The notes under the pieces were generated by a model. That model saw only the letters and a list, made by a program, of their open reading frames with translations, made no database searches and had not been told where the DNA came from. From an uncultured Coriobacteriaceae bacterium (GTDB lineage: Bacteria > Actinomycetota > Coriobacteriia > Coriobacteriales > Atopobiaceae): a stretch of DNA of 41,634 nt. The stretch lies in NCBI GenBank assembly GCA_947426865.1, contig CANEFS010000009.1, positions 1 through 41,634 on the forward strand, written 5' to 3'. Positions 1 to 41,634 of this stretch are shown in pieces. Each line of letters opens with the position of its first letter. The stretch's first letter is position 1. A program made the translations under genes and the position numbers.

Positions 1-16
1 GGCTTTATAGCATGTA

Positions 17-60
17 AAAGATGTGCCCCTTCCAACTCGGGAGGGGTGCATCTTTATAGT
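17..60 (+). terminator. Intrinsic terminator of an upstream gene
   Basis: A 17-bp stem (17-33 paired with 39-55, with a few G-U wobbles) closes a 5-nt loop and is followed by a T-rich stretch. It probably ends a gene lying before the window and separates it from glgB. The bases from 61 to about 175 show nothing convincing. Confidence 0.75.
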
Positions 61-179
61 TTTGGTATTTCGAGTAGCCGAAGAGCGTAGCGTGGGCGCG
101 CTAACCCAAAGAAACGTAATCCCTAATAAATATTTACGCGGAAGGCGGTTTCTTTACAAAATTCTTACAAAAAATTACT

Positions 180-236
180 TTGAGCCCTACCTGCTCTTAT
201 TAAGCGATAATATAGAGGGGCAAAAGTTCAAAGGAG
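180..236 (+). promoter_or_regulatory. glgB leader: possible -10 and ribosome binding site
   Basis: A TAATAT/GATAAT hexamer lies at about 206-212, with only a poorly spaced TTGAGC at 180-185 as a -35 candidate, so the promoter is tentative. The AAAGGAG at 230-236 is a clear Shine-Dalgarno sequence 10 nt before the glgB ATG and fixes that start. Confidence 0.4.
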
Positions 237-246
237 ATTCCTTCTT

Positions 247-2481
247 ATGAGTTTATCGGAAGATGATTTATATCTATTGGCAAAGGGCGACTGGTTCCAA
301 AGCTGGAAGAAAATGGGCGCCCATCCTGAAATTCACAACAAGAAAAAGGGATACGAATTCTGTCTTTGGTGTCCTGACGTACTGAGCGTTAGTGTTGTGG
401 GAGACTTTAACGACTGGAAGCCCGAGGCAAATCCGCTCAAAGAAACCAAGACAGGCGGCGTTTGGGAGGGCTTTGTCGAGGGCGCTCGCGAAGGCGATCT
501 TTATAAATACTGTATTCATACTAAGTACGGTGATGCGCTTTATAAGGCTGACCCCTACGCTTTCTATGCTGAGAAATCCCCTGGAACCGCAAGCCGCTTG
601 GGCGATTTCGACGGTTTCATATGGCACGACGGACTCTGGATGGGGCGCCGCAAAAATACGAACCACATGAAGCGTCCGCTCAACATCTACGAGGTGCATT
701 TGGGATCCTGGAAGCGCCACGACGACGGCCGCGACGGCATCGGAGAGGGTGAAGGGGGCGGCTCTTACCTCACCTATCAAGAGCTTTCAGTGGAGCTCGT
801 AAACTACGTAAAGGAAATGGGTTACACGCACATCGAGCTCATGCCCATTATGGAACACCCCTTCGACGGTTCGTGGGGCTATCAGATGACGGGTTATTTT
901 GCGCCCACCTCGCGCTTTGGAAGCCCAACAGATTTCATGGGCTTCATCGACGCCTGTCACCAGGCTGACATCGGCGTGATTCTCGACTGGGTACCGGGCG
1001 GTTTCTGTAAAGACGCTCAAGGCTTGGCGCGCTTTAACGGAACCCAGCTCTACGAACAAGATGAGCACCCGCAATGGGGTACACTGAAGTTCAATTTTGA
1101 CCTGGGCGAGGTGCGATCCTTCCTCATCTCTAACCTGCTCTTTTGGCTGGAAAACTACCATGCTGACGGCATCAGAATCGATGGCGTCACAAGCATGCTC
1201 TATCTCAATTTTGGCATTGATGATCCTGCGCAAAAGAAGTTCAACAAGGACGGCACTGAGGAGGATTACAGCGCAATCGACTTCATCCGTCGCATGAACG
1301 AGACGGTGGCCAAGTATTACTCAGACGTCATGCTCATCGCCGAGGAGTCGACCGCTTGGCCGCTCGTCACGCGTCCGCCCGAAGTAGGTGGCCTGGGCTT
1401 TCACTACAAGTGGGACATGGGCTGGATGAACGACACGCTTAATTATTGCAAGACGGATTTTCCTTGGCGCCCCGGCAATCACAATCTCTTGACCTTCTCA
1501 ATGATGTACGCCTTCGCCGAGAACTACATCCTGCCTCTCTCGCACGACGAGGTGGTTCATGGAAAAGCTTCCCTCATTCAGCGTATGCCGGGCGATTGGT
1601 GGCGCCAGTTCGCCGGAATGCGCGTGCTTGCTCTCTACCAGATGACGCACACCGGCGCTAAGTTAAATTTTATGGGCAATGAGTTCGCACAATTCATCGA
1701 GTGGCGCTACTACGAGGGTCTGCAGTGGTTCCTTTTGAACGATTTCGAGACGCACCGCAACTATCAGGCCTACGTCAAAGCCTTGAACCATCTTTTTAAA
1801 GCCGAGAAAGGCCTCTGGCAGAATAGTTATGAGGAGGGCGGCTTCGAGTGGATTGATGCCGACGATGCTGCTCAGTCAATTATCACCTACGTTCGCCACG
1901 GCGAGCGACCGGTGGACGATTGCATTGTCGTTTTGAATTTCGACCCTGCAGCGCACGAAAACTTCCGCATTGGTGTTCCTCGCGAGGGCAACTACAAAGA
2001 GATCTTCAACAGCGACGCGACCGAGTTCGGTGGCTCCGGCGTTACGAACGTGGGCATTATGGTCTCGACCCCCGAGCCCTGGAACGGCCGCGAGAACTCC
2101 ATTGTTGTCCGCATTCCGCCTCTTGGTGGCATGGTTTTGCGTAGGAAGGGCTCCTCGAGCTTCCATCCTGCCAAGAAAAAGCCCGGCCCCAAAGTTGGCT
2201 CTAAGCGAGTGTCTAAGGTTCCGGCCGAGAAGAGCGCCTCGGAGAAGAGGGGCGCTGTGAAGAAGACGCCTGCTAAAAGCAACGCTATGCCCGAAAAGAA
2301 GGCAGCACCCGCGAAGAAAGCTGCGCCCGCAAAGAAGGCAGCACCCGCGAAGAAAGCTGCGCCCGTGAAAGCTGCGAAGCCAGCCGCGAAAAAGGCGCCC
2401 ATCGCAAAAAGGGCAACAAAAGCAACAGCCACCTCTAAGGCAATGGCGAAAAAAGCCAAAGTCACAAAAAAGAAAAAATAA
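247..2481 (+). CDS. glgB: 1,4-alpha-glucan branching enzyme GlgB with a Lys/Ala-rich tail
   Basis: GlgB cuts alpha-1,4 glucan chains and rejoins them through alpha-1,6 bonds, creating glycogen branches in the cytoplasm. An N-terminal CBM48-like region (about 30-110) precedes a GH13 barrel. The predicted nucleophile is D312 (GIRID), the acid/base E366 (LIAEES) and the third carboxylate D434 (LSHDEV). The region-I motif reads DWVPGGF at 247-253 where E. coli has DWVPGHF, so the usual histidine is glycine. After the beta-domain ends near residue 635, about 109 residues are almost entirely Lys, Ala, Pro, Ser and Thr with KKAAPA repeats, like histone H1 tails; the family normally ends without this. 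It is the first gene of a tightly packed glycogen operon, 44 nt before glgP. The assignment is secure and the tail's function unknown. Confidence 0.96.
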   Translation: MSLSEDDLYLLAKGDWFQSWKKMGAHPEIHNKKKGYEFCLWCPDVLSVSVVGDFNDWKPEANPLKETKTGGVWEGFVEGAREGDLYKYCIHTKYGDALYKADPYAFYAEKSPGTASRLGDFDGFIWHDGLWMGRRKNTNHMKRPLNIYEVHLGSWKRHDDGRDGIGEGEGGGSYLTYQELSVELVNYVKEMGYTHIELMPIMEHPFDGSWGYQMTGYFAPTSRFGSPTDFMGFIDACHQADIGVILDWVPGGFCKDAQGLARFNGTQLYEQDEHPQWGTLKFNFDLGEVRSFLISNLLFWLENYHADGIRIDGVTSMLYLNFGIDDPAQKKFNKDGTEEDYSAIDFIRRMNETVAKYYSDVMLIAEESTAWPLVTRPPEVGGLGFHYKWDMGWMNDTLNYCKTDFPWRPGNHNLLTFSMMYAFAENYILPLSHDEVVHGKASLIQRMPGDWWRQFAGMRVLALYQMTHTGAKLNFMGNEFAQFIEWRYYEGLQWFLLNDFETHRNYQAYVKALNHLFKAEKGLWQNSYEEGGFEWIDADDAAQSIITYVRHGERPVDDCIVVLNFDPAAHENFRIGVPREGNYKEIFNSDATEFGGSGVTNVGIMVSTPEPWNGRENSIVVRIPPLGGMVLRRKGSSSFHPAKKKPGPKVGSKRVSKVPAEKSASEKRGAVKKTPAKSNAMPEKKAAPAKKAAPAKKAAPAKKAAPVKAAKPAAKKAPIAKRATKATATSKAMAKKAKVTKKKK
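2296..2367 (+). repeat. 36-nt tandem repeat in the glgB tail
   Basis: Two adjacent 36-nt copies, nearly identical at the DNA level (starting at 2296 and 2332), each encode two KKAAPA units. The DNA identity suggests recent in-frame expansion. Confidence 0.85.
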
Positions 2482-2525
2482 TTTTTAAGAAAAATTACAT
2501 CGGATTTTATCAGGAGTTTTAGCAC

Positions 2526-5000
2526 ATGATAAAGGATATGTTTCGTACCAAAAATAACTTTATCAAAGCATATAGGGCAATGGTTGCTTCTCAGGAGGGA
2601 AAGGATTTCGAAAAAGCAGACGATTACGAGCGCTTCGATGCTCTCTGCAAATTAATTGCTGACAGAGCGCGCGCGGTCCACGTTGGAAACGACGAAACCA
2701 TCGCTCACGAAAACAAAAAGCGCATTTTTTACTTCTCGTTGGAGTTTCTTATCGGCCCTCTTCTTGAAAATTATCTTCTGAACATCGGCGCTCTCGACAT
2801 GGTCCAGAAAGCACTCGTAGAAATGGGAACCAGTCTTGAAAAACTTTCCGCGTGCGAAGCCGACCCTGGCCTTGGCAACGGCGGCCTGGGTCGTCTCGCC
2901 GCGTGTTTTCTCGACTCGATGGCCGCCCTTGGAATCGCTGGCTACGGAAACGGCATGCGTTACCGCTACGGTCTTTTTCGCCAAGTTATTAAGGACGGCA
3001 AGCAAGTTGAGGAGACTGACAACTGGCTTGAGCATGGCTATCCTTGGGAGGTGAAGCGCCCCGAGTCCTCGGTTGAAGTGACGTTTGGCGGCGAGATTCA
3101 CACGCACGAAGAAGACGGCAAAATCATGTACGAAACGGTTGGCGGTCAGAAGGTAAACGCTGTTCCCTACGATATCCCTGTGGTGGGATACGGCGCCAAT
3201 ACCGTGAATAAGCTGCGCATTTGGTCGGCAGAGCCGGTGGAGGAAGCGTTCGACCTGAACGCTTTTAACGACGGCGACTACGCCAAGGCGTCGAAGTTCA
3301 GAACGGACGTCGAGGCAATCTCGACTATTCTGTATCCCAACGACGCCGGCGAGCACGGGCGCCTCTTGCGCTTGAAGCAGGAGTACCTCTTTGTATCCGC
3401 GGGCATCGGCTCGATTCTTCGCACTTTTAAACGCGAGAACGGCGACAAGGCTTGGAAGAAATTCCCCAAGCTCATCGCCATCCACACGAACGACACGCAT
3501 CCGGCCATGGCAGGACCTGAACTCATTCGCCGCCTGATTGACGACGAGGGTCTCAGCTGGGATGAGGCGTGGGATATTACCACTAAGACCCTTTCCTACA
3601 CGAACCACACCGTCCTCCCCGAGGCGCTTGAGAAGTGGCCCATCGAAACTTTCCGCCATCTCCTGCCCCGCGTCTACATGTACATAGAAGAGATTGACCG
3701 CCGCTACCGCGAGCAGTTCCAAAAAGAGCATCCCGATCGCATGGATCTTCTCGCAAACACGGCGATTCTCTGGGACGGTATGGTGCGCATGGCGAACCTG
3801 TCGATTATCTGCTCGCACTCGGTGAACGGCGTCGCCAAGATTCACACCGACATTCTCGAGCGCGAAGTTCTGAAGGACTTTTACGAGCTCACGCCCAAGA
3901 AATTTAATAACAAGACGAACGGCATTTCCTTCCGCCGCTTCCTGGGTAACGCCAATCCTTCCTACTCGAAGCTCATTACGGATGCGATTGGCGACGGCTG
4001 GTTGCAAGACGCCTCCGAGCTTTCCAAGCTGAAAAAGTTCGAGAAAAATGAGCTCTTCCTCGATGGCATGACCGAGTCCAAGCGCCTTAACAAGGAGCGT
4101 CTCGCTCGCTACATTGCCGAGAAAACAGGCGTTGAGTTGGATACCACTTCGCTCTTTGACGTTCAGGTGAAACGCTTCCACGCCTATAAGCGACAGCTCC
4201 TCAATATATTCAAGGTGATGGATATATACAATCGCCTCCTGGCCGATTCGCACTATCATCCGCAGCCCACGAGCTTTATTTTCTCGGGAAAGGCGGCGCA
4301 ATCCTACGTCTACGCGAAGGAAGTCATCCGCCTTATCAACTCCGTCGCCGAAGTAGTCAACAACGACGAGCGCGTGAACGACATTATTAAAGTGGCGTTC
4401 GTGCCAAACTTTTCCGTCTCCAACGCCGAGGTCATCTATCCGGCAGCAGAGATTTCCGAGCAAATCTCGACGGCAGGCATGGAAGCTTCCGGAACGTCCA
4501 ACATGAAGCTCATGGCTAACGGAGCGATAACGCTGGGCACGCTTGACGGCGCCAACGTGGAGATTGCCAAGCTTGCCGGCAAAGAAAACATCAAGATTTT
4601 TGGTCTTACGGTTGACGAGGTTGAGGCCATCAAGCGCGACGGCGGCTACCTTGCATGGGACGAGTATAACGCTGATAAAGAGCGCTTGGGCCGCGTCGTT
4701 GATGAGCTTGTGGACGGAACGTTTAGTCATCTCTCGGGTGACTTCAGTATGATCCACGACGTCCTCATGCATCAAAACGACGCTGATTTCGTCATCAAAG
4801 ATTTCCGCTCCTACGTTGATGCGTGGGATGATCTGACGCAACTCTACGAAGACCAGCGTAAGTGGAACCAAATTGCCCTGGCAAATACGACCGCTTCCGG
4901 ATACTTCAGCAGTGACCGCACTATTAAAGAGTATGCTAAAGACATCTGGCACGTAAAAATAGATGAGACAACGAAGGCAAAAACAAGAAAACGTTCGTAA
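2526..5000 (+). CDS. glgP: Glycogen/maltodextrin phosphorylase
   Basis: GlgP is a PLP-dependent GT35 enzyme that releases glucose-1-phosphate from non-reducing ends of glycogen. At 824 residues it has the usual length. The early block [18 protein letters not shown] is typical of the family, and the PLP-binding lysine is K661 in GTSNMK, followed by [23 protein letters not shown] ribosome site precedes the ATG at 2526. The C-terminus is short and basic (KTRKRS), a weak echo of the GlgB tail. Its place between branching and synthesis genes suggests that storage and breakdown are transcribed together. Confidence 0.96.
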
Positions 5001-5041
5001 GGCTTAAAAAGAAAAGCAACCACGGCAAAAGAAAGGCGAGT

Positions 5042-6286
5042 ATGGCAAAGAAGGAGTGTGTGGCAATGCTTCTGGCGGGCGGTCAAGGATCGCGCCTTTT
5101 GGCATTGACGAAAAACGTTGCTAAACCAGCAGTTGCTTTTGGAGGCAAATTCCGCATTATCGATTTCGCCCTTTCTAACTGCGCAAACTCGGGCATCAAT
5201 ACGGTCGGCGTCCTGACACAGTATCGTCCCTACGTTCTCCACAGCTACATCGGAACGGGTGCGGCGTGGAATCTCGACGAGGATGACGGCGGCGTCTCTA
5301 TTTTGCCTCCCTACGAGACGGAGTCGGGCGGTTCCTGGTATGCGGGAACAGCAGATGCGATTTACCGCAACCTCGACTACATTCTCCAGAACGACCCCGA
5401 ATACGTTCTCATCCTCTCCGGCGACCACCTCTACAACATGGACTACGCCAAGATGCTTGCGGCCCACAAGAAAAATAACGCGGATTTGACCGTTTCCGTA
5501 ATGCCGGTCGACTGGTCGGAGGCTTCGCGCTTTGGCATTATCACAAAAGCCAATGACGACGCGATTCTCAAATTTTCCGAGAAGCCCAAAGAGCCCGATT
5601 CAAACTTGGCCAGCATGGGCATCTATATTTTCTCGTCCAAGGAATTGATTGCCGCGCTTCGAAAAGACGCGAAGGACGAGAAGAGCTCGCACGACTTTGG
5701 CAAAAATATCATCCCCGACATGCTCGCACATAAGAAGCGCCTGTTCTGCTTCGAGTTCAACGGCTTCTGGCGCGACGTCGGAACAATCTCTTCTTATTTC
5801 GAGACAAACATGGCTCTTCTCGGCGAGAATCCGGAGTTCAACCTCTACGCCGACGATGCGCCGATTATGAGTAACGCCCCCACGACTCCCTCGCAGCTAA
5901 TTGGTGAGAAGGCGCGCATTGAGAATGCCATCGTCGCAAACGGCGTGCGCATCTACGGTGACGTGGAGAACGCTATCATCTCTACGGCTGCCTACGTCGC
6001 GGAAAATGCCGAGGTCAAAGACTCGATTTTGCTGCCCAACTCGTGCGTGTGGGAAGGCGCGATTGTCCACAACACTATCCTGGGCGAGCGCTCCGTCATC
6101 GACCCCGGCCTTGTGGTGGGCTCCGATTCTGACGAGACGACGGTTATTGGAAACGACGTCATCGTCGACAAAGAGTATTTAGAGAAACTTATTGCTGATG
6201 GAAAAGCGCCGCGTCCCTCTTCGTATAAGAAAGCGAAGAGCACCATCAAGAAAGCGGTGGCTCAGAAGGGAGGTGGTCAGAAATGA
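5042..6286 (+). CDS. glgC: Glucose-1-phosphate adenylyltransferase, catalytic subunit GlgC
   Basis: GlgC makes ADP-glucose from ATP and glucose-1-phosphate, the committed step of glycogen synthesis. The nucleotidyltransferase signature [14 protein letters not shown] is followed by [16 protein letters not shown], then [12 protein letters not shown] and [11 protein letters not shown], and the C-terminal half is a left-handed beta-helix-like domain. The start is set by GAAAGGCGAG just before the ATG. The last residues are basic ([14 protein letters not shown]), a short version of the tails on the other glycogen enzymes. Its stop overlaps the glgD start (ATGA), so the two are probably translationally coupled and made in equal amounts for a mixed complex. 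Confidence 0.96.
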
Positions 6287-7410
6287 AGCATATCGTAGGA
6301 CTTTTGACCACTAATTATCTGTCGACCTCTCAATCTGAAATTACCAGCCGTCGCCCGCTGGCAGCCCTTCCTGTGTTGGGCCGTTATCGCATGCTTGATT
6401 TCGCCCTGTCAAATATGGTGAACGCTGGCATCAAAACAGTCGGCATGATTTTGCCGCTTAACTATCGCTCCATCGTCGATCACGTCAAGTCCGGTAAAGA
6501 CTGGGCACTCGATCGCAAGCACGCCGGTCTTTTCTATCTGCCGGGTACGCCTTATGGTTTGGCGCGCCGTGGCGACGGGCGTTTCTTGCTGCGCGATTTT
6601 CTCGACAACCGAGCCTTTCTTGACCGCGAGCGCGACAGTTACGTCGTGGTTTCCGGCGGCTCAATTATCTACAACATGGACTATCTGCCGCTCGTCGAAG
6701 AGCACATAAAGTCCGGAGCCGACATCACGGTGGTGACGAAACCGGCTACGATGGAAACCTCCGGCCTCATCAGTTTTTCGATTAGCGAGGACGGTTGCGT
6801 CAAGGATTATAAGAAGGGTACGAAGCCGGGCGACACGGCGTTTTTGGATACGTTCGTGGTCTCAGCCGAGAAGTTCCTGGAGCTGCTTGATCTCTATCAA
6901 GCCCTTGACCACCTCGATCTTTTCGAGGCTATTGCTTCCGAGAAAACCCTCGTTTCTGTCCAGGCCTTCGAATACGATGGACCGGCATTTCCGGTGTTCT
7001 CGCTGCAAGAGCTCTACAGCATCTCGATGGCTCTTCTGAACCCCGAGCTCTCCGGCCTGCTTTTCGATTGGGCGCGCCCAATTCACACGAAGGCACACGA
7101 CAATCCTTCGGCGAAGTACGAGCCGGGTGCGAAGACTTCCTACGCCATGGTTTCCGGTGGCTCGATTGTGGCAGGAACGGTTGAGAATTCAATTCTTGGT
7201 CGTCACGTTGTCGTGGAGCCGGGCGCTGTCGTGAAGAACTCCATCATTTTCGAGAACTGCATCGTGAAAAAAGGTGCGAAGCTGGACCATGTCATCGTCG
7301 ATAAGAACAATATCATCCCCGAGAAGACCGAACTAAAAGGCACGCGTGAGCATCTTGCGATAAAAGAGAAGCAGATGCGTCCTCCTAAGGCCTCAGAGTT
7401 CGTGTTTTAA
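6283..7410 (+). CDS. glgD: GlgD, regulatory subunit of ADP-glucose pyrophosphorylase
   Basis: GlgD is a GlgC homologue that pairs with GlgC and raises its activity, known mainly from Firmicutes and relatives. It keeps the fold ([32 protein letters not shown]-terminal beta-helix) but lacks the GGxGxRL nucleotide loop near the N-terminus, so it is probably not catalytic alone. The ATG overlaps the glgC stop by 4 nt, and GGGAGG upstream serves as its ribosome site. At 375 residues it has the usual length. GlgD supports a host outside the classical high-GC Actinobacteria. Confidence 0.94.
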
Positions 7411-7462
7411 TATGAAAGAAAATAATTATTTGAAAAAATAATAGAGGGTCTGAGGTCGTGCG

Positions 7463-8944
7463 ATGGCTCAGAAGCGGTTAGATCTTAATGTTGTTTTTGC
7501 CTCGGCAGAGGGTGCGCCATTTTCTAAATCCGGTGGATTGGGAGATGTCGCAGGATCTTTGCCCAAGGCCCTTGCCGCCTGCGGCGCGCGCGTCGTCGTG
7601 ATGCTTCCTTACTACAAAAAAACGGCTGACCAGTTTGGTCATGAGATTGAAGACTGGGGAAGCTTCTACGTCAGCCTGGGTTGGCGAAACGAATACTGCG
7701 GACTCAAGCATGTGAAGCGCGGCGATGTTGATTTCATCTTTCTCGACAACGAACACTACTTTAATCGTGACGACTTCTACGGCTTTTTCGACGACGGAGA
7801 GCGCTTCGCGTACTTCGCTAAAGCCGTGACTGAGTCGCTTCAATACTTGCCTCAATACCTTCCAGATTTTCACTGTGACGTTCTTCATTGCAACGACTGG
7901 CAAACCGCCCTTTCTCCCGTTTTCCTGCGAGAGTTCTACCAAAACGTTCCGGGATACGAGAACGTCAAGACGGTTTTTTCCGTTCATAATGTGAAGTTTC
8001 AAGGTAAGTTTGGCGCCAAAGTTTTAAGCGACATTGCGGGCCTGGCAGGCATCCCTGCGGCCAACGACCAGCTTGCCGATGGCGTCGATACGATTAACTT
8101 TATGAAGGGGGCACTGCTCTACTCCGACCAAATCGCCACGGTGAGCCCCACCTACGCTGAAGAGCTGAAGACACCTTTCTACGGTGAGGGTCTCGATTGG
8201 ATTTTTAGAACACGCGCCAACAATCTTGAGGGCATCTTGAACGGCATCGATATTGAGGATTTTGATCCTGCCACCGACCCCTTCATCCCCGAAAACTATA
8301 CGAAGAAGAATCTGCGCCGCAAAGTTAAGGACAAAGAAGCCCTGCAAAAAGAGCTTGGACTTGAAGTGAACCCCACGCGTCCTTTAGTGGCGCTCGTGAG
8401 TCGCCTTACCAAGCAAAAAGGTATCGAGCTTTTGCAATACGGCATGGAGCGCCTCCTGGCGCGCTCCATTCAAATCGCCGTTTTGGGTACCGGCGACAAA
8501 GAGTTCGAAGATTCACTTCAATATTTCGCTTGGAAATATCCTGGCGCGATGAGTGCGAGAATCGACTTTGACCTTAAGCTTTCCAGGCGTATGTATGCAG
8601 GCGCGGACATGTTTTTGATGCCCAGCCTTTTCGAGCCGTGTGGCCTCGCGCAAATGATTTCGATGCGCTACGGAACACTTCCGGTGGTGCGCGAAACGGG
8701 AGGCTTGAAAGATTCGGTTGTTGCCTACAACAAATTCACTGGCGAGGGCGACGGCTTTTCGTTCACCAATTTCAACGGAGATGAGATGGTGAATTGTCTT
8801 TTAGAGGCCTCCGAGGTTTTCTGGACCGATCAGAAGGCTTGGAAGAAGCTTCAAGAGCATGCCATGGACAAGGATTTCTCTTGGAAGCAATCGGCCGAAA
8901 AATACATCGACATGTATCTTCGTCTCCATCCTGAGAAAAGATAG
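7463..8944 (+). CDS. glgA: Glycogen synthase (ADP-glucose, GT5)
   Basis: GlgA extends glycogen by transferring glucose from ADP-glucose to the 4-OH of the chain end. The N-terminal KSGGLGDV motif (KxGGL) binds the donor, HCNDWQT lies in the acceptor domain, and the C-terminal GT-B domain shows PSLFEPCGLAQ and the ETGGL(K)D motif. Length (493) is usual. Unlike its neighbours it has no Lys-rich tail, ending LRLHPEKR. The ribosome site is weak (GAGG 8-10 nt upstream). It is 52 nt from glgD; the gap has a small AT-rich hairpin (7424-7441, GAAA loop) too weak to call a terminator. Confidence 0.95.
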   Translation: MAQKRLDLNVVFASAEGAPFSKSGGLGDVAGSLPKALAACGARVVVMLPYYKKTADQFGHEIEDWGSFYVSLGWRNEYCGLKHVKRGDVDFIFLDNEHYFNRDDFYGFFDDGERFAYFAKAVTESLQYLPQYLPDFHCDVLHCNDWQTALSPVFLREFYQNVPGYENVKTVFSVHNVKFQGKFGAKVLSDIAGLAGIPAANDQLADGVDTINFMKGALLYSDQIATVSPTYAEELKTPFYGEGLDWIFRTRANNLEGILNGIDIEDFDPATDPFIPENYTKKNLRRKVKDKEALQKELGLEVNPTRPLVALVSRLTKQKGIELLQYGMERLLARSIQIAVLGTGDKEFEDSLQYFAWKYPGAMSARIDFDLKLSRRMYAGADMFLMPSLFEPCGLAQMISMRYGTLPVVRETGGLKDSVVAYNKFTGEGDGFSFTNFNGDEMVNCLLEASEVFWTDQKAWKKLQEHAMDKDFSWKQSAEKYIDMYLRLHPEKR

Positions 8945-9121
8945 ATACGAGCAGGTAGCATCCGCTAAAAGTTTTGCAAAAAATTATGGGTGCGCGCCTG
9001 CAGCGTTTTACATTTAAGAAAGTTTTAAGAAGACTTCATTAAGATTTCGATAAAGTTTCAGCAATTTGATGAGGTTTAAATAAGTTTTCAGCAATACGAA
9101 TCAGATTTATGAGAGGTTTTT
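8945..9121 (+). promoter_or_regulatory. AT-rich leader before the amylase-MalQ fusion
   Basis: This 177-nt gap is AT-rich and lacks a clear terminator, so glgA transcription may run through. It contains a TAGC-ATCC-GCTA mini-palindrome (about 8958-8969), imperfect AAG/TTT-rich repeats, and the motif AGTTTTCAGCAAT or AGTTTCAGCAAT twice, about 30 nt apart, which could be an operator. GAGAGG before 9122 is the ribosome site. No promoter can be named with confidence. Confidence 0.3.
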
Positions 9122-12100
9122 ATGTGGCTCAAGCATGATTCAAGAGATATTTTCTACCGCACCCCCTACGGAGCAGTGACCGAGGGCACGAAGGTCACTC
9201 TTCGCCTGGATGTCTGGGACGAAGAGCCCCAGGAAGTTGCCATCATTTCCTGGATTGAGGGCCAGCCCGAGAAACGCACCGCGTGCAAGCGCAAAGAAGC
9301 GGGCGATCACCTCACGTTCGAGGGGACCTTCTCGACACGGGTGCTGGGACCGGCCTGGTACGTCTTTGAAGTCAAGGATAGCTCGGGGACAGTTTATTAT
9401 TACGGACCAAGAGAGGGATGCACCGGCGGCTCTGGTATGACTTACCCAAACCTTGGACCTTCATATCAAATCACGGTCTACCACAACCGAAAAGAGCGCC
9501 CCACTTGGTATGAAAAAGCCATCGTCTACCAGATATTTCCTGACCGGTTCTATCGCGGTTCGGATTGGAAAAAGCGCGTCAAAAAAAGCATGGACATCAA
9601 GCGCAAGGCGGGCACGCGTGTGCTCGTTAAGAATTGGGACACGCCTGCAGAATACGTCCGCGACGAAAATGGCATCATCCAATACTGGCAGTTCTGGGGC
9701 GGCACGCTCAAAGGTATTGAGGAGAAGCTCGACTACATTAAAGACATGGGTTTCTCGGCCATTTATTTGAACCCCATCTTTGAGGCCTTCTCCAATCACC
9801 GCTACGACACGGCTGATTATTTAAAAATCGACCCCATGCTGGGCGATAACGAATCCTTTAAGGAGCTTTGTGAGGCGGCGAAAGAACGCGGCATCTCGAT
9901 TATTTTGGACGGCGTCTTTAATCATGCCGGCGCCGACTCCAGATACTTCAATCGTTTTGGAACCTATCCCATGCCCGGTGCTTGGCAGGGTCCGCGCTCG
10001 AAGTATCGCAAATGGTTTTTGCTGAACGACGACGGATCCTACGAGAGTTGGTGGGGGATTGGCGACCTTCCCGCGTGGAACAAAAACAACGCCGACTACC
10101 AGCGCTTTATCTACGGCCCAAACGGCGTTATCGAGCACTGGCTGCGCCTGGGAGCGCGCGGTTGGCGCCTGGATGTTGCTGACGAGCTGACTGATTCGTT
10201 TATCCAAGGCATCAAATCGGCCGAGGACCGTGTGAACGCTAACGACGTTTTGCTGGGCGAGGTCTGGGAAGACGCCTCGCACAAGGTTGCCTACGGAGAG
10301 ATGCGCAAATATCTTTGCGGCTACGAGCTTGACTCGGTTATGAACTATCCCTTCCGAGAAGCCCTTCTCAACTTCTTGCGCGGCGACTGGCCGGCAGAGG
10401 GACTTGCTGAGCGCATGGCCTCCCTGAAAGAGAACTATCCGCCTCACGCTTTTTACGAGTGCCTGAATCTTTTGAGCAGCCACGACCGCGAGCGCCTCAT
10501 AACGTATTTGATGGGGCCGAGAAAAGAAGAGCTGACAGATGAGGAGCGCAAAAACTATCGTCTCCCTCAAGAAGCTATGACAGAAGCGCACGCAAAAGTC
10601 TGGCAGGCGGTTCTTGTGCAGATGCTTACGCCGGGGGTTCCTTCTGTCTATTACGGCGATGAGGTGGGAATGCAGGGCTATACCGACCCCTACAATCGCG
10701 GGCCCTATCCCTGGAACGGGGTGGATGAGGCCGTGCGTACCAGTTATCACACGGCTATTCAGCTGCGCCGTATGTTCCCCGTGGCACAAGATGGCGATTT
10801 TGAGCCGTTCTTCTATGGCGAAGATGTCTACGGCTTTTGGAGATTACCTGCTGCAAAGCAGCGAAAAGGCTACGATGCAAGCGTTCCAAAGAACCGCTAC
10901 CCTGAAGAAGCGCTCTGCGTGCTTGTCAATCGCTCGCCGTACGAAGAAAAAGAGGTCAGAATTCCCCGAAGAGGCCAAACGGCGGATGAGTTGCTTCTTT
11001 CCTGCTCTTTTAGTATCGAAGATGATGAATGTGTCGTAAAACTTCCCAAGTTGGGTTCCGCTGTAATTTATTTCCATAAACTTCCAACGCTGAGCAAACG
11101 CCTCAATCCGGGCGCTGGGGTGGTGGCCCACATAACGAGTTTGCCTGCTGAAAACGGAGGTCCTGGTACCTTTGGGCCGCCCGCTTATGACTTTATTGAC
11201 TTCCTTAAACGCACCGGTAACACCTATTGGCAGGTTCTTCCCTTGCATCCTACTGACTCTTTCAACTCACCCTACGCGGGTCTCTCGGCTTTAGCAGGAA
11301 ATACAGACCTTATCTTTAAGCAGGGTCGTACGCTTGACCAACTTTTCAGTCTTTGGGAAAGAGATGCTTTGGCTGACGTTCTTTCAGGAGAGCTTACAAA
11401 TTCGAATCCTCTGTCTCGTGTTTGGAAGAAGGCGACGAGGAAAAACTACGAGGCCTTTGTCAAGAAAAATCACGAATGGCTTGCGCCTTACGCAACCTTT
11501 ATGTCAATTCGTGACAGCCGCATCTTATCCGCGCGCCGCCAATTAGCAAAATTGACTCCCGGCAAAAGGAAGCATTTCAAAAGTCCCGAGTCTATCGTTT
11601 GGCAAGAGTGGCCTAAGAAATTCAAGACCTACTCGGAGGATCTTCACAAGAGTAAAAAGCTACAACGACGTATTGACTACTATAAATTTGGTCAGTTCAT
11701 CTTCCAGCTTCAGTGGGATGCACTGAAAGAATATGCACACAAATGTGACATTCAAGTTATCGGCGACATCCCCATGTATGTAAGTGAGGATTCGGTCGAC
11801 ACGTGGGCTCATCCCAATAATTTCCAGCTGGACGAGAAGGGCTACAAAACAGAAGAAGCTGCCGTTCCGCCGGATGCGTTTGCGCCCAAAGGCCAACTCT
11901 GGGGAAACCCCACCTATGATTGGAATTATCTCGAGCAAGATAATTATGCCTGGTGGATGCAGCGCCTGCGCCGTGAGTTCAATCTTTACGATTGGGTGCG
12001 CCTCGACCATTTCGTCGGCTTCCAGAATTACTATCAGGTGCCGGCGGGCAAGAAGGCCACAGAAGGCCTATGGCTTCTCGGCCCGGGTGTGGGAATTTTC

Positions 12101-12721
12101 CAGCAAGCGTTCAAAGAGTTCGGTCCGCTTCCCCTTATCGCCGAGGACCTGGGCACCATCACGCCCAGTGTGCGCGGCCTGTTGAGTCAGTGCGGCTTCG
12201 TGGGCATGGACGTCGCCGAGTTCTACAACGGCGACCTTCGCACGTGGTACGACTCGGTCTTCAACAAGATTTCCTACACCTCAACGCACGATACCGATAC
12301 GCTCGTTGGTTGGGCGAAGACCACCTACGACCTCCAATTTAAAGACGAGCCAGAGGAGGTCGCCGACGACATCTTGAATCGCGTTTTGCAAAGTGCGGCG
12401 GAGGTCGTCATGGTTCCGCTTCAGGATGTTTTGGGTCTTGGCTCTTCGGCGCGTATGAACAAGCCCGGAACTTCTGCGGGCAATTGGCGCTGGCAGGCGA
12501 GCGCTGATCAGATTCAAGCAGCCGAGAAACCCTACGCAGAAAAAATCCTCAACACCCACCGCGGCACTGTTCAAGAGAGCGCTCCGAAAAAGAAAACCGG
12601 CGCGCGAAAGAAGGTATCCGCGAAGAAAAGTCCTGCCGGAAAGACAAGCGCTGCGAAGAAGAGTGCTGCCGGAAAGAAGAGTACTGCTCGAAAGACGAGC
12701 GCCGCGAAGAAGAAATCCTAG
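9122..12721 (+). CDS. Fusion of a GH13 amylase/neopullulanase-type enzyme and MalQ 4-alpha-glucanotransferase
   Basis: This 1199-residue protein joins two enzymes. Residues 1-130 resemble the beta-rich N-domain of neopullulanase-type amylases; about 130-640 form a GH13 barrel with region I DGVFNH and predicted catalytic D351 (WRLDVADE), E380 (GEVWED) and D455 (SSHDRE). From about 655 a GH77 amylomaltase begins, with predicted nucleophile D962 (RLDHF), acid/base E1008 (IAEDLG) and D1057 (STHDTD). Both active sites look intact. About 46 C-terminal residues form a Lys/Ala/Ser tail like that of GlgB. The protein could trim maltodextrins and rearrange the short products for GlgP. No signal peptide is seen, so it acts in the cytoplasm. 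The exact bond specificity of the GH13 half cannot be read from sequence. Confidence 0.93.
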   Translation: MWLKHDSRDIFYRTPYGAVTEGTKVTLRLDVWDEEPQEVAIISWIEGQPEKRTACKRKEAGDHLTFEGTFSTRVLGPAWYVFEVKDSSGTVYYYGPREGCTGGSGMTYPNLGPSYQITVYHNRKERPTWYEKAIVYQIFPDRFYRGSDWKKRVKKSMDIKRKAGTRVLVKNWDTPAEYVRDENGIIQYWQFWGGTLKGIEEKLDYIKDMGFSAIYLNPIFEAFSNHRYDTADYLKIDPMLGDNESFKELCEAAKERGISIILDGVFNHAGADSRYFNRFGTYPMPGAWQGPRSKYRKWFLLNDDGSYESWWGIGDLPAWNKNNADYQRFIYGPNGVIEHWLRLGARGWRLDVADELTDSFIQGIKSAEDRVNANDVLLGEVWEDASHKVAYGEMRKYLCGYELDSVMNYPFREALLNFLRGDWPAEGLAERMASLKENYPPHAFYECLNLLSSHDRERLITYLMGPRKEELTDEERKNYRLPQEAMTEAHAKVWQAVLVQMLTPGVPSVYYGDEVGMQGYTDPYNRGPYPWNGVDEAVRTSYHTAIQLRRMFPVAQDGDFEPFFYGEDVYGFWRLPAAKQRKGYDASVPKNRYPEEALCVLVNRSPYEEKEVRIPRRGQTADELLLSCSFSIEDDECVVKLPKLGSAVIYFHKLPTLSKRLNPGAGVVAHITSLPAENGGPGTFGPPAYDFIDFLKRTGNTYWQVLPLHPTDSFNSPYAGLSALAGNTDLIFKQGRTLDQLFSLWERDALADVLSGELTNSNPLSRVWKKATRKNYEAFVKKNHEWLAPYATFMSIRDSRILSARRQLAKLTPGKRKHFKSPESIVWQEWPKKFKTYSEDLHKSKKLQRRIDYYKFGQFIFQLQWDALKEYAHKCDIQVIGDIPMYVSEDSVDTWAHPNNFQLDEKGYKTEEAAVPPDAFAPKGQLWGNPTYDWNYLEQDNYAWWMQRLRREFNLYDWVRLDHFVGFQNYYQVPAGKKATEGLWLLGPGVGIFQQAFKEFGPLPLIAEDLGTITPSVRGLLSQCGFVGMDVAEFYNGDLRTWYDSVFNKISYTSTHDTDTLVGWAKTTYDLQFKDEPEEVADDILNRVLQSAAEVVMVPLQDVLGLGSSARMNKPGTSAGNWRWQASADQIQAAEKPYAEKILNTHRGTVQESAPKKKTGARKKVSAKKSPAGKTSAAKKSAAGKKSTARKTSAAKKKS

Positions 12722-12741
12722 GCGACGAGCAAACGCAAACG

Positions 12742-12785
12742 AAAAGCTCGTTCAAAAAATCTCTTCTGTGAAGAAGAGCTTTTTT
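12742..12785. terminator. Terminator between convergent malQ fusion and asnS
   Basis: AAAAGCTC at 12742-12749 pairs with GAGCTTTT at 12776-12783, and inside it CTCTTC can pair with GAAGAG. A T-run follows on the plus strand and an A/T-rich arm on the other, so it may serve both convergent genes. Confidence 0.65.
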
Positions 12786-12832
12786 AATGAGTTTTCTTGG
12801 GTGCGTGTTTTTAGGAGAGACGCCTCAAGCGC

Positions 12833-14266
12833 CTAGAATTTGGCGTTTCCGACGGTACGCGGGTGCGGCAGCACATCGCGAATGTTGTCGATGCCCGTGA
12901 GATACATCACGAGGCGCTCGAATCCAACACCGAAACCGGCGTGTTCGCAAGAACCGTATTTGCGAAGATCCAAGTAAGCTTTGTAGTCGTCGGGATTCAT
13001 GCCCAAGTCAACGATACGCTTCTCGAGAATCTCAAAATCATCTTCACGCGTAGAACCGCCTAGAATCTCGCCGACGCCCGGCACCAAGCAATCGACTGCG
13101 GCAACCGTTTTGCCGTCGTCGTTCGCCTTCATGTAGAACGCCTTAATCTCTTTTGGGTAGTCGGTCACGAACGTGGGGCGCTTGAAGTGCTCCTCGGTAA
13201 GGTAGCGCTCGTGCTCGGTTTGCAAATCGATGCCCCAAGAAACGGGGTAGTCGAACTTGTGACCTTTTTCGACGGCCTTCTCGAGAATATCGATGGCCTC
13301 GGTGTAGGTGACGCGCGCGAAGGCGCTGGACGCGACGTGCTTGAGGCGTTTGATGAGTTCCTTGTCAACAAATTTGTTGAGCATCGCGAGCTCTTGCGTG
13401 CAGTTCTCAAGGACGAAATTGATGACGAATTTGAGCATTCCCTCGGCCACGTTCATGTTTCCTTCCAAATCGCAAAAGGCCATTTCGGGTTCAATCATCC
13501 AAAACTCTGCGGCGTGGCGGCGCGTGTTTGAATTCTCTGCGCGGAAGGTGGGACCAAACGTGTAGATGTCGCCGAACGCCATGGCGAAGTTCTCGCCTTG
13601 CAGCTGACCGGAAACGGTGAGGGAGGCGGGAGCCTGGAAGAAATCTTTCGACCAGTCGACGGTGGAGGTGCCCGCATCTCCAGCCTTGTTGTCGCTAGCT
13701 TCAATTTTGGGCACGTTTTCTAAATCGAGGGTGGTGACGTGAAACATCTCGCCCGCGCCCTCGGCATCGGAGGTGGTGATGATGGGGGTCGTGACGTAGA
13801 GAAAACCCTCCTCCTGGAAGTAGGTGTGTATGGCATAGGCGGCTAAGCTACGGATTCGAAATACCGCACGGAAAAGATTCGTGCGAGGACGCAGATGTTG
13901 GTGCTCACGTAAGAATTCGCGTGTTGCGTGCTTTTTCTGGATGGGATAGTCGGGGGCGACGCTGCCGAGAATTTCAATCTCGGTTGCCTGGAGTTCGAAA
14001 GGTTGCGGTCGATCCGGCGTGAGAACGAGCGTGCCTTTAACTTTCATAGAGCTGCCAACGTTCGCCGCGCAAATTTCGTCGTAATTAGGAAGGCTTCCCT
14101 TCTCCAGTACGACTTGCAAATCGTTAAAGCATGAACCGTCGTTGAGCGTGACGAATCCAAACTGCTTCATGTCTCTTACCGAGCGAACCCAGCCGGCAAT
14201 TGTCAGTTCTTTTCCGCCGAATTTCTCGGCGTCTTTCCAAATTTGCTTTATGCGCGTTCTTTTCAT
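12833..14266 (-). CDS. asnS: Asparaginyl-tRNA synthetase
   Basis: AsnRS charges tRNA-Asn with asparagine. An N-terminal OB-fold (IAGWVRSVRDMKQFGFVTLNDG) binds the anticodon and a class II catalytic core follows. The motif SDAEGAGEMFHVT marks AsnRS rather than AspRS, and motif 3 lies in GFGVGFERLVMYL near the C-terminus. At 477 residues it is full length. The ATG at 14266 follows AAGAAAG on the minus strand. A direct AsnRS means amidotransferase charging need not supply Asn-tRNA. It lies 211 nt downstream of the transporter gene and is convergent with the glycogen block. Confidence 0.96.
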   Translation of the reverse strand: MKRTRIKQIWKDAEKFGGKELTIAGWVRSVRDMKQFGFVTLNDGSCFNDLQVVLEKGSLPNYDEICAANVGSSMKVKGTLVLTPDRPQPFELQATEIEILGSVAPDYPIQKKHATREFLREHQHLRPRTNLFRAVFRIRSLAAYAIHTYFQEEGFLYVTTPIITTSDAEGAGEMFHVTTLDLENVPKIEASDNKAGDAGTSTVDWSKDFFQAPASLTVSGQLQGENFAMAFGDIYTFGPTFRAENSNTRRHAAEFWMIEPEMAFCDLEGNMNVAEGMLKFVINFVLENCTQELAMLNKFVDKELIKRLKHVASSAFARVTYTEAIDILEKAVEKGHKFDYPVSWGIDLQTEHERYLTEEHFKRPTFVTDYPKEIKAFYMKANDDGKTVAAVDCLVPGVGEILGGSTREDDFEILEKRIVDLGMNPDDYKAYLDLRKYGSCEHAGFGVGFERLVMYLTGIDNIRDVLPHPRTVGNAKF

Positions 14267-14424
14267 GAAAAAATCTTTCTTGGTCGAGCTTTTATTTTTC
14301 TCTTGTCTTCTATCTCTACGTAATTATTTCAAAATTTTATCGCGGGTTTTATCTCGTATTTTGTCCGACTTTATTCTTGCGGCTCTTATATCCCGGTGGC
14401 TTTTTTCATTTCTCTTACGGCTTC

Positions 14425-14448
14425 GTTACGTCTCAAGTTACGTCTCAA
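14425..14448 (-). repeat. Perfect 12-nt tandem duplication upstream of asnS
   Basis: GTTACGTCTCAA occurs twice head to tail on the plus strand (TTGAGACGTAAC in the asnS direction). A second imperfect 12-nt pair (CGAGATAAAACC, CGCGATAAAATT on the minus strand) lies closer to asnS. No promoter was identified in this 211-nt gap. Confidence 0.8.
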
Positions 14449-14477
14449 CTTCTCTGGCTCGCTTCCAACTTCCTTAA

Positions 14478-15041
14478 TTACTTCTCGGAGTCAAGGTGGG
14501 CGACAGGCGTGCGCTGCAAAGCCTTCGCAAGCGGCCAACCTAAAACGTACATGACGACACCTTCGCCAATAAAAAGCGAAATGAATCCGAACAAATACAT
14601 AAGCGCGTAGTTGGCGTCAAGCGAAAGGCTCGTAAACGGAATGGTGTAAAAGCCAATCCCCATCATGAGCAACGGCAAATAAAGCGGCACAATCAGCGCG
14701 TTAAAAATCACGGGACCCAGAAGGGCCAAGGCAACGCGCTTGCGAAAGTGCCACATGAACCAAGCGCCTAGGCCGGTCGCTAAAGAGCCAAAGAAAACGT
14801 CGAGAAGCCCAAGCGCGCCAACACCGCTAAAGAAAATGTTGATGAGGTTTGCAAGAACGCAACCCAATACGAGGCCTGGAATGGCATCGGGCGTGAAGAG
14901 CGCCAAAACGCAGACCGCCTCGGAGATGCGAAACTGTATGGGACCCCAGGCAAGTCCTCCCAAAAAAAGAAGGGCAAACAGCGACGTTGCAGCATACAGT
15001 GCTGCAATCATCGCTATGGTTGAGATGCGTTTCGTATTCAT
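14478..15041 (-). CDS. queT: QueT-family membrane transporter
   Basis: This 187-residue hydrophobic protein has about five or six membrane segments and the QueT-family start (TIAMIAALYAATSLF, then WGPIQFRISEAVCVLALF). Family members are substrate-binding components proposed to take up queuosine precursors, often with an ECF module. The start is supported by AAAGGAG 5 nt before the ATG on the minus strand. It lies only 36 nt behind the hydrogenase gene and is probably cotranscribed. No preQ1 aptamer fits in this gap, so regulation by preQ1 is not supported, and the substrate is inferred from family only. Confidence 0.85.
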   Translation of the reverse strand: MNTKRISTIAMIAALYAATSLFALLFLGGLAWGPIQFRISEAVCVLALFTPDAIPGLVLGCVLANLINIFFSGVGALGLLDVFFGSLATGLGAWFMWHFRKRVALALLGPVIFNALIVPLYLPLLMMGIGFYTIPFTSLSLDANYALMYLFGFISLFIGEGVVMYVLGWPLAKALQRTPVAHLDSEK

Positions 15042-15077
15042 TGGACTCCTTTATGGTTGGGCTGTTTTACGTGCGCG

Positions 15078-16979
15078 CTACTTCTGCTTCGCCGCTTTTT
15101 TCTCGGCAGGCATCTGCCAGGAGTGGTGGTCGGTGTGGAGAAGCTTATGCGCCTTGTGCGAGAGCGGCTCTCCCAAGTAGTCTTTGTAGGCCGCTTGAAT
15201 GGCGGGGTTCAGGTGTGACTTGCGCAACTTCGATTTTTTATCGAGATCCCAAAGGACCTCTCCGCGCTTCTCGGCCAACTCTTCGCCGTCGTGGATGGGT
15301 TGGCCACCGCCTCCGACACAACCGCCGGGGCAAGCCATGACCTCCACGAAGTCGTAGGCAACTTCCCCTTTGTTCAGAGCTGTGACAAGTTTCTCGGCAT
15401 TGGCAAGACCGTGGGCTATCGCGACGCGAAGGGGCTTTCCGTCCATGTCGAACGTCGCCTCCTTCCAACCGTCTTGACCGCGCACGTCTTTGAAAGCGTC
15501 GGCCTCAACGTCTTCGCCGGTGGCAATAACGTGAGCCGTACGAAGGGCCGCTTCCATAACGCCGCCGGTTGCGCCAAAGATGACGCCGGCGCCGGTGTAG
15601 GTTCCCAAAGGCTGGTCGAGCTCTCCTTCCTCCAGCGAGGCAACGTCAAGGCAGGCCGCGTTAAACATGCGATTCATCTCGCGAACCGTCAAAGAAATGT
15701 CGACATCGGGTTCGCCACAGGCATCGTTCATCGCAGGAATCGCAACTTCCGATTTCTTCGCGAGGCACGGCATGATTTCGACGACGAACATATTTTTGGG
15801 GTCGACGTCCAGAATCTCTGCGAAGTAGCTTTTTGCCACAGCGCCAAACATTTGGCCGGGACTTTTCGCACTGGAGAGTTGGTCGACGATTTCGGGGTGC
15901 TTCGATTTTGCATAGCGCACCCAACCCGGGCAGCAGCTCGTGAAGAGCGGGAACTTCTCGGAGGCGTCATTGGCGTTTCCCAGCTTCGCCAAAAACTCCG
16001 AACCCTCCTCCATGATGGTGAGGTCGGCCGCGAAACTCGTGTCGAAGACGTAGTCGATGCCAAGGGCGCGCAAAGCGGTTGCCATGCGCTCCACGGTTGC
16101 CTCTTCTTTCGAGAGACCCAGCGACTCGCCCCAGGCCGCGCGAACGGCCGGCGCGATTTGGACGACGACGGTTTTCTCGGGGTCGGCGATAGCGTTGAAA
16201 ACGCGGTCGGTATCGTCGCGCTCACGGAGTGCTCCGGTGGGGCAGTGCGTGATGCATTGACCGCAGAGCGTGCAGCCGGTTTCGGTGATGGGGGCGCCGC
16301 CTTTAACGCCAACGCAGGTGTGGCTGGAGCGGTTCGACAGATCCCAGACGCCCACGTTTTGGATGTGATCGCACACCTGAATGCAACGCAAACAATGGAT
16401 GCATTTGTTCGCATCGCGAACAAGAGGGAAGTCTTGCGGCCAATCGGTTTTGCCCAGCTCTACCTTGTAGGGGAGCTCGGAGATGCCAAACTGATTGGAA
16501 AGAGATTGCAAACTGCAATTTCCGGAACGCACGCAACTGGTGCAGTTCGAGCTGTGGCGCGAAAGCAAAAATTCCAAGTTTGCCTTGCGGGCTTCTCGGA
16601 CGCGAGGGCTGTTCGTATGAATAACCATGCCGTCCAAAACGACGTTGTTGCACGAAGCCACAAGCTGCTCGATGCCTTCGATTTCGACGATGCAAATGCG
16701 GCAGGCGCCAATCTCGTTCAGGTCTTTCAGGTAGCAAAGGGTGGGGATGTTGATACCCGCGCTCTTAGCTGCCTCAAGAATCGTTGCGTTTTCGGGGACG
16801 CTGACTTGGCATCTATCGATGGTGACAGAAACGGTCTTTTTGGGCTCTGCCGAGCCAATCTTTGCGCGAGGAGCCGGGTGCTTTTTCTCTGCAGCTTTCT
16901 CTGCTGCGGCCTGCTCCGCCGTCGCGACTTGCTCTGCCGAAGCGGCTTTCATGCTTTCTTTAACAGCTGGTTTTACCAT
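15078..16979 (-). CDS. [FeFe] hydrogenase, multi-cluster (HydA/HndD-like)
   Basis: The enzyme interconverts protons and H2 in the cytoplasm. Residues 50-110 bind a [2Fe-2S] cluster (C82, C93, C96, C110); H142, C146, C149, C155 form the His-ligated [4Fe-4S] site; C193/196/199/203 and C236/239/242/246 form two ferredoxin clusters. All H-cluster motifs are intact: TSCCPGW (347-353), MPCLAKK (403-409) and EVMACPGGCVGGGGQP (546-561). An extra N-terminal 40 residues are Ala/Glu/Lys-rich and the C-terminus ends in AEKKAAKQK. Its start overlaps the flavoprotein gene by 7 nt, so the two are coupled and probably form one complex. Maturases HydE, HydF and HydG are not in the window. Confidence 0.95.
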   Translation of the reverse strand: MVKPAVKESMKAASAEQVATAEQAAAEKAAEKKHPAPRAKIGSAEPKKTVSVTIDRCQVSVPENATILEAAKSAGINIPTLCYLKDLNEIGACRICIVEIEGIEQLVASCNNVVLDGMVIHTNSPRVREARKANLEFLLSRHSSNCTSCVRSGNCSLQSLSNQFGISELPYKVELGKTDWPQDFPLVRDANKCIHCLRCIQVCDHIQNVGVWDLSNRSSHTCVGVKGGAPITETGCTLCGQCITHCPTGALRERDDTDRVFNAIADPEKTVVVQIAPAVRAAWGESLGLSKEEATVERMATALRALGIDYVFDTSFAADLTIMEEGSEFLAKLGNANDASEKFPLFTSCCPGWVRYAKSKHPEIVDQLSSAKSPGQMFGAVAKSYFAEILDVDPKNMFVVEIMPCLAKKSEVAIPAMNDACGEPDVDISLTVREMNRMFNAACLDVASLEEGELDQPLGTYTGAGVIFGATGGVMEAALRTAHVIATGEDVEADAFKDVRGQDGWKEATFDMDGKPLRVAIAHGLANAEKLVTALNKGEVAYDFVEVMACPGGCVGGGGQPIHDGEELAEKRGEVLWDLDKKSKLRKSHLNPAIQAAYKDYLGEPLSHKAHKLLHTDHHSWQMPAEKKAAKQK

Positions 16980-18793
16980 TGATTAATCCTTCCCCCACGA
17001 AATGCGCCAAAACCAAAGTGATCGCAACGCAAACATCTGCTTGCTTCTTGGTGTGCTTCCTGGTCGGTGAGGCCTTTCTCAACAAGTTCGAAATCTTCGA
17101 TGCGCTCATTCGCTTCGCGCTCGACCATCTCGCAGCGAGCGCAACTCGTCTTGCCCTTGAACTGAATCGGGGGCAGCTCGATGTCGTTGGAGATGGTGTG
17201 GTTGAAGCCTAAGTACTCGTCGATATTTCCAGCCGCAATTTTGCCGGCGTTGACGGCGCGAATAACGGTGGCAGGACCTGACTGGCAATCGCCGCCCGCG
17301 AAAAGTCCGGGGAGTCCTTCGACCGAGCCGTCCTCTGCAGCCACGATGCGATTCCACTTTGTGGGCACGCCTTGCTCTGCGAAAACGTCGGACTCGATAG
17401 CTTGACCGATGGCCACCGCCACGATATCGCAAGGAATCGTGAACTCTTCAGCCTCCGCCTCGCGAGGAGCGGGACGGCCGCGCTTCAGCCCGCCAATAAT
17501 TTGGGGTTGCACGACAAGGCCTGTGACCTGCCCGTCTTTAGTCTCGATGCGCACGGGAGCGTGGAGCTCCAAAAGCTCGCAACCCTCTTCGCGCGCGCCT
17601 GCAATCTCTTCGTCTTGTGCAGTCATGTCAGCGACGCGACGGCGATAGACGATGGTTGTTTTGTCCGCACCGCAGCGCACACTGGAACGCGCCACGTCCA
17701 TCGCAACGTTTCCGCCGCCGATAACGCAAACTTTCTTGCCGGTGAAATCGGGGTGGATGTCGTCGCCGATTGCGCGCAGCATCTCGACGGCACTAATAAC
17801 ACCGTGCGCGTCTTCGCCTTCCAAGCCAAGTTGGTTTTCGCCGTGTGCGCCGATGGCCATGTAGACCGCATCAAAGTTGTCGCGCAGCTCCTGCACGTCC
17901 TCGACGCGATGGTCCAGCTTGACGTCGATGCCGCAATCCAAAATCCACTGAATCTCTTGGTCGAGAAGTTTGCGCGGCAAGCGATAGTTAGGAATACCGT
18001 AGCGAAGCATGCCGCCCAAGTGCTTGCGAGCCTCAAAGATGGTGACGTCGTGTCCCATGATAGCCAGGTAGTAAGCGGCCGAGAGACCCGCGGGTCCCCC
18101 ACCGACAATGGCCACGTTTTTACCGGTTTTCTCGGCCATAATGGGGCGATAGTCTTCCTCCATGTGGTCGACAGCGTAGCGTTTGAGCCCGCGAATGTTC
18201 ATGGGGTCGTCCACCATGCCGCGGCGGCAATACATCTCGCAGGGATGTTCGCAGACGTAACCGCAGACGAGCGGCAGCGGATTGTCTTTTCTGATGAGGC
18301 GCACCGCGTCGGTGTTGCGGCCGGCCTCCACCAGGCTGATGTAGCCGGGGATGTCGACGCCAGCGGGGCAGCCGGAAACGCAGGGCACGAGTTCGCTTTG
18401 GTTGAAGTTGCACGCATGGTTTTTGAGGTGCGATTCAAAGTCGTCGCGAAAGCCCTGGATAGCGGTGAGCGCCATGTTGGCGGCTTCGTATCCAATGGCG
18501 CAGTCGGCGCTGAGATAGATGCTGCGCGCGGTTTTCTCGATAAGGTCGAGCGTCTCTTCCGTTGCGCGATTCTCGAGCACGTCGTTGAAAAGGGTGTGCA
18601 AATTGTTGAGACCAACGCGGCACGGCGTGCACTTCCCGCAGCTCTGCGTCGCGCACATGGCGATGTAGGCGGCGGTGAATTCAACGGGACAGGGCGCCAG
18701 CGAGCTGACGGAGAGCCTCGATTCCAAAGCGCTATGCAAGTTGTCAACGACTTGCTGCGCTTCGCTTCTTTCCATTACATGTAAACGAGCCAT
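16973..18793 (-). CDS. Flavoprotein with NuoF-like FeS region fused to GltD/NfnB-like NAD(P)H oxidoreductase
   Basis: Residues 1-125 match only the C-terminal iron-sulfur part of NuoF/HydB (C52, C55, C58 in CGKCTPCRVG, C98 in SADCAIG), without the FMN/NADH domain. From about 135 it is a glutamate-synthase-small-subunit-like protein: N-terminal cysteine cluster, FAD site GGGPAGLSAAYYL (231 on), NAD(P) site VIGGGNVAMDVARS (357 on), and at the C-terminus CxxC pairs (CARC, CLRC). It would pass electrons between NAD(P)H and the hydrogenase next door. I chose the start at 18793 because AAGGTGGAGG lies just upstream; a 19-residue longer form is possible. Whether it bifurcates electrons cannot be told from sequence. 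Confidence 0.88.
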   Translation of the reverse strand: MARLHVMERSEAQQVVDNLHSALESRLSVSSLAPCPVEFTAAYIAMCATQSCGKCTPCRVGLNNLHTLFNDVLENRATEETLDLIEKTARSIYLSADCAIGYEAANMALTAIQGFRDDFESHLKNHACNFNQSELVPCVSGCPAGVDIPGYISLVEAGRNTDAVRLIRKDNPLPLVCGYVCEHPCEMYCRRGMVDDPMNIRGLKRYAVDHMEEDYRPIMAEKTGKNVAIVGGGPAGLSAAYYLAIMGHDVTIFEARKHLGGMLRYGIPNYRLPRKLLDQEIQWILDCGIDVKLDHRVEDVQELRDNFDAVYMAIGAHGENQLGLEGEDAHGVISAVEMLRAIGDDIHPDFTGKKVCVIGGGNVAMDVARSSVRCGADKTTIVYRRRVADMTAQDEEIAGAREEGCELLELHAPVRIETKDGQVTGLVVQPQIIGGLKRGRPAPREAEAEEFTIPCDIVAVAIGQAIESDVFAEQGVPTKWNRIVAAEDGSVEGLPGLFAGGDCQSGPATVIRAVNAGKIAAGNIDEYLGFNHTISNDIELPPIQFKGKTSCARCEMVEREANERIEDFELVEKGLTDQEAHQEASRCLRCDHFGFGAFRGGRINQW

Positions 18794-18836
18794 TCCCTCC
18801 ACCTTCTTCCGAATGATGACGGTTTTAATTCGTCCT

Positions 18837-18842
18837 ATTATA
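18837..18842 (-). promoter_or_regulatory. Likely -10 box of the hydrogenase operon
   Basis: A perfect TATAAT on the minus strand lies 43 nt before the flavoprotein start, in the divergent gap to xth. At 17-bp spacing the -35 would be ACGTTA, a poor match, so an activator may be needed. Confidence 0.45.
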
Positions 18843-18916
18843 CCGGGCAAACGCGGAAATAACGTTCAGTTTGGGGTAGAAGATAAAAGTTTGATTGAAC
18901 AGAGATTTATATCAAC

Positions 18917-18940
18917 AAAAGACAAAGGAAAAGACAAAGG
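18917..18940 (+). repeat. 12-nt tandem duplication carrying the xth ribosome site
   Basis: AAAAGACAAAGG is repeated exactly twice, so two Shine-Dalgarno-like AAAGG cores lie in tandem. The second continues as AAAGGAGC and sits 5 nt from the ATG at 18948, which fixes the start. Confidence 0.9.
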
Positions 18941-18947
18941 AGCAAAG

Positions 18948-19706
18948 ATGAAAAAATTCATTTCATGGAACGTGAACGGCCTTCGTGCAATTCTCGATAA
19001 GGACTTTTTGCCCTTCTTCAAGCAGCAAGACGCCGATTGCTTTGGCCTACAAGAGATAAAGTGCCAGGCCGGCCAGGTCGAGCTTGAGCTCCCCGGATAC
19101 CAACAGAGCTGGTCTTATGCCGAGAAAAAAGGCTACGCCGGTACGGCGATCTTCTCAAAGGAAGAGCCACTGCAAGTTCTTCGCGGCGTAGGCTTAGAAG
19201 AGGTCGACAAGGAAGGGCGCATTTGTGCGGCCGAGTTCGAGAAGTACTGGTTCGTCTCAATCTACTCCATCAACTCGCAAGACGGCCTTGCGCGCCTGGG
19301 GCTTCGTGAGGAATGGGATGAGAAGCTCACGGAGTTTCTCGACAAGCTGGCCCAAGACAAACCCGTTGTAGTGTGCGGTGACTTTAACGTGGCCCACGAA
19401 CCCATCGACCTTGCAAACGCCGAGGAAAACGAGGGTAAACCCGGCTTCACCGATGCCGAGAGAAACGATTTTTCCAAACTTCTTGCCTCTGGTTTCGTTG
19501 ATACCTTCCGTTATCTGCACCCCGACGCAACCGACATATATACCTGGTGGAGCTACCGCGAGCGCGCGCGTTTGACGAACGCCGGCTGGCGCCTGGACTA
19601 CTTCCTCGTCTCGGATGACCTGAAGGAAGACATTGAAAGCGCGAAGATTCTGGATTCCGTTGAGGGTTCTGATCACGCGCCTATCTCCCTTGAGCTGAAA
19701 ATTTAG
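18948..19706 (+). CDS. xth: Exodeoxyribonuclease III (AP endonuclease)
   Basis: XthA-type enzymes cut DNA 5' of abasic sites and degrade duplex DNA 3' to 5' in base excision repair. The sequence begins KKFISWNVNGLRA and has the metal-binding Glu in LQEIKCQ, the catalytic Asp and Asn in CGDFNVAHEPIDL, the block WRLDYFLVSDDL and the final GSDHAPISLEL. The usual YxPN motif reads YSINSQDGLARL, a small departure. At 252 residues it is full length. The reading frame is open further upstream, but the ATG at 18948 has the ribosome site. It is divergent from the hydrogenase operon and has its own terminator, so it is probably monocistronic. Confidence 0.94.
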   Translation: MKKFISWNVNGLRAILDKDFLPFFKQQDADCFGLQEIKCQAGQVELELPGYQQSWSYAEKKGYAGTAIFSKEEPLQVLRGVGLEEVDKEGRICAAEFEKYWFVSIYSINSQDGLARLGLREEWDEKLTEFLDKLAQDKPVVVCGDFNVAHEPIDLANAEENEGKPGFTDAERNDFSKLLASGFVDTFRYLHPDATDIYTWWSYRERARLTNAGWRLDYFLVSDDLKEDIESAKILDSVEGSDHAPISLELKI

Positions 19707-19781
19707 GCTGTGTTAAAAGCGGGTTTTTAGGAACAATTGAACAGCAATTGGGCGCAGATTTTTTCAGACATCCTCAAACGC

Positions 19782-19817
19782 AAGACGGGTCGTCATTTCA
19801 GGCGACCCGTTTTCAAA
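19782..19817 (+). terminator. Terminator of xth
   Basis: ACGGGTCG (19785-19792) pairs perfectly with CGACCCGT (19803-19810), extended by three A/G-T pairs, and is followed by TTTTC. It separates xth from the sugar cluster. Confidence 0.8.
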
Positions 19818-19824
19818 TTCTTCC

Positions 19825-19883
19825 TATAATGAGAGAAGCTTCACCACTATATAAAAGTGATAAAAGTGGAACGTATAAAAGCG
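19825..19883 (+). promoter_or_regulatory. Likely -10 box and 9-nt repeats of the sugar cluster leader
   Basis: A perfect TATAAT lies at 19825-19830 with no convincing -35 at 17 bp. Just downstream ATAAAAGTG occurs twice in tandem (19851-19868) and a third time as ATAAAAGCG (19875-19883). These may be operator half-sites or slippage products. Confidence 0.45.
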
Positions 19884-19916
19884 ATACGGCCACCCAAAAA
19901 ATCGAAAGAAACCCCC

Positions 19917-20312
19917 ATGCTTCTTGGAATTGATATTGGCGGAACGACCATTAAAGTGGGCCTTTGCACCCCCGGCGGAAAAATTCTCAGACGTTTCGTC
20001 GTGGATACGCCCTCCGAAATCTCTCGCGAAGCTACCGAGAAACTCACGCGCGCCATTGCCAATTTTGCATCCGAAAGCATTCCTGAGTTCGCAACGGATA
20101 ATTTATCTGCAGTCGCTTCAGAAAATCCAAACGACAACATTGAGGCGATTGGCATTGCGGTTCCCGGAATCGTGGACGCAAATAACGAAGTCCATATGAC
20201 ACCCAATATAAAAATTGATCTTCCCGATTTCGTTCACGCTTTAGAGGAGGCATTTTCCAAGGCTTACGTCATCGCTTTAAACGACGCAAACGCTGCCGCT
20301 TTAGGTGAGTAA
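19917..20312 (+). pseudogene. ROK-family sugar kinase, N-terminal half, ended by an in-frame TAA
   Basis: This is the ATP-binding half of a ROK (glucokinase-type) kinase: GIDIGGTTIKVG at the N-terminus and IALNDANAAALGE at the end. The reading frame stops at TAA (20310-20312), exactly where family members continue into the YGAG and LGTGVGGG segments. The same frame resumes without a shift in the next entry. One base change from TAT, TAC, CAA, GAA or AAA would explain it. I start at the ATG at 19917 because homology begins there; a GTG at 19857 is possible. The truncated product lacks most of the active site and would be inactive unless the stop is read through. Confidence 0.85.
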
Positions 20313-20342
20313 AAATATGGAGCTGGCGAGAATAGCGAAAAC

Positions 20343-20990
20343 ATGGTCTTCATCACACTGGGAACAGGTGTGGGAGGCGGCATTATCGTCAACAACCAGC
20401 TGGTTCCGGGACGCCGCGGAGGAGCCGGAGAGGTGGGGCACGTCACCGTTGACGACGAAGGTGAGCTCTGCGGATGTGGGCGCAGGGGTTGCTTGGAACT
20501 CTATTGCTCTTCTCGGGGAGTGGTGAAGCTTTATAAAGAAAAATTCCAGGAGGCGTTAGCGAAGCAGGAACAAACTAATGCTGCGGCGTCCCTTAATGAT
20601 GAGGCATCTCTTAACGATGAGAGGTCCCTTAATGATGAGGCGGTGCCCCTTAAAGAAGTGAGCTTTGACCATGAGGCGCACGCGAAGCCGGTTTTCGATG
20701 CGGCGCGCAAAGGGGACGAGATTGCCCAAGCCGCTATCTTTACGATGACGGAGTATTTGGCCTCGGCGCTTGTTACGATTGCTTGCATTTTGGATCCGCA
20801 GTCCTTCGTCCTTGGCGGCGGCTTAAGTGCTAGCTTCGATCTTTTTGGCAAAGACCTCATTGCGAACTTTCAAGAAAACGCTCTTCCCGCGCAGAGGAAT
20901 ATCGCCATCAAAAAGGCTCAGCTTGAAAATGATGCGGGCATGCTGGGCGCGGCATTTTATGCCTTCCAGTCGATGCCTTTTGCGGCTTAA
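20343..20990 (+). pseudogene. ROK-family sugar kinase, C-terminal half
   Basis: This continues the same reading frame as the preceding half. Sequence directly after the TAA encodes KYGAGENSEN, then MVFITLGTGVGGGIIV, the zinc-binding motif GHVTVDDEGELCGCGRRGCLE and a normal C-terminus with DPQSFVLGGGLS. Apart from the single TAA it shows no decay, so the lesion is recent, or is suppressed, or is a sequencing error. The ATG at 20343 has no ribosome site and would give a protein without the ATP-binding domain. A 3 x 6-residue SLNDEA/R repeat is inserted mid-domain, making the joined protein about 357 residues against a usual 300-320. Confidence 0.85.
20589..20642 (+). repeat. 18-nt x 3 tandem repeat inside the ROK kinase
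   Basis: Three contiguous 18-nt units encode SLNDEA, SLNDER and SLNDEA. They sit in a variable loop between the zinc motif and the C-terminal lobe, so the kinase fold may tolerate them. Confidence 0.9.
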
Positions 20991-21003
20991 AAAATTGCTT
21001 GGA

Positions 21004-21035
21004 GCGGCGCTCGCACCGCCGCGCAAAATTTTTCT
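21004..21035 (+). terminator. Possible terminator after the ROK gene
   Basis: GCGGCG (21004-21009) pairs with CGCCGC (21017-21022), followed by GCAAAATTTTTC, a weak T-run. Two similar GCAAAATTTTTC stretches lie at about 21023 and 21060. The 21036-21200 gap has no clear promoter. Confidence 0.35.
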
Positions 21036-21200
21036 AAACGACGTTCTTGCAGCCGCAGCAAAATTTTTCGAAGCGCCCCCATGCGCGCAATGAAAAAATT
21101 TAGCATCCGCTAACCGAATAATCGCTTTTCTTGCTCCTTTTTTGAGAGAAATTCGCTACCTTTATGCCAGTTTGAAATCCCTATCAAAGGAACGTTTCTC

Positions 21201-21221
21201 ATGATGGAAAAAATCCAATAA
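21201..21221 (+). other. Conserved EIICB start codons ended by an in-frame TAA
   Basis: ATG ATG GAA AAA ATC CAA TAA is in frame with the EIICB gene and encodes MMEKIQ, matching the conserved start (MLSQIQRFGGAMFTP in E. coli GlvC); the TAA replaces the Arg/Lys codon. A good ribosome site (AAAGGAAC, about 21185-21192) serves this ATG. Translation could restart at the ATG at 21234, 12 nt beyond the stop, as a leader-coupled start. Confidence 0.7.
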
Positions 21222-21233
21222 TTTGGCGGAGCC

Positions 21234-24358
<3,125 letters not shown>

Positions 24359-24362
24359 AAAA

Positions 24363-24430
24363 GTTCAGACCTCTTATAAGTGAGTAAATTTGAGATCTTA
24401 TAAATATGAGTAGAAATTGAGATCTCTGAA
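24363..24430 (+). repeat. Imperfect 24/27-nt repeats inside an inverted repeat
   Basis: TCTTATAA, TGAGTA and TTGAGA recur in order from 24372 and from 24396. The pair is flanked by GTTCAGA and TCTGAAC, which can form a 7-bp closing stem. It could be a weak terminator or a binding site between glvA and the next gene. Confidence 0.6.
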
Positions 24431-24480
24431 CGCGAATCTAAAAAACGGATTCAGGAATAGCGATTAAAAGATAGTAAGTG

Positions 24481-25023
24481 ATGCTGAAAGAACGTAAAGA
24501 GCTTCAAAAAAGAATCGTTTCAAGTATGAATTCGCCGCGTGAAAAAAGCACGCGGCGGATTTTTCTTGCGGTTGAAATTCTGTTGGTGCTTGTGCCCATT
24601 GTGCAGTTGGCTTTTATGGGAAGTCTCAATCTTGATAGTGGCGCCGTTAAAAATTTGCAGGAATATATGAATGCAAACCCTGCCTTTACCGTGGGGTTTC
24701 TCGCTGCTTGCTTGCAACCGTTTGCGGCCTATTTACTTCATCTTGTTTATAAACATTACTCGGAAGGTGACGGGGGCTACGCTGAGGCAAACCTTATCGT
24801 TCTCTTTTGCGCCGAGATGCTCTCTCAAAATATTGTGGGCATCGCAGGCATCGGCTTTCTCATTTGGCGCACATGGGGAAGGGCTTCTCAAGATTTAAAG
24901 TACTGGCGCATTGAGCGCAGAGCATCTGGAATTGCCTCCGACCTCTCTGGATCGGTGGTGCTTTTGCCTCTCTGCCTTTTTGTTGCGTTTGCGAGTTGGC
25001 GCCTGGGGATGGGCATCTTTTAA
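24481..25023 (+). CDS. Small integral membrane protein of unknown function
   Basis: I do not recognise this 181-residue protein. A basic N-terminus (KERKELQKRIVSS...KSTRR) is followed by about four hydrophobic segments (near 30-50, 65-90, 105-130 and 155-178). There is no signal peptide with a cleavage site and no cysteine or catalytic motif. The start is uncertain: GTG at 24478 and ATG at 24481 overlap, and no good ribosome site is visible. It sits between the glucosidase and EIIA(Glc) genes on the same strand, but nothing in the sequence ties it to sugar transport. Confidence 0.65.
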   Translation: MLKERKELQKRIVSSMNSPREKSTRRIFLAVEILLVLVPIVQLAFMGSLNLDSGAVKNLQEYMNANPAFTVGFLAACLQPFAAYLLHLVYKHYSEGDGGYAEANLIVLFCAEMLSQNIVGIAGIGFLIWRTWGRASQDLKYWRIERRASGIASDLSGSVVLLPLCLFVAFASWRLGMGIF

Positions 25024-25121
25024 TTTTTAAGAATTTGTAAATCTAAAACAAGCTGAAAAGGTTCTCGTTTTCAATAATCGCGACAATCGTGAGATTGCCC
25101 TCTTTTATTCAGGACTCTTTC

Positions 25122-25127
25122 TATAAT
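25122..25127 (+). promoter_or_regulatory. Likely -10 box for the EIIA(Glc) gene
   Basis: A perfect TATAAT lies 28 nt before the start codon, followed by an A/G-rich leader holding the ribosome site (GAAAGGAAAAG). No good -35 at 16-18 bp was found; TTGCCC lies 21 bp upstream. Confidence 0.5.
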
Positions 25128-25155
25128 AAGAAAAGAAAAAGCGAAAGGAAAAGAA

Positions 25156-25719
25156 ATGGGATTTTTCGATAAGTTCAAACAAGCCGCCGGCGCTTCTGCT
25201 CATGAAGATAAAAAGCATGCCGGAAAAGAAATCGTGTCGCCAATCTCTGGCGAGCTCGTCGATATCGTGACGGTTAACGACGAGGTTTTCTCGAAAAAGA
25301 TTATGGGCGAGGGCATAGCCATCATTCCTCTTGGCGTCAACGCGCAATCGTCTGAGGACGGCGAAATGTCCGGAGATGTTCCTGTCCAAAATCTTGATGC
25401 TCCTATCTCCGGCGAGCTGTCCGTTCTTTTTCCCACCGGCCACGCCTTCGGCATTGATGGCGATGGTTTCTCGGTCATGGTTCATGCCGGCATTGATACG
25501 GTTGAGCTGGAAGGAAAAGGGTTCCAAACTAAACGCTCGCAAGGGGATACGGTGAAGCAAGGCGACGTCATTGTTGAGATGGACCCCGGCGCAATTAAAG
25601 AGGCCGGCTACGACCCCACCGTTATGGTTATCATTACCGAGGCTCTTGAAGGCACCAACGTTGTCACAGCTCCCGTTGGCCCCATTAAGGCGGGCGAAAA
25701 AATCATCTGGTTCGAGTAG
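25156..25719 (+). CDS. crr: PTS EIIA(Glc)-type phosphocarrier
   Basis: EIIA(Glc) takes phosphate from HPr and gives it to the EIIB domain of glucose-class transporters. The sequence shows SPISGELV, the histidine in PTGHAFGI and the active-site histidine in VMVHAGIDTVELEGKGF. At 187 residues it is slightly longer than E. coli Crr (169). It begins with the amphipathic stretch MGFFDKFKQ, like the membrane-anchoring N-terminus known in Crr. It is the only EIIA here and probably serves the EIICB at 21234. A TATAAT and a strong ribosome site suggest its own promoter. Confidence 0.94.
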   Translation: MGFFDKFKQAAGASAHEDKKHAGKEIVSPISGELVDIVTVNDEVFSKKIMGEGIAIIPLGVNAQSSEDGEMSGDVPVQNLDAPISGELSVLFPTGHAFGIDGDGFSVMVHAGIDTVELEGKGFQTKRSQGDTVKQGDVIVEMDPGAIKEAGYDPTVMVIITEALEGTNVVTAPVGPIKAGEKIIWFE

Positions 25720-25767
25720 GGAGCCACGCAAAAGCCACAAGCAAAGACGTAAGGAAGTCGAGATTTT

Positions 25768-26571
25768 ATGAACAATTTTAAGCGCCAAAGCCATTTCTTT
25801 TCTTTTGACAAAAAGCCGTCCAACAACGAGACGGAGGCCGAAGCAAAGATTGCTACCAAGGAAACTTCTGCTGAGCTTGCACCCGAGGAAACTTCTGCTG
25901 AGCTTGCGGCCAAGGAAACCGAAGCTAAGGAAGCAACCATCCTCACACAAGCCGATCAGGCGCAAGTCAGCAACGTGCAAGCTTTGCTCGGCAACGAGCC
26001 GGCCCGTTTCGATAAAAAGAAAATTGAAGAGGGCGTGCGCCTTATACTTTCCGGCATCGGCGAGGACCTTGACCGCGAGGGGCTTCGTCAGACGCCGCAA
26101 CGCGTCGCGCGTGCTTTCGAAGAGGTGTGCGATGGCCTAGACGAAAAAGTCGACGACCTATTTGAGGTGACATTCGATGCCGATTGTCACGACATTGTTA
26201 TCGTGAAAGACATCCCGTTCTATTCGCTGTGTGAGCACCACCTGTTGCCGTTTTTTGGCACGGCACACATCGCCTACATCCCCGGGCTTGACGGGCGCGT
26301 TTGTGGTATCTCGAAGCTGGGTCGCGTTGTCGAAGCTTACGCTCACCGCCCGCAGCTACAGGAACGCCTTTGCAACGAAATCGCCACCGCAATCGAGCGC
26401 AATTTGAACCCCATGGGCGTGCTCGTGGTTATGGAGGCCGAGCACCTTTGCATGACGATGCGCGGCGTGAAGAAACCAGGTGCGGTGACGATGACGTCAG
26501 CCGTGCGTGGAGCTTTCAACGCCAATCCCGCAACGCGCGCCGAGGCACTCTCGCTCTTCTACAACAAATAA
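25768..26571 (+). CDS. folE: GTP cyclohydrolase I with an N-terminal extension
   Basis: FolE converts GTP to dihydroneopterin triphosphate, the first step of folate synthesis. The core starts near residue 80 (EEGVRLILSGIGEDLDREGL) and has the zinc ligands in CEHHLLPFFG and HLCMTMRGV, plus PQRVA. The first 80 residues are not part of the family: they are Glu/Ala/Thr-rich with a 9-residue repeat (ETSAELAPE, ETSAELAAK), probably disordered. The start is by the ATG at 25768 with AAGGAAG upstream. It is 48 nt behind crr and precedes the folP-folK fusion, so folate genes are grouped. Confidence 0.94.
   Translation: MNNFKRQSHFFSFDKKPSNNETEAEAKIATKETSAELAPEETSAELAAKETEAKEATILTQADQAQVSNVQALLGNEPARFDKKKIEEGVRLILSGIGEDLDREGLRQTPQRVARAFEEVCDGLDEKVDDLFEVTFDADCHDIVIVKDIPFYSLCEHHLLPFFGTAHIAYIPGLDGRVCGISKLGRVVEAYAHRPQLQERLCNEIATAIERNLNPMGVLVVMEAEHLCMTMRGVKKPGAVTMTSAVRGAFNANPATRAEALSLFYNK
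25860..25907 (+). repeat. 27-nt period repeat in the folE extension
   Basis: A 21-nt block beginning GGAAACTTCTGCTGAG occurs identically at 25860 and 25887. It encodes the ETSAELA units of the FolE N-terminal extension. Confidence 0.9.
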
Positions 26572-26693
26572 TTTTTCTAAAAATTTTTGCCGGATAGCAC
26601 CTCGCAGAATAAGGTTTTTTAATAAAGTTCTTTAAGAAAAGTTTGTTGAGAAAAGCGCGGCAAAGAAACCCATTGAGATTGCAAACTTTTGCT

Positions 26694-28106
26694 ATGACAA
26701 ATTTCATCTCTGAATATTTTTCGTCCTTTAAAACCGATGTGGCTCCTGCAGCAGATGTTACAGGGGCAGCGTCGCAAGGTCCTTCGCGACCACCTGCTGT
26801 GATGGGAATTTTGAACGTCACTCCCGATTCTTTCTCTGACGGAGGTTCGTTTCAGACACCTGCATCTGCCATTGAGGTCGGCATGCGAATGGTCGCGGCG
26901 GGTGCAGAAATCATCGACGTGGGAGGCGAGTCCACACGCCCCGGCTTTACCGAAGTCGACGCAGAAACAGAAACGGCCCGTATCCTTCCCGTCGTTGAAG
27001 GTCTTGCGAAAGAAGGCGTCCTCGTCTCCATCGATACGCACCATGCACCTGTGGCCAAAGCGGCTCTTGCAGCAGGTGCGCAAATCATCAACGACGTGGA
27101 CGGCTTTCGCGACGTGCAAATGGCTGAGCTCGCTGCGTCTGCGCAATGTGGTTGCATTGTGATGAGTGATGCAAAAACGGCGGCGGGCATTCACTCATTT
27201 TGGCAAGCACAAACAGAGCTTTTAAGAACGGCCGGCGTTGAGCCCTCATGCATCATGGTTGATCCGGGATTTGGGTTTGGAAAAGATATAGACGATAATT
27301 TCGCTCTTATGCAAGAGTTGCCGCAACTGATTGAGGGGACTCCTTACCCTGTTTTGGTGGGCGTTTCCAGGAAACGTTTTATCGGAGGCTTGAGCGCAGA
27401 GGCGACGGCGCAAAAAAGAGATGCAGCAACGCTTGGCGTCGATTTGCTCGCGGTCAAAGCGGGTGCTTCTGTTTTGCGCGTGCACGATGTGCCCGAGACA
27501 ATAGCGGGCCTCTCAACCTTTTGGCCCCTCTCGCACCCTACCCCCCGCCGAGCGCTTATCGCTTTAGGAAGCGAAGTCGGTGCGTGCAAAAACGGAGAAG
27601 ATTTCAAGCGGGAGGATTTTCTCGGGAAGAGCTTCGACGAGATTCAGTTCGCGGCTAACTTGCATTGTTTGAACGAGGCGCTGGAAAAAATCTCGGCGTT
27701 GCCTTTTACAAAAGTCAAGCGTGTGAGTGGTGTTTATGAGACGGAAGGGGCGCTGGGAGTGGAAGCCACCGTGTTGAACATCGTGCTTGAAATCGAAACG
27801 AATCTTCTCCCTTTCATTTTGCTGAAGCACCTTTTGGCTATCGAGAAAGACTTAGGGCGCGGCCGGCCCGAGCCTCGGACGATGGACTGCGATCTGTTGT
27901 GGGTGGAAAACGTGGTTTGCCAGAGTCCGACTTTGACGCTGCCTCATCCAGGAATGGGGAAGAGGCATTTTGTGTTGCGGCCGTTGGTTGATGTCATGGG
28001 GCCGCCTTGTCATTTTTTGAACGATATTCATGTGGAGCTTGCGCCAAAAGAAGAGCGCATTGGTCCAATTTTGCGAAAGTTGAAAACGGAGTTGACGATT
28101 AACTAG
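26694..28106 (+). CDS. Bifunctional dihydropteroate synthase / HPPK (FolP-FolK fusion)
   Basis: The first part (about 35-300) is DHPS: MGILNVTPDSFSDGG, GGESTRPG, SIDTHH, IINDVDG, VDPGFGFGK, SRKRF and LRVHDV. The loop that usually reads HMxGTPxTMQ is shortened to VMSDAKTAAGIHSF. From about 305 it is HPPK: ALGSEVGA, VSGVYETEG, LGRGRPEPRTMDCDLLW and LPHPGMGKRHFVLRPL. Together they make dihydropteroate from hydroxymethyl-dihydropterin. No dihydroneopterin aldolase (FolB) is fused or nearby, though it often lies between these activities. The start at 26694 is uncertain: the ribosome site is weak and a TTG at 26643 is possible. It follows folE by 122 nt. Confidence 0.92.
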   Translation: MTNFISEYFSSFKTDVAPAADVTGAASQGPSRPPAVMGILNVTPDSFSDGGSFQTPASAIEVGMRMVAAGAEIIDVGGESTRPGFTEVDAETETARILPVVEGLAKEGVLVSIDTHHAPVAKAALAAGAQIINDVDGFRDVQMAELAASAQCGCIVMSDAKTAAGIHSFWQAQTELLRTAGVEPSCIMVDPGFGFGKDIDDNFALMQELPQLIEGTPYPVLVGVSRKRFIGGLSAEATAQKRDAATLGVDLLAVKAGASVLRVHDVPETIAGLSTFWPLSHPTPRRALIALGSEVGACKNGEDFKREDFLGKSFDEIQFAANLHCLNEALEKISALPFTKVKRVSGVYETEGALGVEATVLNIVLEIETNLLPFILLKHLLAIEKDLGRGRPEPRTMDCDLLWVENVVCQSPTLTLPHPGMGKRHFVLRPLVDVMGPPCHFLNDIHVELAPKEERIGPILRKLKTELTIN

Positions 28107-28116
28107 TCGAGTAGCC

Positions 28117-28136
28117 AGTCTGAGCACCTTCAGACT
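28117..28136. terminator. Hairpin between convergent folP-folK and coaX
   Basis: AGTCTGA (28117-28123) pairs with TCAGACT (28130-28136) in the 48-nt convergent gap. There is no real T-run, so termination is uncertain. Confidence 0.4.
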
Positions 28137-28154
28137 TCGACCCCTTTGCCCTCC

Positions 28155-28958
28155 CTATTCGTCTTCGTTTTTTAGCTGGTACAAATAGTAGATGCCGCGA
28201 AGCGTCAAATCAGAGTCAAGTGCTGTGAAGCAATCGGTCGCCTCACTCATAATCGACATCAAGCCTCCGGTTCCAATAACGGCGCACTCTCTTCCCTCGC
28301 CGCCTTCCTTGTGCAACTCATCTTTCATGCAAGAAACGAGTTTCTCGACCATGCCTGCCCAACCCAGAACGAGACCGGCTTGAAGATTTTCCTCGCTCGT
28401 CCGCCCGATGGCGTGGCGCGGCAGCATGATAGGAACGTCGGCGAGCATTCCTGCGTTTTTAAAGAGCGCGTTGGCCGAAAGCATCAGCCCAGGAGATATC
28501 GAGCCACCAATAAAAGCGCCTTCGGCGTTGACCACATCGATGTTGGTTGCCGTTCCAAAATCGACCACGATGGCAGGGGGGCCGTACGTGCGAAGGGCCT
28601 CGGCCGCATTTGCCAAACGGTCACCACCGATGGTCTCAGGGGCCGCAATGTCTTTTGCAATCAGCCCCGTGTCAAGAAAATCCGTCGCTTGAATAATGAA
28701 AGGCGTTTTTCCTAGTCGCTCAATAGCCGTTTTCCATGCGTGAAAAAGTGCAGGTACCACACAAGAAATTCCCACGCTGCAGACGTCTTCCAGAGAAAAA
28801 TCACTGCAGTCAAAGAGCTCTTTAAGACGCACGGCCAACTCGTCTGCGGTATCCAAAGAGGAAGTTTGCGTACGCCAGCGTTTGACGACCTCGCGGGGTT
28901 TCTCGGCAATAAGGCCGTAAGTGGTTTGCGTGTTTCCGATATCAAGAGCTAAAAACAT
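28155..28958 (-). CDS. coaX: Type III pantothenate kinase
   Basis: CoaX phosphorylates pantothenate at the start of coenzyme A synthesis and is not inhibited by CoA. The ASKHA-fold signatures are LALDIGNTQTTYGL at the N-terminus, IGGDRLANAAEA in the middle, VVDFGTATNIDVV and GGSISPGL. At 267 residues it is full length. The ATG at 28958 follows AGAAAGG on the minus strand. It is convergent with the folate fusion and divergent from rpmE, so it is probably a single-gene unit. Confidence 0.95.
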   Translation of the reverse strand: MFLALDIGNTQTTYGLIAEKPREVVKRWRTQTSSLDTADELAVRLKELFDCSDFSLEDVCSVGISCVVPALFHAWKTAIERLGKTPFIIQATDFLDTGLIAKDIAAPETIGGDRLANAAEALRTYGPPAIVVDFGTATNIDVVNAEGAFIGGSISPGLMLSANALFKNAGMLADVPIMLPRHAIGRTSEENLQAGLVLGWAGMVEKLVSCMKDELHKEGGEGRECAVIGTGGLMSIMSEATDCFTALDSDLTLRGIYYLYQLKNEDE

Positions 28959-29078
28959 GTCTTGCCTTTCTAAGAGAGGAACGGCTTGCTTCTTCTTTTC
29001 CGTTCGCTGCTTTGCTTAACTGCAAAAGTCCCACATTCTTTTTTTGGGCGCCCCCTATTTTACGTTAAACTTTTTCTC

Positions 29079-29107
29079 TTGCATCTGCCCTCCTAACCTG
29101 GTAGGAT
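29079..29107 (+). promoter_or_regulatory. Candidate rpmE promoter in the coaX-rpmE gap
   Basis: TTGCAT (29079-29084), a 17-bp spacer and TAGGAT (29102-29107) with an upstream TG make a plausible sigma-70-type extended -10 promoter. The rest of the 318-nt divergent gap (28959-29276) holds a ribosome site on each side and a CCTTG...CAAGG hairpin before rpmE. I see no further gene in it. Confidence 0.45.
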
Positions 29108-29276
29108 TGGGCTTCGCGCTGTCGCTTCCCATAACGAGCGCAAGCGCGAAAACGGTGAGAGAAATCGAGTACAACCTGCGAACGCCTACGCAGTGCACGC
29201 ATGAAAATCTCGCCAACAACTGTATACGCAACCCTTGCTTTGGTCGGAAACCAAGGCACGAAAAAGGAGTCCTGTT

Positions 29277-29942
29277 ATGAAAAAAGAAGTACACCCCGAG
29301 TACATGGAGTGCCAAGTCCGCTGCTCTTGCGGCAACACGTGGACCACGATGTCCACCGTCCCCGAGCTCACGCTCGATCTTTGTGACAAGTGTCACCCGT
29401 TCTACACCGGAAACCAGAAGCTCGTCGATACCGGCGGTCGCGTCCAGCGTTTCAGTGGCAAGTTCGGTGATGCCTCCAAGGCTGCGCTCGAGAAGGCCGC
29501 TGCGGAGAAAGAGGCCCGCGCAAAGCAGGCCGAGGTCCTCGCTGCCGAGAAGGCAGAGAAAGCTCAAGCGAAGGCTGCTGAAAAAGCTAAGCGTGCCGAG
29601 AAATACGCTGCTAAGGCTGCTAAAGAAGCCGAGAAAGCCGCGAAAGAACAAGCGCGCGAAAACGCTGAAGAGGCCGCTCAGGTTGTGGTAGAAAATGTCG
29701 CTGCCGAGACAGGCGAGAACGTTGATGCCGCCGCTGAGGCTACGGTTACTGAAGCCACAACGACGCCTGATGGAGAGGTCGTAGAGGCAACCGCCACCGA
29801 GGCTGCTGAGGCCAAAGCCGACCCTGAGGGAAACGTTAAGACCGACGACGTTCCTACTGAGGCTGGCGCAGAGGCACCTGCCGCTGAGGCTGGCGCAGAG
29901 GGCCCTGCTGCTGAGGCTGCTGAGGAAGCCCCTGAGGCGTAA
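29277..29942 (+). CDS. rpmE: 50S ribosomal protein L31 with a long C-terminal extension
   Basis: L31 sits at the subunit interface of the ribosome. The first 65 residues are a complete zinc-binding L31: [32 protein letters not shown] and [12 protein letters not shown], with ligands C16, C18, C36 and C39. A normal L31 ends at 70-85 residues, but this one runs to 221. Residues 70-145 are Lys/Ala/Glu-rich and likely one long helix; 146-221 are acidic and Pro/Ala/Thr-rich with an EAGAEAPAA repeat. The ATG at 29277 has AAAAAGGAG upstream; the frame stays open before it but lacks homology. Zn-ligated form (C+), so not a zinc-starvation paralogue. Confidence 0.93.
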
Positions 29943-30043
29943 GTTAGCAAGCGCGCAAACGCGCACGAACACGTGCGTTCGGCGCGTGCCAGCAAAACCC
30001 GAGGTCGCGCCCAACGCTATTCTCGGATTTAATTTTTGAAAGC

Positions 30044-30079
30044 AAGCCTGGGGCTTCATGAAGGTCCCGGGCTTTTTCC
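30044..30079 (+). terminator. Terminator of rpmE
   Basis: AAGCCTGGG (30044-30052) pairs with CCCGGGCTT (30066-30074) with one wobble, the loop can pair further, and TTTTT follows. Another GC-rich hairpin (ACGCGC/GCGCGT, about 29959-29992) lies just after the stop. The minus-strand gene ends 35 nt beyond. Confidence 0.8.
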
Positions 30080-30113
30080 TTTATTCTCTTCGTTTCTTGC
30101 TTTTCTGGCTTTT

Positions 30114-30713
30114 TCATTTGTGATAGATTCGCATGCCCTCGGCATCGAGGTCTTTTTGAAGCTGTCTCCAGCTGGGAATCGCCTTGTCCATGATGGTTCT
30201 AAACTGCGGGCCGTGATTGTGCGCGCGCATGTGCGCAACTTCGTGAAAGGCGATAAGCGTGAGGTAGACGGATTTGTGCGTCGCAAGGTCGGTCGTGATT
30301 GAGATCTTGCCCTTTTCATAGCGGCACGAACCCCAACGACTTTTCATCGTTCGGACCGTCCAGTGCGCCGTCTTCGCTCCGATGGCGTGCTCTGCCTGAG
30401 GAATAACGGAGTCCAGGCGCTTCACAACTTCGGCTTTCAAGAAATTCTCGAAAGCGATGCGGCGCAAAAGTCTGGCGTGTGCGGTGTTGTTTGCAAGAGT
30501 TTGCGAGAGTCTAAAAAGAAGCTGCTCGCCGTGGACGACAGGCGTCTCCACGGTTTCGAGCAGCTCTTTATTATGAGGCGCGACGTGTTTGGGAGAGGGG
30601 ATGACGTCAAACTGGATGGTTTTTGGCTCACCCCAAACTTGAACGACGTCTCCTTCGCCCAAGCGTTTGTACGCTCTCGCGCTAGACGATTTTGAATCCG
30701 GAATTTTTGTCAT
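30114..30713 (-). CDS. YgjP-like (DUF45) zinc metallopeptidase
   Basis: The C-terminal half carries the YgjP/DUF45 signature: MKSRWGSCRYEKGKISI, then HEVAHMRAHNHGPQF, in which HExxH plus a downstream His would bind zinc. These small cytosolic proteins resemble SprT and M48 peptidases and their substrates are mostly unknown. I start at 30713, where homology to the N-terminal strand region begins, giving 199 residues; longer frames reach back into the preceding gene. This start overlaps the end of the trigger-factor-like gene by 32 nt, so the two are coupled. GGAG lies directly against the ATG, which is poor spacing. Confidence 0.8.
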   Translation of the reverse strand: MTKIPDSKSSSARAYKRLGEGDVVQVWGEPKTIQFDVIPSPKHVAPHNKELLETVETPVVHGEQLLFRLSQTLANNTAHARLLRRIAFENFLKAEVVKRLDSVIPQAEHAIGAKTAHWTVRTMKSRWGSCRYEKGKISITTDLATHKSVYLTLIAFHEVAHMRAHNHGPQFRTIMDKAIPSWRQLQKDLDAEGMRIYHK

Positions 30714-31770
30714 CTCCGTCGGAGGTTTTCTTGGAAGCAGCGTCTTTCGCCTCTTTTGTTTCCTTCGCGTCAGCGCCAGCCTTGGCTCCCGCATGCTCGC
30801 CAGCACCCGCATTTTCGCCGCCGGCTTTATGGTCGTGTCCGTCTTTACCGCCTTCAACCACGGTTGCCCCGTCCATCATCCGAATCTGCTGCAGCATCTG
30901 TTTTAGCTGCTCTTCGCGCTGTTTTGTTTGCTCGGGCGTGTCGTGCGAGTAGGTGACGTCTGCTTCTCCCACCACCAGCTGGGCGGCTTTGATGTTTTTG
31001 CAATCGCGCTCAAGGGCACCCATCTGGCCGGTTTTTCTTGCCTGCTCAATGACCTCGGTGGCTTGCTCTGGCGGCAGTTGCAAAAGTGTGGGAATCTCTT
31101 CTTCTGGAACCTTCAGTTTCTTGTGATTGGCATAGGCGGAAAGCGCAGCATCCTGACCTGCGGCTTGAGCGGCGCGGTCGTCCAAAACGGCGTCCAAGTT
31201 CACCTCCGAGAAACCCATCTGAGCCAGGAACTGCTCGAGCGTGGTGCCTTGGCGCTGCGCATCGAACTGCATCGCGTGCAGGATTTGCTCGCGATATTTT
31301 GCAATCTCCTCAAGAGGAACGCGCTGTTCAAGGCGGCGAGCCAGCTCTGAAACGACAGCAGCTGTTTTTTGCTCCTCGGCGTATTGAGCATTTAGACGTT
31401 CAGCCTCGACGCGCATGACTTTCTTGAAATCGTCGACGGTGCTGATGCCTTTGAGGTTCTTTTGTAGCCATGCATCATCGATTTTTGCAAGCGTCGAGTT
31501 GTGCATATGAGCGAAGTTTTCCATCATGAACTCAACGTCTAAGTCGCCTACGGAGGGGACGTGTACGGTCACCGAAACCGGGTCGTAGTTGGAGAGCGTA
31601 TAGTGATAGTAGTCGCCCACTTTAAGGGCGTCGTGCTTGTTGTTAAGCTCAGACTTTTCGCGTTCCTCAAGGCGCTTGTCGTTCAAGGTGTTCTCGGAAA
31701 TTTTATCGGCGGCTTCCGCGTTGGTTTTCTCGGCCGTTTCTTCATTCTTTTTGCTTTCTTTATCAGACAT
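30682..31770 (-). CDS. Trigger-factor-like protein lacking the ribosome-binding and PPIase domains
   Basis: Residues about 100-270 look like the C-terminal chaperone domain of trigger factor (helical, with ERLNAQYAEEQKTAAVVSEL and LKVPEEEIPTLLQ-type blocks), preceded by a short TVDDFKK stretch resembling the end of the PPIase domain. The N-terminal ribosome-binding domain and the FKBP domain are missing; instead residues 1-45 are charged and low in complexity. The last 75 residues are His/Ala/Lys/Asp-rich and low-complexity. AAAGGAG 6 nt upstream sets the start at 31770. It may be a free chaperone working with the metallopeptidase encoded just behind it. The family call is moderate because similarity is to the general pattern. 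Confidence 0.65.
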   Translation of the reverse strand: MSDKESKKNEETAEKTNAEAADKISENTLNDKRLEEREKSELNNKHDALKVGDYYHYTLSNYDPVSVTVHVPSVGDLDVEFMMENFAHMHNSTLAKIDDAWLQKNLKGISTVDDFKKVMRVEAERLNAQYAEEQKTAAVVSELARRLEQRVPLEEIAKYREQILHAMQFDAQRQGTTLEQFLAQMGFSEVNLDAVLDDRAAQAAGQDAALSAYANHKKLKVPEEEIPTLLQLPPEQATEVIEQARKTGQMGALERDCKNIKAAQLVVGEADVTYSHDTPEQTKQREEQLKQMLQQIRMMDGATVVEGGKDGHDHKAGGENAGAGEHAGAKAGADAKETKEAKDAASKKTSDGDDKNSGFKIV

Positions 31771-31941
31771 TGTCGCTCCTTTAGTATGTCGCTTGTTAAA
31801 ACCTGTTTTCGGCAAAGTTCCTTCTGCCCATTATCTCTTATGCTAATAGCTTAAAGTGTATACAATTGATGAGCGAGCAAGAACGAATCGGAAGCGACGA
31901 GTCGAAAACGCCGAATTGCAAGCTAAGTTAGGATAGAATCG

Positions 31942-32031
31942 ATTCCGGCGCGAGAAAAGAATCCGATTTTGATTCCGCTAAAAGGCGCGGGACGAGAATT
32001 AATTCCGCTGAAAGGCGCGAGAAGAGAATCG
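31942..32031 (+). repeat. 30-nt period repeats upstream of the LPMTG microprotein
   Basis: Three units starting ATTCCG at 31942, 31972 and 32002 share AAAGGCGCG and GAGAAT blocks; the first has an internal gap. Each unit has GATTC and GAATC ends and could form a hairpin. The rest of the 302-nt divergent gap (31771-32072) shows no gene and no clear promoter. Confidence 0.8.
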
Positions 32032-32072
32032 GCTTTATGAACGCTTAGCGCGAAAAAACTGAAAGGACGAAA

Positions 32073-32324
32073 ATGGTTTCTCACAACAATCTGCTCCCCA
32101 TGACAGGCGACATAATCCGAGCGTGGCTGCCCTGGGTGTTGATTGCCGCGGCCATTATTATCCTCATCGTTGTTCTTTGCATTGTGTTCTCGGGCAAGAA
32201 GGCGAAGAAAGCTGATTCTGCTCCTCGGCCTGCTCACAGTGCTGCCGAGAAGGACTCGGGTGCATCTGCTGGAACCGCTGCAAATACTGCTGAATTCGGG
32301 GCACGCAAGATCTCCAAAAAATAG
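32073..32324 (+). CDS. 83-residue membrane microprotein with an N-terminal LPMTG motif
   Basis: The protein begins MVSHNNLLPMTGD, followed by a hydrophobic segment (about 18-41) and the basic run GKKAKK. LPxTG, membrane helix and positive tail in that order are a sortase sorting signal, but here they lie at the N-terminus with only seven residues before the motif and no signal peptide. The last 40 residues are Ala/Ser/Lys-rich. GAAAGGA just before the ATG is a good ribosome site, and a strong terminator follows, so it is probably its own transcript. The function is unknown; LPMTG may be chance or a fossil sorting signal. Confidence 0.75.
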   Translation: MVSHNNLLPMTGDIIRAWLPWVLIAAAIIILIVVLCIVFSGKKAKKADSAPRPAHSAAEKDSGASAGTAANTAEFGARKISKK

Positions 32325-32340
32325 CTGAATGATATAGAGG

Positions 32341-32377
32341 GATGCGAGCTTGCTTCGTGCGAGCTTGCATCTTTTTT
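32341..32377 (+). terminator. Strong terminator after the LPMTG microprotein
   Basis: A 13-bp stem (32341-32353 with 32359-32371, two G-U wobbles) closes a TTCGT loop and is followed by six T residues. This means prfA needs its own promoter in the short gap. Confidence 0.9.
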
Positions 32378-32400
32378 GATGAGGCAACCCGCAATTACTA

Positions 32401-32477
32401 AAACCAAACGAAAACTAACCGAAACCTAATCGAAATCCAACCAAAACCAAACCGAAAACTAACCAAAACTCAACCGA
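32401..32477 (+). repeat. Seven tandem 11-nt repeats in the prfA leader
   Basis: The 77 nt divide exactly into seven 11-mers around the consensus AAACCAACCGA, nearly free of G and T, ending 16 nt before the prfA ATG. The leader should be unstructured. The ribosome site after it (AAGAGAA) is weak. Confidence 0.95.
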
Positions 32478-32493
32478 AAAAGAGAACATAACC

Positions 32494-33561
32494 ATGCCTG
32501 AAAAACTCAAAGCACTTCTCGAAGCTTACGAGGAGCTTGGAAAAAAGCTCCAAGACCCTGCGGTTTACTCGGACCAAAAGGAGTATGCGCGCCTGGCGAA
32601 AGAGTACGCCAACCAGGAGGAACTGGCCAAAAAAGCGCAGGCTTATCTGCAGGCACTCGACGACATTCAAGCGGCCAAGGAGCTCCTGCACGAAGAGACC
32701 GACCCGGACACGAAGGCGCTTTTGCAAGACGAAATTGCGAACAACGAAGCGACTTTGCCCGGGCTGGAAGAAGAAATAAAAATCATGCTTATCCCCGGCG
32801 ACCCCATGGACGAAAAGGACACGATTGTCTCGATTCGCGGTGCGGCGGGCGGCGACGAGGCGGCCATTTTTGGCGGCGATCTTTTCAAGATGTACGAACA
32901 CTTCGCCGAGATAAACGGCTGGAAAATTGAGGTTTTATCGGCCAGCCCTTCCGAGGCCGGCGGTTTCAAAACCATTGAGTTTAAGGTCACAGGCGATAAG
33001 GTTTTCTCGGTCATGAAATACGAATCCGGCGTCCATCGCGTCCAGCGCGTGCCCAAAACCGAGAGCCAAGGCCGCATTCAGACCTCGACAGCGACCGTGT
33101 CCGTGCTGCCCGAAGCCGACGAGATTGATATTCAAATTGACCCCTCTGATCTGCGTATTGACACGTATTGCTCCTCGGGACCGGGCGGCCAGGGTGTCAA
33201 CACGACGTACTCGGCCGTGCGCATCACACATCTGCCTACCAACACGGTCGTGCAGTCGCAGGACCAGCGCTCGCAGATTCAGAATCGCGAGGTCTGCATG
33301 GAGATGCTCCGCGCGCGCCTTTACGAGAAGGAGCTCGAGCGTCAACAGGAAGAGGAAGGCGCCAAGCGTCTAAGTCAGATTGGCCATGGTGACCGTTCCG
33401 AGAAGATCCGCACGTATAACCAGCCGCAAGATCGCGTGACCGACCATCGCATTGGCTTCAACGGGACCTACAACGGCGTGCTGACAGGCGATGGCTTGCC
33501 CGATATTATCGAAGCGCTGGCTGCCGCAGACCGCGCGCAACGACTGGCGAAGACGGTGTAG
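32494..33561 (+). CDS. prfA: Peptide chain release factor 1
   Basis: RF1 reads UAA and UAG stop codons and triggers peptide release. The codon-reading PxT motif appears as PKT in [11 protein letters not shown], and the GGQ motif in [16 protein letters not shown]. The SPF motif of RF2 is absent. At 355 residues it is full length. The ATG at 32494 follows the G-poor repeat leader with a weak AAGAGAA ribosome site. It is followed by prmC, whose product methylates the GGQ glutamine, and tsaC, a common gene order. RF1 abundance bears on the in-frame TAA codons elsewhere in this window. Confidence 0.96.
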
Positions 33562-33609
33562 GTGCGGGCTGCAGCGACCCCGCGCCCTGGCTACGGCGTA
33601 GCTTTTCTC

Positions 33610-34713
33610 ATGACGACCCTTCAAAATGCCCTGAATGAGGCTTCCTCTTTTCTGCAGGACAGCGGCGAGGAAAATCCCCGCGCGATTGCGGAGATGGTGC
33701 TTTCTTTCGTGACCGGCCTTTCGCGAGTCGAACTCTATCTTTCGCTTGACGAATCCCTGAACGCAGACCAGCTTGCGCGCCTTCAAAAAAATCTCGAGAG
33801 GCGCGCCGCCGGCGAACCTCTGCAATACGTTCTTGGCGAGGCGTCCTTTCGCCACCTCATTCTTAAGACGGGGCTCGGTGTTTTGATTCCGCGTCCCGAG
33901 ACGGAGATTCTTGTGGACGTGGCGATGGAGATGCTGGGGGAGGTGCTTTCTTCTGTGGGCGCGGGCAATCAATGTGACGACGCGCGAAGCGACGCATGCA
34001 GCGACAATTCAGATGAATGCAACGACGCACGCAGTGACAAAAGTAGCGACAGTTCCGGCGACAAGCACGCTAGCCGCACAATCAATATCGCAGATATCGG
34101 CACGGGTACCGGAGCGATTGCGCTCTCGCTTGCCCAGGAGTTGCCCGTTTTTCTCGAGAAAAGCACAAGCGCCAAATCCACCCCAACGAACCCATGCACC
34201 ATGCCTCACCTACATTTATATGCGTCTGACATTTCTTCGCGCGCACTCGAGTTAGTAAAAGAGAATGCCCGCGCGCTGGAACCAGAAGCGCTGGCGCCAC
34301 GTGCTTGCGTGCACTTTCTTGAAAGTGACCTTTTTGCGCACTATCCCGCCGAACTTTGCGGCCATCTCGACTTGATTGTGAGCAATCCGCCTTACATTCC
34401 AGATTCTGTGCTTGAGCAGGAAGTCCCGGCAGAGGTCAAAGAGTATGAACCTTGGGAGGCGCTTTCCGGAGGCGCAGATGGCCTGGAGATTTTCCGTCGT
34501 CTGGCAAAAGAAGCGCGCGCATGGTTGAAGGATGGCGGAGCGCTTTGCGTCGAGCTTTTCGAAGACTCCTTGGACGATGCGGCCGACTTCTTACGAGAAG
34601 AAAACGGGAACGCTGACGGTGCGCGTTGGGCGGATATTTCGGTTACGAAAGATTTGACGGGACGCCCGCGGATCCTGTCAGCTCGTCTGACAAAGCCCTC
34701 GCGCGCCCTTTAG
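33610..34713 (+). CDS. prmC: Release factor glutamine methyltransferase
   Basis: PrmC transfers a methyl group from S-adenosylmethionine to the GGQ glutamine of release factors. The SAM-binding block IADIGTGTGAIALSLAQ and the catalytic DLIVSNPPYIPD are present. Between the N-terminal helical domain and the SAM fold, about residues 121-156 are an Asp/Ser/Asn-rich low-complexity insert (DARSD, CSDNSD repeats) absent from typical family members. I start at the ATG at 33610; a GTG at 33562, directly after the prfA stop, would add 16 residues. It is coupled to prfA. Confidence 0.94.
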   Translation: MTTLQNALNEASSFLQDSGEENPRAIAEMVLSFVTGLSRVELYLSLDESLNADQLARLQKNLERRAAGEPLQYVLGEASFRHLILKTGLGVLIPRPETEILVDVAMEMLGEVLSSVGAGNQCDDARSDACSDNSDECNDARSDKSSDSSGDKHASRTINIADIGTGTGAIALSLAQELPVFLEKSTSAKSTPTNPCTMPHLHLYASDISSRALELVKENARALEPEALAPRACVHFLESDLFAHYPAELCGHLDLIVSNPPYIPDSVLEQEVPAEVKEYEPWEALSGGADGLEIFRRLAKEARAWLKDGGALCVELFEDSLDDAADFLREENGNADGARWADISVTKDLTGRPRILSARLTKPSRAL

Positions 34714-34723
34714 CTGCTTGAAA

Positions 34724-34830
34724 TTTATTACGACATAATTTCTGTCAGAATTGCTTTACTCGGCAAGATTATTATAAACTCCAAATAAATAAAGAGTTTA
34801 TTACGACATTTTTGAAATTTATTACGACAT
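34724..34830 (+). repeat. TTTATTACGACAT, three copies between prmC and tsaC
   Basis: The exact 13-mer occurs at 34724-34736, 34797-34809 and 34818-34830, and the first and last share longer flanks (GAAATTTATTACGACATAA). Spacings are 73 and 21 nt, about two helical turns for the last pair, so an operator is possible. Confidence 0.85.
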
Positions 34831-34852
34831 AAAATCGACAACGGCACCAAAC

Positions 34853-35524
34853 TTGTTACATCATAAAAATAAATTAGACATCAAAAATTGCGCGCTCGGC
34901 GACGAATTTTTTTTCACCGCGGTCAATACGTGCGCCGAGGTTCTCCGCGCGGGAGGCATTGCGTGCGTGCCGACGGACTCGGTTTATGGCCTTTCATCTG
35001 CGGTAATGCTGGACTCAGAATCCAATCCTTTCGCTGCCGAGAAAATCCTGCTGCTTAAAGAGCGCCTTCTCACGCAGAAGATGCCTTTGCTTATTCCGGA
35101 CGCGGCCGCCCTTGAGACGTTTGCGCAAAACTTGAGCCCAGAGGCACTCCAGCTGGCCCGTGATTTCTGGCCAGGACCGCTTACGCTGGTGGTGGAGGCC
35201 GGCGATGCGGTGCCGTTTGAGTTCATGGAAGAGGACGGCTCGGTCGCCCTTCGTGTGCCGGACTTTCCGTTTTTGCTAGAGCTCATGCAGAAGGTAGGAC
35301 CGCTGACGACGACCAGCGCAAACGTGCACGGGCACGCGAGTCCTACCAGCCTGGATGAGGTGGATTCCGTTTTGCTTGATACGGTGGACGTTCTCGTTGA
35401 TGCGGGAAAAACAAGGCACGCGGAAGCCTCCACCATCGTCGATGTGCGCACGCCCGACTCCCTTACAATCCTTCGAGAAGGCGCCATTTCGCCCGAGAAA
35501 ATCTTCGCGCAATTGAAGAACTAA
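34853..35524 (+). CDS. tsaC: Threonylcarbamoyl-AMP synthase
   Basis: TsaC/YwlC makes threonylcarbamoyl-AMP for the t6A modification of tRNAs that read ANN codons. Motifs are GGIACVPTDSVYGLSS, the KER...KMPLLI segment, WPGPLTLVVE, SVALRVPDFP and the TTTSAN block. At 223 residues it is the short form without a Sua5 domain. The start is uncertain: the only candidate in frame is a TTG at 34853 with no clear ribosome site, and no ATG precedes the conserved core. Confidence 0.9.
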   Translation: MLHHKNKLDIKNCALGDEFFFTAVNTCAEVLRAGGIACVPTDSVYGLSSAVMLDSESNPFAAEKILLLKERLLTQKMPLLIPDAAALETFAQNLSPEALQLARDFWPGPLTLVVEAGDAVPFEFMEEDGSVALRVPDFPFLLELMQKVGPLTTTSANVHGHASPTSLDEVDSVLLDTVDVLVDAGKTRHAEASTIVDVRTPDSLTILREGAISPEKIFAQLKN

Positions 35525-35602
35525 GATCTCTGGCGCCCTTTATGATCTGGCGTCTCAAGGCGCTCCTGTACGACCTCCCGTTTCAGGGCGCCCCTTTATA
35601 AC

Positions 35603-35657
35603 TTGTCTTCTCAAAAGACAAATAAACATTAAACTTGTCTTTTCAAACGACAAGTTT
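35603..35657 (+). terminator. Twin hairpins between tsaC and pcrA
   Basis: TTGTCTT/AAGACAA (35603-35621) and AAACTTGTC/GACAAGTTT (35631-35657) are two similar hairpins with a 32-nt period; the second is followed by TTTTAAA. They probably end tsaC transcripts. Upstream, GGCGCCC(C)TTTAT also occurs twice (about 35532 and 35588). Confidence 0.6.
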
Positions 35658-35759
35658 TAAATACTTTGGCAAAGTTAAGCCGCGATAAAAAACACGTGGT
35701 AAGCAAAAAGGTTAATAAGCAAAAATGTTATGTAAACAGCAGTAAAACGGTAAAGGAAT

Positions 35760-38318
35760 ATGGCAAACCAACCCTCACTCAACAACATCCCCGCGCACAT
35801 CCAAGAAGCGCTCGCTCTCAACACGCTGAATCCCGCGCAGCTGAAGGCCGTCCTTTGCACCGAGGGACCGCTGCTCGTTTTGGCAGGCGCCGGCTCCGGC
35901 AAGACGCGCGTCCTCACCACGCGCATCGCCTACATGATTGCCACTCTGGGCGTCCAGCCCTACCAAATCCTTGCCATCACCTTCACGAACAAGGCCGCCA
36001 CAGAGATGCGCGAGCGCCTGCAATCGCAGCTCGCCGGCTACGTCCGAGGCATGTGGGTCTGCACCTTCCACGCCATGTGCGTGCGCATCTTGCGCGAGGA
36101 TGGCGAGAAGCTGGGTTTCTCGGCAAACTTCACCATCTATGACGATGATGACTCAAAACGCCTGATAAAAGCTATCATGAGTGACCTGTCCATTGACACG
36201 AAATCGTTCGATCCCAACTCGATTCGCGCCCAAATAAGCGCTGCCAAAAACAAACTTATAACGCCTGCCGAGTTCGCTGACAGCGCAACCTCTCCCATGG
36301 AAGAGGCCGCCGCCAAGGTTTACGAGGAGCTGCAGGAGCGCCTCTTCAAGCAAAACGCGATGGACTTCGACGACCTTCTCGTCAACACGCACCGTCTCTT
36401 CTCGAAATTCCCCGACGTGCTCGCGCGCTACCAGGAGCGTTTTGCCTATATCAGCGTCGACGAGTATCAGGACACGAACCACGTTCAGTACGCCCTCACC
36501 AACATGCTCGCCGGCGAGAAGCGCAACCTCATGGTGGTAGGCGACGACGACCAGTCGATTTACTCCTGGCGCGGCGCCGATATCCAAAACATCCTCGATT
36601 TCGAGAAGGACTACCCGGAAGCCGCCGCCATTAAGCTGCAGCAAAACTACCGCTCGACCGGCCACATTTTGAACGCAGCAAACGCCGTCGTGGTGCACAA
36701 TGCCGGCCGTCGCGAGAAGGAACTGTTCACGACCGCCGGCGCGGGCGAGCTCATCCACGCCTACCAGGCAAGCGATGAGCGCGACGAGGGCCGCTGGATC
36801 GCCTCGGAGGCGGAGCGGCTGAATCGCGAGGGCATTTCCTACGATGACATGGCCGTTTTCTACCGCACGAACGTGCAGAGCCGCGTGCTGGAGGACATGT
36901 TCTTGCGCGCCGGAGTCCCCTACAAAATCGTGGGCGGCACGCGCTTTTTCGACCGCGCCGAGATCCGCGACGTGATGGCGTATCTGAAGCTCGTCCTCAA
37001 TCCGGCCGACGACGTCTCCGCCCGCCGCGTCATCAACGTCCCCCGCCGAGGCATCGGCGCCACCTCCATCGACAAAATATCTGCCTTCGCCGCCCAAAAC
37101 GACTTGAGCTTTTTTGAAGCCTGCGTTGCCTGCGTGGCAGAAACCGATCTTCTTTCTCCCAAAGTCCGAGAAGCCCTTGCCACTTGGACCTCCAACATTG
37201 AGGCGGCGCGCCACTACACCGGCGACTTGGCGAGCGTTATCGAGATGGTCGTGGAAAAGGCCGGCATCATCGACGCGCTTGAGCAGCAGTTGGGGCCGGA
37301 CGCGCAGGGGCGCCTGGAAAACATTCGAGAGTTCTTGCTGATTGCTAAAGAGTTTGACGAGAGTCACGAAGACATCATCTCCAACTTGGAATCGATGGCG
37401 GAGTTGCGCCGCGCCGGTGTGGAAGGAGTGCCGAAAGAAGGCGCCCCATCGCCCGCCGCCCTCGCTCCCGCCCCTGCGCTGTCGGCCGCCGCCCTCGCTC
37501 CCGCCCCTGCGCTGTCGGCCGCCGCCCTCGCTCCCGCCCCTTCCGCAGCTCCAGGCACACCCCTAGACGGCTCTTTTCCTAACGTCGCCACCACATCAAC
37601 CCCCCAAGACGACTACGCCGACCTTAAAGTCGCCGCCCAAAAGCTCCCCGCTTTTCTCGAGTGGCTCGCCCTTAGAAGCGACCTCGACAATTTGTCCGGT
37701 CATGCGACGGCCGTTACCCTTATGACGATTCACTCGGCCAAGGGCCTGGAGTTTCCGGTTGTTTTTGTTGCCGGGCTTGAAGAGGGCCTTTTTCCCAATC
37801 TTCTTTTCGACAACGACCCTGCCAAGCTGGAAGAGGAGCGCCGCCTCGCCTACGTGGCCATCACCCGGGCGCGCCGGAAGCTTTTCCTCACTTACGCTTC
37901 TAGCCGGCGCACCTACGGCTCCACGACGGCTAACCCTCGCAGTCGTTTTGTCGGCGAGATTCCCGACGCAGACATCACGCTTACCGGCGTTGGCTCGGCC
38001 GGTTTTTCGGGCTGGGGCTGGGAGAAACGCGGCGACCGCCATGGCATGTACGGCACGGGCGGAGACCTGTATGGCTCGGATGGAGGAGTAGTGTTTGGCG
38101 GCGGCTCGCACCAGGAAAGCGCCGCTTCCCGGTCTGAGGCCTCCTCGACTTCCGCTCAAGAGACCTTCGAGAAAGGCGATCTCGTCCATCACAAAATTTT
38201 TGGCAACGGGGTCGTGATGGAAGTGAAGGGCGACGAGCTGACCGTCCATTTCGAGAAAACCAACAAAACGAAGCGCCTCTTAAGAACCTTCGCACCTCTC
38301 GTAAAAATCGAAAAATAG
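35760..38318 (+). CDS. pcrA: UvrD/PcrA-type ATP-dependent DNA helicase
   Basis: A superfamily 1 3'-5' helicase for repair and replication-fork upkeep. Motifs: Q-motif region LNPAQLKAV, Walker A AGAGSGKTR (42-50), TFTNKAATEM, VDEYQDTN (Walker B), VVGDDDQSIYSWRGA, QNYRST, TIHSAKGLEFPVVF and VAITRAR. The C-terminal FEKGDLVHHKIFGNGVV is the Tudor-like RNA-polymerase-binding domain of PcrA. About residues 560-604, in the 2B region, are an Ala/Pro repeat (ALAPAPALSAA) missing from homologues. The ATG at 35760 follows AAAGGAA. At 852 residues it is somewhat longer than usual because of the insert and a Gly-rich linker. Confidence 0.95.
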   Translation: MANQPSLNNIPAHIQEALALNTLNPAQLKAVLCTEGPLLVLAGAGSGKTRVLTTRIAYMIATLGVQPYQILAITFTNKAATEMRERLQSQLAGYVRGMWVCTFHAMCVRILREDGEKLGFSANFTIYDDDDSKRLIKAIMSDLSIDTKSFDPNSIRAQISAAKNKLITPAEFADSATSPMEEAAAKVYEELQERLFKQNAMDFDDLLVNTHRLFSKFPDVLARYQERFAYISVDEYQDTNHVQYALTNMLAGEKRNLMVVGDDDQSIYSWRGADIQNILDFEKDYPEAAAIKLQQNYRSTGHILNAANAVVVHNAGRREKELFTTAGAGELIHAYQASDERDEGRWIASEAERLNREGISYDDMAVFYRTNVQSRVLEDMFLRAGVPYKIVGGTRFFDRAEIRDVMAYLKLVLNPADDVSARRVINVPRRGIGATSIDKISAFAAQNDLSFFEACVACVAETDLLSPKVREALATWTSNIEAARHYTGDLASVIEMVVEKAGIIDALEQQLGPDAQGRLENIREFLLIAKEFDESHEDIISNLESMAELRRAGVEGVPKEGAPSPAALAPAPALSAAALAPAPALSAAALAPAPSAAPGTPLDGSFPNVATTSTPQDDYADLKVAAQKLPAFLEWLALRSDLDNLSGHATAVTLMTIHSAKGLEFPVVFVAGLEEGLFPNLLFDNDPAKLEEERRLAYVAITRARRKLFLTYASSRRTYGSTTANPRSRFVGEIPDADITLTGVGSAGFSGWGWEKRGDRHGMYGTGGDLYGSDGGVVFGGGSHQESAASRSEASSTSAQETFEKGDLVHHKIFGNGVVMEVKGDELTVHFEKTNKTKRLLRTFAPLVKIEK
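37453..37541 (+). repeat. 33-nt tandem repeat in pcrA
   Basis: A 33-nt unit containing CTCGCTCCCGCCCCTGCGCT is repeated with exact identity (phases at 37461, 37494 and 37527, the last partial). It encodes 11-residue ALAPAPALSAA units. Confidence 0.95.
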
Positions 38319-38456
38319 CTTCCTCGTAGCGTTCAGAAATGGGCCGAGAAAACAGGTCGGATTGTTCAAATTCAAAGAACACACAGCTAAACAGCGAAAA
38401 ACGACCGAAATTCCTTCTCAAAAAAGCATTATCTGTCCCCATTTCTGGCAACTAAT

Positions 38457-38555
38457 GGCAGAAATTCGTACGAAAAACCGCCGCAACTTGACAGAAATTC
38501 GTACGAAAAACTGCCATAACTTGGCAGAAATACGGATGAAAGCGTCGTCAAAATG
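38457..38555 (+). repeat. 33-nt tandem repeats with a TTCGTACGAA palindrome upstream of the DUF4143 gene
   Basis: Units start at 38457, 38490 and (degenerate) 38523. The first two share GACAGAAATTCGTACGAAAA-type sequence: a perfect 10-bp palindrome flanked by GGCAG and C(C/T)GCC. The whole gap 38319-38662 contains no recognised gene; a TTG-started frame at 38362 would read the repeat as 11-residue AEIRTKN units but looks incidental. Confidence 0.85.
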
Positions 38556-38662
38556 CTATCATGAAAATAAAAAACGACTGCAAATAAAGAGCAAAAGGCA
38601 ATTTGGCACCTCGTTCCTCGGAAGTGCCCATATCCCCCCGAGCAAAAAAAGAGGAGCATCCC

Positions 38663-40003
38663 ATGAAACGATTCTTAATGGAAAAATTGCTCGATTGGAA
38701 AGATTCATCTCATAGGCTTCCGCTGATTATCAATGGTGCAAGGCAAGTTGGCAAAACTTGGCTTCTTCAAGAATTCGGCCGAACCGCCTTTAAAAATACG
38801 GTCTATGTAAACTGCGATACAGACGAGCGAATCAAAGAGATTTTTAACAAAGATTTCAATATTGACCGTATTTTGGGCGACTTAGAGATACTTATGCAAC
38901 AGAAGATAGTGCCTGGAGAAACCCTTCTCATCTTTGACGAAATTCAGGAAACTCCAAAGGCCCTCACTTCCCTCAAGTATTTTGCTGAAAATAAGCCTGA
39001 GCTCGCCATTACGGCTGCCGGTTCTCTTTTAGGCTTAACCATTCACGAAGGAACAGGTTTTCCCGTTGGGAAAGTTACGATTTTTAATCTGTATCCCCTG
39101 TCTTTTTTCGAGTTCCTTTATGCGATGGGAGAAGACCTCCTTTGCGAAAAACTTCAAGCTTCTACGCCGTCAAATATTGATGAGCTTGATCTTTTTTCGG
39201 ACACGTTGATAAAACATTTGAAGACCTACCTTTTCGTAGGCGGTATGCCCGGTGTTGTAAAAAATTACGTTGAAGAAAAAAACACCGATACCGTTCGCAC
39301 GTTGCAAGAAAGCATTCTTGAGGCCTACCGTTTCGACCTCTCAAAACATCTCAATTCCCTGGAAACAAACAGGGCGATTGAAGTCCTTGACTCCCTTCCA
39401 AATCATCTTTCCCGAGAAAACAAGCGCTTTATTTTTGGCCAGGTCAGAGATGGCGGCCGCGGCCGAGATTACGAGGATGTGCTTTCTTGGCTTCAGGCGG
39501 CGGACTTCATCGTTCGCGTGTTCAATGTAACAAAACCAGGAAATCCTCTGGCCGCCTACAGGGACCCGCGCAGTTTCAAAATCTTTTTCGTGGACGTCGG
39601 TCTTTTAGGTGCTCTGAGCAACGTAAACCCTCGCACGCTTCTTGAAGGGGATGCGCTTTTTACAGAGTTCAAAGGCGCCCTGACCGAACAGTTCGTCTGC
39701 CAAGAGCTTCTCTACATGAACTCACAGGCACCTTTTTACTGGTCGGGCAAGAAAGAAAAATCCATGGCCGAGATTGACTTTCTCGTGCAAAACCAAGCGA
39801 TTTCCCAAGGCCACTTCAGCGACATTTGCGCGGTTGAGGCGAAAGCGTCTGTGAATCTTAAAGCGAAAAGCCTCAGCGTCTTTCACAAGACTTATCCTCA
39901 AACGAGGGCCTTTAGATTGTCTCTTGCCTGGTTCCGAGAAGAGAGTTGGGTCCGCAATATACCCCTTTTTGCGTTTGAAAATGTGCGCTTGTGGGACAAT
40001 TAA
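38663..40003 (+). CDS. AAA+ ATPase with a DUF4143 C-terminal domain
   Basis: The N-terminal ATPase has Walker A GARQVGKT (25-32), Walker B LLIFDEIQE and sensor-like ITAAGSLLG, followed by GGMPGVV and EAYRFDLSKHL. The C-terminal DUF4143 region shows FFVDVGLLGAL and ends with a possible PD-(D/E)xK nuclease-like pattern: AEIDFLVQN then AVEAKAS. This is a common but functionally obscure bacterial and archaeal family, often in multiple mobile copies. The start at 38663 has AGAGGAG upstream. Base composition looks more AT-rich than pcrA, which suggests acquisition. It lies behind the palindromic repeats and 84 nt before an MscS gene. Confidence 0.88.
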   Translation: MKRFLMEKLLDWKDSSHRLPLIINGARQVGKTWLLQEFGRTAFKNTVYVNCDTDERIKEIFNKDFNIDRILGDLEILMQQKIVPGETLLIFDEIQETPKALTSLKYFAENKPELAITAAGSLLGLTIHEGTGFPVGKVTIFNLYPLSFFEFLYAMGEDLLCEKLQASTPSNIDELDLFSDTLIKHLKTYLFVGGMPGVVKNYVEEKNTDTVRTLQESILEAYRFDLSKHLNSLETNRAIEVLDSLPNHLSRENKRFIFGQVRDGGRGRDYEDVLSWLQAADFIVRVFNVTKPGNPLAAYRDPRSFKIFFVDVGLLGALSNVNPRTLLEGDALFTEFKGALTEQFVCQELLYMNSQAPFYWSGKKEKSMAEIDFLVQNQAISQGHFSDICAVEAKASVNLKAKSLSVFHKTYPQTRAFRLSLAWFREESWVRNIPLFAFENVRLWDN

Positions 40004-40016
40004 AGAGGCACGATTT

Positions 40017-40087
40017 GCTCGGAAGAAGGTAAACGAGCAAAAAGATGAGCCGGCAAGGTTGGCTCGGAAGAAGGCAGACGAGAAAAC
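40017..40087 (+). repeat. 45-nt period duplication carrying the mscS ribosome site
   Basis: GCTCGGAAGAAGG followed by ACGAG occurs at 40017 and again at 40062, so a GAAGAAGG ribosome-like site is duplicated directly before the ATG at 40088. GAGCC/GGCTC can form a hairpin between the copies. Confidence 0.85.
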
Positions 40088-40846
40088 ATGCTTGAGATTC
40101 ACTACAATGGAATTGATATTCATGAATGGGTGGATAAATTTCTTATCCTAATCATAGCGGTTCTTGTCGCTTGGCTTCTTTCTCGTTGGTTGGCACGTCT
40201 CGTTGACCGGACCCTGAACCACCTCGAGGTACCCGACGCATCTATTTTCTTGAATATTACAAAGGGCGCTGTTTGGGTCGTTGCCGTACTTTGTGTTCTA
40301 CAACCCGTTTTTAACGTCAGTCCTAACGCTTTGATAACCACCTTAGGTGCTGCCTCCATCGCCCTTTCGCTTGGTTTGCAAGACACTATCTCTAACTTGA
40401 TAGGCGGCCTTGGCCTCATGATTAATAAGGTTGTAAAGCCAAATGACTACATTACGGTGAACGGCATTACGGGTCGCGTGCAAGACGTGACATGGCGCTC
40501 CACGACTGTTAAAGATCGCATTGGAAACATCGAGGTCATCCCCAACTCAGTCCTTAACAAGTCCGCCATCACGAAGTTGACACGCGTCCTTGCGCACGAA
40601 ACTTCGCTTGAGATTACCTTGAAGCCAGACGTCGATGTGAACAAGACTTGTGAAGAATTGATACGTACCGTCGACAAAGCTTTAGGGAAACAAAAGGCGC
40701 CGGCCGCCACCGTAGTGCGCCTTACAGGCATTTCAAGCAGTGGCACTCAAGCAACCATTTTCTTCCATGTCAAGGAAGATATTACTTTCGCAAACGCTAC
40801 CGACCTCGTCGTTCGCGCTCTTGAAGACTCCGACTACATAGCGTAA
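40088..40846 (+). CDS. Small MscS-family mechanosensitive channel
   Basis: MscS channels release solutes on sudden osmotic downshift. Two or three membrane segments lie in the first 110 residues, and the pore-lining TM3 reads LGAASIALSLGLQDTISNLIGG, with Gly/Ala spacing typical of MscS. The beta domain follows (VKPNDYITVNGITGRVQDVTWRSTTV, EVIPNSVL). At 252 residues it is at the short end of the family. The ATG at 40088 lies inside the duplicated leader. Operon with the DUF4143 gene is possible given the 84-nt gap. Confidence 0.92.
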   Translation: MLEIHYNGIDIHEWVDKFLILIIAVLVAWLLSRWLARLVDRTLNHLEVPDASIFLNITKGAVWVVAVLCVLQPVFNVSPNALITTLGAASIALSLGLQDTISNLIGGLGLMINKVVKPNDYITVNGITGRVQDVTWRSTTVKDRIGNIEVIPNSVLNKSAITKLTRVLAHETSLEITLKPDVDVNKTCEELIRTVDKALGKQKAPAATVVRLTGISSSGTQATIFFHVKEDITFANATDLVVRALEDSDYIA

Positions 40847-40945
40847 TTTTAAATCGGCTGCTCACTTAGAGTTTTGTTGAAAGGTTCCCATGTTTACTTT
40901 CAGGCCAATGTGAGCGCAAAATTTTTCGCTTCTTAGCACCTCTTT

Positions 40946-40977
40946 CCTTTCTCGAGAAAGGCTTTTCATTTTTTTGG
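40946..40977 (+). terminator. Terminator after mscS
   Basis: CCTTTCTC and GAGAAAGG (40946-40961) form a perfect 8-bp inverted repeat followed by CTTTTCATTTTTTT. Confidence 0.75.
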
Positions 40978-41021
40978 GATTTTGCATCCCCTTCTTAACC
41001 TAAAGTTGTGGATTGATTGCG

Positions 41022-41134
41022 CTAGATGCGAAATTCTAAGCACTAGATGCGACACTTTTTTTTGGGGGGGGGCATGTCGCAGCTTATTAATTAATGCAAA
41101 AGAGGTAAAAATTTTGCTTAAACTATTTATAGTT
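41022..41134 (+). other. T8G9 tract within an inverted repeat, and a palindrome, upstream of the last gene
   Basis: TGCGACA (41048-41054) and TGTCGCA (41075-41081) flank eight T (41056-41063) and nine G (41064-41072). CTAGATGCGA occurs twice just before (about 41023 and 41043). Farther on, AACTATTTATAGTT (41121-41134) is palindromic and may overlap a promoter. The gap 40847-41205 otherwise shows only the mscS terminator and a 10-codon frame. Confidence 0.7.
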
Positions 41135-41157
41135 AACGCAATGGAGTTTTGAAAAAA

Positions 41158-41190
41158 ATGACCATTGGCAAACGCCTGAAAACAATATGA
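41158..41190 (+). other. Ten-codon frame resembling an XRE regulator start
   Basis: ATG to TGA encodes MTIGKRLKTI, much like the start of Cro/C1-type helix-turn-helix regulators. TGGAG lies about 14 nt upstream. It ends 15 nt before the next gene, so it may be a remnant or a leader peptide. Confidence 0.4.
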
Positions 41191-41205
41191 GGAAAGGAAC
41201 GGAGA

Positions 41206-41553
41206 ATGCTAGATCAACAAGAAGAACAGAACTCAGGGTTTAATGCAAATATTACCACCCAAGGTCAAGACACAGGAAACCCTGTTACTAACGTCAATAT
41301 TCAGATTCCGCAAGGAGGCAGTAATGGAGTAGGTGTCGCAGGATTTGTCCTTGCTCTTATTGCCTTGTTTTTGAGTTGGGTGCCAGTTTTCGGCTGGATT
41401 CTTTGGATTCTCGGGGCCATCTTGTCTATTGTTGGTCTTTTCCGCGTTCCTCGTGGCCTTGCAATTGCAGGAACTGTCATCTCATTCATTGACGTTATTA
41501 TATTAATCGCGGTCATTGGAGTAATTGGAGGTTGCGCCGCCCTTATGCTTTAA
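41206..41553 (+). CDS. Small membrane protein (DUF4190-like)
   Basis: After a polar Gln/Asn/Thr-rich N-terminus of about 44 residues, two hydrophobic hairpins (about 45-85 and 88-115) show the GFVLALIALFLSW...GWILWILGAILSIVGL and PRGLAIAGTVIS pattern of DUF4190-type proteins. Those domains often follow regulatory or low-complexity N-termini and have no known enzymatic role. GGAAAGGAACGGAG precedes the ATG at 41206, fixing the start. The homopolymer tract and palindrome upstream may control it. Function unknown. Confidence 0.75.
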   Translation: MLDQQEEQNSGFNANITTQGQDTGNPVTNVNIQIPQGGSNGVGVAGFVLALIALFLSWVPVFGWILWILGAILSIVGLFRVPRGLAIAGTVISFIDVIILIAVIGVIGGCAALML

Positions 41554-41556
41554 TTG

Positions 41557-41578
41557 ATTGCTTGAAAATTGCTTGAAA
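41557..41578 (+). repeat. 11-nt tandem duplication after the last gene
   Basis: ATTGCTTGAAA occurs twice head to tail (41557-41567, 41568-41578), directly behind the stop codon. Confidence 0.85.
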
Positions 41579-41611
41579 AAGGGCTATAGGACAAAAAGTG
41601 TGTCTAGTTTT

Positions 41612-41634
41612 GGGCGTTACCGCAGGTGGCGCCC
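41612..41634 (+). terminator. Possible hairpin at the window edge
   Basis: GGGCG (41612-41616) can pair with CGCCC (41630-41634), with ACC/GGT pairing inside. The window ends here, so a following T-run cannot be checked. Confidence 0.3.

Follow-up and report, generated by a model that had tools for sequence, protein, structure and literature searches.

A phased 11-nt tandem array upstream of prfA as one member of a genome-wide class of A-rich leaders in an uncultured Coriobacteriaceae bacterium

The prfA leader, its setting and its relatives

Why should seven copies of an 11-nt sequence stand immediately before the gene for a release factor? The gene, prfA (32494..33561, + strand), lies in a 41,634-nt stretch of DNA (the window) and encodes peptide chain release factor 1 (RF1, 355 aa), as assigned by the NCBIfam equivalogs NF001859 and TIGR00019, both over cut-off; its start codon agrees with that of aligned family members. 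The next gene model (33610..34713, + strand) is prmC, for release factor glutamine methyltransferase (NCBIfam TIGR03534, over cut-off). Reading the sequence directly, we found seven units of exactly 11 nt each, in exact phase, at 32400-32476 (+ strand): AAAACCAAACG, AAAACTAACCG, AAACCTAATCG, AAATCCAACCA, AAACCAAACCG, AAAACTAACCA and AAACTCAACCG. A decayed eighth unit, AAAAAGAGAAC (32477..32487, + strand), contains a weak SD-like sequence, AAAGAGAA (32479-32486), as judged by direct reading and duplex energy, and is followed by ATAACC and then by the ATG at 32494. A first-pass annotation had claimed seven perfect-phase repeats before prfA, and direct reading, TRF and lag statistics all bear this out. 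It had placed them at 32401-32493; the location is right, but the 5' end is one base late and the 3' end takes in the ribosome site and the spacer. Its consensus, AAACCAACCGA, is a one-position rotation of the register used here, AAAACYAACCG. Columns 1-3, 7, 8 and 10 (AAA...AA.C), 6/11 in all, are invariant, and columns 4, 5, 6, 9 and 11 vary. Together, the array and the eighth unit (88 nt) are composed of 57% A, 28% C, 8% G and 7% T, in keeping with an earlier description of the repeats as G-poor and T-poor.

TRF detected the array at periods of 11, 22 and 33, with 76-80% matches and scores of 83-100. Identity was 0.675 at lag 11 and higher, 0.727, at lag 22. None of 20,000 dinucleotide shuffles reached the lag-11 identity of the array at lag 11, and only 1/20,000 reached that value at any lag from 5 to 30, which places the array beyond chance; with head-to-tail copies of this kind, it qualifies as a tandem repeat array (minisatellite). 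Units 1-2 are similar to units 5-6. This similarity, together with the higher identity at lag 22, suggests from the sequence that the array may have grown in more than one duplication step.

The strong terminator that had been noted upstream was confirmed. It belongs to a small gene (32073-32324) with no NCBIfam match, and is an intrinsic terminator at 32339..32377 (+ strand), with a 15-bp stem and a 5-nt loop (32339-32373), a predicted fold of -24.6 kcal/mol and a T run at 32372-32377; a simple terminator pattern scan missed the hairpin, which was revealed by folding and direct reading. A weak sigma-70-like promoter candidate at 32376..32404 (+ strand), consisting of TTGATG (32376-32381), 17 nt and TAAAAC (32399-32404), matched at 4/6 and 4/6 positions in our own scan, and a stricter scan found no good promoter between the terminator and prfA. 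The RNA start predicted for this putative promoter, around 32411, falls inside the array, in the first or second unit, so that the array would make up most of the leader. A 16-codon ORF has its ATG adjoining the terminator T run and its TAA within the array, and no SD-like sequence was found upstream of this ATG. A search of 32000-32700 gave no Rfam match at E<=1 to a structured leader RNA or riboswitch, and a known RNA family was rejected on this ground. The upstream small gene is itself preceded by an intergenic tandem duplication of a 30-nt unit (31972..32029, + strand; 1.9 copies by TRF), which is another case of the genome-wide duplication phenomenon described below.

Is the array a conserved feature of prfA? 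The genome that carries it (1.04 Mb, 94% complete) was the sole member of its genus in the comparison. The array was found in 0/86 distinct Atopobiaceae prfA leaders, in which the A fraction reached at most 0.32 (0.56 in the present leader) and the lag-11 identity at most 0.36 (0.65 in the present leader). The leaders of the family carry instead a TGGTA/GGTAT-type sequence (49/86) and a GGAG/AAGGA-type SD (77/86). A DNA search with the array over 140 family genomes returned matches in its own genome and chance-level ones only. A conserved prfA regulatory leader was rejected on the strength of these two results. The leader trait was also absent from G010, a small partial genome, although G010 shares a dispersed motif with the present one.

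The array might still act as a copy-number switch, a length-variable tuner of RF1 as had been proposed, and a tandem repeat directly 5' of a start codon is what such a switch would look like. However, the lag-11 identity puts the likeness of adjacent units at only about 68%, at which slippage should be slow; the copies are degenerate, unlike those of a hypervariable perfect repeat; no family member has the array; and leaders of the same kind stand before many unrelated genes. We regard this proposal as hardly credible. Nor did we find anything that links the array to stop readthrough, for which it had been thought relevant. Genes in this genome end in TAA (54%), TAG (39%) or TGA (7%), such that RF1 can terminate about 93% of them. 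The relatives sampled also make heavy use of TAG (30-70%), and high dependence on RF1 is not unusual among them. A second, prfB-like release-factor gene is present at C21:8714, and this, together with the TAG-heavy relatives, led us to reject an unusual stop code. TGA terminates only 7% of genes, as compared with 32% of stop triplets in intergenic DNA.

A-rich, repeat-built leaders across the genome

The genome was pieced together from stretches (99% covered), and its genes were called by a simple method based on ORFs and codon usage, with a bonus for an SD. For comparison, 200-400 kb from each of five relatives, three of them with higher GC, were treated with the same gene calling. Between positions -75 and -15, the leaders of this genome had A 0.36 and T 0.21, while A was 0.20-0.28 in the relatives. 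On the sense strand, A-T exceeded 0.25 in 81 leaders (20%) as opposed to 1 with the reverse skew, and in 0-4% of leaders in the relatives. Periodic leaders (p<=0.005) numbered 51-52/396 (13%) where 2 were expected, as against 0-6% in the relatives. Each periodic leader is made of its own unrelated unit, with individual lags of about 7-24 nt; the mean leader autocorrelation has a broad peak (9-14) at 11-12 nt. Periodic and A-skewed leaders overlapped beyond expectation (odds ratio 3, p 0.001), yet the majority of A-skewed leaders are non-periodic, and periodicity and A skew are thus two linked but separable traits. The correlation between leader A+C and codon adaptation was weak (rho 0.15, p 0.003, with a small reference set). 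As picked out by eye, the most A+C-rich leaders are those before glyS, a heavy-metal ATPase, sdaA, prfA, proC, purC, porG, fusA, hpt, metK, dnaK, lysS, ychF, clpB, rpoC and groES, which are ordinary housekeeping genes.

By sequence, the prfA array is most closely related to the ychF leader, in the proximal half of the latter (77% over 53 bp). The ychF leader (C10:32932-33200) has about 12 units, with AAACCTTACCAA every ~21 nt (one gap is larger), and these grade into 11-nt AGACCTAACCAA units adjoining the start. Other near kin are found at C12:15459-15492 and in the fusA leader at C1:18953. The prfA unit itself is rare elsewhere in the genome, for which reason a dispersed binding motif was rejected. 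The prfA array is neither prfA-specific nor conserved; it is one striking member of a genome-wide leader class. A neat phased repeat in front of a single gene can be just one product of a process that acts across the genome and not a dedicated regulator.

These observations bear on an idea raised in the first-pass annotation, that of a helically phased protein-binding array. On this idea, prfA transcription would be controlled by AAA tracts every 11 bp, through curvature of the DNA or through a protein bound along one side of the helix. Every unit opens with AAA, the phase is exact, and the autocorrelation peak of the leaders genome-wide lies close to the same spacing. However, the sister leaders have many other periods, from 7 to 24 nt, and unrelated units, and the unit lacks the scatter expected of a binding site: AACCAACC occurs in 4 intergenic regions and AAACCTAACC in 2. 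Moreover, the helical repeat of DNA is 10.5 bp, and a spacing of 11.0 bp drifts out of register. The bias also follows the strand of the downstream gene, and a site acting at the level of DNA would have no need of this. Phased binding or curvature is therefore very unlikely.

Where do the repeats come from? Intergenic tandem arrays are 2-5 times denser in this genome than in the five relatives (126 against 25-58 per 100 kb), and exact tandem 7-mer matches at 9-14 nt show an excess over shuffles of 17 per 10 kb, compared with 3.7-6.0 in the relatives. Coding tandem arrays are within the range of the relatives and are mostly in frame. Between convergent genes, where no leader exists, arrays are about as common (120 per 100 kb), which points to a mutational source. 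These convergent-gene arrays show no A bias (A 0.17, T 0.33, from only 12 arrays), in contrast to arrays oriented to the nearest downstream gene (A 0.42, T 0.16). Where a -10 element could be recognised (only 44 leaders), the A-over-T skew sets in downstream of it. This position, and an A bias that follows the orientation of the downstream gene, suggest a role as RNA.

The prfA array could be a purely neutral by-product of slippage that leaves prfA unaffected, as tandem duplications are in excess in every intergenic class, the convergent one included. In addition, no MutS scored over its cut-off either in this genome or in 29 relatives, and slippage may escape repair. Since mutS is missing from the relatives too, its absence cannot explain the repeat richness of this genome alone, and loss of mismatch repair was rejected as a special cause. 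Against neutrality, A strongly exceeds T on the sense strand of the leader arrays but not in the convergent arrays, and 8% G with 7% T over 88 nt is unexpected from random duplication of average DNA. We consider neutrality unlikely. The arrays resemble bacterial minisatellites and VNTR loci in being intergenic and made of head-to-tail units of about 10-30 nt; they differ in that the copies are degenerate, that every locus repeats a unit of its own and that the leader copies are A-rich on the sense strand.

A proposed role of the prfA leader in ribosome loading

The ribosome site of prfA had been described as weak, and this was borne out by a duplex energy of -2.9 kcal/mol, the genome median being -5.5 kcal/mol. 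The last 80 nt of the leader have a predicted MFE of -1.2 kcal/mol, rank 9 of 396 leaders, making it one of low structure according to the folding model. This value is equalled by shuffles of the leader itself; the openness is thus explained by composition alone. Within the last 88 nt the A fraction is 0.56, an enrichment on the sense strand. Throughout this genome, an SD at or below -5 kcal/mol precedes 51% of genes, as compared with 68-81% in relatives, and a protein with four S1 domains is encoded. No correlation was found within the genome between SD strength and leader A content, and a simple compensation for a weak SD was rejected as an explanation.

In E. coli, an A-rich stretch 5' of the start codon stimulates initiation, and S1 has been proposed as its possible reader (PMC7043885). 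The effect was tested within ~15-20 nt of the start and was abolished when As were changed to Cs (PMC7043885). Being short-range and lost on A-to-C change, it does not directly cover the C-rich distal part of the prfA leader.

We favour, as the probable explanation, a degenerate minisatellite produced by short tandem duplications and retained as an unstructured A/C-rich leader that aids ribosome loading. Of the three ideas put forward earlier, an unstructured translation enhancer is accordingly the one that best fits the predicted low structure and the genome-wide A-rich leader bias. The sequence would have come from repeated short duplications, of a kind unusually abundant between the genes of this genome. 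Its composition, A/C-rich and G/T-poor with almost no predicted RNA structure, would make it suitable as the prfA 5' leader and would then be maintained. Such a leader would keep the weak ribosome site single-stranded and would offer an A-rich landing surface for the 30S subunit, probably via protein S1. Composition and openness would matter; the unit sequence, the exact phase, the copy number and RF1 itself probably would not. We infer duplication as the source, transcription of the leader and assistance to initiation, the last from the weak prfA SD, the reduced use of SD genome-wide, the S1-domain protein and the E. coli finding (PMC7043885). One observation sits less easily with this explanation: the 11-nt phase is exact over seven units despite sequence drift, and a constraint on composition alone would not call for such phasing.

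The main functional rival is a Rho-binding (rut) leader. Rho would load on the untranslated prfA RNA, a C-rich, G-poor and unstructured stretch of 77 nt with cytosines every 11 nt, and transcription of RF1 would continue only with prompt ribosome loading. The RhoTermPredict search rule looks for 78 nt in which C exceeds G and a cytosine recurs every 11-13 nt (PMC6407284). With 24 C and 5 G in 78 nt, the prfA leader conforms to it, spacing included; the genome encodes Rho; and a strict version of the rule picks out eight leaders on the sense strand, 0 on the antisense strand and 0 on the sense strand in the five relatives. The leader class as a whole, however, is A-rich and not C-over-G (C 0.22, G 0.21), an equally large C excess occurs in about 1% of all 88-nt windows of the genome, and any A/C-rich leader satisfies the rule through its composition. 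The prfA array is like rut sites as described (PMC6407284) in length (~78 nt), C>G content, predicted lack of structure and cytosine spacing, and differs from them in being A-dominated and placed directly before a start codon. A rut function for the leader seems quite improbable.

An A/C-rich leader that would aid ribosome loading has parallels in Bacteroidetes and Mycoplasma, whose leaders are A-rich and SD-poor (PMC3155529, PMC6847099, PMC7043885). Shared with these are the A enrichment upstream of the start, the low structure, the weak SD at prfA and the reduced SD use genome-wide. The present genome differs in that it still has an SD in about half its genes, that the enrichment extends ~100 nt upstream, that C is high at prfA and that the leaders are built from tandem repeats. 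A more tentative extension, which we think possible and no better than that, is that this reduced-genome Atopobiaceae lineage moved initiation partly from SD pairing to long A-rich leaders, built repeatedly and independently by 9-14-nt duplication. Slippage would then be raw material for ribosome-loading sites, with prfA among the clearest examples. If so, non-SD A-rich leaders would be arising in a lineage whose relatives retain strong SD, with tandem duplication as their maker.

Other repeats in the genome and in the window

Repeats of other kinds were also observed. A dispersed motif, GNNTTTCTCGGCA, has the form G-N-N-TTTCTCGGCA with the core TTTCTCGG (for example at C1:4274 and C17:10774-10819). 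The most over-represented 8-mer of the genome lies within it, with 688 copies where 83 are expected under a second-order Markov model. The 13-mer pattern occurs 98 times, 49 per strand, as opposed to 1 for the reversed control. It is enriched also in G010 (58), G001 (37), G025 (24) and G141, of another family (240), and is rare in most other relatives. Within genes the motif is more often antisense (383) than sense (197). From its sequence it looks like a DNA uptake sequence or a Chi-like site. A palindrome with the same core, TTCTCGAGAA, gave 38 counts over both strands (0.6 expected), in 17 intergenic regions; possibly, it represents paired inverted copies that act as terminators.

A further dispersed repeat, with AAAAGTGGTGTAA and CTAGACACACTTT/TTTTGTCCTATAACCC, is present as a single copy per region in 14-15 intergenic regions and is perhaps the end of a small mobile element. 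An element with GCGCCACCTGCGGTAACGCCC has 8 copies, in 8 intergenic regions. Finally, within the window, positions 37449-37541 hold 2.8 copies, 98% perfect, of a 33-nt in-frame repeat, TCGGCCGCCGCCCTCGCTCCCGCCCCTGCGCTG, inside an 852-aa helicase-like ORF (35760-38318); this probably reflects a recent duplication that kept the frame and produced an Ala/Pro-rich linker.
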